From Isosphaeraceae bacterium EP7 (GTDB lineage: Bacteria > Planctomycetota > Planctomycetia > Isosphaerales > Isosphaeraceae): a stretch of 64,000 nt of DNA. Shown in pieces: positions 1-64,000 of this stretch. The DNA is taken from NCBI GenBank assembly GCA_038400315.1, contig CP151667.1:3731174-3795173 (forward strand), read 5' to 3'. Both the position numbers and the translations under genes were made by a program. Positions within the stretch are counted from its first letter, which is position 1. Every line of letters starts with the position of its first letter. The notes under the pieces are model-generated. The model did no database searches, was not told the origin of the DNA, and saw nothing but the letters and a program-made list of their open reading frames with translations.

Positions 1-1217
1 GGGCGGGGCGACCACTTGCGGAAGTCGGCGTCGCGGGCCTGGCGGTCGCGGGCGACCTCGAAGCCGGCGAGGATGAGGCAGGCGGCGGCGTTGCGCGGAT
101 TGGCCACGCGCGCCATGTTCCGCCAGGCGTTGACCGCGTCGCTGGCGTGGACGCCGATCGAGTCTCCGTGGACGCTGCCCGGAGGCTTGCCCGGAGAGGC
201 CCAACGCTCGGGGCGGCCAGCGTCGCGGAGGACGAGCTGGTTCGCGGCCAGCGAGATCGCCTCGCCGACGTCGGATGGGTCGATCCCCTCGGCCAGCGCC
301 GCGGCGACGGCGTCGGCGGCCGATGCCGGGCTCGAGTCGAAGATCGTCCCGCACATCGAGGCGACCCACTCGTCGCCGGGCTTCTTCGTGCCGGGGGAGG
401 TCCTGGGCAAGTGGTGCCGGTCGAACAGGGCGGGAAGGAGGGTGCGTGGCTCTTCGGCCTCGGCGGAGTAGCCGCCGTTGCGCTCGGCCTTGACGCAGTA
501 TCGGACCGACTGGCGGAGCATCGTGTGGGCCTGTTCCTTGCCGACGACGTCGAGCAACTCCCAGGCGCGATAGGGGAGGACGACACGGTGGACCTCGGTC
601 TTGTCCTCGACGGCGACGAGCAGGCTGTTGAAGGCCTCTTCGGGCGAGACGCCGGCGATCGCGGCGAAGGTGCGCTCGGCCCGGTCCATGTCCTTGGCGC
701 GGACGGCGTCGCGGAGGTCTTCGGCGGAATTGTGACCGGCCGAGAGCTCGCCCGGCCCGACCGTGCGCAGCACTTCCGAGGCCCGCCCGCCGTGGTCGTG
801 GATGCGTGCGGTGTTGCGGTAGAGCACCTTGATGATGGGCAGGGCCCGGCGGCTTTCGGGCAGCTCGCTCGCCATGTGCAGGGCGGGGGCGAGGGCCATC
901 ATGGTGTGGAAGCCGATGTAGTCCTCGCCGCCGAACGTCCGCGCGTTGGCCAGGGTCGCGGCCGCCACGAGCTGCCTCAGATCGGTCCCGCCGCGGATCT
1001 TGCCGATCAGGACCGGGACGAGGTCGCTGACCGCCGTCTCCTGCATCAGAGCAACGAGCGGCTCAAGCGACCCGAATGCGAGCCGCTCGCCGCCACCGCC
1101 ACCGTCCTCGTCGGCACGCGCGGGCGTAAGCCCCATGTCGATGGCCGTGCCGGAGCCGACACTTGCGACCAGCATGCCCCGCCCGACGTCTCCCAGGAAA
1201 TCTCGACGCGTACCCAT
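1..1217 (-). CDS. Tat-exported protein of unknown function (partial, 3' end outside window)
   Basis: The frame opens at an ATG at 1217 and runs leftward off the window edge, giving 405 visible codons and no stop. The N-terminus carries TRRDFLGDVGRGML followed by a hydrophobic stretch and an Ala-rich region. This matches a twin-arginine signal, so the product is probably exported folded. The rest is alanine-rich and probably helical, with scattered His residues (FHTMM, RHHLPR). I recognise no catalytic motif. Long reading frames on the opposite strand here are antisense shadows: the minus frame has the strong G/C third-position bias and uninterrupted hydrophobic patterning expected of a gene. 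Function unknown. Exported proteins of this size and N-terminus are common in Planctomycetes. Confidence 0.8.
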   Translation of the reverse strand, partial: MGTRRDFLGDVGRGMLVASVGSGTAIDMGLTPARADEDGGGGGERLAFGSLEPLVALMQETAVSDLVPVLIGKIRGGTDLRQLVAAATLANARTFGGEDYIGFHTMMALAPALHMASELPESRRALPIIKVLYRNTARIHDHGGRASEVLRTVGPGELSAGHNSAEDLRDAVRAKDMDRAERTFAAIAGVSPEEAFNSLLVAVEDKTEVHRVVLPYRAWELLDVVGKEQAHTMLRQSVRYCVKAERNGGYSAEAEEPRTLLPALFDRHHLPRTSPGTKKPGDEWVASMCGTIFDSSPASAADAVAAALAEGIDPSDVGEAISLAANQLVLRDAGRPERWASPGKPPGSVHGDSIGVHASDAVNAWRNMARVANPRNAAACLILAGFEVARDRQARDADFRKWSPR

Positions 1218-2413
1218 CGTGGTCGTCCTTTCGCCCGAATCGAGCGGGATGCTCGGCGGCTCGCTCAGGTCGCAACCGGGATTTCCCAGAACGCGACCGA
1301 GCCCGCCGCCGGCGACCTTGACCGAGTCTCTTCAACATGTATTGGACACGACCCCGGAGCCCAAGTCCAGGGGAATGATCGGAAAGTTCGTGGCCGATCG
1401 CAACGACCCGCCGCGATGTCCATCCCCGGTGTCAGGCTGCCAATCTGGCAGTTGGCTTCGTTTTCGACCTCCGATCGATGAACTGTCGCAAGTTCAGAAT
1501 GAGGAGGGTTTCCGACGAGGATGATGGATTCAATGGAACACATCTTACTCAGTCGAAATCGACTGCCATAATGGCATTTGGGTTCGTTTCGTTTTCGCGA
1601 GTCACTCGATCATGGCACAAGCCCGGACTCGCCTCGGATTTCAAGTTGAGTGACCATTGGCAAGGCCGTCTGAATTCTTCGGAACAGATGTCCGGGTGTT
1701 GCATGCGGATTTTCAACAATCCCGAGGGGCGTCGGGACGCGAGACTCGTTCGACGCGCGTGATGGCCCCGTAGATACCATCGTTCGAACGCGCGATTTCG
1801 TCCCTACTTTTCGGGATTTTTCCCGAATAGCTCAGCGATGGGGTTTATCTGCATCTTCAGGCGAAACCGGCGGTCCGGAGGCGACCCCCCACGACTTAAT
1901 CCAGGCCCAACCGCTCCGCTCGTTGCCGGGCAACGTCGCGGTTGACGAGGTGCGGTCATCGGCCGCGATGTCACCGTCTCGAACGATGACGACCGACCCG
2001 GCGGCAACCCGATCGAGTCACGCACCACTCGGATCAACGAGGTGCCGAACATGATGGGAATGTCCCCGATCACGATCCTCGCCGCGACCCCATCGAGATC
2101 GCAGGCTCGCCGTGATCGCCGTAGGAGCGTCAAAATAGGATAGTTTTAATTGACAGCTGTGATCCCTCGCTCTATTTTTGCTGCCAGGCTTGATCGGATG
2201 ACCTTCGAGTGGAGTGTTTCGATGCTCAAGCTTAAGTTCCATCTCATCGCTTTCTCCGCCATCACGATCACTTAGCTCGACAGCTGCAAGTTCTCGCCTC
2301 GCCCTGCCGCCCTTCGTCCTGGCCCTCATGAACCCGGCCCGGGTACGATCGACTTCTTCCTCCGACTCACGATCGCTCGTGGCCTCGGGGCCTGGCCCAG
2401 CGAGGATACGCCG
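1218..2413. other. Gene-poor region, possible decayed coding remnant
   Basis: No convincing gene in about 1.2 kb. Part of it (about 1480-1800) is visibly richer in A/T than the flanking genes. On the minus strand around 2125-1905 there is a stretch with gene-like codon use. It reads AARIVIGDIPIMFGTSLIRV in one frame and, after a one-base shift near 2000, continues as VVIVRDGDIAADDRTSS. This suggests a frameshifted relic of an unidentified gene. No RNA gene, terminator or repeat was recognised. Confidence 0.3.
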
Positions 2414-3040
2414 GTGATCACCCATGCCGAAACGACCTCATCCGCGAAACCCCGACGACTCCGGTTACGGCTCACGGTCCGTTCGGCCATGCTCATTTCC
2501 GCACTTGTGGCGGTCGGCTGCTGGATCTACATGGGGACGGTCAAGCGGAAGCTCGGGTTTGTCGTGATCGGCATCAAGACCCACGTCTGGCTCGATATCA
2601 TCGTCCTCGACGACGCCACAGGAACGCCGCTCCAGGGGGCCGAGGTCGAAATGCCGTGGCTCCACACGGACTGGCGAGGCCGTCCTGAGCTCCAAACCGG
2701 CGACCTCCGCAGAGAGAACACACCCGCCCACGAGATGCCGCCCCCGTACCTGACCGATGAGGGCGGGAGGGTCACGGTCATTGAGTCCGCAATCCTCGAA
2801 AGGCAGCTCAAGCACCGATTTGGAGGCCTTCTGCCCGTCGCAGGGAGCCCGGAACTCGTCTTTTTTATATTCGAAGGCGTGCGCATCAACGCACCAGGCT
2901 ACACGACCTGGGTCAACTATCTCGAAGACCTCAGGCTGGAGGATGGTCGCAACTTGATCCTCGGTTCCCGGCTTCCCATCGTGGTCCGCCTGAAGCGAGC
3001 CGAAATCGAGGCGACGTCAGCTCGCATGCCACTCCCTTAA
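2414..3040 (+). CDS. Hypothetical single-pass membrane protein
   Basis: A 208-residue frame starting at GTG 2414. It has a basic N-terminus (KPRRLRLRLTVRSAM) and one hydrophobic segment at about residues 25-42, then a periplasmic-type domain with the pattern VLDDATGTPLQGAEVEMPW. That pattern resembles the beta-sandwich carboxypeptidase-regulatory-like or Ig-like domains of surface proteins, but the match is by eye only. The C-terminal half continues the alternating beta pattern (GYTTWVNYLEDLRLEDG). No catalytic residues are recognisable. It stands alone between the gene-poor stretch and the transposase remnant, about 160 bases upstream of the latter. The start is uncertain because no strong ribosome binding site precedes the GTG. 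Confidence 0.6.
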   Translation: MITHAETTSSAKPRRLRLRLTVRSAMLISALVAVGCWIYMGTVKRKLGFVVIGIKTHVWLDIIVLDDATGTPLQGAEVEMPWLHTDWRGRPELQTGDLRRENTPAHEMPPPYLTDEGGRVTVIESAILERQLKHRFGGLLPVAGSPELVFFIFEGVRINAPGYTTWVNYLEDLRLEDGRNLILGSRLPIVVRLKRAEIEATSARMPLP

Positions 3041-3203
3041 TTCGCACTTGAACGCAACCTTGATGTATCAACGTACTCCATTCTCTCGTTGCTTTGCGGT
3101 GAGCCCCTCTAAGCTCGATTGATGCCGATTTCGGTGGGCCGCCTCGGCGGTAGCATGGGTAGTAGCACACGCTTCCCAGGCTCCCAACCGAGGGCGGCTC
3201 TCG

Positions 3204-4533
3204 ATGATTCTACCCGCCGAAGCCCGACCATTGCTTGACGCCCTCTCCCCGGTCTTCACTCGGCCGACCTTGCACCGCTTCGTCACTCTCTTCGGCTCGG
3301 CCATCCTTACCACCGGACGACGCACCGTCGCCAACATCCTTCGCTCCGCCGCCCCCCTGGCCCAGGGGCATGTCACGACCTACCAGCGGGTCCTTTCGTC
3401 CGCCGAGTTGTCCGCCCTCCACCTGGCCTGTCAACTGTGCCGCATCGTCCTGGCCCTGATCCCGGCGGATCAGGCGGTCATCCTCGTCGGCGATGATACG
3501 GTCGATGGTCATCCCGGACGCAAGGTCTACGGCAAGGCCCGGCACCGGGACCCGGTCCGATCCAGCCACGGCTACACCGCCTGGCGCTACGGCCACAAGT
3601 GGGTCGTCCTGGCCGTGCTCATGCGCTTCCCCTGGGCCAACCGCCCCTGGGCGTTGCCCGTGCTCGTGGACCTGTACCGCACAAGGAGGAGGACCAGAAG
3701 CGGCGGCGGCCCCACCGCACGCCCGCCCAGGTCATTAGCACGCGCTTGCTAGTCATGCTCTTATGGTTCCCCGATCGCCGGTTCGTCTTCGTCGGCGACT
3801 CGGGCTTCGGCACGCACGAGATGGCCCGGTTCGCGTACCGCCATCGACTTCGCCTGAGCTTGGTCAGCAAGCTCCACCCCGAGGCCAACCCGTTCGAGCC
3901 GCCCCCGGTGTACTCGGGCAAGGGGCGTCCCCCGGTGAAGGGGCCGCGTCGCCCCAAGCCGAAGCAGGCGGTGGCCGGGGCTGAGCTTCAGGTCCAGGAG
4001 GTGGCCTGGTACGGCGGGGGGAGCGAGAGGTGGGCGTGACCACCGGCGCGGGTCATTGTAACAAGGCGGGAGAGGGCCTGGTGCCGATCGTCCGGGTGTC
4101 CGTCAAGGATCGAACGGGCACGCATCGGGACGAATCCTTCTTCAGCACCGATCCGGCGATGACGGCGACGGCGACGGCGATGATCGAGGCCTATGCCGGC
4201 TGCTGGAACCCGGAGACGACCTTCCAGGAAGCTCGGTGTCTTCTCGGATTGGAGAGCACACGGGGCTGGTGCCGGCGGACGGTGCTGCGGGCCGCCCCGT
4301 GCCTGTTCGGTCTCGATACGGTGATAGCCCTGCTGGATCTGAGCTTGCCCGAGTCGAAGCGGGTGGAGTGGCCGGGCAAGGTGGGCGTGACTACCTCCGA
4401 TGCCCAGACCTGCGTGCGTCGCTGGCCGTGGCGGGAATGAGTTTTTCCACAGGCCGGCGGGGGCTTGGCCGTGGATCAACTCCCCGAGTCGCTCCACAAT
4501 GTCTTGTTCTACGCCTTGGCCCCGGTGGCGTAG
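3204..4533 (+). pseudogene. Degraded IS701-like (DDE) transposase
   Basis: Three consecutive frames together rebuild one transposase of about 440 residues. Frame one (from ATG 3204) holds TVDGHPGRKVYGKARHRDP with the first acidic residue and ends its useful reading near 3678. Frame two carries VFVGDSGFGTHEMARFAYRH with the second acidic residue. Frame three, entered at a run of six G near 4015-4020, carries GHCNKAGEGLVPI and IEAYAGCWNPETTFQEARC with the catalytic-Glu region. Frame three then meets TGA at 4438-4440 (RRWPWRE-stop) but continues sensibly to TAG at 4531 (VFPQAGGGLAVDQLPESLHN). That makes two frameshifts and one nonsense codon. I found no matching terminal inverted repeats, so the ends are undefined. 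The G-run shift could be a sequencing error, but the other two lesions argue for real decay. Confidence 0.85.
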
Positions 4534-4761
4534 CTACTGGCTTTCTGCATCAGTCGAGCTGAGGCCGTATCCGATCGGGAAAATGGGATGTCCAGTTCTC
4601 CATTTCTTGAGCCCATTGGTCGTGGGGCGCCCGTCAAGCCGGACATGATGGGTGGTCGAGACGACTTTTCCCTCCCCCCCTTCCCTCGCCGCGGTACAAT
4701 CCAGTGAAGGTGCCTGGCCCTGGGCCGGGGTGCCGCGATTGTGCGCAAGAGGGGGCCGGGG

Positions 4762-7700
4762 ATGAGCGGGACGATCGATCGGAAGCTCAAGGCGGGATTC
4801 GTGCTCGCCCTGGTCGTGCTCGTGGCGAATGCCTCGATCGCGTTCTGGGGCGTCCGGGGCATTGTCCAGTCGCATGAGTGGGTGGACCACACCCGCGAGG
4901 TGATCGGCACGCTCCAGGGCGTGGTCCTGTCGATGCGCGAGGTCGAATCGGGCCAGCGCGGCTACATCATCACGGGCGTCGAGGACCACTTGTCCCGGTT
5001 CGAGGCCGACCTCAAGTCGGTCGACGCTTCGGTCGACCGGCTCCGCGTCCTGGTGCATGACAGCCCCGAGCAGCTCGCCGCCGTCGAGGCGCTGGGCCGG
5101 CTGACGAAGCGCCGCGAGGCGATCGTCCGGATGAACCTGAATATCCGCCGCGAACAGGGGTTCGAGGAGGCGCGTGAGGCGATCTCGCGAGGGCAGGGCC
5201 TGAAGACGCTGGCGGATGTCCGCGGGCTGGTCGCCGACATCCGCCACCGGGAAGATTTGCTGCTGGCCCGCCGGACGGCCTGGGCGCGTGCGAGCGTCCT
5301 CTGGTCGCTCGCCACGTTCACGTTCGCCACGTTGCTGTCGCTGGGCTTGCTGGGGGCGGCCTATTACCTGGTTCGTCGCGAGGCGATTCTGCGGCTGAGG
5401 GCCGCCGAGAGGGTACGCTGCTCGGAGTCTCGCAAGGCCGCCGTGCTCCAGAGCGCCCCGGACGCGATCGTGACGGCCGACCACTCGGGAACGATCCTGG
5501 AATTCAACGCGGCGGCCGAACGCACGTTCGGCTATCGGCGGGACGAGGCGGTGGGCAAGGACCTGGTGGGCCTGATCCTCCGCCCATGCGACCGCGAGAA
5601 GTTCCGCGAGGACCTGCAGCGCGACGCGGCGGCCTGCCTGAAGAAGGTGCTGGGCCGGCGCGTGGAGGTCCCCGCACGCCGGTCCGACGGCACCGAGTTC
5701 CCCGCCGAGTTGGCCGTGACGGCCGTGCCGGTCGAGCATGGCCAGCCGCTGTTCACCGCCTACATCCGCGACATCACCGAGCGTAATCGGACCGTGCAGG
5801 CCATCCGCGACAGCGAGGAGCAGGTCAGGCTGCTGCTGGAGTCGACGGGCGAGGGGATCTACGGCGTCGACACCGACGGCCGCTGCACCTTCTGCAACCC
5901 GGCGGCCCTGAAGATCCTGGGCTACACCGAAGCCGGCGAGCTGCTGGGCCGCGACATGCACTCGGCGATCCATCACACCAACGCCGACGGCTCGCCGAAG
6001 CCCGCCGATCTGTGCCCCATCAAGCTGACGCTGGAGGGTGGCGGCCACAGCCACACCGACGACGACACCTTCTGGAAGGCCGACGGAACGAGCTTTCCCG
6101 TCGAATATCGGACCTCGCCGATGTTCCGCGACGGCAAGCCGATCGGCGGCGTGGTCGCCTTCGCCGACATCAGCCGCCGCAAGGCGGACGAGGAGGCGAG
6201 GCGCGAGAGCGAGGAGCGGTTCCGGGTCATGGCCGACTCGATCCCGCAGCTCGCCTGGATGTGCCGGCCCGACGGCTACATCTACTGGTACAACCAGCGC
6301 TGGTACGAGTACACCGGCACGACCGCCGAGGAGATGGGCGGCTGGGGCTGGAAGACGGTGCAGGACCCCGAGGAGCTGCCCCGGGTCCTGGCGAAGTTCG
6401 ACGCGGCGCTCGCGTCGGGCGTCCCCTGGGAAGATAGCTTCCCGCTCCGCCGGTTCGACGGGGAGATGCGCTGGCACCTGTCCCGCGCCCTGCCTGTGCG
6501 CGACGAGCGCGGGAAGATCGTCCGCTGGTTCGGCACCAACACCGACGTGACCGAGCAGCGCATCGTGTCGGAAGCCCTGCGCGAGGCGAAGGAGCAGGCC
6601 GAGGGGGCCAACCGGTCCAAGAGCACCTTCCTGGCCAACATGAGCCACGAGCTGCGCACTCCCCTGAACGCGATCATCGGCTACAGCGAGATGCTGCTGG
6701 AAGAGGCCGAGGACGACGGTAAGGAGGCGGCGGCGTCCGACCTGAAGAAGATCAGGATGTCCGGCAAGCACCTGCTCCAGCTCATCAACGACGTGCTCGA
6801 CCTCTCCAAGATCGAGGCGGGCAAGGCGGAGATGTTCCTGGAGACGTTCGAGGTGGCCGAGATGATCCACGGCGTGGTCGACACGATCCGCCCGCTGATG
6901 GAGCAGAACGGCAACGTGATCGAGGTGACCTGCCCGCCCGGCCTGGGCTCGATGCACGCCGACCTGACGAAGGTCAGGCAGTCGCTGCTGAACCTGCTGA
7001 GCAACGCCGCCAAGTTCACCGAGAAGGGGAAGGTCGGCCTGAAGGCGACGGCCCTGCCCGGTGGCGGCGGTTTCTCGATGGAGATCTCCGACAGCGGCAT
7101 CGGCATGACGCCCGAGCAGCTTGGCAAGCTCTTCCAGCCGTTCTCGCAGGCCGACGCCTCGACCACTCGGAAGTATGGCGGCACCGGCCTTGGCCTGACG
7201 ATCACGAGGCGCTTCTGCAGGATGATGGGCGGCGACGTCACGGCGCGCAGCGAGCTCGGCCTGGGCTCGACCTTCGAGATCCGCCTGCCCGCGTCGGTCG
7301 TCGCTCCTGCCGCCGACCCGGAGGTGAGCGGGCCGCCCGCCAGGCAATTGCCCGAGGCGGGCCCCGGAAGCCTCGTCCTGGTCATCGACGACGATCCGGT
7401 CGTGCACGACCTGCTGCGTCGGACCCTGGAGAAAGAGGGCTTCCGCGTCGTCTGCGCCCGGGGCGGGCCCGAGGGGATCGCCCTGGCCAGGGACATCCGC
7501 CCCGACGTCATCACCCTGGACGTCTTGATGCCCGGGATGGATGGCTGGTCGGTGCTGACGGCCCTGAAGGCCGAGCCGGAGCTGGCCGACACCCCCGTCA
7601 TCATGCTCACGATGATCGACGACAAGAACCTGGGCTATGCGCTCGGGGCGTCGGACTACCTGACCAAGCCGATCGACCGCGAGCGGCTCTCCCTGATCCT

Positions 7701-8181
7701 GTCGAAGTATCGCCGCCGGATCGCTTCGTCGCACGTGGCGCTCGTCGTCGAGGATGAGCCGATGAGCCGTCAACTGGCGCGAGACATGCTTGAGCATGAC
7801 AACTGGACGGTGATCGAGGCGGAGAACGGCCGGGTTGCGCTCGAGAAGTTGGAAGAGACCCACGTCGACCTGATCCTCCTCGACCTGATGATGCCGGAGA
7901 TGGACGGATTCGCCTTCATGGCCGAGGTGCGCAAGCGCGAGGCCTGGCACGGCATCCCCGTGCTGGTGTTGACGGCCAAAGACCTGACGGAGGAAGATCG
8001 GCGGCGGCTCAACGGCGACGTGCTAGGCTACTTACGCAAAGGTGAAACCTCTCGCGAGGACCTGCTGCGACAGTTGCGGCGCGAGGTCTGCTCGAGCCTG
8101 CGCCGGAAACCGCCGCCCCTCCCCGCGCCCCCGCCGGTGGCCGTGGCATTGCCCAGGCCGATGGCCATTCCCCTCGGCTAG
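4762..8181 (+). CDS. Hybrid sensor histidine kinase with CHASE3, three PAS and two receiver domains
   Basis: Membrane sensor of 1139 residues. Order: TM helix near the N-terminus, CHASE3-type extracytoplasmic helical domain (about 35-180), second TM (about 190-212), three PAS domains (about 220-345, 350-475, 485-610), HisKA with phospho-acceptor His629 in [11 protein letters not shown], and HATPase with N-box [17 protein letters not shown] and GGTGLGL. Two receiver domains follow, with phospho-acceptors Asp920 ([12 protein letters not shown]) and Asp1041 ([12 protein letters not shown]). ATG 4762 is preferred over GTG 4741 because a GGGGCCGGGG stretch lies just before it. Downstream are two single-receiver proteins, suggesting a His-Asp relay. 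No Hpt domain or DNA-binding output is visible, so the final output is elsewhere. The signal sensed is unknown. Confidence 0.95.
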
Positions 8182-8239
8182 TTCCCGAGATCACCCCGAC
8201 CCAGCCAGACCCAACACGGACGCGAGCAGGCACCGACCC

Positions 8240-8623
8240 ATGACCAAGATCCTCCTCGTCGAGGACAATGAGCTGAACCGCGACATGCTCTCCAGGCGAC
8301 TGGAGCGCAAGGGCTACCACGTCGAGGCAGCCGGCGACGGGATTCAGGGCGTCGAGATGGCGCTCGCCGGCTCATTCGATCTGATTCTCATGGACATGAG
8401 CCTGCCCAAGCTGGACGGCTGGGAGGCCACCCGACGGCTGCGCACCGACGACCGGACCAGGACCACGCCGATCATCGCCCTGACGGCCCACGCCATGGCC
8501 GGAGACCGCGAGAAGGCCATCGAGGCCGGCTGCGACGACTACGACAGCAAGCCGGTCGAGTTCCCCCGCCTGCTCCAGAAGATCGAAGAACAGTTGAAGG
8601 TCAAGGCCGAAGCCAAGCCCTGA
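8240..8623 (+). CDS. Single-domain response regulator (DivK/CheY-like)
   Basis: A 127-residue receiver domain with nothing attached. The acidic pocket is ILLVEDN (Glu8, Asp9), the phospho-acceptor is Asp52 in LILMDMSLPKLDGWE, the switch Thr is in IIALTAHAM, and the conserved Lys is 104 in DSKPVEF. ATG 8240 begins the domain exactly; the upstream in-frame extension is not domain-like. It lies 58 bases after the hybrid kinase and 66 bases before a second, closely similar regulator. Single receivers of this type relay phosphate or regulate by protein contact, since they have no output domain. The context points to the adjacent kinase as phosphodonor, which is inference. Confidence 0.93.
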   Translation: MTKILLVEDNELNRDMLSRRLERKGYHVEAAGDGIQGVEMALAGSFDLILMDMSLPKLDGWEATRRLRTDDRTRTTPIIALTAHAMAGDREKAIEAGCDDYDSKPVEFPRLLQKIEEQLKVKAEAKP

Positions 8624-8689
8624 ACAGGGACGATGGGCGGACGGACGGAAGCAGGCCGAGGCCCGCGGGCCCGCCGCAGAGGAGACGCG

Positions 8690-9067
8690 ATGTTCAAGAT
8701 CCTGGTGGCCGAAGACAATCCCGAGAACTGGGAGATCCTCTCGCGCCGCCTGACCCGCAGGGGCTACGAGGTGGCCCACGCGAGCGACGGCCGGCAGGCG
8801 GTGGACATGGCGGTCTCGGAATCGCCCGACCTGATCCTGATGGATATGAACATGCCCGTGCTCGACGGATGGGAGGCCACCCGCGCCATCCGCGCCCGCG
8901 CCGAGACGGCCCGTATCCCCATCATCGCCGTCACGGCGCACGGCATGAGCGGCGACCGCGACAAGGTCATTGCCGCAGGCTGCGAAGACCATCACACCAA
9001 GCCCGTGGAGCTGACCCAGTTGCTGGCCCAGATCGAGGCCTTGCTGAGCAAGGTCGCACAGAGCTGA
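8690..9067 (+). CDS. Second single-domain response regulator (DivK/CheY-like)
   Basis: A 125-residue receiver domain, clearly a relative of the one just upstream: both share ILSRRL/MLSRRL after the acidic pocket and DLILMDM...LDGWEATR around Asp52. The pocket is ILVAEDN, the switch Thr is in IIAVTAHGM, and the conserved Lys is in HHTKPVEL. ATG 8690 is preceded by AGAGGAGA at a suitable distance. It probably arose by tandem duplication and is probably co-transcribed with the hybrid kinase. The pocket residue change (VEDN versus AEDN) and different C-terminal helices suggest the two are not redundant. No output domain. Confidence 0.93.
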   Translation: MFKILVAEDNPENWEILSRRLTRRGYEVAHASDGRQAVDMAVSESPDLILMDMNMPVLDGWEATRAIRARAETARIPIIAVTAHGMSGDRDKVIAAGCEDHHTKPVELTQLLAQIEALLSKVAQS

Positions 9068-9091
9068 GCGGCGCCGGGGGATGATCTCGGG

Positions 9092-10540
9092 TCAGCGGCG
9101 AATCCGGTTGCCGAGCACGAAGCCGAGCAGGCCGATGAGGGCGACGCCCAGGAAGACGTGGACTCCCACGAGCGTCAGGGCCAGGTCGCTGGCCGGCAGC
9201 AGGCGGATCCCGATGCTGCCGGTGGTCATCGCCAGCATGCTGAAGATGGCCAGGTCGACCGGGTTTCTGGTTGTCAGGAAGTGCGGGCCTGTCGGGGTCT
9301 CGTGCTCGCGCGCCACGCTGCCGGTGACCCCGTAGATGATGATGAAGATGAAATAGAGCATCAGGACCGAGCCGAAGACCCGGGGGATGCTCTCGCCGTA
9401 ATCGCAGATCCACTCGACCGACTGGTCGGTGATGTAGGTGGCGTAGGACCGGATGGCCTGCGGCCAGTCGTGCGCGGCGAGGGCCGCTTTCCCGCGGTTC
9501 CTGGCCAGCAGCTTCTGCATCCGCCGCCGCTTGCGGTAGGCCCAGGCCGAGGCGTCGTGGTCGCCCTGATTGCCGAAGGCGCGTTCCAGGACGAGGTAGC
9601 CCTTGCGAGCCTGGTCGTAGACCTCGGCCCGCTCCTCGCCGATGGCGTCGCCGATCTGCTCGCGGCCGAAGCGGGCGCCATCGAGGTTGGCGCCGCTGAG
9701 GTGTACGCCCGAGATGTCGCAGACGGTCAGGTCGAGCTCCTGGAGCTTGGAATCTCGCAGGATCGCGCCGCCGAAGTTGGCGCCCAGCAGCTCGGCCTCG
9801 CGCAGATCCGAGCCCCTGAGGTTGGCCTCGCGCAGGTCGGTGCTCTTGAGGATGGCGCCCCGTAGGTTCGCGCCGCTGAGGTCCGACCTGCGCAGGTCGG
9901 CCTCGTCGAACCTCGCGTCGCGGAGGTCGCTCTTGGTGAGCGTCGCTCCGCCGAGGTTGGCGCCCCAGAGGTCGACACGCTGGAGGTCTGCCTCCTCGAG
10001 CGTGGCCCCGCTGAGGTCGGCAAACCGCAGGCTCGCGCCGTCGAGCTCGGCCTCCTCGAGCATGGCCCCTCGGAGGTCGGCCTTGCCCAGGATGGCGCCG
10101 GAGAGATGGGCCGCGGCCAGGTCGGCATCCTTGAGGTTGGCCTCATCGAGCCGGGCATTCTCCAGCATCGCCTCGCCCAGGCGTGCCCCCTCCAGGTTGG
10201 ACCCGCTCAGGCTGGCCCGGCGGAGGTTGGCCTTGCGAAGGCTGGCGCCCCGGAGGTCGGCGTTGTGCAGCACCGCACCGCCTGTCGCCGGGTCGAACCA
10301 GGGGGCCGAGGCGCGGCGACCTCCCAGGCGTTCGAGCGCTTCGGGGCCGAGGTCGACGCCGTCGAGCATGGCGGGCTTGCCGTCGCGGGCCGGGAGTACC
10401 AGGCGGTTCCTGGGATGCTCCTCGATCAGGCGCAGGACGATCTCGGCGCGTTCAGCGGGCGTCGCCGCGGCCAGGGCCTCGTAGACCTCCGGCGGCGGCC
10501 TATCCGCGTCCGGGGGCGCGTCGGCCTGTTGGATCGTCAC
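9092..10540 (-). CDS. Pentapeptide-repeat protein fused to a two-TM pore-like domain
   Basis: A 482-residue protein read from GTG 10540. Residues about 91-300 form a nearly unbroken run of around 40 pentapeptides of the A(D/N)LXX type in exact ten-residue phase (for example NADLRGASLRKANLRRAS). Such repeats fold as a right-handed square beta-helix. A charged linker follows (AYRKRRRMQKLLARN). Then come a TM helix (about 388-406), a re-entrant-like segment with MTTGSIGIRLLP (about 437-449) and a second TM helix (about 452-476). The helix-loop-helix layout resembles two-TM potassium channels, but the TVGYG filter is absent. It converges with the second response regulator (24-base gap). The start is uncertain: an ATG further upstream in frame gives a low-complexity Arg/Ser-rich extension that I reject. 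Confidence 0.85.
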   Translation of the reverse strand: MTIQQADAPPDADRPPPEVYEALAAATPAERAEIVLRLIEEHPRNRLVLPARDGKPAMLDGVDLGPEALERLGGRRASAPWFDPATGGAVLHNADLRGASLRKANLRRASLSGSNLEGARLGEAMLENARLDEANLKDADLAAAHLSGAILGKADLRGAMLEEAELDGASLRFADLSGATLEEADLQRVDLWGANLGGATLTKSDLRDARFDEADLRRSDLSGANLRGAILKSTDLREANLRGSDLREAELLGANFGGAILRDSKLQELDLTVCDISGVHLSGANLDGARFGREQIGDAIGEERAEVYDQARKGYLVLERAFGNQGDHDASAWAYRKRRRMQKLLARNRGKAALAAHDWPQAIRSYATYITDQSVEWICDYGESIPRVFGSVLMLYFIFIIIYGVTGSVAREHETPTGPHFLTTRNPVDLAIFSMLAMTTGSIGIRLLPASDLALTLVGVHVFLGVALIGLLGFVLGNRIRR

Positions 10541-10670
10541 GTTGCGGCTCGCTTGGGAGGAGGAATTGCGGCCCGATCTTCGGTCTGATACGGACAAACC
10601 CCGGCCATGGTTGGCCCGCAGCCTACGAGAATCAAGATCCACCTTTCCTGGGGAGCATCTCCGCACGATT

Positions 10671-12272
10671 TCAGCGTGGCGCAGTCGCCGACGGCTTCGA
10701 GGCCAGCGCGGGGGCGTCCGAGTCGGCCGGCGCGTACGGGAAGGGCTTCTTCTGGCCGACGCAGCGGTAGAGGTCGACGGTCCGCACCGGCGAACCCCGA
10801 CGACTGATCTGGAAGGAGCCGATCGGCTCGATCCGGCGGAACCAGCGATCCAGGTAGCCGGGCTCGGTCGACCGCCGGTTGATCGCCATGAAGATGCCGT
10901 CGCGGCCGACATAGTCTTCCGGGCGGCTCCAGTAGCCGAATCCTCGCGAATTGGGCGCCTGGTTGTAGCAGAGCACCGGCTTGTTCGACCTTCCTCGCAA
11001 GGCGTAGGCGAGCTGCCCCCCCCGATACCAGCTGCTGGCGATCAGGAACGTCTCGGGGTCATCGAGCAGGCCGCGCCGGCTCAACTCGTCGGCCACGCGG
11101 TCCCAGCCGATCATGTCGAGCGTCGGGTCGGCCGACGAGGCGACCAGGCCCATCGAGGTCGACTCATCCGCGCCTTTGCTCTGGAAGATCCCCATCCTCA
11201 GGTGGGCGAGCACCGCCAGGACGATGACCAGCGGCAGCGCGGCCATCAGACCCACCTCGCGCCGCATCCGCGCGGGCCTCGCCTCCGATCTCGCGGCCCA
11301 GGCGGCCCCCACGGCCGGGAACAGCGACAGGAATCCGACCAGGGCCCAGTGCGGCAGCACCGGCTTCAGGCACGAGATCGCCGCGAACAGCCCCAGCGGA
11401 AGGACCGCCAGGCAGGCCAGGAACTTCCTGAGGCGAGACTCGGCGTCCGTGGAAGGGCCGGCCTTCAGGCAGCGCACCGCTCCGGCCAGGGCCAGGCAGA
11501 GCGGCAGGAAGATCCAGGGGAACAGGTAGAGCGCCTGCAGGCCGATGGCCTTGGCCAGCATGTCCGGCCTTGGCGTCAGGCTGCCGACGGCCCGCCCCCC
11601 CTGGAACGCGATCGAGGCCCAGCCGTGCTCGGCGTTCCAGATCAGGACGGGCGAGAACAGCAGGAGCCCCAGCGCCGCGGCCAGGTAGGGCCCCGGGCGT
11701 TTGAGCCAGCTGCGCGCCGAGGGCTCGACCAGGATGTAGAGCAGGGTCCCCATCGGCAGCAGCGCCGCGTGGTACTTGCTCAGCATCCCGCCTCCCCAGG
11801 CCAGGCCGACCCAGGCCCAGGGGAGCAGGCTCGTTCGGGGCGATTCCAGCGCCGCGGCCAGGCGGTCGAGGGTCAGCAGCCAGAAGAACAGGAGCGGGCC
11901 GTCGGGCAGGACGAAGGTCGACGCCGCGGCGGTGTGGTAGGCGCTCACATTCAGGGCGAGCGCCGCATAGAAGCCCGCCCAGGGGCCGTAAGCACGGCTC
12001 GCCAGCCGGGCCAGCAGCCAGGTGGAGCCGGCGAACATGACGATGAAGCCCAGCCGCAGCATGATTTCTGACGCATTGCCCCCGCCGAGCAGGGGGCCGA
12101 CCGCCGCGACCAGGGCCAGCATCGGCGGGTGGTCGAAGTAGCTCAACGCGGGGTGGACGGTGTACAGGTAGTGGTACGCCTCGTCGTTGCCCAGGCCGAG
12201 ATTGGCGGCCCAGGCGAGCCGGGCCAGGCCCGAGGCCGCGATCAGCAGGAACAGGCAGCGACTCGGCGTCAT
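10671..12272 (-). CDS. GT39/PMT-family integral membrane glycosyltransferase
   Basis: A 533-residue polytopic membrane protein. The N-terminal TM helix is followed by the first periplasmic loop with GNDEAYHY (Asp30-Glu31), the usual site of the catalytic acid in PMT/ArnT-type enzymes. FDHPPM and SKYHAALLP follow, then about ten further hydrophobic segments and a soluble periplasmic C-terminal domain. Family members transfer a sugar from a polyprenyl-phosphate donor to protein or lipid A on the outer face of the inner membrane. ATG 12272 places the first TM helix at the N-terminus; a longer in-frame start would add a low-complexity leader. It is divergent from the phosphatase gene. Acceptor and sugar cannot be told from sequence. 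Confidence 0.9.
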   Translation of the reverse strand: MTPSRCLFLLIAASGLARLAWAANLGLGNDEAYHYLYTVHPALSYFDHPPMLALVAAVGPLLGGGNASEIMLRLGFIVMFAGSTWLLARLASRAYGPWAGFYAALALNVSAYHTAAASTFVLPDGPLLFFWLLTLDRLAAALESPRTSLLPWAWVGLAWGGGMLSKYHAALLPMGTLLYILVEPSARSWLKRPGPYLAAALGLLLFSPVLIWNAEHGWASIAFQGGRAVGSLTPRPDMLAKAIGLQALYLFPWIFLPLCLALAGAVRCLKAGPSTDAESRLRKFLACLAVLPLGLFAAISCLKPVLPHWALVGFLSLFPAVGAAWAARSEARPARMRREVGLMAALPLVIVLAVLAHLRMGIFQSKGADESTSMGLVASSADPTLDMIGWDRVADELSRRGLLDDPETFLIASSWYRGGQLAYALRGRSNKPVLCYNQAPNSRGFGYWSRPEDYVGRDGIFMAINRRSTEPGYLDRWFRRIEPIGSFQISRRGSPVRTVDLYRCVGQKKPFPYAPADSDAPALASKPSATAPR

Positions 12273-12580
12273 CGGCAGACCTCGGCATTCGGAAACGCCC
12301 TCCGACGTCGGGCGTGGGAGGGGGGCGCACGGCTCCCGCTTCCTCGCGGACGCCGATGCGCCGCGGCATGGTACCGCTTCCTGCCATCCTGGCGACGCCA
12401 ATCCGGCCGAAGAAATGGCGATCGCGTCGCCCCGCCGCGGCCGATATCGAGGGAATGAGAACGAGGCCCGAAGCGAACCGGCTTGCGGCCACCGCCGACG
12501 CTGGTATCATCCGCCCGCCGTACGCCCCGACGCGGCCTCGATTCTGGATCTGGGCGGCTCGTAATCGGAGCGACTCGAAG
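12273..12580. other. Divergent intergenic region
   Basis: About 308 bases between the starts of the minus-strand glycosyltransferase and the plus-strand phosphatase. It must hold both promoters, but I see no clear -35/-10 pair, hairpin or direct repeat. Confidence 0.4.
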
Positions 12581-13222
12581 ATGACGACGACTCGCCGGAC
12601 CTGGCTGCGACGAGGCCTCGGCCTGGCCCTAATTGCCTTCGCCTGCCAGCAGGCCTGGAGGCACGGGCACGACTATGTCTTCGCCGACCAGTTCGCCGAG
12701 ATCGAGCCTGGAAAGGTCTACCGAGGCGCCTGGCAGAAGCCCTGGCCGATGGAGCGAATCGTCCGCGATCGGAAGATCAAGACGATCGTCGCGCTGGCCC
12801 ACCCGGATGACCACCCGCTCGCCAAGCAGGAGAAGGCGTTCTCCGAACGTATGGGCGTCCGCTGGGTCCACATCCCGATCGTCGAGCAGCGCGTCGGCGA
12901 CGACCCTGAGGAGGTCTCGGACAAGCTGGAACAGGCCGCGGCCATCGTCGCCGACCCGGCCAATCAGCCCGTCTATTTCCACTGCCACCACGGGATCAAC
13001 CGGGCGTCGATGGTCCAGATTGCCTACCGGACCATGTTCTGCGGCTGGACGATGGAGCAGGCCCACGACGAGATCGCCCGGACCTTCGGCCTGGTGACGG
13101 TCTCGAAGGGCCCCGACTACCGCCACATGAAGTCCTTCTACGACGAGCGGGTCTTGCCCAGGCGACGAGCCGAGGCCGAGGCCCGCACGGCACAGCTCGG
13201 CAATTCCGGCCCGACCCGCTGA
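12581..13222 (+). CDS. Cys-based (dual-specificity-like) protein phosphatase, membrane-anchored or exported
   Basis: A 213-residue protein with an N-terminal basic stretch and hydrophobic segment (RRGLGLALIAFACQQAW, about residues 10-27), then a phosphatase domain. The signature P-loop is VYFHCHHGINR, with Cys135 as nucleophile and Arg141, a true CX5R. The general-acid loop is likely AHPDDHPL (about 73-80). The sequence IEPGKVYRGAWQKP is typical of atypical dual-specificity or tyrosine-phosphatase-like folds, where the motif reads VYRSAQP. ATG 12581 has GGAG about ten bases upstream. The substrate could be phosphoprotein, inositol phosphate or polyprenyl phosphate; the neighbouring glycosyltransferases make the last attractive but unproven. 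Confidence 0.85.
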   Translation: MTTTRRTWLRRGLGLALIAFACQQAWRHGHDYVFADQFAEIEPGKVYRGAWQKPWPMERIVRDRKIKTIVALAHPDDHPLAKQEKAFSERMGVRWVHIPIVEQRVGDDPEEVSDKLEQAAAIVADPANQPVYFHCHHGINRASMVQIAYRTMFCGWTMEQAHDEIARTFGLVTVSKGPDYRHMKSFYDERVLPRRRAEAEARTAQLGNSGPTR

Positions 13223-13412
13223 TCGACATCGATGCGGCCCTGAAGGCCCGATCGAGAGCATCTCGACGCGAGTCGGCACCGATGGTCTTGATTCGGGCCG
13301 CACTTTGCCGATAGAATACATGATCCGGTTGAATTTGCGCGGAAGGTCCGCGTCGAGTTCGATCGGCTGGCAAGAACGCCCGGCACTGCGCCGGGGTTTG
13401 GGGGTTCCTCGA

Positions 13413-13940
13413 TTGAACATTCGCCCCGCTCGCGTCGGTGACGTGCCCGCCATTTGCGACCTGATCCGCACGTTTGCCGATCGCAAGTTGATGATCCGAA
13501 GGTCCCTCGGCGAGCTTTACGAATCGATCCGCGAGTTCTTCGTCGCGGTGGACGACGACGGACGGGTCATCGGGTGTGCTGCCCTGCACGTGTTCTGGCA
13601 AGACCTGGCCGAGCTGAAATGCCTGGCCGTCTCCGAACAGGCGCAAGGTCGAGGGACGGGGCGGATGCTGGTCGACGCCTGCTGGAATGCGGCCCGAGAG
13701 CTCGAGCTCTCGTCGGTCTTCACCTTGACATACGTGGACCATTTCTTCGAGAAGTGCGGCTACCACAAAATCGAGAAGTCGGAGCTGCCGCACAAGATCT
13801 GGAACGAGTGCGTGCGCTGCCCGCTCTTCCCCAACTGCAACGAGATCGCGTTGCTGCGGACCGTGGATTCGGCCACACCCTCGGCCGAACTCGACGAGCA
13901 CGCCGCCAACGACCTGCTCGTGGCCCAGATGGCTCTCTGA
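13413..13940 (+). CDS. GNAT-family N-acetyltransferase (ArgA-like)
   Basis: A 175-residue GNAT domain. From TTG 13413 the protein begins LNIRPARVGDVPAICDLI, the usual first strand and helix. Acetyl-CoA binding motif A is LAVSEQAQGRGTGRML (QGRGTG at about 78-83), and the acceptor part is FFEKCGYHKIEKSELPHKIW. The C-terminus has a three-Cys motif CVRCPLFPNC (Cys133, 136, 142). I associate this with short stand-alone N-acetylglutamate synthase-type proteins, so arginine biosynthesis (acetyl transfer to glutamate) is likely but not certain. ATG 13320 in the same frame is an alternative start that would add an Arg/Ser-rich leader. A strong hairpin follows the stop. Confidence 0.8.
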   Translation: MNIRPARVGDVPAICDLIRTFADRKLMIRRSLGELYESIREFFVAVDDDGRVIGCAALHVFWQDLAELKCLAVSEQAQGRGTGRMLVDACWNAARELELSSVFTLTYVDHFFEKCGYHKIEKSELPHKIWNECVRCPLFPNCNEIALLRTVDSATPSAELDEHAANDLLVAQMAL

Positions 13941-13956
13941 GCGTCCCGGTTCGCAA

Positions 13957-13990
13957 TCCGGCCGGCGCCCCTCGACGGGGCCCGGCCGGG
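13957..13990 (+). terminator. GC-rich hairpin after the acetyltransferase gene
   Basis: TCCGGCCGG at 13957-13965 pairs with the 3' arm ending at 13990, including one G-T pair. Across a one-base bulge it joins an inner GCCCC/GGGGC stem around loop TCGAC. No T-run follows, so it may be a weak or factor-assisted terminator, or a leader structure for the next gene, which starts at 14036. Confidence 0.4.
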
Positions 13991-14035
13991 ATCGTCGGCC
14001 GACAGACACCGCACCGCGCGAGAACGCGAGTCAAC

Positions 14036-15754
14036 GTGCCCCAGACCGACGCGAGCCGACGCCGGCGGACTTTCGCCCTGAGCCTGGCGGTCACGCTGGC
14101 GACCTGGGCCGGCATGCTCGCGACGAGCCCTGGGATGTCGATCGCCTGGGACGAGGGGTACACCCTCGGCCGCCTGGCCAGACTCCGCGTCTGGTTCCGC
14201 GCCCTGGATGACCCCAAGGCTTTTGCCTCAACCTGGTCTCCCCCATTGCCCGACACCGAGCTGGTGCAGCAGGACGGCCAGCGGGCACCACGGGCCGATC
14301 AGGTCGATACTTACGCGAAATTGCTGCTCGAGCCGGCGGTCGTTCGTTGGTTCTGGCCGTTTGCTCGCGCCGAGCCGCACGGGCACCCGCCGTTTTATGC
14401 GCTGGTCGGCCTGGTCGGTGACCTGCTCGTACCCGCCTGGGACGAGTTGCCGCGTGCCCGCGTCGGCCCGATCCTCCTCTTCGGCCTGACGGCCGGCGCC
14501 TTGTTCTGGTTCTTCGCCGTTCGCAATGGGTATGGCCCGGCCTTCGTGGCAGCCTCGGCCTGGTCATTGCAGCCGCAACTCTTTGGCCACGGACACTATG
14601 CGACCTATGACGCGATCCTGACCTCGCTCTGGGTCATGGGCCTCTTGACGTTCGACTCGGCGGTGGAAGAGACGCCCGAGGGCCGACGATGGCCCAGATG
14701 GCGCTGGGTGCTCGCGTTCGGATTGGTCGTTGGATGCGCGCTCGACACCAAACTGACGGGTTGGTTCCTGCCGCTTCCTTGCCTGGTCTGGGTCGCCATG
14801 TATCGCGACCGGAAAGGCCTGACGACGCTGCTGGTTGGTCTGTTCATCGCGGCGATTGCGGCGCTGGCCATGAACCCGCTCTGGTGGGTGGACCCGATTG
14901 GCGGTCTTGCTGAATTCTTCCGGTCGAATCTGACCCGGGGCCAGACTCGCCCGATCCCCGTCCTGTTCCTGGGCCAGGTCTACATGACCCCCAACCAGTC
15001 GTTGCCTTACTACAACACCCTGGTCTGGACCATCCTCGCTGCCTCGGTCGGGTTCCTGGCCCTGGCCCTTGCGGGCGTCCTGCGGTCGGTCGTGGGCTGG
15101 AAACGGGAGCGATTCGGCATCCTGGTCGCGGGGCACTGGGCGTTCCTGCTGCTGCTGCGTGCCCTGCCTCATGTCCCTGGTCACGACGGGATCCGCCAGT
15201 TCTTGCCCGCGTTCGGCATGATTGCTCCGATGGCGGGCCTGGGCGCGGTCTGGATCGGACCCAGGCTTGGTCGCCTGGCCTGGCCGGTGTTCCTGGTGGC
15301 GGCCGCGGAAGGGCTGGCGGGCATTGCCCTGATGATGCCGGTGCCGCTCTCGTATTTCAGCCCGATCGTCGGCGGCCTCCCCGGTGCGACCCGCCTGGGG
15401 ATGGAGCCCACCTACTACTGGGACGCCCTGGACGACGAGACCCTGCGCTGGCTTGACGGGCACACCGGGCCGACGGAGAAGGTCCGGTTCGCCACGTACC
15501 CGACCTCCTGGCTTTACCTCCGCGAGATCGGCCGCTTGAACGTCCGGTTCCTGCCCAACCAGCCGGGTGCTTGGGCCTGGTACGTGCTCCAGAACCGGCC
15601 CGGAGCGTTCTCGCCAATCGACCGGCTGCTGGTCCGCAACGGGACGCCGGCGCACGTCGTGACCAAACTTGGCGTCCCGTTGGTCTGGGTCTTCCCCTAT
15701 TCCGACGTCGAAGCTGCGCAGCGACGCCAGACGGCCCAGGATGCCCCACGATGA
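14036..15754 (+). CDS. GT39/PMT-family membrane glycosyltransferase
   Basis: A 572-residue polytopic protein read from GTG 14036. The first loop contains MSIAWDEGYTLGR (Asp39-Glu40, candidate catalytic acid). PHGHPPFYALVG follows, matching the HPP motif typical of this superfamily. About ten TM segments follow, with a soluble C-terminal region (FATYPTSWLYLREIGRLN). The end overlaps the next glycosyltransferase by four bases (ATGA, 15751-15754), so translation of the two is coupled. The in-frame upstream sequence is shadow of the acetyltransferase gene, and GTG 14036 gives a short basic leader before TM1. Probable role: transfer of polyprenyl-linked sugar to a cell-envelope acceptor. Confidence 0.88.
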   Translation: MPQTDASRRRRTFALSLAVTLATWAGMLATSPGMSIAWDEGYTLGRLARLRVWFRALDDPKAFASTWSPPLPDTELVQQDGQRAPRADQVDTYAKLLLEPAVVRWFWPFARAEPHGHPPFYALVGLVGDLLVPAWDELPRARVGPILLFGLTAGALFWFFAVRNGYGPAFVAASAWSLQPQLFGHGHYATYDAILTSLWVMGLLTFDSAVEETPEGRRWPRWRWVLAFGLVVGCALDTKLTGWFLPLPCLVWVAMYRDRKGLTTLLVGLFIAAIAALAMNPLWWVDPIGGLAEFFRSNLTRGQTRPIPVLFLGQVYMTPNQSLPYYNTLVWTILAASVGFLALALAGVLRSVVGWKRERFGILVAGHWAFLLLLRALPHVPGHDGIRQFLPAFGMIAPMAGLGAVWIGPRLGRLAWPVFLVAAAEGLAGIALMMPVPLSYFSPIVGGLPGATRLGMEPTYYWDALDDETLRWLDGHTGPTEKVRFATYPTSWLYLREIGRLNVRFLPNQPGAWAWYVLQNRPGAFSPIDRLLVRNGTPAHVVTKLGVPLVWVFPYSDVEAAQRRQTAQDAPR

Positions 15755-18114
15755 CCCCCCTGACCGGACGCCGCTGGTGGCTGGCTTGCTCGGCCGTGAT
15801 GGCCCTGACCCTGCTGGCCCTGGTGCCGACGACCGGCGACATCGGCCTGACCTGGGACGAGCCCGCCTATCGGCATAGCCAGGAGATGTCCTCGGGGTGG
15901 TGGGAGCGGTTGTCTCAGGCCCGCTCCTGGGCCGACGTTCAGTCGCTTCTCGACAAGGATGCGCTCCTGTTCTATTGGCCCTACGGTCGTTACGGGATCA
16001 ACTTCCACCCGCCGCTCGCCGGTCAGCTCAACCTGTTGACGTACAAGCTGTTCGGCGGATTCATGCGGGACATCCCGGCGCGACGGATGGCGGACGTGAT
16101 CCAATTCGCCGCGACCGTCACGATGCTCTTCGGCTTCCTGGCCAGGCGTTACGGCCCCTGGGTGGGCGGAGTCGCGGCCGCCTCATTGCTATTCATGCCC
16201 CGGGTCTTCGGCGACGCCCACATCGCGGCCACCGATACACCGGGCCTGTTCCTCTGGGCGGCGGCCTCGCTGGCGTTCTGGAAGGGGCTTTACGAGACGG
16301 GTGCCAGACGCTGGCGGGTTCTGGTAGGCGTCCTCCTCGGCCTCGCATTCCTGGAGAAGATGTCCGCAGTCCTCGTAATCTTGCCGATCTGGGCCTGGCT
16401 TGCGGCTCATTTCTTGGCAACCCGCAAGACGAGCTTCACCCGCGCCGGCCTGGCCGACTTCGTGCTGACGACCGGGGCGATGTTGGCCCCGCTGGTCCTG
16501 GTCCTTGTCGAAATCCGACGCCTTGCCGCCCCCGGAATATTGCCTCTACCGAACAAGATCGACCTGTTTGCCTTACCGCCTCAAATCCAGAGTCCGCTCC
16601 CGGCCGCTGTTCTATTGTTACCTTTGGCGATCTGGTTCGGCCGCCGGCTTCTCGCCCGGCTGTGGCCCGCGAGCCCGATCTGGGGTGTTGAGCGGCCCGG
16701 CCTGGAAACCTGGCTGGCGATGCTAGCCTTTGCCCCGGCGATTGGATGGCTGGGCAACCCCGCCTGGTGGCGAGACGGAATCGTCCGCCTGGCCCATTAC
16801 GCCATGCTGAACAGCGGACGCCGAGGCGCTTTGCCCGACATCCGGATCGCCTACTTCGGCCGGATCTACCTGTACAGCCTCCCTTGGCACAATGCCTGGG
16901 TTTTGATCGCCATCACCGTGCCCGCAACGATTCTGGCCGCGGCTTCGGTCGGCCTGGTCGCCTCTTTAGGTCGGTCGAGGTCGGACCGGCTTCCTGCCTA
17001 CTTCCTGCTGCAACTTTGTATCCTGCCGGCCATGCGGATGCTGAATACACCCGCGCACGACGGGGTCCGCCTACTGCTCCCCGCCTTCTTCTTCCTGGCC
17101 GCGTTCGCCGGCTGGGGCACGATCATCCTTGCCGGCTGGCTGGGACGGATTCTGGGCGGGCGGTTGGCTCCGAAACTGGTTCGCGCAATCGTTGCCTCCC
17201 TGGTTGTCGGCCCCGCAGCCTGGGCGACGGTTCGGGTTCATCCCTACGAACTCTCGTACTACAACGAGCTCGTCGGCGGTCCTAAAATGGCCTGGCATAA
17301 GGGTTTCGAGCTGAGCTACTGGTTCGACGCGTTCAATGCCCCGACCCTGGCCGAGATCGAGCGAGTGCTGCCCCGGGGCGTCCAGATCCACACCATCAAT
17401 GAGAACGACGCATCCCCGACCTTCGACGAGCTTCAGCGTCTGGGCGAGCTTCGACCTGACCTGATCCTGGGTTCCCCCGACAAGACCGTCACCCCGCATG
17501 CCTGGCTCTTGACGCATGACTCGAAGGCCAACGCCTTCACACGGCTTCTCTTCGGCATGCATCCCCTCTTCGAGAGCCGGCCCGCGCAGCTCGATGGGGC
17601 CCGCGTGGCAGCCGTGATGGGGCCGAAGGCGGTCTCGAGGGCCGTGGCCCTGCAACTGCTTCTGGACACTCCCGGTCGGCCCGATCCCAGGCCGCCCGCC
17701 TGGGCTGCGGCACTTGGCCCGCTGGGACGGTTCTGGGGCGTCGGGGTCTCGGTCCTGCCAGTGCCTGGGGTGATCGAAGAGGTCATCGACTGGGCGCGGA
17801 CCGATCCCGCCGGCCTGCGTCTCGCGGCGCGAGAGGTCTCAACCCGCAAGCCAGCGGAGCAGCTCGGCCCCGACGCCGCGCGCCTGGCCCGGGTCTTCGG
17901 CCGGTACGACCAGCCCGGCACCTCGTACTCGGGCAACCTCTTGAACTCGCGGCCCGAAGTCCTGGTCGAGGCCGTCGAGATCCTCATCGCCCGGCCCGAC
18001 GCCGTGCGGGCCGTCCTGCGCAGGCCCACCTATTCCGACCCCTCGGATTTTGGCGGTAACCTGGATGCTGGCCTGTCGCCCGACGTTCAGGCCACGGCCT
18101 CGGCTGGTTCCTGA
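15751..18114 (+). CDS. GT39/PMT-family membrane glycosyltransferase with long C-terminal extension
   Basis: A 787-residue polytopic protein. Motifs: IGLTWDEPAYRHSQE (Asp36-Glu37), NFHPPLAGQLNLL, and a string of hydrophobic helices through about residue 500. A soluble segment follows with HPYELSYYNELVGG (about 495-510), then a roughly 280-residue non-membrane C-terminal region. HPYELSYYNE is a conserved landmark of bacterial glycosyltransferases of this group. The C-terminal extension is longer than usual and unassigned. ATG 15751 overlaps the stop of the upstream paralogue (ATGA). The 3' end overlaps the converging MFS gene by 28 bases, leaving no room for a conventional terminator. Confidence 0.88.
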   Translation: MTPLTGRRWWLACSAVMALTLLALVPTTGDIGLTWDEPAYRHSQEMSSGWWERLSQARSWADVQSLLDKDALLFYWPYGRYGINFHPPLAGQLNLLTYKLFGGFMRDIPARRMADVIQFAATVTMLFGFLARRYGPWVGGVAAASLLFMPRVFGDAHIAATDTPGLFLWAAASLAFWKGLYETGARRWRVLVGVLLGLAFLEKMSAVLVILPIWAWLAAHFLATRKTSFTRAGLADFVLTTGAMLAPLVLVLVEIRRLAAPGILPLPNKIDLFALPPQIQSPLPAAVLLLPLAIWFGRRLLARLWPASPIWGVERPGLETWLAMLAFAPAIGWLGNPAWWRDGIVRLAHYAMLNSGRRGALPDIRIAYFGRIYLYSLPWHNAWVLIAITVPATILAAASVGLVASLGRSRSDRLPAYFLLQLCILPAMRMLNTPAHDGVRLLLPAFFFLAAFAGWGTIILAGWLGRILGGRLAPKLVRAIVASLVVGPAAWATVRVHPYELSYYNELVGGPKMAWHKGFELSYWFDAFNAPTLAEIERVLPRGVQIHTINENDASPTFDELQRLGELRPDLILGSPDKTVTPHAWLLTHDSKANAFTRLLFGMHPLFESRPAQLDGARVAAVMGPKAVSRAVALQLLLDTPGRPDPRPPAWAAALGPLGRFWGVGVSVLPVPGVIEEVIDWARTDPAGLRLAAREVSTRKPAEQLGPDAARLARVFGRYDQPGTSYSGNLLNSRPEVLVEAVEILIARPDAVRAVLRRPTYSDPSDFGGNLDAGLSPDVQATASAGS

Positions 18115-19301
18115 ACCTGATCCCGGACCTTCCGGCCAGGCCCGACGACGGCGATCGCCAGGCCGAGGGCCGCAAGCGCGGTGACCGCCCCTTGCCAGAA
18201 GGGCATCGCCGGCCCGTAGGCTCCCAGCAGCACGTTGGCGACCATGTAGCAGACCATCCGGGCGGCCATCTGCGCCGAGCCGTAGGCGCCCAGGATGGCC
18301 CCCTGGTCTTCGGGTGAGGTCGACCGCGAGAGCAGCCCCTGGATCGTCGGGGCGGCAATTCCCTGGCCCACGCCCACGACCAGGGTCGCCAGCAGCAAGC
18401 CAATCAGCCCGCCGGACATCGCCAGCCCGGCCAGGCCGAGGGTCGCCAGCGCGATACCCCAGATAATCAGCTTGGGCTCACCATACTTCGGAACCAGCCT
18501 GCGGATGAGCCCCCCCTGAACCAGGGCGACAACCGCGCCCAGGAATGCAAACGCGTAAGCCGCCTGGCTCGCGTTCCAGCCCAGCCGCTCGCGTAGGAAG
18601 AGGCTATAAGTTGCTTCCAAGGTCGACCAGGCCAGGATCGTCAGTGTGCCGATCCCCACCAATCCCCGGATGCCCGGGCTGGACAGCATCGTCGTCAGGC
18701 CGCGAAGGCTCAGGGTTCGCGCAGACTGGCCGACGGCCCCCGCGGGGCGGCTCTCGGGCAGGCGGAACACGACCAGCAGCAAGGCGATGGTCGAGAACCC
18801 GGCCGCGACCAGGAACGGGAGCCGCAGGTGCAGGTCGGGCGAGACCGGCAGGTCGAGGATCAGGCCGCTCAGCAGCGGGCCCAGGACGAACCCGATGCCG
18901 AACGCGGCGCCGATCATCCCGAGCCCCCGGGAACGCTGCTCGGGCGGCGTCACGTCGGCCACGTAGGCCTGGGCCACCAGGATGTTCCCGCCCGAGGCTC
19001 CGTCGAGCATCCGCGCCAGCAGCAGCGTGGTGTAGTCGCGGGTCAGGCCCATGATCAGGAACGAGAGGGCGGTTCCCGCCTGGCTGAAGACCAGGACCGG
19101 ACGCCTGCCGTACCGGTCGCTCAGCCGTCCGAGGATCGGCCCCGCGATGAGCTGGCAGAGCGGATACGCCGCCATCAAGGCCCCGATCTGCATCGGGCTG
19201 AAGCCGTATTGCTTGGCGAACGGGGCCAGCAGCGGCATCACGATCGTGAACCCCATCAGGTCCACCAGCACGACGAGGACGATGGTAATCAGTGGGGACA
19301 T
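18087..19301 (-). CDS. MFS drug-type exporter (TetA/Bcr-like)
   Basis: A 404-residue protein with 12 predicted TM segments. The loop 2-3 signature GRLSDRYGRRPVLV (MFS motif A) is intact, and the N-terminal half has MGFTIVMPLLAPFAKQYGFS, typical of the tetracycline-resistance/Bcr branch of 12-TM H+ antiporters. The central loop PEQRSRGLGMIGAAFGIGFVLGP (quoted in part) matches motif C of exporters. The start codon overlaps the stop of the upstream gene (TGATG at 19299-19303), so the two are translationally coupled. The substrate cannot be inferred; a resistance phenotype should not be assumed from the family alone. Confidence 0.9.
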   Translation of the reverse strand: MSPLITIVLVVLVDLMGFTIVMPLLAPFAKQYGFSPMQIGALMAAYPLCQLIAGPILGRLSDRYGRRPVLVFSQAGTALSFLIMGLTRDYTTLLLARMLDGASGGNILVAQAYVADVTPPEQRSRGLGMIGAAFGIGFVLGPLLSGLILDLPVSPDLHLRLPFLVAAGFSTIALLLVVFRLPESRPAGAVGQSARTLSLRGLTTMLSSPGIRGLVGIGTLTILAWSTLEATYSLFLRERLGWNASQAAYAFAFLGAVVALVQGGLIRRLVPKYGEPKLIIWGIALATLGLAGLAMSGGLIGLLLATLVVGVGQGIAAPTIQGLLSRSTSPEDQGAILGAYGSAQMAARMVCYMVANVLLGAYGPAMPFWQGAVTALAALGLAIAVVGPGRKVRDQVQEPAEAVA

Positions 19302-19876
19302 CAGGCGGCCCCCCCTTCGGACGAGGCCGTCGATTGCTTCGCCGCGTCTAACTCCGGCGTCTCGGGGCCGTAGCGTTCCAGTCGCATCACGTCGGCCCTC
19401 GCTTTCACCTCGAGGATCAGGCGGGCCTGCGACACGATGGCCGCGTACTCGGCGGCGAACGCCCCCAGGGTGAATCCGAACGTGAGCGTGGCGGCGCTCA
19501 AATGCCAGTACGGGTTCAGGCCTTGCGCATCGGAGGCGGCCCCTAACCAGGAGGTCGCCCCGATGGCGGTCATCCCCCAGAGCACGAACCGGAACGCCTT
19601 TCGCTTATTCTTCTTCGACTGCACCTCGACCCACTCCGGCATCTGGTAGGCCCCCACCACCTCGCGCACCCACTTGTTGGTGCCCAGGAAGTAGGTATAG
19701 ACGATCGAATGGACCAGCAGGGTCACCATCGTCGTCGCGAGCCCCATCAGGAAGTGGGTGCCGTGCCAGACGGCCCCCGGGCCCCTCGGCTCGCCCGAGG
19801 CGCCGAGGCCCAGGACGAAACTCGCCAGCAGCAGCGAGAGGTTCGTGACGGCCAGGCCCAAGAAAATCCGGTGCAT
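19301..19876 (-). CDS. Four-TM membrane protein of unknown function
   Basis: A 191-residue protein starting at ATG 19876. Four hydrophobic segments lie at about 4-24, 42-64, 98-116 and 128-155. Between TM2 and TM3 is a basic cytoplasmic-type loop (EVQSKKNKRKAF). Histidines in HGTHF and LVHSIVYTYF lie near the membrane boundaries and could bind haem or metal, though this is only suggestive. The C-terminal tail is charged and helical (QARLILEVKARADVMRLERY). It is the first gene of a two-gene unit with the MFS exporter, coupled by TGATG. Function unknown. Confidence 0.75.
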   Translation of the reverse strand: MHRIFLGLAVTNLSLLLASFVLGLGASGEPRGPGAVWHGTHFLMGLATTMVTLLVHSIVYTYFLGTNKWVREVVGAYQMPEWVEVQSKKNKRKAFRFVLWGMTAIGATSWLGAASDAQGLNPYWHLSAATLTFGFTLGAFAAEYAAIVSQARLILEVKARADVMRLERYGPETPELDAAKQSTASSEGGAA

Positions 19877-20120
19877 AGAGATCGAACCTGTCGGCGTGCG
19901 GGACGGTCGGGTCATTCGAGAGGGGCGCGGATGGCCGGCCCGCCGGCGCGGCGGATCGCCGTTGCCCGCGTTTCCTTCGACCTCAAGGGTACGCGAACCG
20001 CACCGGCCTTGGCAACGAGACCCCCCTCGCACCCTGCCGGCCCGTCGCCCGGACATGCTAAGATCGGTTCCCTTTCACGCCCGATCGCCGACCCCCTTCG
20101 ATGCGCCGGAGCCCCCGACC

Positions 20121-21248
20121 GTGAACGACGCCTGGATCGCCGACCGGATGCGCCTGATTGAAGCCTCGGGCATCCGCAAGGCCTTCGAGATGGCCAGGTC
20201 GATGAAGGACCCGATCAACCTCTCGATCGGCCTGCCCGACTTCGACGTCCCCGAGCCCGTCAAGCGGGCCGCCATCGCCGCCATCGAGCAGGGCCAGAAC
20301 GCCTACACCGTCACCATGGGCCTGCCCGAGCTGCGCGAGGCCCTGCAAGCCCGCGTCGACGCCGAGTTCGGCCACGCCGATCGCCAGCTGATGGTCACCT
20401 CGGGCACCTCCGGCGGCCTGCTGCTGGCCCTCTGCGCCGTGGCCAATCCGGGCGACGAGGTCCTCCTCTTCGACCCTTACTTCGTCATGTATCGCAACCT
20501 GGTCGCCCTGACCGGCGCGACACCCGTTTTCGTCGACACCTACCCGAGCTTCGGCCTTCCTCTCGATCGGGTCAAGGCGGCCATCACCCCGCGCACCAAG
20601 TGCATCATCGCCAACAGCCCGGGCAATCCCAGCGGCGTCGTGGTGCCGGCCGACGAGATGAAGGCCCTGGCCGAACTCTGCCGCGAGCGCGGGATCCTGC
20701 TCATCAGCGACGAGGTCTATCGGGCCTTCTGCTACGACGACCCCTTCGCCACCCCCGCCACCTGGAACGAAGACGTCCTCGTGGTCGACGGCTTCAGCAA
20801 GACCTACGGCATGACCGGCTGGCGTCTCGGCTTCGCGCACGGCCCCTCGGCCCTCATCCAGGAAATGGCCAAGCTCCAGCAATTCAGCTTCGTCTGCGCC
20901 CCCAGCCCACTGCAAAAGGGAGTCGTCGCGGCCCTCAACCTCGACCTCACCGCGCAGGTCGACGCCTACCGAAGCAAGCGAGATCGTGTCGCCCAGGCCC
21001 TCGAAGGTCTCTACGACCTCTCCCACCCCGACGGCGCCTTCTACGCCTTCCCGAAGGCCCCCGAAGCCTGGCCCGATGCCACCGCCTTCGTCGCCGAGGC
21101 CATCCGCCACAACCTCCTCGTCATCCCCGGCAACGTCTTCAGCCGCCGAGACACCCACTTCCGCCTCTCCTACGCCGTCGACGACCGCACTCTCGGCCGA
21201 GGCCTCGACGTCTTAAGGAAGCTTGCCGAGACCGGGCCGTCGGCATGA
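20121..21248 (+). CDS. PLP-dependent class I/II aminotransferase
   Basis: A 375-residue fold-type I aminotransferase. Landmarks: MKDPINLSIGLPDFDVPEPV near the N-terminus, TSGTSGGLLLAL (phosphate cup), NSPGNPSGVV (substrate carboxylate and Asn contact), LISDEVYRAF (Asp pairing with the pyridine N), and FSKTYGMTGWRLG with the PLP Lys at about 227. The C-terminus has HFRLSYAV with the second carboxylate-binding Arg. This is the aspartate/aromatic aminotransferase I-gamma group. The exact amino acid is not decidable, and alanine, aspartate or aromatic substrates all fit. GTG 20121 gives the expected start of the family (NDAWIADRMRLIEASGIRK). It lies 47 bases upstream of the choloylglycine-hydrolase-family gene. 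Confidence 0.92.
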   Translation: MNDAWIADRMRLIEASGIRKAFEMARSMKDPINLSIGLPDFDVPEPVKRAAIAAIEQGQNAYTVTMGLPELREALQARVDAEFGHADRQLMVTSGTSGGLLLALCAVANPGDEVLLFDPYFVMYRNLVALTGATPVFVDTYPSFGLPLDRVKAAITPRTKCIIANSPGNPSGVVVPADEMKALAELCRERGILLISDEVYRAFCYDDPFATPATWNEDVLVVDGFSKTYGMTGWRLGFAHGPSALIQEMAKLQQFSFVCAPSPLQKGVVAALNLDLTAQVDAYRSKRDRVAQALEGLYDLSHPDGAFYAFPKAPEAWPDATAFVAEAIRHNLLVIPGNVFSRRDTHFRLSYAVDDRTLGRGLDVLRKLAETGPSA

Positions 21249-21295
21249 ACTATCTTGATTCGAGATGATTTCTCGAACACTCCAGGACATGCACG

Positions 21296-22408
21296 ATGAA
21301 GACACGAGTTCTCACGGGTCTCTTCCTCGTGACGGCCGCGGCCTGCCTCTCCCTCCATTCGGTCGGGCTCGCGTGCACCGGCATCACACTCATTGCCAAG
21401 GACGGCGCGGTGGTCTACGGCCGCACCATGGAATGGGGCCCCTTCGACCTCAGGTCGCGACTGATCATCGTCCCGCGGGGCCACACGTTTCGAGGCGAAA
21501 CGCCCGACGGGAAACCTGGCCTCTCCTGGGACGCGAAATACGGTGTCGTGGGATTAGACGGAGTCGGTAAAGACATCGTCATCGACGGCATGAACGAGAA
21601 AGGAATGACCGTCGGCCTCTTCTATCACCCGGGGACCGCGGCCTATCAGAAGTACGACCCGGCCAGGGCGGGCGAATCGCTGGCGCCGACGGACGTCGGG
21701 CAATATCTCCTCACGACCTGCAAGTCGGTGGACGAGGTTCGGAAGGCCCTGGAAGCTGTCAGGGTCGTGCCCGTGGTGGAGCAGGCCCTGGGGATCGTCG
21801 CCGCGGTCCACTTCCTCGTGACCGAGCCGAGCGGCAAGGCGGTCGTCGTCGAGTACCTCAAGGGCGAGCTGACGATCTTCGACGCCCCGCTCGGCACGAT
21901 CACCAACTCGCCGAGCTACGACTGGCACGAGACCAATCTGCGCAACTATGTCAATCTGTCGGCGGTTTCCATCCCGGACAGGAAGATCGGCGACCTGGAC
22001 TTCAAGCCGCTCGGCGGCGGTAGCGGGATGATCGGCCTGCCGGGAGACTTCACACCGCCGTCCCGGTTCATCCGAGCTGTGGCCTTCTCCAAGTCGGGCC
22101 GCACCACGGCCACGGGCGAAGAGACCATGTACGAACTCTTCCGCATCCTGGACAACTTCAACGTGCCGTTCGGCGCCGCCGAAGGCTCGGGGAACGACAA
22201 TACCGCCGGGATGCGCAGCGCCACGCAGTGGACGACCTGCAATGATACGAAGAACCGGGTCATCTATTACCACACCCAGCACAACCGCCGCGTCCGCAAG
22301 GTCGAGCTAAGCAAGATTAACTTCGATGGTCCTGCCGAGCTTGTTCGCCTGCCGCTGGACAGGGAGCAGGCGCAAGATATCGAGGACGTCACGCCGGCGG
22401 GGAAGTGA
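21296..22408 (+). CDS. Choloylglycine hydrolase/penicillin V acylase-family Ntn hydrolase, exported
   Basis: A 370-residue linear-amide C-N hydrolase. A signal peptide (about residues 1-26, ending SVGLA) is followed directly by Cys27 in ACTGITLIAKDG. Signal cleavage would therefore expose the N-terminal nucleophile Cys. The typical GRTMEWG (the family's conserved Arg near the active site), NEKGMTVGLFY and ITNSPSYDWHETNLRNY blocks follow. Members hydrolyse amide bonds in conjugated bile salts, penicillin V or N-acyl-homoserine lactones. In a planctomycete an environmental amide or acyl-homoserine lactone is more plausible than bile salts. It converges with clpX; a hairpin lies between them. 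Confidence 0.9.
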   Translation: MKTRVLTGLFLVTAAACLSLHSVGLACTGITLIAKDGAVVYGRTMEWGPFDLRSRLIIVPRGHTFRGETPDGKPGLSWDAKYGVVGLDGVGKDIVIDGMNEKGMTVGLFYHPGTAAYQKYDPARAGESLAPTDVGQYLLTTCKSVDEVRKALEAVRVVPVVEQALGIVAAVHFLVTEPSGKAVVVEYLKGELTIFDAPLGTITNSPSYDWHETNLRNYVNLSAVSIPDRKIGDLDFKPLGGGSGMIGLPGDFTPPSRFIRAVAFSKSGRTTATGEETMYELFRILDNFNVPFGAAEGSGNDNTAGMRSATQWTTCNDTKNRVIYYHTQHNRRVRKVELSKINFDGPAELVRLPLDREQAQDIEDVTPAGK

Positions 22409-22539
22409 CGCGAGCAACTTTGACTCATTTGCCTCGCAACGAATGCGAGTCGCTGGGTGTTCGAGCATCCTCCGATCGAGGTTGTCGGGTACCCCGGCAT
22501 TTCGAGAAACTTGACGGACGCCGGCGAGGCTGGGCCATC

Positions 22540-22583
22540 CAAAAATGACGACGCGGCCCGACGTTGATGCGTCAGGCCGCGTC
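22540..22583 (-). terminator. Intrinsic terminator downstream of clpX
   Basis: GACGCGGCC (22550-22558) and GGCCGCGTC (22575-22583) form a perfect nine-base stem with a 16-base loop. Read on the minus strand, the stem is followed within a few bases by TTTTT (22541-22545 on the plus strand is AAAAA), so it suits clpX transcription. It may also stop the converging gene. Confidence 0.7.
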
Positions 22584-22618
22584 GCTTGCATTTGAGTGCT
22601 GGTTGGAGACGCCTAAGC

Positions 22619-24046
22619 TCAGGCGCTTTCCTTCTTCCGCTCGTCGGCCTTCTTGCTCGGCGCGGCCGCTGCCGCGGGGGCAGGAGCTGCGGCGGGGGTC
22701 GGCGGGGCGGGGGAGTCGAAGAGGCTCTTTTCCTTGCGGACGACTTCGGGGGTGACGAGGAACTTCCCTTTGTCCTTGGCGGCACGGTCGGGAAGCTCGT
22801 ACATCACGTCGAGCATGACGTCCTCGACGATCGACCTCAGGCCTCGGGCACCGGTGTCGCGGGCCTTGGCTCGCTTGGCGATCTCTTCGAGGGCCTCGGG
22901 GGTGAACTCGAGGTCGGCGTTCTCCATCTCGAAGAACTTGCGGTACTGCTTGACGAGCGCGTTCTTCGGCTCGGTCATGATCTGCACGAGCGCCGCCGTG
23001 TCCAGCGGCATGAGCGGGCAGACGACCGGGAGGCGGCCGACGAACTCGGGGATCATCCCGTATTCGAGGATGTCGTCGGAGGTGACCTGGTCGAGCAGGG
23101 CACCGAGCTCGGTGTTGTGCTCGCTCTCGGACTGGCTGCCGAAGCCGATCGTCTTGCGGCCGACGCGGCGGGCGATGATGTTATCGAGCCCGACGAACGT
23201 GCCGCCGCAGATGAACAGGATGTTCGACGTGTCGAGCTGGATGTACTGCTGCTCGGGGTGCTTGCGTCCGCCCTGCGGCGGGACGTTGGCCACCGTGCCT
23301 TCGAGCATCTTCAGGAGCGCCTGCTGCACCCCCTCGCCCGAGACGTCGCGGGTGATCGAGACATTCTGGCTCGTCTTGCCGATCTTGTCGATTTCGTCGA
23401 TGTAGATGATGCCGCGTTGGGCACTTTCCAGGTCGAAATCGGCGGCGTGCAGCAGCTTCAGGAGGATGTTCTCGACGTCCTCGCCGACGTAGCCCGCCTC
23501 GGTCAAGGTCGTGGCGTCGCCGATGGCGAAGGGGACGTTCAAGATCCGGGCCAGGGTCCGGGCCAGCAGCGTCTTGCCGCAGCCGGTCGGGCCGATGAGC
23601 AGGATGTTCGACTTGTCGAGCTCGACCCCGCTCTCGGAGTCCTCGCCGGCCACCAGCCGCTTGTAGTGGTTGTGCACCGCGACGGCGAGCACCTTCTTGG
23701 CGCGAGTCTGGCCGATGACGTAGGCGTCAAGCTGCTCTTTCACCTCGCGAGGCGAGGGGATGTCGGTGAAGAGCGTCTTGGGGATGCCCCTGCGGCGCCG
23801 CTCCTGGTCGAGGATCGACTGGCAGAGCTCGATGCACTCGCCGCAAATGTAGACGTCGCCAGGTCCTTCGACCAGCGGGCCGACGTCGCGGTAGCTCTTG
23901 CGGCAGAACGAGCAATACGCGTTCTTCTTGACGCTGCTCGCGGTGCCCGTCGGGGCACTACCGCCGCCGCCGGGGCCGCCGCCCCGCTTGCCGCCGCCGC
24001 CCCCGGAGCTGGAACCCCCCCCGCCGATGTCCTTACCCGATGGCAT
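22619..24046 (-). CDS. clpX: ATP-dependent Clp protease ATP-binding subunit ClpX
   Basis: A 475-residue AAA+ unfoldase that recognises tagged substrates and feeds them to the ClpP peptidase. The zinc-binding domain has four Cys (CSFCRK, Cys45 and 48; YICGEC, Cys68 and 71). Walker A is GPTGCGKT (152-159) and Walker B is IIYIDEIDK. The [17 protein letters not shown] and FGSQSE blocks and the C-terminal small domain ([15 protein letters not shown]) are intact. The length exceeds the usual 420-430 because of a Gly/Ser-rich leader of about 40 residues and an Ala/Pro/Lys-rich tail of about 35. ATG 24046 has AAAGGAACGGGT immediately upstream. No clpP or tig is adjacent, which is unusual compared with the common tig-clpP-clpX order. 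Confidence 0.97.
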
Positions 24047-24396
24047 ACCCGTTCCTTTCAACACAACGAGGGGCGATGCGCCGGCGGCGCCCTGCAGAGG
24101 CCGGGCGCGATGCGCCGAAGAGCGAACGGGCCAATTGTCCGACACGGCCGAGTCTGGCCGATTCGATTCAATGATCAAGAGAGGCCGGGACGCCGCGGGC
24201 CATTGGATCGCGATCTGACATCGTGACCGGACGCATCCGGCCGACACCCTGCGATCGGAATCGCGACGGAAGACCGTCGAGCGTTGACTCCCCGCGGTCG
24301 CCAACTTACTCATCTTAGTGGACGAATCGCCCAGGAGCAAGCTCACCACAGACGCTTGCCCCGGCCGCCCATGGCTGAGCCGGCATCGTCGGCGCA
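24047..24396. other. Intergenic region upstream of clpX
   Basis: About 350 bases between mutY (stop at 24397) and the clpX start. Presumably it holds the clpX promoter. I see no clear -35/-10 pair, heat-shock CIRCE-type repeat, RNA gene or convincing small reading frame. Confidence 0.4.
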
Positions 24397-25602
24397 TCAG
24401 TCCGCATCGAACCCCAGCGAGCCAAGCCCCCGCGCGGCCACCCAGGCCGCCAGCTTGCGGGCCGAACCGCTGAGCGGAAGCCCTTCCAAGATCGCGAGAT
24501 CGGCCCACTCGGCCCGGTCCAGATTCGGCCCCGGGGTCGTCGTCTCGGACCTCCCTACGGCGGCATAGGCCGTCAGCCTGACCTTGTGCTTGGTCACGCC
24601 ATAACTGAGGGAATGCACCTTCGGGCCGATTGAGACCTCGACCCCCGTCAGCCGCGGAATCCCCCCGGCCAGGTCGCCCTCCGACACCGGAATACGCCCC
24701 GCGGGGTCGGCGCCGGAGCGGTGTACCGTCGGGAATTCCCAGAATCCCTGCCAGAGCCCCCCCGCCGACCGGCGGACGACCAGCAGTCGGCCCTGCCGCA
24801 CGACCAGGGCGCACGCCTCCTCGACGTCGAGCGGCTTTGCCTTCGGGACCGCCAGGGGGATCGAGTCCTGCTTCCCCTGGAGCCGCGCCAGGCAGTCGGC
24901 CGCGACCGGGCAGACCAGGCACATTGGCGCCCTGGGCGTGCAGAGGATCGCGCCCAGCTCCATGAACGCCTGGTTGAACCGCCCGGCGTCGACCTCCGGC
25001 ACCAGCCGCCCCGCCGCGAGCCAGAGCCTCGCCTGCGACTTTGTCGACGCCAGCGGCTCGGGCCAGGAAAGCCAGCGGGCCAGCACGCGCTGGGTGTTGG
25101 CCTCGACGATCGGGGCGGGTCGGTCGTACGCGAACGAGAGGACCGCGCCCGCGATATAACGGCCCACGCCGGGCAGGGCGCGGATCGCCTCGGCATCGTC
25201 GGGCACCCGGCCACCGTGGTCACGCACGATTGCCCTGGCGGCGGCCTGGAGCTGCCGGGCCCTCCGATAATATCCGAGCCCCTCCCAGGCCTTCAGCACA
25301 TCGGCCTCGTCGGCCCCGGCGAGCGCCTCGACGCTGGGGAACCGCTCCAGGAACCTGTGGAAGAACGGCACGACCGCCGCCACCGTTGTCTGCACCAGCA
25401 TCGTCTCGGAAACAAGGATTCGGTATGCGTCGCGATCGGCCCGCCAGGGCAAATCGCGTGCGGCCCCCGCATACCACTCCAGCAGCCTGGCGCGGATCCG
25501 GTCGACCCACGCCGCGTCCAGGTCGGGCATCAGGTCGCCCTTGGGATCTGCCGGCGAACCTGCGGCACCCTCATCGCCCTTGTCCTTGCCACGTCGCGCC
25601 AT
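24397..25602 (-). CDS. mutY: A/G-specific adenine glycosylase MutY
   Basis: A 401-residue base-excision-repair glycosylase that removes A mispaired with 8-oxoG. The N-terminal catalytic domain has ARDLPWR and [10 protein letters not shown] (Glu66 equals the catalytic Glu of E. coli MutY). The helix-hairpin-helix is [16 protein letters not shown], and the [4Fe-4S] ligands are Cys221, 228, 231 and 237 in the spacing C-X6-C-X2-C-X5-C. A C-terminal NUDIX-like 8-oxoG recognition domain follows ([19 protein letters not shown]). The position of the second catalytic residue, usually Asp in (L/V)DGNV, reads [13 protein letters not shown] here, that is Glu167. ATG 25602 is preferred, preceded by a G-rich Shine-Dalgarno-like stretch; ATG 25653 is possible. 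Confidence 0.93.
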
Positions 25603-25712
25603 CGTCTTCGATCCCCCCCAAGCTCGCCCCGTTTTCATCATAGCCGTGTCCATGCGCGGGGCTCGGGCAACTTGATTTTCTGGAATCTTGGGAATTATTT
25701 GCTAAGCGGGGA

Positions 25713-25740
25713 TTGACATCCCGTATTAGGGAGGTATTCT
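25713..25740 (+). promoter_or_regulatory. Putative sigma-70-type promoter for the 97-aa/sigma/CsrA-like cluster
   Basis: TTGACA (25713-25718, perfect -35), a 16-base spacer, then TATTCT (25735-25740, four of six matches to TATAAT). It lies in the 213-base divergent gap between mutY and the 97-aa gene, about 75 bases before that gene's ATG. The gap is notably A/T-rich relative to surroundings. Assignment is by consensus only. Confidence 0.45.
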
Positions 25741-25815
25741 TATGTTGTCGGCCGCGTATCCGGGACATCCGGAAGACGCGGGTCGGGATTGGCCACCAGC
25801 TTGGGGAGTCGGACG

Positions 25816-26109
25816 ATGATGTCTCAGACTATCAATTCTCCCGCGTTCGGGACCGGAACGAACGACGGCCGCGGCGACGGTGCCCCGGCGAGCTTCGATG
25901 TGCTGGCCGGGCTTTATGCGACGCAGACGCGGCTGATGGGCGAGCTGGAAGTCCTGGGCCGTCGCCGGGCGCGGGCCGTGCGTCAACGGGACGCCTGCGG
26001 CTCGATCGCGGTGGTGGTCGACGCGGTGATCGCCCAAATCGACGCCCGCAGGTCCGACGTCCTGGCCGAGCTCAGGGCCAACCGGGCCCTCGCTTTCTCC
26101 GCCTGCTGA
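25816..26109 (+). CDS. Small helical protein of unknown function, first in sigma/CsrA-like cluster
   Basis: A 97-residue protein from ATG 25816 (or 25819). Residues 1-26 are Gly/Ser/Thr-rich and flexible. Residues 27-95 form one or two long helices rich in Ala, Arg, Leu and Gln (YATQTRLMGELEVLGRRRAR, then VVVDAVIAQIDARRSDVLAE). The helical-hairpin layout recalls small chaperones or regulators such as FlgN/FliT, but there is no sequence-level match I can defend. It lies 57 bases before the sigma factor and is probably co-transcribed with it. An anti-sigma or chaperone role is a guess from position. Third-position GC is high, supporting real coding. Confidence 0.65.
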   Translation: MMSQTINSPAFGTGTNDGRGDGAPASFDVLAGLYATQTRLMGELEVLGRRRARAVRQRDACGSIAVVVDAVIAQIDARRSDVLAELRANRALAFSAC

Positions 26110-26166
26110 CCGCCCGCCCGAACGAGTCCATCCCCGACGCACGATCGATCGAATGGAGCCGCAACG

Positions 26167-26847
26167 ATGAGCCAGACGATGACCGAGACCCAGACCGTCA
26201 GCCCCGCGACCGATCGCCGGATGCTCCTTCGGGCCGCGGATTCCGAGTCCGCACGCCGTCACCGCCGGACCCAGCTCACCGCCGAGCAGCAGGATCTGGC
26301 CGCCCGGTACATCCCGATGGCCCAGACGCTGTCGGCCCCCTTGAAGCGGGACTGGCCGTCGGCCCGCGAGGACTTCGAATCGGCCGCGATGCTGGCCCTG
26401 GTTGAGGCCGCGCAGGTCTTCGACCCGACGCGGGAGATCAAGTTCGGCACCTTCGCCCGGTTCCGGATCATCGGTGCCCTGCGTGACGTGCATCGGGACC
26501 TGCTCGAACGCAGCGGCTGGTCGCCCGACCAGACTGAGATTCCCGCCATCGCGTCGCTGGTCCCCACCATGGAGGAGCACGGCCACGTCCTCGGCATCCA
26601 GGACCAGCACGAGGCCGGCCGGGATCTGGAGCTGACCGAGGCCGCCGAGGCGATCCTTCGCAGCCTCCCCAAGCGGCACGCCGAGGCCTGTCGCCTTCTC
26701 TATATCGAAGGGCTCAACCAGGAAGAGGCCGCCCGTCGGCTCGGCTATTCCAAGTCTCGCCTTTCCTACCTGCATCGCGAGGCGATCGTCTTCCTGGCCA
26801 ATTCCTGCGGCGTCACGCCCCGAGTCGCCCAGCCTTCGGAGAATTGA
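26167..26847 (+). CDS. Sigma-70 family RNA polymerase sigma factor (FliA/SigF-like)
   Basis: A 226-residue sigma factor. Region 2 is AMLALVEAAQVFDPTREIKFGTFARFRIIGA (quoted in two overlapping parts: LVEAAQVFDPTREIKFG and FGTFARFRIIGALRDVHRD), matching the core-binding and -10 recognition helices. A short region 3 follows. Region 4 carries a helix-turn-helix, EGLNQEEAARRLGYSKSRLS. Lacking region 1.1 and keeping a reduced region 3, it fits the group 3 (FliA/WhiG/SigF-type) pattern more than ECF. It sits between the 97-aa helical protein and a CsrA-like protein. In other bacteria FliA and CsrA are often linked to motility, but no flagellar structural gene is in this window. Confidence 0.9.
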   Translation: MSQTMTETQTVSPATDRRMLLRAADSESARRHRRTQLTAEQQDLAARYIPMAQTLSAPLKRDWPSAREDFESAAMLALVEAAQVFDPTREIKFGTFARFRIIGALRDVHRDLLERSGWSPDQTEIPAIASLVPTMEEHGHVLGIQDQHEAGRDLELTEAAEAILRSLPKRHAEACRLLYIEGLNQEEAARRLGYSKSRLSYLHREAIVFLANSCGVTPRVAQPSEN

Positions 26848-26959
26848 TCGACCTGCACTGCCCCCCGATCCCTTGCCTGTACGCTTGTCCTGATCTGAAA
26901 GCACCGCGTTCAAAAAACTGCCCAACTTGGATTCCAGACCGAATTTGGAGAACCCTCAG

Positions 26960-27199
26960 ATGCTCGTCCTGAAGCGCAAAGAAGGCCAGTGGGTCGACGT
27001 CATCCACCGCTCCGGCGACCGCATGCGGATCCGCGTCTACAACATCCGCAGCCAGGTTCCGCGCCAGCTCGACCTGGCCTTCGACGATGACGCCCGCCAC
27101 TTCACGATCGAACGTCCGGAGCGGAATCTTCCCGCCCTGGACTCGACCCGCGCCGATGCCGCGGAGGTCGGTGCCATCCCCGCCCCTCATCTGGTCTGA
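26960..27199 (+). CDS. CsrA-like small RNA-binding protein (divergent)
   Basis: A 79-residue protein starting at ATG 26960 with GGAG seven bases upstream. The first ten residues MLVLKRKEGQ match the CsrA start (Leu4 and Arg6, both RNA-contacting in CsrA, are kept). GDRMRIRVYNIRSQVPRQLD aligns with the CsrA beta-strands (GDxVxVxV...VRIG), and FTIERPER aligns roughly with the VHREE segment holding the second RNA-contact Arg. A Pro/Ala-rich tail of about 20 residues is extra. CsrA blocks translation by binding GGA motifs near start codons. The divergence here (no IGV core) leaves actual RNA binding unproven. It lies 112 bases after the sigma gene. Confidence 0.7.
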   Translation: MLVLKRKEGQWVDVIHRSGDRMRIRVYNIRSQVPRQLDLAFDDDARHFTIERPERNLPALDSTRADAAEVGAIPAPHLV

Positions 27200-27228
27200 G
27201 ACAGAGACATTCATGGATGACACAACTG

Positions 27229-27267
27229 CGAGGGCCGGCGCTCCGAAATCAGGATCGCCGGCCCTCG
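27229..27267. terminator. Bidirectional hairpin between converging genes
   Basis: CGAGGGCCGGCG (27229-27240) and CGCCGGCCCTCG (27256-27267) form a perfect 12-base stem with a 15-base loop. It lies between the stop of the CsrA-like gene (27199) and the stop of the DegT-type aminotransferase (27275). No T-run on either side, so termination may be Rho-assisted. Confidence 0.6.
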
Positions 27268-27274
27268 ATGCGTT

Positions 27275-28426
27275 TCAGCGGCCCGCGACGCGGAAGAACT
27301 CGCCGACCGAGCCGACGACGTGTCGCTGCTGCTCCTCGGTCAGCTCGGGATACATGGGCAGCGCCAGGGTCTGCCGGGCCGCGGCTTCCGAGTGCGGGAA
27401 GTCGCCCAGGGTGTGCCCGAGGGACGCGAAGCAGACCTGGAGGTGGAGCGGGATCGGATAATAGATCTCGCTCCCGACCCCGCAAGTTGCCAGGTGGGCC
27501 TTCAGGCCGTCACGCAGCGATTCCGGGACCCGGACGATGAATTGGTTGTAGACGTGGAACCGATCTGCCTCCTCATGCGGGAGGACGACCTGCTCGCCCA
27601 GCCCGGCGCCGGCGAAGAGCTCGCGATATCGGGCCGCGACGGCCCGGCGGCCGGCTGTCCAGTCGTCCAGATGCCGCAGCTTCACCCGCAGGACGGCCGC
27701 CTGGAGGGCATCCAGCCGCGAGTTGAAGCCAACCTCGTGGTGGTGGTAGCGGGGTTCCATCCCGTGCACACGGAGCCGGGCCACTTTCTTGGCCAGGTCG
27801 GCGTCGTCGGTTGTGACCATCCCGCCGTCACCGAACCCTCCCAGGTTCTTGGACGGATAGAAGCTCAGGGCCGCCGCGTGGCCGATCGCCCCGCACCGCC
27901 GCTCGCCTTGCGCCGCGCCGATCGATTGGGCGGCGTCTTCCAGCACGAACAGGTTGTGCCTGGCCGCGACCTCGGAGATCGGGCCCATGTCGGCGAGCTG
28001 GCCGTAGAGGTGGACCGGAATCAGGGCCTTCGTTCGCGGCGTGATGGCCGCTTCGAGGCGTTCCGGGTCGATGTTATAAGTGTGGGGGTCGATGTCGACA
28101 AAGACCGGCTTCGCGCCCGTACGCCAGATGGCGCCTGCGGTTGCGAAGAACGAGTAGGGGGTGGTCACCACCTCGTCGCCGGGCCCGACACCCCAGGCCA
28201 GCAACGGCAGCAGCAGGGCATCGGACCCCGAAGCGCAGCCGACTCCGTGCGCGGCCTGGCAGTAGTGGGCCACTTCGGCCTCGAGCCCCGAGACCTCCGG
28301 GCCCATAACGAACCCCTGATTTTCCATCAGCGACAGCACGATCGGCTCGACCTGGTCGCGGATCGTCGCGTATTGGGCCTTCAGATCGAGCGCAGGGACG
28401 CTCACTCGCTGGGTCGAGACACTCAT
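27275..28426 (-). CDS. DegT/DnrJ/EryC1/StrS-family sugar aminotransferase
   Basis: A 383-residue PLP enzyme. Landmarks: N-terminal PALDLKAQYATIRDQVEP, the phosphate-cup GCASGSDALLL, the substrate strand PYSFFATAGAI, LVLEDAAQSIGA-type Asp for the pyridine nitrogen (here FVLEDAAQSIGAA), PLP Lys193 in FYPSKNLGGFGDGG, and GFNSRLDALQAAVL. Members aminate keto-sugars attached to nucleotides (for example WecE/PglE/DesV types) in surface glycan or secondary metabolite synthesis. No nucleotide-sugar dehydratase or epimerase is adjacent, so the pathway is incomplete here. The three GT39 enzymes upstream in the window are a possible but distant consumer. ATG 28426 is consistent with the family start. 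Confidence 0.93.
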   Translation of the reverse strand: MSVSTQRVSVPALDLKAQYATIRDQVEPIVLSLMENQGFVMGPEVSGLEAEVAHYCQAAHGVGCASGSDALLLPLLAWGVGPGDEVVTTPYSFFATAGAIWRTGAKPVFVDIDPHTYNIDPERLEAAITPRTKALIPVHLYGQLADMGPISEVAARHNLFVLEDAAQSIGAAQGERRCGAIGHAAALSFYPSKNLGGFGDGGMVTTDDADLAKKVARLRVHGMEPRYHHHEVGFNSRLDALQAAVLRVKLRHLDDWTAGRRAVAARYRELFAGAGLGEQVVLPHEEADRFHVYNQFIVRVPESLRDGLKAHLATCGVGSEIYYPIPLHLQVCFASLGHTLGDFPHSEAAARQTLALPMYPELTEEQQRHVVGSVGEFFRVAGR

Positions 28427-28548
28427 CGGGCGTATGCTCCATCGACGCCTGGCCCGTGGCGGGCAAGATCAGTCCGTCCTTGGAATGATCGGTCGCGGAA
28501 CCGTAGCCCCTGCACCCAAGGGTGTCAATCCCGACCGAAGTGCACTCC

Positions 28549-28989
28549 TCATTGGCCGTCCATTGGAGCGTAACGTCCTGCCAGATCAGGTGATGGAGAA
28601 AAACTCGACGATTCCTCTCCGGCGGCGAGTTGTCCCGCACGCTCTCGCACGAGCTGGTCGAGCAGCGAGTGAGGCCCCAGCGGCACTCCCAGGCGGAATT
28701 CGACGTCGGGATGCCGCCCGGCAAGGTCGTCTCGGGCCGCGGTCAAGTCGCGCAGCAGGTGGACGCCGGCCGAGAGGAAGTAGGGGATCATCAGCACCAG
28801 GCTCGCCCCTCGATCGACGCAACGCCTTCCTCCTTCGGCAATTCCGGGCTCTGTCAGCTCCAAGAATGACGCCTCGACGATCGGGTGCTCTCCCTCCGCG
28901 GCCAGCCGTCCCGCCAGATCCCTGAGGTCGACGTTGGCCGGCTCATGTCGACTGCCATGTGCGATCAGGAGGAGGGCAGTCTGGGACAT
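28549..28989 (-). CDS. CbiX/SirB-type sirohydrochlorin chelatase-like protein
   Basis: A 146-residue single-domain member of the CbiX family. It starts MSQTALLLIAHGSRHEPA, with metal-ligand His11 in the AHGSR motif. The second conserved His is in MIPYFLSAGVHLLRDL (His77). One domain of about 120 residues is the size of CbiX-S/SirB-N proteins, which insert Co2+ or Fe2+ into sirohydrochlorin as homodimers or as halves. GGAG lies about ten bases before ATG 28989. It is upstream of, and on the same strand as, the DegT-type gene (122-base gap). No cobalamin or sirohaem genes are near, so the metal and pathway are not decided. Confidence 0.85.
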   Translation of the reverse strand: MSQTALLLIAHGSRHEPANVDLRDLAGRLAAEGEHPIVEASFLELTEPGIAEGGRRCVDRGASLVLMIPYFLSAGVHLLRDLTAARDDLAGRHPDVEFRLGVPLGPHSLLDQLVRERAGQLAAGEESSSFSPSPDLAGRYAPMDGQ

Positions 28990-29096
28990 CGGGGGATTCT
29001 CCGTCGGGCGACCCGGATTGATCGAGGCATCACTTCCCTCTACAATATTCAGGTGAGCGACCAGATCCCTCATTTTTCCCGGATGGTCACGCCACG

Positions 29097-29534
29097 ATGA
29101 CGACTCCAAGCCCCAGAACCCGGTCTGTCCGAGCTATGCTGCTCGTCGGCTTGGTGCTGGCCTGTGCCTGGATGCCGTCGAGTTCCTCGGCCTCCTGCCG
29201 GTCCGAAGGCCGCGCTCGCCGTTGCTGCTCAAGCTCGGCAAAATCGGCCTGCTGCCGACCTTCCGCACCGATCGAAGCCACTCCGCTGGCTCCCCTCACG
29301 TCGCAGCTCAAGCCCTGCGATTGTGCCCCCGAGCCGAGCCCGACACCCGTGTCGCCTCGCTCGGCACTTGTCGATCAGGCGGGTCGCAAGGCCCTGGAAT
29401 GGGCCAGTCAGGCGCCGACGATTGCGTCCTTGCAGGACCCGGCCCGGGCCGTGGTTGGTCTCTTCCTGCCCGCGGCAAGCTCGCCGCGCTCGGCTTCGCT
29501 CGTTCTTCTCCGCAACTGCCGCCTTCAGATCTGA
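29097..29534 (+). CDS. Small exported Cys-rich protein heading the metal-efflux locus
   Basis: A 145-residue protein starting at ATG 29097. Residues about 11-32 form a signal peptide (VRAMLLVGLVLACAWM). The mature part begins with a Cys cluster: Cys34, CysCys 43-44, CysCys 52-53, then CDC (74-76). The C-terminal half is Ala/Pro/Ser-rich with a weak helix and ends LLRNCRLQI. Nothing is recognised at domain level. Its position 165 bases before the CusB-like adaptor, on the same strand, and the paired cysteines suggest a periplasmic metal-binding or sensing role. That is inference from context. Codon use is high GC3 but with many Ser/Arg codons, so I keep some doubt that it is translated. Confidence 0.6.
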   Translation: MTTPSPRTRSVRAMLLVGLVLACAWMPSSSSASCRSEGRARRCCSSSAKSACCRPSAPIEATPLAPLTSQLKPCDCAPEPSPTPVSPRSALVDQAGRKALEWASQAPTIASLQDPARAVVGLFLPAASSPRSASLVLLRNCRLQI

Positions 29535-29699
29535 TCTTGCGCGCCGTGATTGCGTCCGCTCGTCCCGACCGCTCCTATGGCCGGGTTGATGGGGCGTTTT
29601 CTCATTGTCGCCGGATGGATCTTGGTGGATGATGCCGCGGCTCGCGGGCATCGGCCAAGGTGGGCGGATGGACACTTGCGAGAAGGGGGGGACGCTCCA

Positions 29700-31343
29700 A
29701 TGTCCTTCGAAGTTCAGGGCGAGACGCCGCCGACGCGATGGCAGCGATATCGGATGCTCATGAAGGTCGTCGAGCTGAGGCTCAGGTTCATCGCCCTGAT
29801 GGCGGTTACCGGGCTCGTCTTCGGCTACTGGGACACGATCTGGAACCACTACGAGAAGTGGAACCGGCCGACGATGCAGGCCGCTCAGGCGGGCCTGGGC
29901 CTGGAATATTACTGCCCGATGCATCCGAACGTGGTCCGGCCCACGCCCGACTCGTGCCCGATTTGCGGCATGCCCCTGTCGAGCCGCAAGGTGGGCAAGG
30001 CGGAGCAACTTCCCGAGGGGGTGACGGCCCGCCTGCAACTGGCCCCACTGCGCATCGCCCAGGCCGGCGTGCGCACGGTCGAGGTGGGCTATTCCAGCAT
30101 GGAGCAGACCATCACGACGGTCGGCTCGGTCGATTTCGATGAGCGACGCAGGGCACGGATCGCGTCGCGTCTGAAGGGGATGGCGCGGGTCGAATCCCTG
30201 GCCGTCAACTTCAACGGCACCCGCGTCAAGGCGGGCGAGCCGCTGGCCGAGCTCTACTCGACCGAGCTCTATCAAGGCATCCAGGAATTGCTCCTCGCCC
30301 ATCGATCGGCCTCGAAGCCTGGCGCACGGCCGATGCTCGGGATGGGCGATCCCGGCGAGGCCGCGCGATCGGCGGGCGAGAAGCTCAGGCGCTGGGGCCT
30401 GTCCTCCGCACAGGTCGAAGCCATCGCGGCCTCGGGCAAGGCGGTCGATCGGATGCCAATCCTGTCGCCGATCGGCGGCGTGGTCATCCGCAAGGCGGTC
30501 GTGGAAGGGCAGTACGTGGCCGAGGGAGAGACGATGTTCGAGGTGGCCGACCTCGGGCATGTCTGGGTGAAGGCGCAAGTGTTCGAAGATCAGTTCGCCC
30601 TGGTGCGAGTCGGACAGTCGGTCCGGGCGACGGTCGAGGCCTATCCCGGCCGGGTCTTCTCAGGCACGGTCGCGTTCATCGACCCTGTGCTCGACGTGGC
30701 CACCCGCACTGTGGGCGTGCGCTACGACCTGGAGAACGCCGACGAGGCGCTGCGGCCGGGGATGTTCGCCACGGTGACCCTGAAGGTGCCCGTCGCCGGC
30801 CGACCCGGACAGCGGGTCGCGAAAACCACCCCCCGCGATGCCACGGCCGAGCAGCAAGAGATCTGCCCTGTGACCACGGCCAAGCTCGGCTCGATGGGCA
30901 AGCCGATCCCCGTCCAGCTTGCCCAGGGCAAGGTCTGGATTTGCTGCGAAGGGTGCAGCGATAAGCTCCAGAATGCGCCGGCGAAGTATCTGGCCAGGCT
31001 GGCCCCCGCGCCCGTGGACGGCGTGCTGTCCGTGCCAGACTCGGCCGTGATCGACACGGGTGCGATGCAGGTCGTCTACGTCGAGGCCGCGCCGGGCGTC
31101 TACGAAGGGCGCAAGGTCGTCCTCGGCCCGCGCTCCGGCGACCGTTTCCCGGTCCTCGAAGGCCTCCACCCGGGCGATGTTGTCGTCTCCGCCGGCGCCT
31201 TCCTGATCGACGCCGAGACCCGGCTCGACCCGACCTCCGCCGGGACGCCCGCCGAGGCGCCGGCCAAGACCGAGACGCCGCACACGCATGCGCCCGCGTC
31301 GACGCGTTCGGCCTCGGCCGCGGACGCCCCCGTCCGACGCTGA
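29700..31343 (+). CDS. CusB-like RND efflux periplasmic adaptor with two metal-site modules
   Basis: A 547-residue membrane-fusion protein. Cytoplasmic leader, TM anchor (about 28-44), then a heavy-metal-binding module YYCPMHPNVV...CPICGMPL (Cys72, His75, Cys86, Cys89). The adaptor core follows: first beta-barrel/lipoyl half GVRTVEVGYSSMEQTITTVG, a helical hairpin (about 180-240), second lipoyl half ILSPIGGVVIRKAVVEGQYV, and barrel LGHVWVKAQVFEDQFALV. Unusually, a second Cys module (EICPV at 388-391 through WICCEGC, Cys415, 416, 419) is inserted before the membrane-proximal domain (VVYVEAAPGVYEGRKVVLGP). It looks like a YHS domain. It is followed 60 bases later by the pump gene. Substrate class by family: Cu+/Ag+ or other soft/divalent metals. 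Confidence 0.93.
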   Translation: MSFEVQGETPPTRWQRYRMLMKVVELRLRFIALMAVTGLVFGYWDTIWNHYEKWNRPTMQAAQAGLGLEYYCPMHPNVVRPTPDSCPICGMPLSSRKVGKAEQLPEGVTARLQLAPLRIAQAGVRTVEVGYSSMEQTITTVGSVDFDERRRARIASRLKGMARVESLAVNFNGTRVKAGEPLAELYSTELYQGIQELLLAHRSASKPGARPMLGMGDPGEAARSAGEKLRRWGLSSAQVEAIAASGKAVDRMPILSPIGGVVIRKAVVEGQYVAEGETMFEVADLGHVWVKAQVFEDQFALVRVGQSVRATVEAYPGRVFSGTVAFIDPVLDVATRTVGVRYDLENADEALRPGMFATVTLKVPVAGRPGQRVAKTTPRDATAEQQEICPVTTAKLGSMGKPIPVQLAQGKVWICCEGCSDKLQNAPAKYLARLAPAPVDGVLSVPDSAVIDTGAMQVVYVEAAPGVYEGRKVVLGPRSGDRFPVLEGLHPGDVVVSAGAFLIDAETRLDPTSAGTPAEAPAKTETPHTHAPASTRSASAADAPVRR

Positions 31344-31403
31344 TCGTCCTGCCGTTGCACCGTTGATGAGATGCCGCGCCCGGGATCGAGGCCCCGTTCG
31401 ACC

Positions 31404-34400
31404 ATGATCGAGTCCATCATTGAGTGGTCGATCCGCAACCGGTTCATCGTGATCGTGGCGGCCCTGGTCGTCGCGGTCGCTGGGACCCGGGCGATGCTGA
31501 CGATGCCCGTCGACGCGATTCCCGACCTGTCCGAGAACCAGGTCCTGGTCTTCACCGACTGGATGGGGCGGAGCCCTCAGGAGATCGAGGATCAGGTCAC
31601 CTATCCTCTGTCGGTCAACCTGCAAGGGCTGGCCGGGGTGAAGGTGGTCCGGTCGTCGAGCGAGTTCAACTTCTCGATGATCAGCATCATCTTCGATGAT
31701 GCGACCGACTACTACTTCGCCCGTCAACGCGTGCTTGAACGACTGTCGATCGCGTCGACCTTTTTACCGCAGGGGGTGACGCCCTACCTGGCGCCCGACG
31801 CGACGGCGCTGGGGCAGATCTTCTGGTACACCGTCGAGGGGGACGGCCGCGACCTGGGCGAGCTGCGCTCGATCCAGGATTGGTTCGTGCGGTATCAGCT
31901 CAACAGCGTGCCGGGCGTGGCCGAGGTGGCGTCGGTGGGCGGCGCCCCGCGCGAGTATCAGGTGGACCTGGACCCGAACAAGCTGCGCAGCTACGGCATC
32001 AGCCTGGGCGAGGTCTATTCGGCCGTCAGCCGGTCGAACTCGGCGGTCGGAGGCCGGGTCCTTCATATGGGGAATGCGGAATACCTGATCCGCTCGGTGG
32101 GCTGGATCCGCGACCGCCGCGACCTGGAGAACACGGTCGTCGCCCAGCGCGGCGGGGTGCCCGTCGAGGTCAAGAACCTGGGAACCGTGCAGATCGGACC
32201 CGCATTCCGCCGCGGCGTGCTGGAGAAGGACGGCAAGGAGGCCGTGGGCGGCGTGGTGCTGATGCGGCACGGCGAGAACCCACTGGCGGTCACCAGGCGG
32301 GTCAAGGAGAAGATCACGTCGCTTCAGGCCGGCCTGCCCGAGGGGGTGCGGATCGTCCCGTTCTATGATCGGACACCCCTGATCAATAAGGCCCTGGAGA
32401 CGGTCGGCGAGGCGGTCATCCAGGAGCTGGCCATCTGCACGATCGCCATCCTCCTGATCATGGGCCACCTGGGCGGTGCGCTCATCGTGTCGGTGACGCT
32501 GCCGCTGGCGGTCCTGTTCAGCTTCCTGATGATGCGGCTGACCGGCGTGCCGTCGAACATCATGAGCCTGGCGGGCATCGCGATCAGCGTGGGCATCCTG
32601 GAGGACCAGGCGGTCGTGATGACCGAGAACGCCGCGCACCACCTGACGAAGCACTTCAAGGGGGAGCCGATTCGCGGTGACATCCGCGAGCTGGTCATCC
32701 CGGCCTGCCGGATGGTGGGCCGGCCCATCTTCTTCTCGGTGCTGATCACGATCCTCTCATTTCTTCCCGTGTTCGCGCTGACGGGCCGCGAAGGGAAGAT
32801 GTTCCACCCGCTGGCATTCACCAAGACATTTGCACTGATCGGCGTGGCCATCCTGTCGATCACGCTGGTTCCCGCGCTCATCCCGATCTTCCTCAAGGGA
32901 CGCATCAAGACCGAGGACGAGAGCTGGCTGGTGCGGACGATGACCGCCGTCTTCAAGCCGATGCTCGCCTGGCTGATGGATCGACCCCGCCTGGTCATCT
33001 GGCTGTTCGCCTGCATCCTGGGGGCCGGTTTTCTCGCCTCGACGCGGCTGGGACGCGAGTTCATGCCTCCCCTGGACGAGGGGAGCATCCTGGAGATGCC
33101 CACCAGCGTGCCGCGGATGTCGGTGCTTCAGGCCGCCGAGGACCTGAAAGTGCGCGACGCCGTCCTGCGGTCGTTCCCCGAAGTGGTGCAGGTCGTGGGC
33201 AAGGCGGGCCGGGCGGAGACCGCCACCGACCCGGCGCCTCTGGACATGATCGAGACGGTGATCAACCTGCGCGACCGCGAGGCCTGGCCCAAGCGGAAGC
33301 TCGAATATGCGGATGCGACGACGCAAGTTTCGGCGGTACTCGACGCACTCGTCGCCCGTGGCCTGCTCATCCCGACGCTGCGAGACGCCGGGGCGGCCCG
33401 CGATTCTCTGGTCAACGACGCGGCGATGGCGGTCTCGCAGAAGGTGGACACATCCTTGCGCGAGCTGACGGCGTTGCGGATGGCCGAGTTCCGCCCCGAG
33501 CTGGGCAGGGCCCTGGTCGGCGACGCCGTCGACGGCCTGCTCTCGCGTCTGGCCTTGGGCTCGATCGCCAAGCCGCTCGACTCCAAGGCCAGGGCGGAAC
33601 TCATCGACGCCCTGGCCCCGACCCATGCGAGCCGCCTGGCCCTGGAACCGCTGCCGGATGACGTGACGGCCCTGGTGCGCGACGCCGCAAAACGGCTGGT
33701 GTCATCGGGAATCTTGCGTGATTCGGGCGACCTACTCGCCCCGCCGCCGACGGTGCTGGAGAGCGCCTCGGAGACCCTGGGAGAGTGGCTCGATTCGCCC
33801 AGGGCCGACCTGTTCACGCGGCTGACCGACGAACTCGCCGAGTCGCACGACCGGCGTTCGGCCGAGCGGACGAAGGCCCTAAACTGGGAGCTGTTTGACC
33901 GCGCCGTCGGCGTCGCCACCTGGGGGGCGATCGAAGAATTGATGCGACTTGGAGGCGACCGCAAGCTGGTCGCTCGGCCGGCCGACGCAGAGGAGCTGCG
34001 ATCGCTCAGGCCCTCGCTGGAAGGGCCATTCTCGAAGCGGCTGCTCCTCTGGCGTAAGACCAAGAAGGACCTGCTCGACGAGATGAACTCGGCATTGCAG
34101 ATGCCCGGCTGGGGGAACATCTTCACTCAGCCGATCATTAACCGGATCGACATGCTCTCGACCGGGGTGCGCACGCCGATCGGGATCAAGGTTTTCGGCT
34201 CGAACCTGGCGGAGATCCAGCGGGTTGGGCAAGAGGTGGCCAAGGCCGTGCGACCGGTGCGCGGTGCGGCCGACGTGGTGGCCGATCAGGTGGTGGGCAA
34301 GGGCTATGTCGAGATCGACATCGATCGCGAGAAGGCCGCGCGATACGGCATCCGGGTCGGCGACATCCAGGACGTCGTCGAGGTCGCGCTCGGCGGCAAG

Positions 34401-35402
34401 CCGGTGACGACCACCGTCGAGGGGCGCGAGCGTTACCCGGTCCGCGTCCGGTATGCGCGGGCGTATCGCGATGACGTGGAATCACTCAAGCGAATCCTAA
34501 TCGCCGGGCGCGGAGGTCCCTCAAGCGAAGGGGGGGCCGAGCCCGGGATGGGGATGCAACCGGCCGCGGCGGAAGCGGGGCCCGCCGCTCCGGCGCAGAT
34601 CCCGCTGGCGCAGGTGGCCGAGATCCGGCTGGTGGAAGGCCCCTCGATGATCAAGAGCGAGAACGGCCTGCTCCGCGCTTATGTGCAACTGAGCGTCCGT
34701 GGACGCGACGAGGTGGGCTTCGTCGAGGAGGCACGCCGCGTCGTCGAGCGCGAGGTCAAGCTGCCGCAGGGAATGTACCTGGAGTGGTCGGGTACGTTCG
34801 AGCATCAGCTACGCGCCCGCAAGACGCTGCAAATCGTCTTCCCCGCGGTGCTGGCGGTCATCGTCCTGATCCTCTATCTGACCTATCGCAGCTGGATCGA
34901 CGCCCTGCTGATGATGACCAGCGTGCTGGGGGCCCTGGCCGGCGGGGCCATCTTCCAGTGGGCGCTGGGGTACAACTTCAGCGTGGCCGTCTGGGTGGGC
35001 TACATCGCCTGCTTCGGCATGGCGGTCGAGACGGGGATCGTCATGCTCGTCTACTTGCGCGAGGCGATCGAGGAGCGTGGGGGACTGGCGGCGATCGCCT
35101 CGGTTGCCGACCTGCGCGAGGCGATCCTGGAGGGGGCAATCCATCGGCTGCGGCCGAAGCTGCTGACGGAAGGGACGACGATCATCTCGATCGCGCCGAT
35201 GCTCTGGGCCAGCGGCGTGGGGGCCGAGGTCATCAAGCCGATGGCGGCCCCCGTGCTGGGCGGCCTGCTCATCGCCGACGAAGTGATCGACGTCTTCCTG
35301 CCCGTGCTCTATTTCTCGGCGACCAAGTGGCGCTGGAGGAGGCTGCACGGCCTGAGCTCGTCCGAGGACCATGTCCGCGTGCTTCCAACCGAGGTCATCT
35401 GA
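31404..35402 (+). CDS. CusA/CzcA-family heavy-metal RND pump with large periplasmic insertion
   Basis: A 1332-residue inner-membrane proton/metal antiporter; family members are usually about 1020-1070. Landmarks: N-terminal IEWSIRNRFIVIVAAL, the first porter domain (MPVDAIPDLSENQVLVFTDW), TM4 with AISVGILEDQAVVMTENA (Asp matching the CusA proton-relay Asp), and GREFMPPLDEGSILEMPT. The second half resumes at RIDMLSTGVRTPIGIKVFG and ends in five TM segments. Between NLRDREAWP (about residue 625) and MPGWGNIFTQPIINR (about 898) lie roughly 270 residues, where CusA has about 20. The extra part is helical and charged. A short Ala/Pro loop (about 1045-1065) is also extra. ATG 31404 is chosen because it places TM1 at the N-terminus. 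Confidence 0.93.
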   Translation: MIESIIEWSIRNRFIVIVAALVVAVAGTRAMLTMPVDAIPDLSENQVLVFTDWMGRSPQEIEDQVTYPLSVNLQGLAGVKVVRSSSEFNFSMISIIFDDATDYYFARQRVLERLSIASTFLPQGVTPYLAPDATALGQIFWYTVEGDGRDLGELRSIQDWFVRYQLNSVPGVAEVASVGGAPREYQVDLDPNKLRSYGISLGEVYSAVSRSNSAVGGRVLHMGNAEYLIRSVGWIRDRRDLENTVVAQRGGVPVEVKNLGTVQIGPAFRRGVLEKDGKEAVGGVVLMRHGENPLAVTRRVKEKITSLQAGLPEGVRIVPFYDRTPLINKALETVGEAVIQELAICTIAILLIMGHLGGALIVSVTLPLAVLFSFLMMRLTGVPSNIMSLAGIAISVGILEDQAVVMTENAAHHLTKHFKGEPIRGDIRELVIPACRMVGRPIFFSVLITILSFLPVFALTGREGKMFHPLAFTKTFALIGVAILSITLVPALIPIFLKGRIKTEDESWLVRTMTAVFKPMLAWLMDRPRLVIWLFACILGAGFLASTRLGREFMPPLDEGSILEMPTSVPRMSVLQAAEDLKVRDAVLRSFPEVVQVVGKAGRAETATDPAPLDMIETVINLRDREAWPKRKLEYADATTQVSAVLDALVARGLLIPTLRDAGAARDSLVNDAAMAVSQKVDTSLRELTALRMAEFRPELGRALVGDAVDGLLSRLALGSIAKPLDSKARAELIDALAPTHASRLALEPLPDDVTALVRDAAKRLVSSGILRDSGDLLAPPPTVLESASETLGEWLDSPRADLFTRLTDELAESHDRRSAERTKALNWELFDRAVGVATWGAIEELMRLGGDRKLVARPADAEELRSLRPSLEGPFSKRLLLWRKTKKDLLDEMNSALQMPGWGNIFTQPIINRIDMLSTGVRTPIGIKVFGSNLAEIQRVGQEVAKAVRPVRGAADVVADQVVGKGYVEIDIDREKAARYGIRVGDIQDVVEVALGGKPVTTTVEGRERYPVRVRYARAYRDDVESLKRILIAGRGGPSSEGGAEPGMGMQPAAAEAGPAAPAQIPLAQVAEIRLVEGPSMIKSENGLLRAYVQLSVRGRDEVGFVEEARRVVEREVKLPQGMYLEWSGTFEHQLRARKTLQIVFPAVLAVIVLILYLTYRSWIDALLMMTSVLGALAGGAIFQWALGYNFSVAVWVGYIACFGMAVETGIVMLVYLREAIEERGGLAAIASVADLREAILEGAIHRLRPKLLTEGTTIISIAPMLWASGVGAEVIKPMAAPVLGGLLIADEVIDVFLPVLYFSATKWRWRRLHGLSSSEDHVRVLPTEVI

Positions 35403-35415
35403 CCCCTGCCGGAAT

Positions 35416-36549
35416 TCAGCCGCCCAGGAGCCAGAGGACGTGGGGCAGGGCACGCTGGAAGGGGACGTCCTTGCGGGCCGACTCCAGGCCGGCGGCCACG
35501 CGGTGGGCCTCGTCGACCTTGGGCGAGGCGACCGAGCGGGGCAGCGCGCAGGCGCGGCTCGACTTGATCTGGATGTGGACCTCGGGTGAGGTCGTGCCCT
35601 GCCTGGTCAGGCGGAAAGTCTCGTCGCCGGCGATCGACAGCGAGACGTCCATCAACACGGGCGCATTGATCGACGCGTCGGCGGTGGAGTGGATCTCGAC
35701 GGCGACCTCGCCCCTCGGTGTGTTGAACGTGGCGGTGAGGAGGCCGGGCTCGCGTTTCGGCGATCCCACCGGTCCCCAGCCGAGTTGGCCGGCCAGCCAG
35801 GCGATGACCCATGCGGCCTGGCGTGGGGTCCGGTCGATGTCGGGCGAGGTGGCGGAGATGCGGACGGCTTTGATCTTGTCGAGCGCCCCTTCGTTGCAGG
35901 GCGGGTCGAAGAACTTGGCCACCAACTCGCGCCAGGGGGTGATGCCGAACCAGGCCGCGTCGCGGGAGAACGGGTGCAGGCCGGGGTCCAGGCCCTTGCG
36001 CAGGGCCTCCACGTCGGCGGCGGGGTCGGGCAAGTCGATGATCAGGCGTGAGGCCTCGTCGACCAGGGCTTCGAAGAGGGGCACGTCCTCGCGCGGGTCG
36101 TCGGTCCACCAGAGCACGACGGGCAGATCGGCCTCCAGCAGCGGCCGGACGGAGCCGGGGAGGAGGTCGGAGGCGTCGTGGCTGGCGCGGAGGATGATCC
36201 GCTCGCTGCAGACCTGCGGCATGCCGGGGGCGGGGAGGTGGCAGAGCGCCGAGACCTCGGCCTCGACGGCCCGGCCAGGCTCGCGGCCGAGGCGCAGGAC
36301 AATGGCCCGCGAGGGGAACTGGGCCAGGACGACGTCGAGCACCGGGGCGAGCCGCGACTCGTCCTCGGCGCGGCCGACGACGATGAGGTTGGCCAGCACG
36401 ATGCGTGTGACATTGGGGTTCTCGGGCGTCGGCCCGCCCGATCGCTCGGCCGCGGGGCCCCAGAGTCGGATCAGCTCGGCCTCGATGGCCCGGGGGTCGA
36501 CGCGGATGTCTTCGCCGTTGAGGAAGGCGTCGGTCGTGGACGTAGACAT
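35416..36549 (-). CDS. opcA: Glucose-6-phosphate dehydrogenase assembly protein OpcA
   Basis: A 377-residue protein of the OpcA family, known in cyanobacteria and actinobacteria as an allosteric activator and assembly factor of glucose-6-phosphate dehydrogenase. Landmarks: NVTRIVLANLIVVGRAED, HLPAPGMPQVCSERIIL, PLLEADLPVVLWWTDDP, SRLIIDLPDPAA and WFGITPWRELVAKFFDP. Identity is strengthened by the neighbour: zwf lies immediately upstream on the same strand with a 41-base gap, the usual zwf-opcA order. ATG 36549 is preferred (MSTSTTDAFLNGEDI); a longer frame from an upstream ATG exists. It converges with the RND pump gene with only 13 bases between stops. Confidence 0.92.
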   Translation of the reverse strand: MSTSTTDAFLNGEDIRVDPRAIEAELIRLWGPAAERSGGPTPENPNVTRIVLANLIVVGRAEDESRLAPVLDVVLAQFPSRAIVLRLGREPGRAVEAEVSALCHLPAPGMPQVCSERIILRASHDASDLLPGSVRPLLEADLPVVLWWTDDPREDVPLFEALVDEASRLIIDLPDPAADVEALRKGLDPGLHPFSRDAAWFGITPWRELVAKFFDPPCNEGALDKIKAVRISATSPDIDRTPRQAAWVIAWLAGQLGWGPVGSPKREPGLLTATFNTPRGEVAVEIHSTADASINAPVLMDVSLSIAGDETFRLTRQGTTSPEVHIQIKSSRACALPRSVASPKVDEAHRVAAGLESARKDVPFQRALPHVLWLLGG

Positions 36550-36590
36550 GGCTTGGTTCGCCCAGGGGACCATCGGTCGTCGGATCGAGA

Positions 36591-38135
36591 TTAGAGTCGT
36601 CGCCAGTGGGCGTCGTCGCGCTCGAGCAATTCGTCGGCGGCCTCGGGGCCCCAGGTGCCCGCCGCATACGGCTTGGGCGGGGGGGCTTCTCCGCTCTTCC
36701 AGGCGTCTAGGATCTGGTCGATGAATCGCCAGGCGCTTTCCACCTCGTCGGTCCGGGTGAACAGCGTCGGGTCGCCCAGCATCACATCCAGCAGCAGCCG
36801 CTCGTAGGCCTCGGGGGGCGGCGAGGCGAACGAGGTGCCGTAGCGGAAGTCCATCCGGACTTCCTGGAGCCGCCGCCTCGAGCCGGGGATCTTGGCCTGG
36901 AAGGCGAGGCTCGCCCCCTCGTTGGGCTGGATCCGCAGGACGAGCAGGTTGGCGCCGCCGGCGCCTTCGCGGTCGACCTCGAACAGGGCCGTCGGCGGCC
37001 GCTTGAACTCGATGGCGATCTCGGTCGCCCGCTTCGGCAGCCGCTTGCCGGTGCGCAGGTAGAACGGAACTCCGGCCCAGCGCCAGTTGTTCAGCTCCAG
37101 CCTCATGCCCACGTAGGTGACGGTCGTGGAGTCGGCGGCCACTCCCTTCTCCTGGTGGTAGCCGGCCACGTCGATCCCCTGCATCGAGCCGGCGGTGTAC
37201 TGGCCCCCCACGACGTTGGCCGCCACGTCGGCGGCGGTCCACTGGGGCAGGGCCTGCAGCACCTTGACCTTCTCGTTGCGGACGGCGTCGGCCGAGAGGT
37301 TGACCGGGGGCTCCATGGCCACGAAGCAGAGCAGCTGCATCATATGGTTCTGGACCATGTCCCGCAGCGCGCCGGCGGTGTCGTAATAACCGCCCCGTCC
37401 GCCGGCCATGCCCACCTCCTCGGCCATCGTGATCTGGACGCTGGCCACGTGCTGGCGGTTCCAGAGCGACTCGAAGATGGTGTTGCCGAACCGGAGGGCC
37501 TGGATGTTCTGGACCGTCTCCTTGCCCAGGTAGTGGTCGATCCGATAGGTCTGGGTCTCGTCGAGCACGCGGGAGACGTCTCGGTTGAGCGCCAGGGCGC
37601 TGGCCAGGTCGTGGCCGAACGGCTTCTCGATGACCACCCGGCTCCAGGGCTCGCTGTTGGGCTCGTAGATGAGTCCGGCCTTGCCCAGGTTCTCGATGAT
37701 CGTGGAGAAGAACTCGGGCGAGGCCGCCAGGTAATAAAGCCGGTTGCCGCGCGTGCCGTGGCTGGCGTCGATGGCCTCGAGCTTCTCCTTGAGCTTGGCG
37801 TAGGCCTCGGGGTCGTCGAACTCACCGGATGCGAAGGCGATGCGCTGGGCGAAGGCGGGCCATGCGTCCTCGAACACGGGCCCGTTGCCGGCCTCCTTGG
37901 CCAGCCCGGGCTTGATCTCCTCGCGGAACTTCTCGTCGGACCAGTCGCGTCGCGCGAATCCGATGATGGCGCACTCGGCCGGAAGCTGGCCGGCGCGTTC
38001 CAGGTGGTAGAGCGCCGGGACGAGCTTGCGGTGCGTCAGGTCTCCGGTGGCGCCGAAGAGGACGACGGCGCAGGGTTCGGGGGCTCGGGTCCTGGGAAGG
38101 CCCTGGCGGAGCGGGTTGGCTTCGGAGTCGACCAT
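36591..38135 (-). CDS. zwf: Glucose-6-phosphate 1-dehydrogenase
   Basis: A 514-residue enzyme catalysing G6P + NAD(P)+ to 6-phosphogluconolactone, the entry step of the oxidative pentose phosphate pathway. The coenzyme fingerprint is VLFGATGDLTHRKL (28-33 region), with Thr in place of the common Ser of GASGDL. The active-site signature is RIDHYLGKE (Arg198 to Lys205, catalytic His in RIDHY). EKPFGHDLASA, LRFGNTIFESLWNR and FYLRTGKRLPKR (substrate and coenzyme loop) are intact. Length matches the family. It forms an operon with opcA (41-base gap). The preceding 140 bases to the methyltransferase gene may hold a promoter, though none is obvious. Confidence 0.96.
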   Translation of the reverse strand: MVDSEANPLRQGLPRTRAPEPCAVVLFGATGDLTHRKLVPALYHLERAGQLPAECAIIGFARRDWSDEKFREEIKPGLAKEAGNGPVFEDAWPAFAQRIAFASGEFDDPEAYAKLKEKLEAIDASHGTRGNRLYYLAASPEFFSTIIENLGKAGLIYEPNSEPWSRVVIEKPFGHDLASALALNRDVSRVLDETQTYRIDHYLGKETVQNIQALRFGNTIFESLWNRQHVASVQITMAEEVGMAGGRGGYYDTAGALRDMVQNHMMQLLCFVAMEPPVNLSADAVRNEKVKVLQALPQWTAADVAANVVGGQYTAGSMQGIDVAGYHQEKGVAADSTTVTYVGMRLELNNWRWAGVPFYLRTGKRLPKRATEIAIEFKRPPTALFEVDREGAGGANLLVLRIQPNEGASLAFQAKIPGSRRRLQEVRMDFRYGTSFASPPPEAYERLLLDVMLGDPTLFTRTDEVESAWRFIDQILDAWKSGEAPPPKPYAAGTWGPEAADELLERDDAHWRRL

Positions 38136-38275
38136 ACGGTTGGACCCGTCCCTGACCTGGCGTGGCGATGTGACGACTGCCGGGGGTTTCGCCCTGCGAA
38201 GACACCCCGGCCGGACGGGGCCAGTGTAAGTAGGACGACTCCGCCGGTTCAAGGGCCCATCGCCGTGCCCCGCGG

Positions 38276-39142
38276 TCAGCCGGGCCGACGGCCGGCCAGG
38301 TTCACCCCATTGCCTTGCCCGGCATGAAAGAACGCCTGACGTGAAGAAATGTCGATAATGTCGACGAGCCCCGCCTGCGTGAACCAACCTGCGACCTCCC
38401 GCGTGGTGTGCCTGGAGAGGTACTTGGGTGCGTACCAGTCCAGGGTGTCGCAGACCCTGACCTCGGGGTCGGGGTGCATCGACACGCCGATGGTCAGCAC
38501 GTTGAGCGCCACCCCGGCCCGGGCGATCAGCCGGTGGCGGCTCGCCATCAGGCGTCTCTTGACGGCACCGACGGGCGCCATCAGGCGGCTGGCCCCCAGC
38601 AGGACCGGCAGCGGCAGGCGGGTCGACACGGCGCGCTGGGCGTCCATGATCCGCTCCAGCAGGGGCCGCTCGCGCGGGTAGACCCAGACGACGATCCGCC
38701 CGCCGGGGGCGAGCAGCTTCGCCAGGGCCAGGAAGGCGGCGCGGGGGTCGGGCGTGTGGTCGAGCACGCCGAGCGAGTAGATCTGGTCGAACGATCCCTC
38801 GGCAAAGGGGGGGCTCAGCAGGTCGCCCCGGGCGACGGCGACGTTGGGAAGGTCGGCCGTCAGGTCGCGCGCGGCGAGGACCGCCTCGCTCAGGTCCAGG
38901 CCCACCACCAGTGCGGCACCCCACTCGGCGGCCACCCGCAGGTAGCGGCCCATGCCGCAGCCGCCGTCCATCACGCGGGCGCCGGCCAGGTCGGCGGGGG
39001 TCAGCCCCGTCCGGTTGCCGAAGGTCGCCCGGTCCTCCTCGGGCCTGAGGATCCGGAACCGGTTCCACTGGAGCCCGTACGCCGACTTGGTCCTCGACTG
39101 GCCTGCCTGGGCTCTCGACTCGGGCGGTTGGTCGGCGGGCAT
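38276..39142 (-). CDS. Class I SAM-dependent methyltransferase
   Basis: A 288-residue methyltransferase. Motif I is VMDGGCGMGRYL (usually LDxGCGxGxxL, here with Asp-Gly-Gly). The acidic residue after beta-2 is in VVGLDLSEAV, motif II/III is FDQIYSLGVLDHTPDP, and motif post-III is LLAPGGRIVVWVYP. The N-terminal segment TKSAYGLQWNRFRIL and the C-terminal HTTREVAGWFTQAGL are typical of the ubiE/COQ5-like group acting on small molecules or polysaccharide ends. Substrate unknown. It follows tsaB with a 21-base gap on the same strand and probably shares its transcript, though this pairing may simply be positional. Confidence 0.9.
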   Translation of the reverse strand: MPADQPPESRAQAGQSRTKSAYGLQWNRFRILRPEEDRATFGNRTGLTPADLAGARVMDGGCGMGRYLRVAAEWGAALVVGLDLSEAVLAARDLTADLPNVAVARGDLLSPPFAEGSFDQIYSLGVLDHTPDPRAAFLALAKLLAPGGRIVVWVYPRERPLLERIMDAQRAVSTRLPLPVLLGASRLMAPVGAVKRRLMASRHRLIARAGVALNVLTIGVSMHPDPEVRVCDTLDWYAPKYLSRHTTREVAGWFTQAGLVDIIDISSRQAFFHAGQGNGVNLAGRRPG

Positions 39143-39163
39143 CGCGGGCGGTCCTCGGTCGGT

Positions 39164-39871
39164 TCAGGTCAAGGCGGGGGGGGCGTCCTGGCGGCGTGCC
39201 CACTGGTCCTCGGCGGCGCTCCGGCGCAGGTAGATCGGCTCCAGGGACCAGGGGTCATCACGCCGGCCCGATTCGTACACCCGCAGGGCCAGCTCCGCAA
39301 GCCGTTCGCCCTCGGGCCGGGCCTGCTCGGGCGAGCCGGCGACCAGGCCGTCGGGCAGGGGGGAGGCCAGCTTCCGCAGGCCGGGCCCGATCACGAGCGT
39401 CCCGCCGTCCAGCCCCAGGAGATAGGACGCGGGCTCGATGCGCGTGGCCTTCGCTTGCCGCAGGGTCGCCCCCGGTTCGTCGCGGGAAAATTCGGCCACG
39501 TAGAGGTCGCCGCGCTGGGCGTCGCCGATGACTACCACGTGCAGGACGTCGGCGGGGGCGTTGCAGGCCAGAACTTCCAGGCTGTCCAGGCCGGTGAGCG
39601 GGCAGCCCGCCGCATAAGCCAGCGTCTTGGCGGCCATCACGCCGATCCGCAGGCCGGTGTAAGAGCCCGGGCCGAGGCCCACGGCCAGCGCATCCAGGTC
39701 GGTGGCCCGCAGGCCCGAGCCGTTGAGCAGGTCGCGCAGGGCCGGGAGCAAGTCGCGGCCGTGGCGCCCTGATGACTCGACATGCGCGACATGGCAGCGG
39801 CCGTCGGCGGTGGTCAGGGCCAGGGCGGCCCGGTCGGTGGAGGTCTCGATCGCCAGCAGGTTCAAGTCCAA
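39164..39871 (-). CDS. tsaB: tRNA threonylcarbamoyladenosine biosynthesis protein TsaB
   Basis: A 235-residue ASKHA-fold protein, partner of TsaD in making t6A37 of ANN-decoding tRNAs. Landmarks: LLAIETSTDRAALAL at the N-terminus, the key GLGPGSYTGLRIGV motif, AKTLAYAAGCPLTGLDSLEV, and IDAQRGDLY-type strand (here VIGDAQRGDLYVAEF). The C-terminal SLEPIYLRRSAAE matches the PxYLR end of the family. There is no ATG or GTG in a suitable place; the start is TTG 39871 (or TTG 39865), with AGGGAC just upstream. An ATG at about 39886 is out of frame and closes quickly. It is upstream of the methyltransferase (21-base gap). Confidence 0.93.
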   Translation of the reverse strand: MDLNLLAIETSTDRAALALTTADGRCHVAHVESSGRHGRDLLPALRDLLNGSGLRATDLDALAVGLGPGSYTGLRIGVMAAKTLAYAAGCPLTGLDSLEVLACNAPADVLHVVVIGDAQRGDLYVAEFSRDEPGATLRQAKATRIEPASYLLGLDGGTLVIGPGLRKLASPLPDGLVAGSPEQARPEGERLAELALRVYESGRRDDPWSLEPIYLRRSAAEDQWARRQDAPPALT

Positions 39872-40182
39872 AGTGTCCCTCGATCCATCGTTGGCGGCGT
39901 GTCAGGCCGGCCGGGAGTCCTGCCGTGGCCGTCCGCGTGGCGTCGGTACAACCACGTGCGGAAGAAGCGGGAACGGCGACTCTGGATTTTTCCCCGCGGC
40001 CCGGCTAGGATGGCCAAGACGCGGCCGGGGTCTTGACGTCGCGGCGCCTTGCCCCAAACCCGGCCACCCGCCCCGCGAGATCGGGCCCCATCAACCGGGG
40101 CCGACGTCGAACCCGGGCCGTCATGACGGACCGAGGTCGGGACATCGCCGATCGCCCCTGTGTTGCTCGGAGGTCCGTCCCG
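39872..40182. other. Divergent intergenic region
   Basis: About 311 bases between tsaB (minus) and the phosphoesterase (plus). No gene, RNA or repeat is seen. The last 15 bases hold a clear ribosome binding site, GGAGG at 40169-40173, nine bases before GTG 40183. This decides the start of the next gene. Confidence 0.5.
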
Positions 40183-40947
40183 GTGCGCCGCGCCCTGATC
40201 AGCGACATCCATGGCAATCTGGAAGCCCTGGAAGTGGTCCTGGCCGACATCGAAGCCCAGGACATCACCGAGATATTCTGCCTCGGCGACATCATCGGCT
40301 ACGGCCCCAACCCGCGCGAGTGCATCGACCGCGTGATGGAGCGGTGCACGGTGACCTTGCTGGGCAACCACGACCAGGGGGCCATGTTCGACCCCGACGG
40401 ATTCAACGTCGGCGCCGAGCGGGCCATCTTCTGGACACGAGAGCAGCTGGAGAGCCCGCACGACCGGGTGAACAACGAGCGCCGCTGGGAATTCCTGGGC
40501 GAGCTGCCCCGCACCCACAAGGCCGACTCGTTCCTGTTCGTCCACGGCTCGCCCCGCAACCCGCTCAGCGAATATATCTTCCCCGAGGATATCTACAATC
40601 ACCGCAAGATGGAACGCCTGTTCCAGCTCGTCGAGAAGTACTGCTTCCAGGGGCACACTCACGTCCCTGGGGTCTTCACCGAGGGGTTCCAGTTCTACGC
40701 CCCCGACGAGATTGACAACGAATACACCCTCGGCGAGGGCAAGGTCCTCGTCAACGTCGGCAGCGTCGGCCAGCCCCGCGACGGTGACCCTCGCGCCTGC
40801 TACGCCATCCTCGAGGACGCCGAGGGGGGGGCCCCCCGCCTCCGATATCGACGCCTGCCGTACGACTTCGAAGCCACGATCAAGAAGATTTACGCCGTCC
40901 CCGAGCTCGACCCCTTCCTCGGCGACCGTCTCCGCCAGGGTCGCTGA
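40183..40947 (+). CDS. Metallophosphoesterase, YfcE/diadenosine-tetraphosphatase-like
   Basis: A 254-residue calcineurin-like phosphoesterase. All metal-binding blocks are present: [13 protein letters not shown] (Asp8, His10), [13 protein letters not shown] (Asp36), LLGNHDQGA (Asn62, His63), FVHGSPR, and [10 protein letters not shown] with the GHTH ligands. The [14 protein letters not shown] sequence is typical of the bacterial phosphodiesterase/Ap4A-hydrolase-like subgroup, so nucleotide or phosphodiester substrates are likely. It starts at GTG 40183, with GGAGG nine bases before. An in-frame upstream extension is Arg/Pro-rich and not family-like. It lies 123 bases upstream of yidC on the same strand, but the gap makes an operon uncertain. 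Confidence 0.92.
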
Positions 40948-41070
40948 GCCCCGAGCTAACCCCGGGGCGACCCGGGGGTCGGGCGGCTCGACGCAATGCT
41001 CGCGCTCGCGCCCTGGCCCTGCCGCCTCGCCAGCGGACGCACGCGACGACACCCAAGGTCTTGCCCCACG

Positions 41071-43296
41071 ATGAGTCCCGAGAAACGGCTGGTCCTCTTC
41101 TTCGTGCTGTCCGTCGGCATGATGCTGACGACGCAGATGCTCCTCGAACGCTGGGGTCTCATCCCCAAGCCCCAGCCGCAGCAGGCCGCCGCACTGGCCG
41201 CAGCCCAGGCGAAGGACAAGGAAAAGCCCGGTGAGGTCTCGGCCGACCCCCCCAAGGCCGATGCCCCCGTCGCCGCCAAGGCCAAGGACGACGCCGCGAA
41301 GGAGCCCGCCTCCATCGTCGCCGCCAAGGCGAACGAGGCGCCCAAGGCCCCCGATGTCCCCGCCGTCACCAAGGCCGAACTGACCCTCGGCTCCACCGCG
41401 ACCGACAGCGGCTACGCGCTCGAGGTCCAGCTCACCCAGGACGGCGCCGGCGTGGCCGACCTCCGATCGTCCAAATATGACGCCGAACTGGACGACAACC
41501 GCCGCGCCGCACGAAGGCCGCTCTCATTCATCGAGACCAAGCCCGACGATACCGCGCCCCCCTCGCTGAGCTTCCGCCTCGTCCAGCCCGATGGAGCCGG
41601 CGCCGAGGCGCTCGCCCCTTCGCCGCTCGACCTGCGCCGCTGGGAGGTCGTCCGCGACGACAAGGGCCGCGCCATCCGCCCCGTCTTCGCCGATCCCAAA
41701 GACGCGGACACGGCCAAGCCGGGCGCCGAGATCGGCCAGGAGATCGTCTTCCGCACCAAGGTGCTCTCCCCGGCGGTCGAGGTCACCAAGACCTACCGGC
41801 TGGAGAAGGGGAAGGACGCCTTCCGGATGGAGGTGAAGTTCGCCTCCGAGACCGACCAGACGACCTCTTATACCCTGCTCGGCCCGCACGGCATCCCCAT
41901 CGAGGGGGAGTGGTACACCGGCACCTTCCGCGACATGTTCTTCGGCCGGCTGAAGAGCGGCGCCGTCAAGATTGATACCTACTCGGCCTACGACGTCGGC
42001 AAGGCCGCCGCCACCGACGAACCTTATCGCAACACCGAGTTGCCGCTGCGATTCGCCGGCGTCGAGAACCAGTACTTCGCCGTCTTCTTCGCCCCCGAGC
42101 CCCCGCCGACGAGCCAGGAAGACCGGATCGACATCGACACCGTCGCGGTCGTGACCCGCACCGACCAGGTCAACGCGCAGAAGAACGACGTCAGCGTCGA
42201 GATGCGGACCAGGCCGATTTCCGTCGGCCCCGATCGCACGGTGACGCACGCCTACAGCATCTTCGCCGGCCCCAAGACGAACGAGGCGCTGGCGGCCTAT
42301 GGTGCCGAGGACCTGGCGTCTTACCGCAAGAACGTCTACTTCACCATCCCCGGCGGCGCCACGGTCGCCAAGTACTTCATCGACCCGCTCCTGAAGCGGA
42401 TCTATGCCCTGACCGTGCAGGTCGGCGGCTTCTTCGGCACGAAGCGTGGCAGCTACGGCATTGCCATCATCCTGCTGACGATGACCGTCCGCCTCATCAT
42501 GTTCCCGCTGGGCCGCAAGCAGGCCCTCGCCGCCAAGAAGATGCAGGATCTTCAGCCGCAGTTGACCGCCCTGCGCGTGAAGTACAAGGACCAGAAGGAC
42601 GTCATCTCCCGCGAGACGTTCGCCCTGTACAAGCGGGCCGGGGTCAACCCGGTCGGCGGCTGCCTGCCGGCCCTGATCCAGTTGCCCATCTTCGTCGGGC
42701 TCTGGCAGGCGCTCAACAATAGCGTGGCCCTGCGGCACTCCCAGTTCCTCTGGATCCGCAACCTGGCCGCCCCCGACATGCTCTTCCAGTTCCCCTCGGA
42801 GCTGCCGTTCCTGGGCAAGTACTTCAATATCTTGCCCCTGTTCGTCGTCAGCCTGATGCTGGTTCAGATGAAGCTCTTCGCCCCGCCGGCCACCACGCCG
42901 GAGCAAGAGATGAATCAGAAGATGATGAAGTACATGATGCTCTTCATGGCCGTCATGTTCTACAAGGTCCCCGCCGGCCTGGGGCTCTACTTCATCACCA
43001 GCAGCCTCTGGCAGATCTGCGAGCGACTCCTGCTGCCCAAGGCCAAGCCGGGCGACCTGATCGATGTCGTCGCCGAGGTGGATCCCTCGGGCGGCAATGG
43101 GAACGGGGCCGAACCGAAGGTTACCCGGTTCGGCGGGCTTCGCTCACGCTTCGAGAAGCTGCTGGAAGAGGCCCAGAAAGACACGAGCACCATCCGCAAC
43201 GACCGTCAGCTCACCGACCAGGTGACAGACAAGGAGAAGGATAAGGGGAATCGCGGCGGATCCACACGCCCACGTCCCGGCGGCAAACGCCGCTGA
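41071..43296 (+). CDS. yidC: Membrane protein insertase YidC
   Basis: A 741-residue inner-membrane insertase (Gram-negative type). TM1 is at the N-terminus (RLVLFFVLSVGMMLTTQML). A low-complexity Ala/Lys/Pro linker follows (about 45-110), then the periplasmic beta-super-sandwich domain (about 110-420). The conserved insertase core has RGSYGIAIILLTMTVRLIMF with the groove Arg at about 474, KKMQDLQPQLTALRVKYKD (cytoplasmic helical hairpin), GVNPVGGCLPALIQLPIFVG and FYKVPAGLGLYFITSSLWQI. The tail is long and basic. The expected rpmH-rnpA neighbours are absent, but mnmE follows, as in many bacteria. The transcript is closed by a strong hairpin at 43331. Confidence 0.97.
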   Translation: MSPEKRLVLFFVLSVGMMLTTQMLLERWGLIPKPQPQQAAALAAAQAKDKEKPGEVSADPPKADAPVAAKAKDDAAKEPASIVAAKANEAPKAPDVPAVTKAELTLGSTATDSGYALEVQLTQDGAGVADLRSSKYDAELDDNRRAARRPLSFIETKPDDTAPPSLSFRLVQPDGAGAEALAPSPLDLRRWEVVRDDKGRAIRPVFADPKDADTAKPGAEIGQEIVFRTKVLSPAVEVTKTYRLEKGKDAFRMEVKFASETDQTTSYTLLGPHGIPIEGEWYTGTFRDMFFGRLKSGAVKIDTYSAYDVGKAAATDEPYRNTELPLRFAGVENQYFAVFFAPEPPPTSQEDRIDIDTVAVVTRTDQVNAQKNDVSVEMRTRPISVGPDRTVTHAYSIFAGPKTNEALAAYGAEDLASYRKNVYFTIPGGATVAKYFIDPLLKRIYALTVQVGGFFGTKRGSYGIAIILLTMTVRLIMFPLGRKQALAAKKMQDLQPQLTALRVKYKDQKDVISRETFALYKRAGVNPVGGCLPALIQLPIFVGLWQALNNSVALRHSQFLWIRNLAAPDMLFQFPSELPFLGKYFNILPLFVVSLMLVQMKLFAPPATTPEQEMNQKMMKYMMLFMAVMFYKVPAGLGLYFITSSLWQICERLLLPKAKPGDLIDVVAEVDPSGGNGNGAEPKVTRFGGLRSRFEKLLEEAQKDTSTIRNDRQLTDQVTDKEKDKGNRGGSTRPRPGGKRR

Positions 43297-43330
43297 TCCG
43301 GCCCTCCGGTGACCGACCTCCTGAAGACGC

Positions 43331-43370
43331 GAACCGCCCGGCCCCTCCGCCGGGCGGTTCGCTTTGTTTC
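43331..43370 (+). terminator. Intrinsic terminator of yidC
   Basis: GAACCGCCCGGC (43331-43342) and GCCGGGCGGTTC (43349-43360) form a perfect 12-base stem with a six-base loop. GCTTTGTTTC follows, T-rich on the plus strand. It implies mnmE, starting at 43433, has its own promoter. Confidence 0.85.
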
Positions 43371-43432
43371 GGGCGTACTGCTTATCATGCGTAAGAGCAG
43401 GCGACCAAGATTCGATTGGGATAACGTCACTC

Positions 43433-44791
43433 ATGGGCGCGCAGCAACTGGATCCCGGAGACACGATCGCGGCCGTGGGCAGCCCACCCGGCGGCGCGCT
43501 CCGCGGGATCGTGCGGCTCTCGGGGCCCGACGCAATCCCACTGGCCCTGGCCGGCTTCACGCCCGACGACGCGAGCGCCGCGGAGCCCCCGACGGACCGC
43601 GCTCACTGGCGGCTCGGGCGGTTGCAAGTGGGCGGGTTCCGTCCATCGTTGCCGGCTTCGTTGCTGCTATGGCCCGGGTCTCGAACGTACACGGGTCAGC
43701 CGCTGGCCGAGATCCACACGAGCGGTTCTCAGCCGGTGCTCGCCCTGGTGCTGGCCGACCGCATGCGGCGCGGGGCCCGCTTGGCCGAGCCGGGCGAGTT
43801 CACCCTACGCGCGTTCCTCGCCGGTCGACTCGACCTGACCCGCGCCGAGGCGGTGCTCGGCGTGATCGAGGCCCGCAACCCTCGTCAGCTCGACGCGGCG
43901 CTCCGGCAACTGGCCGGCGGCCTGTTCGGGCCCATCCAGGCCGCCCGCGACCGCCTGCTCGACGTGGTCGCCCACCTGGAAGCGGGGCTCGACTTCGTCG
44001 ACGAATCCGACGTCGACCCCATCGGCCGGGCGGTCCTGGCCTCCGAACTCGCCGGGATGGCCGGGGCCGTCGAAGAGTTGGCCAGAACCCTCAGGGGCCG
44101 CGACCGGATCGACGGGGCCCCTCGGGTCGTCCTGGTCGGCCCGCCCAACGCGGGCAAGAGCCGGCTGTTCAACGCCCTCGTCGGCCTGGATCGGGCCCTC
44201 GTCTCATCCGTCGCCGGCACGACCCGCGACTATCTCTGCGCCCCCTGCGACTGCGACGGCCTCCGCGTCGAGCTGGTCGACACCGCCGGCATCGAGGACG
44301 CCGCCGGACCCATCGCCGACCGGGCGCAGGTCCATCGCGCCGACCAGGCCGCCCGCGCCGACCTGCTCCTCGACTGTCGCCCCGCCGATGCCGGGCCGGG
44401 CGATCAGGCCATTCCCACCGGCGATGTGCCCGCCCTGATCGTCGTCACCAAGTGCGACCTGTCGGCGGCGCCCGCCGCCGGCACGCTCTCGACCAGCTCG
44501 GCCACGGGAGCTGGGCTGCCGGCCTTGCGTGCCGCGATCGCCGAGGCGTTACGCGGAGTCGACGCCGATTCGGCCCTGCCCGCCGGCACCGCCGCCCGCT
44601 GCCGCGAGTCCCTGGCCGCCGCCGGCATCGCGCTTCGAGATGCCTCGGCGACGCTCGCCGACGGCTGGGGCGACGAACTGGTCGCGCTCGACCTCAGGCT
44701 CGCGGTCGACTCGCTCGGCCAGGTTGTGGGTGCCACCGTCAACGACGACATCCTCGACCGCATCTTCAGCCGGTTCTGCATCGGCAAGTAA
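43433..44791 (+). CDS. mnmE: tRNA uridine-5-carboxymethylaminomethyl modification GTPase MnmE
   Basis: A 452-residue GTPase that, with MnmG, modifies U34 of certain tRNAs. The N-terminal formyl-THF-binding domain starts DTIAAVGSPPGGALRGIVRL. The helical domain contains EPGEFTLRAFLAGRLDLTRAEAV (quoted in part). The inserted G domain has P-loop GPPNAGKS (236-243), GTTRDYL (G2), DTAGIED (G3) and TKCDL in place of the usual NKxD for G4. The essential C-terminal motif FCIGK is intact. ATG 43433 is chosen because it begins the conserved domain. The Asn-to-Thr change in the guanine-specificity motif is uncommon but seen in some G proteins. Two flanking hairpins (43331 and 44820) isolate it as a single transcript. 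Confidence 0.95.
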   Translation: MGAQQLDPGDTIAAVGSPPGGALRGIVRLSGPDAIPLALAGFTPDDASAAEPPTDRAHWRLGRLQVGGFRPSLPASLLLWPGSRTYTGQPLAEIHTSGSQPVLALVLADRMRRGARLAEPGEFTLRAFLAGRLDLTRAEAVLGVIEARNPRQLDAALRQLAGGLFGPIQAARDRLLDVVAHLEAGLDFVDESDVDPIGRAVLASELAGMAGAVEELARTLRGRDRIDGAPRVVLVGPPNAGKSRLFNALVGLDRALVSSVAGTTRDYLCAPCDCDGLRVELVDTAGIEDAAGPIADRAQVHRADQAARADLLLDCRPADAGPGDQAIPTGDVPALIVVTKCDLSAAPAAGTLSTSSATGAGLPALRAAIAEALRGVDADSALPAGTAARCRESLAAAGIALRDASATLADGWGDELVALDLRLAVDSLGQVVGATVNDDILDRIFSRFCIGK

Positions 44792-44819
44792 GAATGGCCG
44801 GGGCGGAGGTCGACGGAGA

Positions 44820-44860
44820 ACGGCCGCGAGACCCTGTCGGATCGCGCGGCCGTCTTATTT
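44820..44860 (+). terminator. Intrinsic terminator of mnmE
   Basis: ACGGCCGCG (44820-44828) and CGCGGCCGT (44845-44853) form a nine-base stem with a 16-base loop, followed by CTTATTT. It lies 28 bases after the mnmE stop and before the converging gene's stop at 44893. Confidence 0.75.
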
Positions 44861-44892
44861 GGTTCAGGCGGAAGGATCGGGCCGAGGGCGGC

Positions 44893-45906
44893 TCACCAGT
44901 AGACCCACTCGTAGGGGGGCTCCAGCAGCTCGATTTCCTTCTCGTTCAGGTTGATCTCGTCACCCCGGCGGCGGAAGTCGATCCGCAGGGTCTTGTACTT
45001 CACGACCGGCTTTCCTCCCTCGGAGGTCGGCGGGGTGGTGAAGCTGTAGTCGGTCAGGCCCCGGACGTAGATGCTGAAGACGTCGGCCTTGGCGTCGAAC
45101 TTGTCCCAGACCGCCACGCCGAAGACCGCCTTGTCCAGGCCCGGCTGGTCGCTGGGGGGGATCATCCCCATCACGTCCACGGCGCCCAGCAGCGGGGTCG
45201 ACGGGTCTTCCCGGTTCTGGATCTGCTTGACGGCCTCGGGCATCACCGTGTCGGGATATTTCTTGCCAGTGCCGTTGGCGGCCAGGGTGAACTCGGGGAT
45301 GAATGCACGCGGCTTTCCGGTCCGGTTGACCACCTGATAGTACAGGTAGAGAACCTCCTTGCGCCCCTTGCCCGGAACCTCGACGGTCTGGATCCGCAGC
45401 GGCTTGAAGGCGAAGTCGAGGACCCAGACACCCTCGCGCAGCTTGCCTCGGACCTTGGCGGCGCCGCCGGCGTCATCGGCCAGGTTCTCGCCGTTCTGGA
45501 ACTCACCGCTGACCCTGGCCAGCGTGAGCGTTCCCGCCCCTTGGTCGTCGACGTCCTTGCCGGTGATGACCGCGGTGGCCTTGCTGGTCTCGCCGGTGAC
45601 GGTCTTGCCGACGGTGAAATCGGCCGTCTGTTCGGTGTATCCGAGCTGGGTCGCGCGGTCGCTGGGCAGCGTCCGGGTGTCGATCCACTGCTCGTTGAAC
45701 ACCTCGCGTTTGCGATCCAGGGGGTCCTGGAACCCCTTGGCGGTGCGGCGGATGGGCTTGGTGGGGAGCGTGTTGGCCAGCATCACCGGGGCCAGCGGCT
45801 CGGGGCCGGGTAGCGACTCGGCATCCTGTTGCGCCTGGGCCGTCGCGCAGGACAGGATCCCGGCGGTCACGACCGAAAGCATCACCCGGGTCGTTCGGAT
45901 GGGCAC
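44893..45906 (-). CDS. Secreted protein of unknown function with phage-structural-like repeat motif
   Basis: A 337-residue protein read from GTG 45906, with AGGGAG eight bases upstream; ATG 45885 is an alternative. A signal peptide (about 1-25, ending ATAQAQ) is followed by a Pro-rich linker. At about 95-155 lies TVGKTVTGETSKATAVITG and, after a short turn, GEFQNGENLADDAGGAAKV. The pattern F-x-x-G-E/K-x-V-T-G-x-T-S repeated once is one I know from tail and structural proteins of phages. The C-terminal two-thirds is beta-rich (ILYLYYQVVNRTGKPRAF-like strand, then VFGVAVWDKFDAKADVFSIY) and ends LLEPPYEWVYW. No enzyme motif. It probably acts in the periplasm or on the surface. It converges with mnmE. 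Confidence 0.75.
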   Translation of the reverse strand: MPIRTTRVMLSVVTAGILSCATAQAQQDAESLPGPEPLAPVMLANTLPTKPIRRTAKGFQDPLDRKREVFNEQWIDTRTLPSDRATQLGYTEQTADFTVGKTVTGETSKATAVITGKDVDDQGAGTLTLARVSGEFQNGENLADDAGGAAKVRGKLREGVWVLDFAFKPLRIQTVEVPGKGRKEVLYLYYQVVNRTGKPRAFIPEFTLAANGTGKKYPDTVMPEAVKQIQNREDPSTPLLGAVDVMGMIPPSDQPGLDKAVFGVAVWDKFDAKADVFSIYVRGLTDYSFTTPPTSEGGKPVVKYKTLRIDFRRRGDEINLNEKEIELLEPPYEWVYW

Positions 45907-46248
45907 GGCGGATCTCCCTGCGTCGTTGGGACCATCGGACGGGGCGGCTGACCGGTCGGTCGTTTCGGGCGAAACGCGGAAGGCGTGCGTGGCGGCCCGG
46001 ACAGTGTCAACTCGATACATACAACCGAAGTCGAACGCCGTCAAGTGGATGTATGACCCGCCGCCGGGCAGGGTAAGGTTTGCGCGTTCATCCCAGATTC
46101 CCTAGACATCCATTGTCCGACATCCGGGGAGAACTCGCAATCCCGCCTTGGCCCCGAATCCAAAGGCTCGGCCCGGGACCATCCTCCGACCGATATGCTT
46201 CAGCTGAGGCTGATTGCGGACGCCGTTCGATTCAAGGAGGGATGCGTC
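45907..46248. other. Divergent intergenic region with a strong RBS
   Basis: About 340 bases between the secreted protein (minus) and the Nudix gene (plus). No gene seen. AAGGAGG at 46234-46240, eight bases before ATG 46249, is a near-perfect ribosome binding site and decides the Nudix start over the upstream ATG 46195. Confidence 0.5.
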
Positions 46249-46851
46249 ATGGGGCTGGATGAACGAGTCTTGATCGTGCCCGGGGCGGAGCTGGACCGAC
46301 TGGGGAGATTCCAGGGGTTCTCCGCCGACGTCGACCGCTATCTCGGGGCCCTGCTGGCCCCGGGCCTGGCCGAATTCCGGGCGCGCCGAGAGGTCGAGGA
46401 CGACCCCGGGTTCAAGCAGATCATCCCTTATGTGGTCTTTCGCGCGGGCGACCTGGTCTTCGCCTACACCCGAGGAGGCTCCGGGGGCGAGGCCCGGCTG
46501 CGCAAGCTCCGCTCGTTGGGCGTCGGCGGCCACGTCGCCGAGGAGGACGCCGACGGCCGGGGGACCCTGGAAGCCTACGAGATCGCCCTGAGGCGCGAGC
46601 TGGACGAGGAGGTGAAGGTCGACAGCCCCGGTCGGTTGAGCCGGATCGGCCTGATCAACGACGACTCCACGCCGGTCGGCCGCGTTCACCTGGGCGTCGT
46701 CCACCTCTACGAGCTCGACCGCCCCGAAGTCATCCCGCTCGAGGACTCGCTGGCCGACCCCGTGTTCCTTCCCGTGGTCGATCTGCCCGCGTTGTCGGCT
46801 GAATTCGAGACCTGGTCGCAGGTCTGTATCGAGGCGTTTCTTCGGGGATAA
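46249..46851 (+). CDS. Nudix-fold hydrolase-like protein
   Basis: A 200-residue protein. The N-terminus is ERVLIVPGAELDRLGRFQGF. The central part contains a Nudix-type box: GGHVAEEDADGRGTLEAYE then ALRRELDEEVKV, matching the RExxEE core with a longer spacer than the classical GX5EX7REUXEEXGU. Preceding strands (IIPYVVFRAGDLVFAYTR) and following strands (RIGLINDDSTPVGRVHLGVV) fit the Nudix fold. Family members cleave nucleoside diphosphates linked to another moiety; here substrate and even activity are open. The atypical spacing may alter metal binding. An excellent Shine-Dalgarno decides ATG 46249. The following intergenic region has an inverted repeat before the PEP-CTERM gene. Confidence 0.8.
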   Translation: MGLDERVLIVPGAELDRLGRFQGFSADVDRYLGALLAPGLAEFRARREVEDDPGFKQIIPYVVFRAGDLVFAYTRGGSGGEARLRKLRSLGVGGHVAEEDADGRGTLEAYEIALRRELDEEVKVDSPGRLSRIGLINDDSTPVGRVHLGVVHLYELDRPEVIPLEDSLADPVFLPVVDLPALSAEFETWSQVCIEAFLRG

Positions 46852-46909
46852 ACGGCGAATTTAAGCGGGGCGGATTGATTTTCTCAACAAACGGCTATTC
46901 AGGCATGTT

Positions 46910-46942
46910 TATCGGCTATCATCGTCCCGCGATAAGCCGATA
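46910..46942. promoter_or_regulatory. Inverted repeat upstream of the PEP-CTERM gene
   Basis: TATCGGCT (46910-46917) and AGCCGATA (46935-46942) form a perfect eight-base stem that can extend by TATC/GATA with one bulged A. It sits about 60 bases before ATG 47003 in an A/T-rich stretch. It could be an operator, a leader hairpin or the terminator of the upstream Nudix gene; there is no T-run. Confidence 0.4.
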
Positions 46943-47002
46943 TGCCCCGACGTCGGGGCCCACGCCAGCGATCCACCGAGATCGGACCCGGCGGGGCAAC
47001 TC

Positions 47003-47617
47003 ATGGCACGATCGAAGGCCGAGGTAATCGAGATGTCACATCGCCGTCTATGTCTTCTGCTGGTCGCGGTCGCCGGACTTCTGGTGGCGGGGCAGGCGCC
47101 GGTTCAGGCCGAGATTATCGTCAAAATCGTCAAGGTCAAGGATGTCCCCGATCCCAGCCTGATTTATAGCATCGAGCTCGCCCTGCCCTCGGGCTCCGAG
47201 ATCGCCAAGGGAGACTTCATCACCCTGGGGATCATCCCCGGGCTGGTTATCGGCACCAACAACCAGCCGTCGAACTGGGCGGCGACGTACCCGACCTCCG
47301 AGGAGGTGACCTGGAGCTACATCGGGCGGGACCCGCTCTTCGTGGAGACCGGCCAGGACGAGCTGGCCCTGGGGATGTTCACCATCCAGTCGGAGTCCGA
47401 CTTCGTCCCCCGGTTCCTGGACTACTCGGGCCAGACAACCTCGCCTCTCGACGGGTCGAAGCAGCCGTTTAGCGGCAGGATCGCGGTGACCAACGAGTCG
47501 TCGGTCCCCTTCGCCGTGCCCGAGCCTTCGACGGTCGTGATGTCGGCCCTGGGCCTGGCCGCGGTGCTGGCCACCTCGCGCAAGCGGGTTGCCCGAGCGG
47601 CTGCCTTCGGCCGATGA
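47003..47617 (+). CDS. PEP-CTERM sorting-domain protein
   Basis: A 204-residue exported protein. Signal peptide: RRLCLLLVAVAGLLVAG (about 14-30), probably cleaved after VQA. The mature part is beta-rich with no recognised domain. The C-terminus has the full sorting signal: VPEPST (about 172-177), a hydrophobic helix VVMSALGLAAVLAT and a basic tail SRKRVAR. Such proteins are processed by an exosortase and placed in the extracellular matrix or surface; no exosortase gene is in this window. ATG 47003 or 47033 (MSHRRLC) are both possible and both keep the signal peptide. The stop directly abuts the stop of the converging kinase gene (47617/47618). Confidence 0.87.
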   Translation: MARSKAEVIEMSHRRLCLLLVAVAGLLVAGQAPVQAEIIVKIVKVKDVPDPSLIYSIELALPSGSEIAKGDFITLGIIPGLVIGTNNQPSNWAATYPTSEEVTWSYIGRDPLFVETGQDELALGMFTIQSESDFVPRFLDYSGQTTSPLDGSKQPFSGRIAVTNESSVPFAVPEPSTVVMSALGLAAVLATSRKRVARAAAFGR

Positions 47618-50600
47618 TCAGGGGGCCTTGGGTCCGGTCGGGGGGCCCGCGCCCAGCAGGGCATCCAGCGCGGGGCCGGCGGCACTCCTCAGGGGGGCGA
47701 AGTCGGCGCCGGATCTGAGCCGGTCGCCCAGCGATCGGTCTGCCTGGAGGGCGCCTCGCAGCAGGACGATCGCCCGGCCGGCGTAGTCGTGGGCGTAGGC
47801 CTTGCGGCGCTCATCGGGCAGGGTGGTGTCGGCCTCGGCCGAGGCGATGCAGCGGGACAGCAGCCGGGCGGCCTCGAACTCGGCGGCGGGCTTATCGGCC
47901 GCGACCTCGGGGATCTCGGCGGCCAGGTCCGAGGCCGGGGCGTGCTCGCCCAGGGCCAGCAGGGTCTCGGCCAGCTTGGTGTCGTGGTCGACCAGGCCGA
48001 GCCGGTACATGTCCGCGTTGGGGTTCGATTTCAGGGCCTCTCGCTGCTGGCCGGCGGCCCGCTCCAGCAGCGGCCTGGCCTCGGCCGGGCGGTTGCCGGC
48101 GACCTGCACCGCGGCGAGGTTGCCCAGGACGTAGCCCAGATAGCTTCGGTCGTCGGCGGTCCCCCCCTTGCCGGCGATGATCGCGTCGAACAGCTCGACC
48201 GACCGGCCGAACTCGGCCCCGGCGCCGGCCAGGTCGCCGCGCGAGAGCTTCAGCTCGCCCAGATTGTTGCAGGCCAGGGCCTGCATCTGCCGGGTCCTGG
48301 GGTCGGATCCGTGGTCGGCCACCAGCCGGTCGTTGACCTCCATGATCCGGGCGTAGGTGGCGTCGGCGTCGGCCAGGCGCAGGGCGGCCAGGTTGCTCAG
48401 TGCGCCGGAGAGGGCCAGGCGATCGTCGAGGTTCTCGGGGTGCTCGGCGGCCAGCGTTTCCAGGGCCCGCACCGCCCGCCGGCCCGCGTCCTCGGCCTCC
48501 TTGAGCTTGCCCAGGGGCTTGAACAAGCCCGAGAGGTTAACCAGGCACTTGGCCTCGCCTCGCTGGTATTCGGGGATGCCCGGCTCGTCGCGGGCCAGGG
48601 CTTCGTTGATGCGGAGGGCTTCCTGGTAGTGGCGTTCGGCTTCTTCGGGGTTGCCCAGGGTGTCCTGCAACTCGCCAAGATTCATCAGGGCGTCGGCCTT
48701 GCCCTGGCGGTAGGCGGGCACGGTCGGCTGGTCGCGTATCAGGGCATCGTGGGTCGCGATGGCCTCGTTGTAGGTCGCGCCGGCGGCCTTGAATTTTCGG
48801 TCGGCCCGGAGCGCCGCGCCGAGGCTGATCTGGAGCCGGCCCAGGTCGTGGCGGTAGAGCATCGTCCGGGGCTGGGCGGCGGTCAGGTCGCGGAAGATCT
48901 GGGCGGCCGGGGCATACCGGGCGACGGCCTCGCCGGGCCGGCCGGACTTCTGGAGCAGGTTAGCCAGGTTGATTTGGCTCCTGGCCAGGTCGCGGCGATA
49001 TTCGGGCCTGAGCGGGAAGTCTTTGGTGAGCGCCTCGTTGACGGCGACGGCCCGAGCGAGCACGGGCTCGGCGTCGCCCAGCCGGCCCGAATCGCTGAGC
49101 AGGAGGCCGAAGGCGGTCTCGGCATTGGCCAGGCTCTCGCGGTAGGCGGGCAGGGTGGGGAACTCGTCGGCCAGGGATCGCTGGATGGCCAGGGCCCGGT
49201 CGTAGGCGGCCTTCATCGCGTCAAACCGGCCTAGCTCGCGGAAGAGGAGCCCCTGCCGGTCGAGTGTCGAGGCCAGGTCCTGGCGGGCCTTCGCGGGTGC
49301 GCCGGGGGCGTTGGCCAGGGCCTCGAAGCCGGCGACCGCCGATTCGAACAGCCGATCGGCGTCGGCGGCCCTGGCATGGACGCGCAGGAGATCGGCCAGT
49401 TCCTTGCGGGCGACGGCCAGCTCGCGGACGTAAGCGGGGTTGGCGGGATCCGATTCAAGGAGGGCCAGGTCCGTCGCGATGGCGTCGCGTTCGAGCGCCT
49501 CGGCCTCGGTGGCGTGCCCGCCGGCGGCCAGCACGCCGCCCAGGCGAGCCAGGCCGACGGCCCGATGGTGGCGGTGCTCGGGCGTGTCCGGCTGGTCGTC
49601 GGCCAGGCGGCCGAGGATGTCGACGCCCCGGCGGTAGGCTCGCTCGGCCTCGGGGTTCCTGCCGAGCTTGCGGAGGATGTCGCCCATCCTCAGCGAGGCC
49701 CGGCCGCGCTCCTGGACGGCGGTGGGGTCCGACGCCTGCTGGTCGGCGAAGCGTTCATAGTAGGCCAGCGCCCGCTCCAGGAAGGTGCGTTGGACGTCGT
49801 CGAGGTGGTCTTCCAGCCACCCCTCGGCGACGTCGGTGTACATGTCGTCGACGGCCCGGCGCGCGACCTGGCGCTGCTCGCGGGCCTGGTCGCGTTCGCG
49901 CCTGACGAGCACGGTCCCCACCGCCAGCGAGGCACCGGCGACGACCAGGGCCGCGGTGGCGCAGGACACGGCCGTCCGATGCCGCCTGGCCCAGCGGCCG
50001 GCCCGCACCGAGAAGGGCTCGCGATAGACGCTCACGGGCTCATCGGCAAGGTACTTGCGGATCTCGAGGGCCAGGTCGGCGGCCGAGGCGTAGCGGGCGC
50101 CGGGGGCCTTGGCCATCGCCTTCAGGCAGATCGCCTCGAGCGCCCGCGGGACCGATGGGCTGAGCTGCCGCGGCGGGACGGGGGGCTCGTCGATGACCCT
50201 GCGCAGCAGTTCGCGGGTGTCGTCGCCGTGGAACGGCGCCTGGCCGGTGAGGATCTCGTAGAGCACGGCGCCCAGGCCGTAGACGTCGGTGCCGCGGCCG
50301 ATCTGGGAGACGTCCCCCTCGGCCTGCTCGGGGGCCATGAAGGCGGGGGTGCCCATCACCTGGCCCGTGGCGGTCGCCTGGAGCGTCGGCTCCTCGGCCG
50401 GGTCGACCGGCCCAAGCTCGTCACACGGCTCGTGGATGACCTCGGGGTCGGGGGCGTCAACATGCTTGGCCAGGCCCCAGTCCAGGACCATGACCTCGCC
50501 AAAGTCGCCCAGCGCGACGTTCTGCCCCTTCAGGTCGCGGTGGATGATCCCGCGCGAGTGGGCATAGGCCAGGGCCTGGCAGACCGCCTCGAAGGCGTTG

Positions 50601-51262
50601 ACCAGCGTGGCCAGCTCGAGCGGCGACGCCTCGCCGGCGACGAGCCGCTCGTGATAGGCGCGGGCCGCGTCGCCCAGGGTCCGGCCGCGGACGAATCGCA
50701 TCGTGTAGTAGGGGAGGTTGTCGGGGCCCTTCCGCGCGAGCTCATAGATCGGCACGATGCCGGGGTGCTCGAGCTGGCCGGTGATGCGGGCCTCGGCCAG
50801 GAACCGGGCCCAGACGCCGGAGCTTCCCGACCGCTCGGGGCGGATTTCCTTGAGTGCCACCTCGCGGCCGAGGTCGACGTCGCGCGCCAGCCAGACCTGG
50901 CCGATCCCCCCCCGGGCGTGGAGGTGGGTCATGGTGTATCGGCCGCGCGTCTCATGCTCGCCTTGGCTCAACGAGGAGACGATCCTGTGCCCGGGCACTT
51001 CGGCGACCGTGGCGTTGGATGAGCCCCCCTCCGTCGGGGCCTCGGCGTCCAGATCGAGCGTGATGTCGTCGGACTTCAGGGCCTTCACGGGCGGCGGGTC
51101 GGCAGCGTCCGCGAGCTTGGATCGATGCTCGGTGGCATCGCCGGAGCGGGCCTCCCTCCAGATGGTCGAGGCCTGCGCGTCGGGCGCGGACGCCTGGCCG
51201 AGTTCGTCCTCGGTGGACGGGTTTCCGGGCGTCGACCTGTGGTCGGCCCTGGGATCGAGCAT
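47618..51262 (-). CDS. Ser/Thr protein kinase with TM helix and TPR repeats
   Basis: A 1214-residue kinase. An acidic, low-complexity N-terminal 100 residues precede the kinase domain (about 108-410): glycine loop HARGGIGQVW, ATP Lys138 in EVALKEIRP, catalytic loop IIHRDLKGQN (His241-Asp243), and Mg motif VLDWGLAKH (Asp261-Trp-Gly instead of DFG, the form common in this planctomycete kinase group). GTPAFMAPEQAEG gives the activation-segment end. A TM helix (about 445-468, TAALVVAGASLAVG) is followed by some 700 residues of TPR-like helices outside or inside the membrane. ATG 51262 is preferred; a longer in-frame ATG at 51835 would add Arg/Gly-rich shadow sequence. The substrate is unknown; divergence from the cytochrome c gene is only positional. 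Confidence 0.92.
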   Translation of the reverse strand: MLDPRADHRSTPGNPSTEDELGQASAPDAQASTIWREARSGDATEHRSKLADAADPPPVKALKSDDITLDLDAEAPTEGGSSNATVAEVPGHRIVSSLSQGEHETRGRYTMTHLHARGGIGQVWLARDVDLGREVALKEIRPERSGSSGVWARFLAEARITGQLEHPGIVPIYELARKGPDNLPYYTMRFVRGRTLGDAARAYHERLVAGEASPLELATLVNAFEAVCQALAYAHSRGIIHRDLKGQNVALGDFGEVMVLDWGLAKHVDAPDPEVIHEPCDELGPVDPAEEPTLQATATGQVMGTPAFMAPEQAEGDVSQIGRGTDVYGLGAVLYEILTGQAPFHGDDTRELLRRVIDEPPVPPRQLSPSVPRALEAICLKAMAKAPGARYASAADLALEIRKYLADEPVSVYREPFSVRAGRWARRHRTAVSCATAALVVAGASLAVGTVLVRRERDQAREQRQVARRAVDDMYTDVAEGWLEDHLDDVQRTFLERALAYYERFADQQASDPTAVQERGRASLRMGDILRKLGRNPEAERAYRRGVDILGRLADDQPDTPEHRHHRAVGLARLGGVLAAGGHATEAEALERDAIATDLALLESDPANPAYVRELAVARKELADLLRVHARAADADRLFESAVAGFEALANAPGAPAKARQDLASTLDRQGLLFRELGRFDAMKAAYDRALAIQRSLADEFPTLPAYRESLANAETAFGLLLSDSGRLGDAEPVLARAVAVNEALTKDFPLRPEYRRDLARSQINLANLLQKSGRPGEAVARYAPAAQIFRDLTAAQPRTMLYRHDLGRLQISLGAALRADRKFKAAGATYNEAIATHDALIRDQPTVPAYRQGKADALMNLGELQDTLGNPEEAERHYQEALRINEALARDEPGIPEYQRGEAKCLVNLSGLFKPLGKLKEAEDAGRRAVRALETLAAEHPENLDDRLALSGALSNLAALRLADADATYARIMEVNDRLVADHGSDPRTRQMQALACNNLGELKLSRGDLAGAGAEFGRSVELFDAIIAGKGGTADDRSYLGYVLGNLAAVQVAGNRPAEARPLLERAAGQQREALKSNPNADMYRLGLVDHDTKLAETLLALGEHAPASDLAAEIPEVAADKPAAEFEAARLLSRCIASAEADTTLPDERRKAYAHDYAGRAIVLLRGALQADRSLGDRLRSGADFAPLRSAAGPALDALLGAGPPTGPKAP

Positions 51263-51641
51263 GAACGCGACTCCCCCGGCCTTGGCCGGCCCCTTCCCGC
51301 CGCGAGGCGACGCCCCGCCCAAGGGAGACAGGCTAACCGCGACGGAGCCATCGACGCCAGTGAATCCGGGCGTGTCGTGGGGTTTCTCACCCCCTCGGCG
51401 CCGGGCCGCACGGGCCTGGACATGGGGGCGGCGGGCTGGTCGAATGGCAGTTGGTCGATCGAGCCGGAGTGGGGCCCCGCCTCCCCGCCCGGCCCGCCCG
51501 ACGGAAGCCGGGCCGTGCGACCCGGACGCCCGCAGCCCCTGCCGGGGCCCAAGCGGGCCCGTCTCGCCGTGCCGCCCCATTTGCCCGATCTTCTCTCTCC
51601 CCGCCCAAATGACGACCGAAACTGAACGCGAAGGGTGACCG
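51263..51641. other. Divergent intergenic region
   Basis: About 379 bases between the kinase start and the cytochrome c protein start. No RNA, repeat or clear promoter is recognised. Reading frames on either strand here are low-complexity Arg/Gly/Pro and are not convincing. Confidence 0.4.
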
Positions 51642-54600
51642 ATGCGATCGAAGCGAATCGCCGCCGTGCTGATGGCCGCGGCAGGCCTCATTGTCGGGGC
51701 CGCCGCCCGTGGGGCCGACGACAACGCCCCAGTCACCACACCGCGCTGGATCTGGGCCCCAGGGGCCCCCAAGGAGAAGCAGTCGGTTGTCCTCCGCAAG
51801 GAGTTCAAGGTCGCTTCCAAGGTGAAGTCGGCCAAGCTTTATCTGGCCTGCGACGACTCGGCCAATGTCCACCTCGACGGCAAGTCCATCTTCAACGCCG
51901 TGGGCACGCACCTGGCGTTCTCGAAGGACCTGACGGCCGCCTTCGCCGGCAAAGAGCCCGGCGCCCACATCCTGGGCGTCCGCGCCCGCAATGACGCCGG
52001 CCCGGCGGCCTTCCTTGCCCGGCTCGTGATCGACCTCGAAGACGGCGGCACCCAGGTCGTCGTGACCGACGCGAGCTGGGACGCCCTGGAGCGTCGCGGC
52101 GGCGGGATCCCCGACTTCGACCCCGCCGACAAGGCCTGGGTCAAGGCCGCCGAGATCGGCAAGCTGGGCGACGCCCCCTATGTCGCCATCACCGAGGAGT
52201 CGCTGGCAAAAGCCGCCCCGGCGCGCGAGGCGACAGCGACCGACCCCTCGAAGCTGAAGGTGGCCAAAGACTTCAAGGTCGAGCTGCTTTACTCGGTTCC
52301 CAAGGACGAGCAGGGCTCCTGGGTCTGCATGACCCTGGACCCCAAGGGACGCATGATCGCCTCGGACCAGTACGGCAAGCTCTACCGCGTCACCTTGCCG
52401 GCGCTCGACGGCAAGCCCGAGGACATCAAGGTCGAGCCCATCCCCGTCGAGATCGGCGAGGCCCAGGGGCTGCTCTGGGCGTTCGACAGCCTCTACGTCG
52501 TGGTCAACTCGGGGGGCAAGTTCCCCACCGGGCTCTACCGCGTGCGCGACACCAACGGCGACGACGTGCTGGACAACGTCCAGAGGCTGCGCGAGCTGCC
52601 CGGCGGCGCCGGCGAGCACGGCCCGCACGCGATCATGCTGACGCCCGACGGCAAGTCGCTCGTCATGGTCGTGGGCAACCAGACCGCACCCGTCGAGGTG
52701 AATGAGTCGCTCGTCCCCCGCGCCTGGAGCGAGGACATCCTGCTGCCGCGCATGCCCGACGGCAACGGCTTCATGGCCGGCGTGCTGGCCCCCGGCGGCT
52801 GCGTCTACAAGATCAACCCCGACGGGACCAACTGGGAGCTCGTCTCGATGGGCTTCCGCAACCAGTACGACGCCGCCTTCAACCGCGACGGGGAGCTGTT
52901 CACGTACGACTCCGACATGGAGTGGGACATCAACACCCCCTGGTACCGCCCGACGCGCGTCTGCCACGTCGTCAGCGGCTCGGAATTCGGCTGGCGTAAC
53001 GGCGCGGGCGTCTGGCCCCCCTACTACGCCGACAGCCTGCCCGGTGCCGTCAACGTCGGCCCCGGCTCGCCCACCGGCGTCACCTTCGGCTACGGCGCCA
53101 AGTTCCCGGCCAAGTACCAGGACGCCCTGTTCATCTGCGACTGGAGCTACGGCAAGCTCTACGCCACCCACCTGAAGTCGACCGGCTCGACCTACACCGG
53201 TGAGCTGGAAGAGTTCGTCACGGGCGTCCCCCTGCCGCTGACCGACATCATCGTCAACCCGGCCGACGGCGCCTTGTACTACACCATCGGCGGCCGGCGG
53301 ACCAAGTCGGGCCTGTATCGGGTGACCTACACCGGCAGCGAGTCGACGGCCCCCTCGACGGGCAACCCCGAGGGTGCCGCCGAGCGTAAGGTCCGGCGCG
53401 ACCTGGAAGCCTTCCACGGCCACGTCGACCCCAAGGCGGTCGACGCCGCCTGGCCCCACCTGGGCAGCCCCGACCGGTTCCTTCGATGGGCCGCTCGCGT
53501 CGCCATCGAGACCCAGCCCGCAGCCACCTGGCAGGACCGGGCGCTCGCCGAGAAGTCGAGCCCGACGGCCTCGATCGAAGTCCTGATCGCCCTGGCCCGC
53601 CTGGGCGACAAGTCGCTCCAGCCGAAGCTGCTGGAGGCCCTCGACCGGATCGAGTGGAACGGCCTGACCGAGTTCCAGCAGGTCGCCCTGCTGCGTGCCT
53701 ACAGCCTGGCCTTCACCCGGATGGGCCGGCCCGCCGACCAGGCGACGATCGACCGGCTGGTCAAGCGGTTCGACCCGCACTTCCCCGGCAAGGCGCGTCA
53801 GATCAACTCCGAGCTCTGCAAGCTGCTCGTCTATCTCGAAGCCCCCTCGATCAACGCCAAGGCGACGAAGCTACTCGACGACGCGCCGACGCAGGAGGAG
53901 CAGCTCGACTACGCCACGTCGCTGCGCACCTTGAAGAAGAACTGGACGCTCGACGAGCGCAAGGCGTTCTTCAACTGGCTGTTGAAGGCGGCCAACTATC
54001 GCGGCGGTGCCAGCTTCGGCGGCTTCCTGCGGATCATCCGCGAGGACGCGATCGCCACGCTGAGCGAGTCGGAGAAGGCCAGCCTGAAGGAGACCCTCGA
54101 GGCCAAGCCCGTGCTGAAGGAGCCCGCGCCGGCCCTGGCCTCGCGCCCCCTGGTCAAGGAGTGGACCGTCGACGAGCTGGTGCCGCTGGTCGAATCCAAG
54201 CTGAAGGACCGCGACTTCGACCGCGGCCGTTCGCTGTTCGGCGGCGCGTCGTGCTTCGCCTGCCATCGGTTCGACAACGAGGGGGGGGCCGTCGGCCCCG
54301 ACCTGACCGTGGTCTCGGGCCGGTTCGGCGTGCGCGACCTGCTGGAGTCGGTCCTGCTGCCCAGCAAGGTCGTCAGCGACCAGTACCAGGCGGTGGTCGT
54401 CGAGACCCTCGACGGCCGGACCGTCACCGGCCGGATCGTCAACCTGAATGACGACTCGATGAGCATCAACACCAACATGCTCGACCCCAACGGGCAGGTG
54501 AGCGTCGACCGCAAGTTGATCGAGACGGTCACGCCGTCGCCGACGTCGATGATGCCGCAGGGGCTGCTGAACACCCTGAAGGAAGAGGAGATCCTCGACC

Positions 54601-54677
54601 TGGTGGCCTACCTGCTGTCTCGCGGCGACCGCTCCAACGCCATGTTCCGCCAGGAACGGGCCGCGGCCGGCCGCTGA
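51642..54677 (+). CDS. Exported PVC-type propeller/HEAT/cytochrome c protein
   Basis: A 1011-residue secreted protein of the type abundant in Planctomycetes. Signal peptide (about 1-25, ending ARGADD). Residues about 30-180 form a PA14/lectin-like sandwich (WIWAPGAPKEKQSVVLRKEF). About 200-560 is a six-bladed propeller of the glucose/sorbosone-dehydrogenase-like kind (LYRVRDTNGDDVLDNVQRLR, GEHGPHAIMLTPDGK, WEINTP-like DMEWDINTPWYRPTR). About 580-840 is a HEAT-like helical part. The C-terminus is a cytochrome c domain with one haem site SCFACHR (Cys871, Cys874, His875) and GPDLTVVSGRF. A distal Met is likely in SPTSMMPQGLL. Probable role: periplasmic oxidation of an unknown sugar or similar substrate. 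A strong hairpin follows the stop. Confidence 0.93.
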   Translation: MRSKRIAAVLMAAAGLIVGAAARGADDNAPVTTPRWIWAPGAPKEKQSVVLRKEFKVASKVKSAKLYLACDDSANVHLDGKSIFNAVGTHLAFSKDLTAAFAGKEPGAHILGVRARNDAGPAAFLARLVIDLEDGGTQVVVTDASWDALERRGGGIPDFDPADKAWVKAAEIGKLGDAPYVAITEESLAKAAPAREATATDPSKLKVAKDFKVELLYSVPKDEQGSWVCMTLDPKGRMIASDQYGKLYRVTLPALDGKPEDIKVEPIPVEIGEAQGLLWAFDSLYVVVNSGGKFPTGLYRVRDTNGDDVLDNVQRLRELPGGAGEHGPHAIMLTPDGKSLVMVVGNQTAPVEVNESLVPRAWSEDILLPRMPDGNGFMAGVLAPGGCVYKINPDGTNWELVSMGFRNQYDAAFNRDGELFTYDSDMEWDINTPWYRPTRVCHVVSGSEFGWRNGAGVWPPYYADSLPGAVNVGPGSPTGVTFGYGAKFPAKYQDALFICDWSYGKLYATHLKSTGSTYTGELEEFVTGVPLPLTDIIVNPADGALYYTIGGRRTKSGLYRVTYTGSESTAPSTGNPEGAAERKVRRDLEAFHGHVDPKAVDAAWPHLGSPDRFLRWAARVAIETQPAATWQDRALAEKSSPTASIEVLIALARLGDKSLQPKLLEALDRIEWNGLTEFQQVALLRAYSLAFTRMGRPADQATIDRLVKRFDPHFPGKARQINSELCKLLVYLEAPSINAKATKLLDDAPTQEEQLDYATSLRTLKKNWTLDERKAFFNWLLKAANYRGGASFGGFLRIIREDAIATLSESEKASLKETLEAKPVLKEPAPALASRPLVKEWTVDELVPLVESKLKDRDFDRGRSLFGGASCFACHRFDNEGGAVGPDLTVVSGRFGVRDLLESVLLPSKVVSDQYQAVVVETLDGRTVTGRIVNLNDDSMSINTNMLDPNGQVSVDRKLIETVTPSPTSMMPQGLLNTLKEEEILDLVAYLLSRGDRSNAMFRQERAAAGR

Positions 54678-54700
54678 GCGACGATCCGACCTTGAAACGA

Positions 54701-54744
54701 GACGGCCGAGGCCTGCCCGGGAAACCGGAGGGGCCTCGGCCGTC
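54701..54744. terminator. Hairpin between converging genes
   Basis: GACGGCCGAGGCC (54701-54713) and GGCCTCGGCCGTC (54732-54744) form a perfect 13-base stem with an 18-base loop between the stops of the cytochrome c gene (54677) and the DinB-like gene (54766). No T-run on either side. Confidence 0.65.
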
Positions 54745-54765
54745 GGCCGTTCGAAGGGGCAGAGA

Positions 54766-55260
54766 TCAGAACAGGACGGGCTTGCCCAGCACCCGGCGGA
54801 TGACGGAGAACTGGCCGGCGTGCATCATGGTATGGTTGGCCGTGGCCAGGAAGACGTGCCCGAGCGTCGGGGCGAATGCGGCCATGGGGCCCTCGGTCGG
54901 ACGGTCGAGGTCGGCGTCGGTCAGGGTGTCGAGCGCGGCGATGGCGGCGCCGCGGACCCCGTTGAAGAGGGCGAGATACTCGTCCTTGGTCAGCAGGCCC
55001 TCGGGCCCTTCGACGCCCGCCGCCTTCGAGCTATGGCGGTCGGCGAAGCCCGGGGGCAGCTCGGGGAATTTGGCGTCGGGCAGGCCCGCCTGGAGCATGA
55101 AATGCTCCCCGGCGATGACGTTGCCGATCTGCCAGGCGACATGATTCGCGTTGGGGACCGGCCGGACCTGGATGTCGGCGTCGGAGAAGTCGGCCAGGTA
55201 CTTCTCGAGCAAGGATTTGGTCTCTTCCAGGTTGGTTTTGAGCGCGGTGGTCCCATTCAT
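54766..55260 (-). CDS. DinB-superfamily protein
   Basis: A 164-residue four-helix-bundle protein. The first helix is NLEETKSLLEKYLADFSDADI. The segment NANHVAWQIGNVIAGEHFML holds a candidate metal His (His40), and the last helix has ANHTMMHAGQFSVIRRVLG with an HxxxH pair. This His triad layout is that of the DinB/YfiT metal-binding superfamily (thiol transferases, damage-inducible proteins). The GQFSVIRRVLGKP end is a family landmark. Catalytic activity is unknown, as usual for this superfamily. ATG 55260 starts the first helix directly. It converges with the cytochrome c protein. Confidence 0.87.
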   Translation of the reverse strand: MNGTTALKTNLEETKSLLEKYLADFSDADIQVRPVPNANHVAWQIGNVIAGEHFMLQAGLPDAKFPELPPGFADRHSSKAAGVEGPEGLLTKDEYLALFNGVRGAAIAALDTLTDADLDRPTEGPMAAFAPTLGHVFLATANHTMMHAGQFSVIRRVLGKPVLF

Positions 55261-55357
55261 GCGGCGGTCCTTCGGGGCCCTTGGAGATGATGCGGGGGGT
55301 CTGTCCGCAAGGCTCGAAGGGATACCAAATTCCGGGCAAATCCGCCATGCGGGCGTC

Positions 55358-57013
55358 TCAGGGAGCCGGGACCTGGAAGACCTCGAAGCGGTCATTCGAC
55401 AGGATCGGCAGGGCGTGCCGCGCGGCCAGCCACGAGTCCGTCGCGGCGCCCGGCCGTCTCTCCCGCACGACGACCAGGGGCAGGCCCGCCCAGCGGTCGT
55501 CGGGCGTCCCCTCGGCGAAGAGCCGGACGATCTCGGCGTGGCGCGAGGCGAGGTCGGGGGTCTCGAACGGGTGGGCGTCCCAGCTCCGCATCGGGGTCGA
55601 GGTGATGCACAGATAAGAGATCGTCGGGTCTTCGCTCAGCAGGGTGTGCCCGCGGAACTCGGGGCCCGAGACGCGGCCCAGCACCTCGCGCTGCTCGGGC
55701 GAAATCCTGAGGTCCTGGTTGGCCCTGGGCACGTCGTACCGCAGCGGGAACCTGGCCAGCCAGGCGAGGTCGTCGTTGAGGAAGAGGAGCAACACGAGCC
55801 CCGCGGCCAGGCCGCCCCAGGGGCGCCTGAGCCGCCCGCCGAGGTGGTCGAAGAGGCCGACGAGCACCGGGGCGCCCAGGAAGAACAAGGGGATCCAGAC
55901 GTATCCGCGCGTGAAGTGGATGGGCTGCCGGGCGGTGATGGCGAACTCGTGGTTCGAGAGGGCGAAGGCGACCGCCGCCCAGGCCAGGAACAGCGTGGTC
56001 TCCGGGTTGGCGCAGGCGGCCAAGGCCCTCGACCCGTCGCGCAGCCGCCAGGCGGCCAGGGCCCCCACCAGGGCATAAGCGGGCACGAACTGGACGGCGT
56101 TGTAGCCCCAGTCGAGGGACATCTGCCGGGCGACGATCCTGTGCGACTCGAACAGGTTCAGGAAGCCCAGGTAGTAGCCCAGCATCAGGCCGAAGACGGC
56201 CGTGATCGCCGCGAAATACCCCGTCGTCACCCCCAGGCCCGGTCGGCGCAGGAAGACGACCTCGACGAAGCACCAGGTCCAGAGCACCGACAGCAGCTCG
56301 ACCCCCGTGAACGGGGAGCTGATCGCCGCCAGGGCCGCCAGAGCGACGGACAGGGCGAACCGTCGGCCGATGGCGGCCAGGACGCAGCCCAGGAACAGGG
56401 CGTGGTAGAAGGCCTCGGTGGGGAAGATCAGGTTGCGCCCGAAGCTCATGAACCACCAGCCGTCGATGGGGTCGAAGGCGAAGAGCTCCCTGGCCGTTGG
56501 CACCGTGCGCTTGAGCCCCAGGAACCAGAAGGCCCCCATCGCCACCAGCAGCCCGCCCCCCCAGAAGAAGACGACCAGGCCCAGCCGCTCGGACCACGTG
56601 CGCAGGCCGACGACCCGGCGATAGAGGGCGATGGCCACGCCCGTGCAGAGCAGGCCCGAGAGGATCCAGGCACCCACCAGGATCAGGCCGATATCCAGGC
56701 CGGTCCACTCGCGGACGGCGCCGATGGCCAGGAAGAGGGGCTGGAAGTAGACCCTGGGCTCGCCGTAGGACCAGTCGCAGGGGTTCGAGTAGGTGGGGTG
56801 GAAGGTGCCCGAGTCGAAGTGCTCGCGCCCCTTGCCCGCGTACAGCGCCATGTCGTAGACGATGTAGCCGGTGGGCAGGGTCCGGTCGGTGCGGGGCAGG
56901 GCGTGGACCAGGTAGGGAATGGTCGCCGGCGCGAACAGGAGCAGGCCGACCAGGGCCAGCCGCCAGCCCGAGAGTCCCTTCGCCGCCACTGGCCCCGAGT
57001 CGTCCCGGCTCAT
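55358..57013 (-). CDS. Multi-TM membrane protein of unknown function, coupled to a Ser/Thr kinase
   Basis: A 551-residue polytopic protein with about ten TM segments. The first periplasmic loop has GYIVYDMALYAGKGREHFDSG, with TYSNPCDWSYGEPRVYFQPL close by. Later loops have DPIDGWWFMSFGRNLIFPTEAFYHA (quoted in part) and ARQPIHFTRGYVWIPLFFLG. The topology and acidic first loop recall GT39/GT83-like or other C-type glycosyltransferases, but the DE motif is not clear, so I leave it unnamed. The start ATG 57013 overlaps the kinase stop by four bases (ATGA), so the two are translated together. The C-terminal 100 residues are soluble. It is the last gene of a four-gene minus-strand unit. Confidence 0.78.
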   Translation of the reverse strand: MSRDDSGPVAAKGLSGWRLALVGLLLFAPATIPYLVHALPRTDRTLPTGYIVYDMALYAGKGREHFDSGTFHPTYSNPCDWSYGEPRVYFQPLFLAIGAVREWTGLDIGLILVGAWILSGLLCTGVAIALYRRVVGLRTWSERLGLVVFFWGGGLLVAMGAFWFLGLKRTVPTARELFAFDPIDGWWFMSFGRNLIFPTEAFYHALFLGCVLAAIGRRFALSVALAALAAISSPFTGVELLSVLWTWCFVEVVFLRRPGLGVTTGYFAAITAVFGLMLGYYLGFLNLFESHRIVARQMSLDWGYNAVQFVPAYALVGALAAWRLRDGSRALAACANPETTLFLAWAAVAFALSNHEFAITARQPIHFTRGYVWIPLFFLGAPVLVGLFDHLGGRLRRPWGGLAAGLVLLLFLNDDLAWLARFPLRYDVPRANQDLRISPEQREVLGRVSGPEFRGHTLLSEDPTISYLCITSTPMRSWDAHPFETPDLASRHAEIVRLFAEGTPDDRWAGLPLVVVRERRPGAATDSWLAARHALPILSNDRFEVFQVPAP

Positions 57014-59499
57014 TTGCGTTCCCTGGGCCGGAACCATCGGGACAGGGCGCGGTCGAGCTGGTCGGGCGATTCCAGGTTGAGCTGGAGGAGCGCCGAGTTG
57101 AGCGAGGCGGCCGAGTCGTAGTTGGATTGGTGCTGGCCGGGAGCGTGCCAGAGGATGTATCGGGGGTCGTTACGGAAGTCGTTGTAGGCGACGACCAGGC
57201 TGCCGTCGACGTAGGGCCAGGCGGCCACGACCGGCTTGGAGCTCTTGCCCCCGCTCCTCAGCGAGGGGGTGAGCATCTCGACCTGCTTGGCGTTGGGCAT
57301 CCCCTGGATGGCCACCTGCCCGGCGCTACGGCCTCGGAGCGAGGGGACCACGGCCAGGCGATAGGGGCCGATGGGCACCAGCCGATGGCCGCCGGCGTTC
57401 TTGGCCTGCGAGAGCGAGTCGACGGCTTCGCGGAACAGGGCCCGCAGCTCGCCGAGGGTGACGCGGATCGGGTCGACCCCGGCCAGTCGGGTGGTCCCGC
57501 GCTCCTCGAGGACTTCGCCGGCCAGGGCGCCCAGGAGGGCGGGGTTGGCCACCAGCCGCCCGGCGGCCTCGGCGGCGTCCGGGCCGGCGGGCGTCGCGGC
57601 CACCTCGCCGATCTCGGGCTCGTCGGCGAATCCGCCGGCCGAGACGTCCAGCTCCTCGGCGACGCGCTGGGGGACCGAGGCGACGATGGCGCGGTCGAGC
57701 CTGGCCCCCGGCGCGGCGAGGTGGAGGTTGTCTCGCAGGCCGTCGAGGATCGCCTCGCCGCGCGACCTCAGCCGGCGCTGCCAGCGGGCCCGCTCGATCA
57801 GCGGGTAGACCACCTCGGGCCAGAGCGAGGCCGAGGCCGGGTCGAGGTGGGCACTCTGGGTGGCGTACCGCAAGACGGCGTCGCGGAAGCCGGCCCGCTC
57901 ACGCCAGGCGTCGGCGACCCGGTTCCAGCGCTCGACGAGCCGGTCGTCTACCTCCGTGCGGGCCGGGGCCAGCGCCCTCAGGTCGTCCCACGACTGGGGA
58001 ATCAGGCCGGGGTTGAGCACTCCCTGGTCGTCGGTCAGGGCCTGCTGGGCGTAGGGGCTGGCGTCCTGGAGCTCCTTGCGGACGCGGCGGAAGGCCTTGC
58101 GCCTGGAGACGCTGGAGCGCGAGGCCAGATACCTCGCGACGACCACCGGGCTGAGCGAAGGCCGAACGTCGTGGCGCAGCTCCAGGACCTCGGCGGCCCT
58201 GGCGACGGCCTCGGGCGTCCCCCCCTCGATCATCGCGGCCGTCATCGCCAGCATAAGCCGGGCCCGGTCGGCGTTGAGCGGGTCGGTCGTGCGCCTGAGC
58301 CGAAGGCCACGGCGGCGTGCTCCTCCCAGCAGATAGGCCAGGTAGTGCCCGCCCAGGTAACGCTGGTTGGCGGACAGGATGAGGGGCTCGGACTCCACCG
58401 ACGCTAGCGCCCGGACGACCGCCGCGGGGGGTGCCACGGGCCTCGACGGGGGGCGCGCCGGCCCGGCCTCGGGCAGAGGCACGAGGCCCGGCCCGGTCGC
58501 CGACGATGACTCGGGGCCGGCGGCCATGATCGTCGTCGCCCCCCGGATCGACCGCGTGCCGGTCATGTCGCCGAGGGTCGTGGCCGAGTCGTCGGGGTGG
58601 GGGGCGTCGGCCCTCGAGGAGGAGATCAGGGTGCCGGCGGCGATCATGGCCCGCAGCTCGTCGGCGACGGCCGCGCCCGTGGGGGGCCTGGCGTCGCGGT
58701 CCTTCGACAAGAGCCGGACGATCAGGGACTCCAGTGGAGTGCCGATGCGTGGGTTGCGCAGCCTGGGAGGCTCGGGCTCGGCGTTGATCTGGCTGGCGAT
58801 GACGGCCATCGAGGGGCCCCGGAACGGGGGGGAGCCGCAGGCGCATTCGTAGATCATCACGCCGAGCGAGTACAGGTCCGACCGGTGGTCGAGCTGCCTG
58901 CCCAGGGCCTGCTCGGGGCTCATGTACTGCGGGGTGCCGCGGACGATGCCCGTCTCGTGCGGCTGGTGGGCCAGCACCGAGAGCCCGAAGTCGGAGAGCT
59001 TGGGCCGGCCGGCGGCGGTCATCAGGACGTTGGCCGGCTTGACGTCGCGGTGGATGATCGCCTGGTGGTGGGCGTAGTCCAGCGCGTCGGCCACGCCGAC
59101 GAGGACATCCATGCGCACCGGCAGCGGGAGCTTGCGCCAGCGTTGCTGGAAGCTCGGGCCGTCGACCTCCTCCATGACGAAGTAGAAGAGTCCGTCGGCC
59201 TCGCCGAAGTCATACAGGCGGACGATCCCTTCGTGCAGCAGCCGGGCCAGGATCTGGGCCTCGAGCCTGAGCCTGGGGCCCACCTCGGGGTCATCCTGGC
59301 CGGTCAGCACCTTGACGGCCACGGTCCTGCCGAGCACCTGGTCGGTGGCCTGGTAGACGGTGCCCATCCCGCCTCGCCCAAGTTCCCTGGAGAGGAGGAA
59401 TCGCCGGTTCAGGGTCGAGCCGATCAACGGGGGCCCCTCGTGCGTCGGGCGGGGGCGTGGTGGTCGTTCCGGGGAAGCGTCATCGATAGAAGGTAACAT
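57010..59499 (-). CDS. Ser/Thr protein kinase with large unassigned C-terminal region
   Basis: An 829-residue protein. Kinase domain about 34-290: glycine loop ELGRGGMGTVYQ, ATP Lys63 in VAVKVLTG, catalytic loop IIHRDVKPANVL (His150-Asp152), Mg loop LSDFGLSV (Asp170-Phe-Gly), and GTPQYMSPEQALG. A Ser/Thr/Pro-rich linker (about 300-390) follows. The last 440 residues are helical and basic, with no TM helix and no domain I recognise (for example AFRRVRKELQDASPYAQQAL and RWNRVADAWRERAGFRDAV). The C-terminal PVVAAWPYVDGSLVVAYNDF could be a compact sensor domain. It is coupled by an ATGA overlap to a polytopic membrane protein downstream and lies only 11 bases after the HEAT-like gene. Confidence 0.9.
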   Translation of the reverse strand: MLPSIDDASPERPPRPRPTHEGPPLIGSTLNRRFLLSRELGRGGMGTVYQATDQVLGRTVAVKVLTGQDDPEVGPRLRLEAQILARLLHEGIVRLYDFGEADGLFYFVMEEVDGPSFQQRWRKLPLPVRMDVLVGVADALDYAHHQAIIHRDVKPANVLMTAAGRPKLSDFGLSVLAHQPHETGIVRGTPQYMSPEQALGRQLDHRSDLYSLGVMIYECACGSPPFRGPSMAVIASQINAEPEPPRLRNPRIGTPLESLIVRLLSKDRDARPPTGAAVADELRAMIAAGTLISSSRADAPHPDDSATTLGDMTGTRSIRGATTIMAAGPESSSATGPGLVPLPEAGPARPPSRPVAPPAAVVRALASVESEPLILSANQRYLGGHYLAYLLGGARRRGLRLRRTTDPLNADRARLMLAMTAAMIEGGTPEAVARAAEVLELRHDVRPSLSPVVVARYLASRSSVSRRKAFRRVRKELQDASPYAQQALTDDQGVLNPGLIPQSWDDLRALAPARTEVDDRLVERWNRVADAWRERAGFRDAVLRYATQSAHLDPASASLWPEVVYPLIERARWQRRLRSRGEAILDGLRDNLHLAAPGARLDRAIVASVPQRVAEELDVSAGGFADEPEIGEVAATPAGPDAAEAAGRLVANPALLGALAGEVLEERGTTRLAGVDPIRVTLGELRALFREAVDSLSQAKNAGGHRLVPIGPYRLAVVPSLRGRSAGQVAIQGMPNAKQVEMLTPSLRSGGKSSKPVVAAWPYVDGSLVVAYNDFRNDPRYILWHAPGQHQSNYDSAASLNSALLQLNLESPDQLDRALSRWFRPRERK

Positions 59500-59510
59500 C
59501 CGGGAGTTGG

Positions 59511-60431
59511 TTAGGGAGCGCCGAGGACGGAGGTGGCCAGGGCCCGGACGGGCTCGACGGGATGGGCCTTCAGGGCCTCGGTGCGCTTGGTGCCGAGCAG
59601 GCCGCGGTCGACCCGGCCCCCCTTCACGGCGTCGAGCAGGGCCAGGGCGCGGGCCTCGTCGCGGAGCAGGGCGTCCAGGGCGAATTCGCGGTTATTTGGG
59701 CTGTAGTGGTCGAATCCGGAGAGCAACGCCTGTGCCACCACTGGGGCGGGGCCCTTGACGTCGGACAGGGCGCTGACGGCCCCCTGCTGCAACTCAGCGT
59801 CGACGCCCTTGGTCAGGTACCGCATCAGCTGGGCACCTCGGCGGTCCCAGGGCTCGGCCCCTAGCATTCGCAGGGCGTCATAGCGGGTGCCGGTCTTGAC
59901 CTTCTCGTCGTCGGCCATGGCCGAGGCCAGGTCGAGCGCCCGCCGCCATCGCGCGATCAGGGCGTCGTTGCCGGCCACGACCGCGCCGAGCCGCTCGGCC
60001 GGCCAGACGCCGGCCAGGGTCAGGCCGTTGATGAGCCCGCCGCCCACGACCACGGCGCGCCAGTCGTCCAGCGGGGCGCCGGGGGCGGGCAACGAGACCT
60101 CAAGGATTCTCCGCAACTCGGCCTCGTCGTTGCGCTTGCCGGCGGCGAAGGCGGCCCGCCAGATCCAGGGAATCCGCCGGTATTCCTCGGGCGTCCCGGC
60201 CGGCATCCCGGCGGCCATCGCCGAGATCAGGGCCGAGGAGAGCTCGGGATGCTTGGCGATGACGGCCTCGCGCTCCTCGGCCGGCTTCTTCTCATCCAGG
60301 ACCTGCGCCGCCAGCGCCGCCGGGTCGGCCTGCGCCGCCGCTGCCGCCGGTTCCTGGCCGTGCGATTGCGTCGCCGCCGTCAGCCAGAGCAGCCCGCACG
60401 ACCAACCTAAGATCCACGCCCGCAAAGTCAT
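59511..60431 (-). CDS. Exported helical (HEAT-like) protein of unknown function
   Basis: A 306-residue protein. Signal peptide (about 1-26): RAWILGWSCGLLWLTAATQS, ending SHGQ. The mature part is an alpha-solenoid: repeated pairs of amphipathic helices such as LRRILEVSLPAPGAPLDDWR, LMRYLTKGVDAELQQGAVSA and NREFALDALLRDEARALALL. The last repeats (HPVEPVRALATSVLGAP) resemble the HEAT-like region of PVC-type cytochrome c proteins, but no CxxCH follows. It may be a truncated or stand-alone relative of that region. Gaps of 61 and 11 bases to its neighbours on the same strand place it in one operon with the DUF5009-like gene and the kinase. Confidence 0.8.
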   Translation of the reverse strand: MTLRAWILGWSCGLLWLTAATQSHGQEPAAAAAQADPAALAAQVLDEKKPAEEREAVIAKHPELSSALISAMAAGMPAGTPEEYRRIPWIWRAAFAAGKRNDEAELRRILEVSLPAPGAPLDDWRAVVVGGGLINGLTLAGVWPAERLGAVVAGNDALIARWRRALDLASAMADDEKVKTGTRYDALRMLGAEPWDRRGAQLMRYLTKGVDAELQQGAVSALSDVKGPAPVVAQALLSGFDHYSPNNREFALDALLRDEARALALLDAVKGGRVDRGLLGTKRTEALKAHPVEPVRALATSVLGAP

Positions 60432-60492
60432 GCGTCCCCGCCCCCGAGTCATTGGCCGATTGGAGTGATCACCGCGGACCTCCCCCCGTCCA

Positions 60493-61686
<1,194 letters not shown>

Positions 61687-61853
61687 GAATCGTCCCCTCG
61701 CCCGGTTTTCATCGCGCCCGCTCATGTTCCGCCGACCCAGCCAATCTATCGCCGCCGGCATCGCGCATCCAGTGCATAGGCCGAGCGTTGCGGGCCGTTG
61801 CCCCCACGCCCATCGCCCCGGACCACGGCCCGCAAGTTCTCGGCACCAGGTGC

Positions 61854-61881
61854 TTGACTCGGACCCCCCGGTCTGTAAGAA
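61854..61881 (+). promoter_or_regulatory. Putative promoter of the tRNA-Asp gene
   Basis: TTGACT (61854-61859, five of six matches), a 16-base spacer, and TAAGAA (61876-61881) preceded by TG (TGTAAGAAT), an extended -10. It would start transcription about 10-20 bases before the tRNA. Assigned by consensus only. Confidence 0.5.
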
Positions 61882-61902
61882 TCATCCCACGTAAGCGAAC
61901 GA

Positions 61903-61976
61903 GGGGATGTAGCTCAATTGGTTAGAGCACCGGCCTGTCACGCCGGAGGTTGTGGGTTCGAGCCCCATCATCCTCG
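61903..61976 (+). tRNA. tRNA-Asp (anticodon GTC)
   Basis: A complete cloverleaf: acceptor GGGGATG/CATCCTC with one G-T pair, D arm GCTC/GAGC, anticodon stem CCGGC/GCCGG with loop CTGTCAC (anticodon GTC), T arm GTGGG/CCCAT (one G-T pair) with loop TTCGAGC, and discriminator G. CCA is not encoded. A promoter and an intrinsic terminator flank it. Confidence 0.97.
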
Positions 61977-62003
61977 CTTCAAGAGATCTCCGATCCGACG
62001 TCC

Positions 62004-62032
62004 AACCCCGGCCCGCAATGGCTGGGGTTTTT
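62004..62032 (+). terminator. Intrinsic terminator of tRNA-Asp
   Basis: AACCCCGGCC (62004-62013) pairs with GGCTGGGGTT (62020-62029), one G-T pair, loop CGCAAT, followed by a T-run to 62032. It lies 28 bases after the tRNA. Confidence 0.9.
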
Positions 62033-62226
62033 CGTTGCGCGGCGTCTTGCCGGGATAAGCCGGCTGCGGTCGTGCCGTCAAGGTGGCCGAGATCGGACAC
62101 CTGGTGAGAACTCCTTGTCCGAGGCCGTTTCGTCGGGCGAACACCCGGCATTCGTCTCGACGTCGAGGCGGAGACGCTGGATCGAAAAAAGTGGCAACGC
62201 GTCGGTTGAGATGGGCGGGGTACGCC

Positions 62227-62265
62227 ATCGAGTGCGCACGCGTGGACCTCGCGTGCGCACTCGAT
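62227..62265. terminator. Perfect 16-base hairpin downstream of the DUF1559 gene
   Basis: ATCGAGTGCGCACGCG (62227-62242) and CGCGTGCGCACTCGAT (62250-62265) form an uninterrupted 16-base stem with a seven-base loop. It lies 22 bases beyond the minus-strand stop at 62288. There is no T-run on the minus strand, so it may terminate by stem strength, protect the 3' end of the mRNA, or serve as a protein-binding palindrome. Confidence 0.6.
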
Positions 62266-62287
62266 GTGCCCGGCGGAGGGCCGGGTG

Positions 62288-63337
62288 TCAGTACGAGTCG
62301 GAGCTGATGATTTCACCCCCGTTCCGGGTCGAGAGTGCCTGGAAGACGCCGTATCTCTGGCCGTTCAGGTTGTAGGTCGGGTTGACGAACTCGATGGCCC
62401 TCGGGTTCCACGAGTTGACGGTGTCCTTGATGAACTTGACCGAGCCGTCGCAGAAGGCGAAGTTCGCCCCTCCTGGGTGGAAGCTCGCCGTCGTGACCGC
62501 AAAATTCGACTGGCGAACCACCAGCTTCGGCAGGAGCGCGGCCTGGACGTCCGACGAGAAATAGTTCGGGGGGAAGAAGCTCGAATAGGTCGTATCGCCG
62601 TAGTCTCCGGAGGTCCACCAGTTGATGCCATACAGTGTCCCGGTCGAGCCCGCGGCGATCTTGCCGTGAGCGTGTTCGCCGTAGAGCATGGTGTTGCTGG
62701 TGCCGTCGGTGATCGATTGGAGGCTGACCGGCCCGACGAGGGCGGGGCCGCCGACCTCGGAGAAGGTCCCCTGCATCTGGGCCATGTACGGCCCGCCGTT
62801 GCCCCCGTGGAAGGCGTCGTAGATCAGCGGGCCCATGTTGCCGGCATAGCTGCTGTACGTCATGGGGATGGGGCTGCCGTCCCAGCCGTCGTCGGGTTGG
62901 CCGGGGTAGCGGAGGCCGATGACCCCCACGTCGCTCGGGCACCAGAGTGCGCTCAGGCCGATGCCGTTCACGGTGCTGTTCTGGTAGGTGTAGATCATGA
63001 TCGAGCAATTCAGGGCGTTGAAGATGGCCCCCTGCTCGATGTATTGCGTGAGCGCCACGAAATGGCCGAAGTTCTGGTTCTGCAAGGCCCCGTCGATCGT
63101 GCGGCCCTGGTGGTCGCCCATCGGAAACGTCTGATTGGCCGACTCGTAGTTCATGGCGGCCAGGCCGAGCTGCTTCAGGTTGTTGACGCACTGGACCCGC
63201 CGAGCCGCCTCGCGGGCCGACTGGACCGCTGGCAGTAGAAGGGCGATCAGGACGGCGATGATGGAGATGACGACGAGCAGCTCGATCAGGGTGAAGCCCC
63301 GACGCATGCCCGGACGCAGACGCAGAGATTTCATCAT
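62288..63337 (-). CDS. DUF1559 prepilin-like protein
   Basis: A 349-residue protein of the large planctomycete DUF1559 family. The N-terminus is a type IV prepilin signal: [20 protein letters not shown], with cleavage expected between Gly14 and Phe15 and Glu19 at +5. The helix continues into [20 protein letters not shown], a family landmark. The C-terminus has [20 protein letters not shown]-like sequence (here [19 protein letters not shown]), the second landmark. Its biological role is unknown; it is thought to be secreted via the pseudopilin pathway. ATG 63337 (with 63334 next) has GGGAG upstream. It lies 58 bases after a small lipoprotein gene on the same strand, a common pairing in this phylum. 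Confidence 0.93.
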
Positions 63338-63395
63338 GAGATCTCCCGGAACAAGGGACAAGGAAGACGCCCGAAAGGCGGCCGACGGGCCGACT

Positions 63396-63665
63396 TCATT
63401 GGCCCGCCTTCTGCTTCTGTCGATAGTCTCTCAGCTCTCGCGCACTCATCGTCCCCTTGGAGGCCTTCCCCGGCTTGGCACTCCCGGCGATCGAGTCCGG
63501 CGGTGGTGCGTTGACGGTATACGTGGTGGACGGATCGCCCGGCTTGACCTTGGGCACATTGGCCTCGCCGCACCCCGAAATGCCGACGACACCAAACCCG
63601 ATGACGACCAAGGCCGCCGCGAGGGGACCGCGATTTGATCCCGGAACCCGAGCCATCGATTTCAT
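63396..63665 (-). CDS. Small lipoprotein paired with a DUF1559 gene
   Basis: An 89-residue protein. A signal sequence ([16 protein letters not shown], about 13-28) ends in the lipobox ISGC with Cys32. The mature part is Pro/Lys/Ser-rich ([20 protein letters not shown]) and ends in a basic helix ([16 protein letters not shown]). No domain is recognised. Short lipoproteins of this form often precede DUF1559 genes in Planctomycetes, which suggests a shared transcript and perhaps a shared location in the envelope. ATG 63665 is taken because it opens the signal sequence. Confidence 0.8.
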
Positions 63666-64000
63666 GCCTGACCTCGCCTTCCCGAAGACGTGGACACCCG
63701 CCGCCGCATGGGGCCCCGTCGCGTGGAGTGGGCGTCTGCCCGGTGCAGTTCGAAGGCGAGCGGGAACCAACCCCGTCGAGGCGGCGGGCTCCAGCTTGCT
63801 GGGGGAAGTCACCGACGGTTCGAACAGACGCCGACCGGATGGGACGCTTGAGAGTGTCGAAATGATGGGGATGAACGTCGCGAATGGGGCGGGGAGGCGC
63901 TCCCAGTCCATGCGGGCCGGAATCGGCCCAGAGAGATTCGAAGAGTAACCCGAATCGATCGCTGTACGCAATGAGTGATCTGTCGATCTTCTCAAGTTCT
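63666..64000. other. Upstream region of the lipoprotein/DUF1559 pair, to window end
   Basis: About 335 bases with no convincing gene on either strand; it presumably contains the promoter of the pair. No clear consensus, repeat or RNA gene seen. Confidence 0.35.

Follow-up and report, generated by a model that had tools for sequence, protein, structure and literature searches.

A conserved, predicted helical domain inserted in the PC1 porter subdomain of Cu-type CusA pumps of some Planctomycetota

The window, the 64,000-nucleotide stretch of DNA from Isosphaeraceae bacterium EP7 that was analysed here, carries a gene for a CusA-type pump and, directly upstream, a gene for its cognate adaptor (Table 1). 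CusA serves as the model system of copper and silver export. The pump ORF scored 1015.5 bits against TIGR00914 (cut-off 701.45), which places it in the CusA/CzcA (HME) RND family. It contains a long insert, which an initial annotation had described as lying in an open frame between CusA/CzcA-like flanks. Both descriptions were confirmed. The ORF is a single uninterrupted frame through the insert, and phmmer aligned residues 1-629 and 886-1303 with E. coli CusA and nothing between. TIGR00914 and ACR_tran each matched the ORF in two separate stretches, and the two ACR_tran pieces were also found on either side of the insert in a genome search. The flank motifs NLRDREAWP, MPGWGNIFTQP and RIDMLSTGV start at 33264, 34101 and 34143. 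The distance from EAWP to MPGWG is 270 residues, compared to about 19 in CusA, so the expansion from about 20 to about 270 residues noted initially was also borne out; 256 window residues stand opposite three CusA residues.

Table 1. Features of the adaptor and pump genes (window positions; residue numbers are those of the pump).
Feature	Position	Strand	Basis or remark
Cognate CusB-type adaptor, ORF from TTG (putative start), HMBD near N-terminus	29550..31343	+	HlyD_D23 8.5e-70, HMBD 4.1e-9
Adaptor linker, 83 residues, Cys motif CPVT...CCEGC	30777..31025	+	after barrel-sandwich match
CusA-type (HME) RND pump with insert, 1332 aa	31404..35402	+	TIGR00914 and three-Met/Glu Cu site
Cu-site span M565, M615, E617, M917	33096..34154	+	both sides of insert
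N-side neck WPKRKLE, residues 628-634	33285..33305	+	3.40 bits per column; short strand in both models
Extra domain, residues 630-885 (about 253 more than E. coli CusA)	33291..34058	+	break in CusA alignment
Long helix 1, residues 663-715 (53 residues)	33390..33548	+	insert model
Possible internal repeat, copy 1, residues 703-750	33510..33653	+	half-vs-half profile alignment
Long helix 2, residues 803-852 (50 residues)	33810..33959	+	insert model
Possible internal repeat, copy 2, residues 837-885	33912..34058	+	same half-vs-half profile alignment
C-side neck LLLWRKT, residues 880-886	34041..34061	+	3.19 bits per column; short strand in both models
PC1 helix 2 of pump, residues 887-898	34062..34097	+	CusA alignment resumes here

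Codon use in the insert is gene-like, as had been claimed. The codon score was best in the reading frame (-3.78; -4.09 to -4.80 in the other five frames) and third-position GC was 0.84, compared to 0.91 and 0.88 in the pump flanks. The insert lay in frame within a long ORF in 41/41 of the first relatives fetched, and among the matches listed the relatives' ORFs aligned with the pump flanks on both sides of it. An intein or intron was considered and rejected on the grounds of the open frame, conservation across lineages and the lack of a Pfam family on the window insert.

Window residues M565, M615, E617 and M917 correspond to E. coli M573, M623, E625 and M672, which are named as the Cu(I) ligands of CusA in the available text of PMC8092243. 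All four were kept in 42/42 rows of the pump alignment, assigning these pumps to the Cu/Ag branch, and in a separate set of 71 pump-adaptor pairs Met occupied the M917 column in 41/42 carriers (pump-adaptor systems whose pump loop at the insert site is at least 240 residues). In the 16 CzcA-type pumps of the comparison these positions read H or Q, V, D and E, and the loop spans 43-86 residues; in this set, therefore, the insert is seen only on Cu-type pumps. Besides the pump frame, the Cu(I) site and an adjoining adaptor gene, the window pump shares the proton-relay residue D405 with E. coli CusA (of the CusCBA system). It differs in its extra PC1 residues and in the Met relay, which was compared for the window pump only: M403, M486, M501, M271 and M755 are replaced by L, L, I, F and P; M391 and M410 are retained.

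The joint at which the insert leaves the pump is placed, by alignment and by model, between strand 3 and helix 2 of PC1, the porter subdomain that bears the Cu-binding residues. The naming of strands follows the topology in the part of PMC8277102 available to us. In a model of residues 548-1093 the insert helices reappeared at high confidence and the pump part was poor (mean pLDDT 76.3, pTM 0.62). Strands at model positions 47-57 and 66-75 before the insert were taken as PC1 strands 2 and 3, and a helix at 340-351 after it as helix 2. The periplasmic porter location first proposed was thus borne out. This location also bears on the suggestion that the domain covers the PC1/PC2 cleft as a lid or gate and limits periplasmic metal entry. 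The domain emerges from PC1, which carries the three Met ligands, and PC2 swings against PC1 when the cleft opens (PMC8092243, available text), but the joint is about 14 residues past the M623 equivalent in sequence and beyond the end of strand 3, and we regard a lid as improbable.

Extra domains within the porter module of RND-like proteins have precedents in the SecDF P1 head, NPC1, PTCH1 and the hopanoid transporters. The available part of PMC8277102 gives three insertion points: the tip between strands 2 and 3, which is that of the NPC1, PTCH1 and hopanoid-transporter inserts, a hairpin that connects strand 1 with helix 1, and, in SecDF, a point after helix 2. The window insert enters at a different point from SecDF and the strand 2-strand 3 inserts, and the strand 3-helix 2 joint of PC1 is missing from the list in that part of the source. 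The insert therefore adds an insertion point to those given for porter modules in the consulted part of this 2021 review, and does so in bacteria whose envelope is unusual.

Modelled together with 43 relatives by AlphaFold2, the insert gave a confident prediction (pLDDT 91.5, pTM 0.83), with helices at 8-24, 36-88, 100-120, 124-140, 157-169, 176-225 and 242-252 in the numbering of the model and short strands near both ends. The strands coincide with the two necks, which are better conserved than the body elements (1.7-2.5 bits per column). W628, R631, R686 and E829 were invariant in the 44-row insert alignment. The helical character noted in the initial annotation was thus upheld, and the disordered, unconserved linker that it had weighed against a module was not what we found; the insert is predicted to be folded and is conserved. 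Because the two long helices would each measure about 75-80 Å (1.5 Å per residue), the insert is probably a stalk.

Alignment of a profile of the first half of the insert with one of the second half gave a score of 30.2 over 48 columns, at an HHalign probability of only 51%. Scores as high as 30.2 did not occur in 150 controls with permuted columns (12.2 ± 2.5) or in 150 with permuted blocks (14.3 ± 3.3, maximum 28.4). This suggests an old internal duplication within the insert, as judged from the profiles.

The window insert alone matched nothing in Pfam, NCBIfam or the PDB sequences. Single members gave weak Pfam hits (DarP, TetR_C_43 and others, E values of 0.0018-0.1); these were scattered over 25 families, each in at most 3/44 members, and were taken as chance, as were two PDB profile matches with E values of 0.58 and 0.59. 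Fold comparison with the PDB gave no match with E ≤ 0.001. A second look, which covered Foldseek's top chains only, reached a VIA Z of at best 6.8 (97 residues), a value that helical models can also give as noise; among the chains compared the modelled insert has no clear fold counterpart. A description of the insert was not found in the titles and abstract starts listed by searches of open-licence literature, and the available portions of PMC8092243, PMC6975555, PMC10872679 and PMC8277102 make no mention of it.

The survey of planctomycete homologues that had been proposed was carried out at two levels. The insert was present in 37/45 genomes of the host's family, the host genome included, which is more than chance. 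In a phylum sample of 392 genomes it was detected in at least 19 by single sequence and at least 21 by profile, both lower bounds because at most six candidates were scored per genome; two of the 21 are the host genome and one family member. Genome G198 has a degenerate insert yet is absent from the profile matches. A scan of 84,980 species with two peptide patterns yielded 48 insert loci. The titles of all 48 are planctomycete and include Singulisphaera acidiphila, Paludisphaera soli, Tautonia sociabilis and Phycisphaerae. Both patterns were planctomycete-derived and recovered 24/41 known carrier loci (a lower bound given the different genome sets), which leaves absence from other phyla unproven. 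Two inserts had no match in 72,556 plasmid records, and 0/73 pattern matches on viral contigs were confirmed as the insert. Within these non-exhaustive scans the domain was found only in Planctomycetota, and the same insert did not appear in RND pumps of other phyla; its wide occurrence there was what the initial annotation had named as speaking against its reading.

A maximum-likelihood tree was built from 51 pumps over 1004 columns with the insert left out, and clade support values are those attached to the splits in the original tree file. The 35 pumps with long or shortened inserts formed one clade (support 100), made up of 32 pumps with a loop of at least 240 residues and the shortened pumps of L179, L178 and the minus strand of L082. 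Since the shortened pumps are nested within, the 32 long-loop pumps do not form a clade by themselves. The sister group of the 35 (support 100) holds five insert-lacking planctomycete CusA pumps (three copies in L187, and L189 and L190), which share the Cu site and the upstream adaptor gene with the window pump and differ from it in having a 42-residue loop and no insert. The insert profile found both ends of the insert in the three shortened pumps; the middle is lost. The simplest reading of the tree and alignments is a single gain with later shortening. Alignment, prediction and tree show a genuine domain of Cu-type pumps that is conserved, specific to one clade and confidently predicted to fold.

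Several other variants were seen at this site. L180, L182, L183 and L184 have small inserts of 22-27 residues. In L217, which is outside the tree, the pump at 4332-7784 has a 149-residue loop with a weak insert-profile match and the adaptor lacks a Cys linker; this loop may be a separate insertion. L039 and L050, the same stretch of one genome (G125:C193), have about 100 extra residues after the first helix of the insert. L082 (Planctomycetales bacterium 71-10) has two adjacent, opposed pumps of the carrier clade (3298-7998, plus strand; 8035-12168, minus strand), one with a long insert and the other with a shortened, diverged one. In L187 the three CusA genes without insert stand in tandem (1166-11460, plus strand); copies 2 and 3 differ by dN 0.045 and dS 0.176.

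The insert is under purifying selection that is weaker than on the pump, and it evolves faster. In L057/L084 (Singulisphaera), the closest carrier pair among those listed, dN/dS was 0.116 in the insert and 0.050 elsewhere; in L079/L059 the values were 0.292 and 0.177 for the rest of the pump. In both pairs the insert had a two- to threefold higher dN than the remainder of the pump. Most of the pairs listed are saturated, and in distant saturated ones dN/dS of the insert was often near or above 1 (for example, 1.09 in L072/L086). Such rates might be expected of a tolerated passenger with little function at a permissive loop, as might the range of loop lengths among the 51 pumps (42 to 396 residues) and the loss of large parts of the insert in three pumps of the carrier clade. 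A passenger is nevertheless quite improbable given the dN/dS of 0.116 in the closest listed pair, the invariance of, for instance, R686 and E829 across the 44 rows, the confident predicted fold and the retention of the insert across deep lineages.

The initial annotation had offered metal capture as one function of the insert, and this part of it was not supported. Over the 44 rows the insert contains 0.09% Cys, 1.3% His and 2.1% Met, and this scarcity makes capture by the insert unlikely. Its place in PC1 would suit a domain that captures metal and feeds the cleft, and within the body 93% of rows have Met 675 and 55% have His 741; Met 675 is the one widely conserved Met column. Weighed against the composition, these points leave this function highly improbable.

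Partner docking by the insert is plausible, and here the adaptor is informative. In the available text of PMC6975555, the membrane-proximal domain of the adaptor in CusBA interacts mainly with PC1 and the adaptor termini contact the PC1/PC2 cleft. The window adaptor has, after its barrel-sandwich match, a Cys-bearing linker whose Pfam matches, to YHS and zinc-ribbon families, all stayed below threshold. The C-terminal part that follows the linker is presumably the membrane-proximal domain, with borders placed by general adaptor architecture.

Adaptors were compared for loci that have a 900-aa pump ORF and, no more than 1.5 kb away, a 300-aa adaptor ORF; 92 loci yielded 71 such pump-adaptor pairs. 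The pump loop was at least 240 residues in 42 pairs (carriers), under 100 in 25 and intermediate in four (L178, L179, L217 and L188, the last because a contig end cuts the loop). An adaptor linker with at least two Cys was present in 39/42 carriers vs 4/25 systems without insert, and the median linker was 137 vs 10 residues; the short linker of L050 reflects an adaptor split across two ORFs. The 25 include the 16 CzcA-type systems. With these left out, the Cys linker was present in 39/42 carriers vs 4/9 Cu-type systems without insert (Fisher p 0.0024, a value that ignores the relatedness of the non-independent carriers and follows cut-offs set after data inspection). Relatives of the window adaptor have HMBD arrays (the L043 adaptor as a whole has five HMBD stretches) or, as in L049, a piece of about 200 residues that contains four Cys and matches DUF3347 below threshold.

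The Cys linker also occurs in the insert-lacking near relatives L187, L189, L180 and L184, and the adaptors of carriers L081 and L088 and of the short-insert L179 have no linker Cys. The linker is therefore probably older than the insert. Insert and linker are loosely associated, and the linker is not tied to the insert.

From the published PC1 contacts of CusB and the enlarged Cys linker of most carrier adaptors, we infer that the insert is an adaptor docking arm that aids Cu(I) handover. We give this reading, which also takes in the confident fold, the place in PC1, the single gain, the purifying selection, the conserved neck, the kept ends of shortened inserts and the intact Cu site, a probability of roughly 40%. 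Alignment, prediction and tree indicate that a clade of planctomycete Cu(I)/Ag(I)-type CusA pumps once gained an all-helical accessory domain in the strand 3-helix 2 loop of PC1, where it hangs from its conserved neck with short strands. According to the proposal, the domain would dock the adaptor, keeping it and its metal-binding linker beside the PC1/PC2 cleft, and Cu(I) would reach the three-Met site with less reliance on the Met relay, five residues of which are replaced in the window pump.

The same long, stalk-like helices and conserved neck would also suit an arm that acts independently of the adaptor, bracing the trimer or positioning the pump in the envelope through a neighbouring protomer, peptidoglycan or another envelope part. 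The middle of the insert is gone in the shortened forms, and the insert is kept in L081 and L088 even though their adaptors have no Cys linker. We consider such a brace possible, if somewhat unlikely.

The docking arm can also be taken further, as a previously undescribed, duplication-built domain at an unlisted insertion point that would serve as a receptor arm for metal-loaded adaptor linkers, giving Planctomycetota a specific pump-adaptor relay in place of the trans-membrane Met relay. We regard this extended version as doubtful. To our knowledge, how metal passes from adaptor to pump is not settled. Here a conserved additional domain sits on the subdomain that brings adaptor and metal together, and the adaptor beside it often has an extra metal-binding linker; this natural variant allows the question of handover to be tested.

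The remaining observations concern the surroundings of the pump. No TolC gene was found in the window between 27275 and 39203 with a profile from carrier loci; one lies near the pump in 28/48 carrier loci of the pattern scan. Neighbours of the pump operon are genes for a DegT-type aminotransferase, CbiX, OpcA and G6PD. A second small insertion relative to CusA lies at 34509-34598 of the window (residues ~1036-1065), a low-complexity Gly/Ala/Pro loop with the sequence GMGMQP. A GMGG motif is kept there in the consensus of the pump alignment, and the loop is perhaps a Met-bearing flexible one. The host genome (7.2 Mb) has many RND pumps and, by profile search, a single copy of the insert. One of its other pumps (G000:C1:6133622-6137206, an open frame of 1329 aa) matches ACR_tran in three pieces and may have extra stretches at other places.
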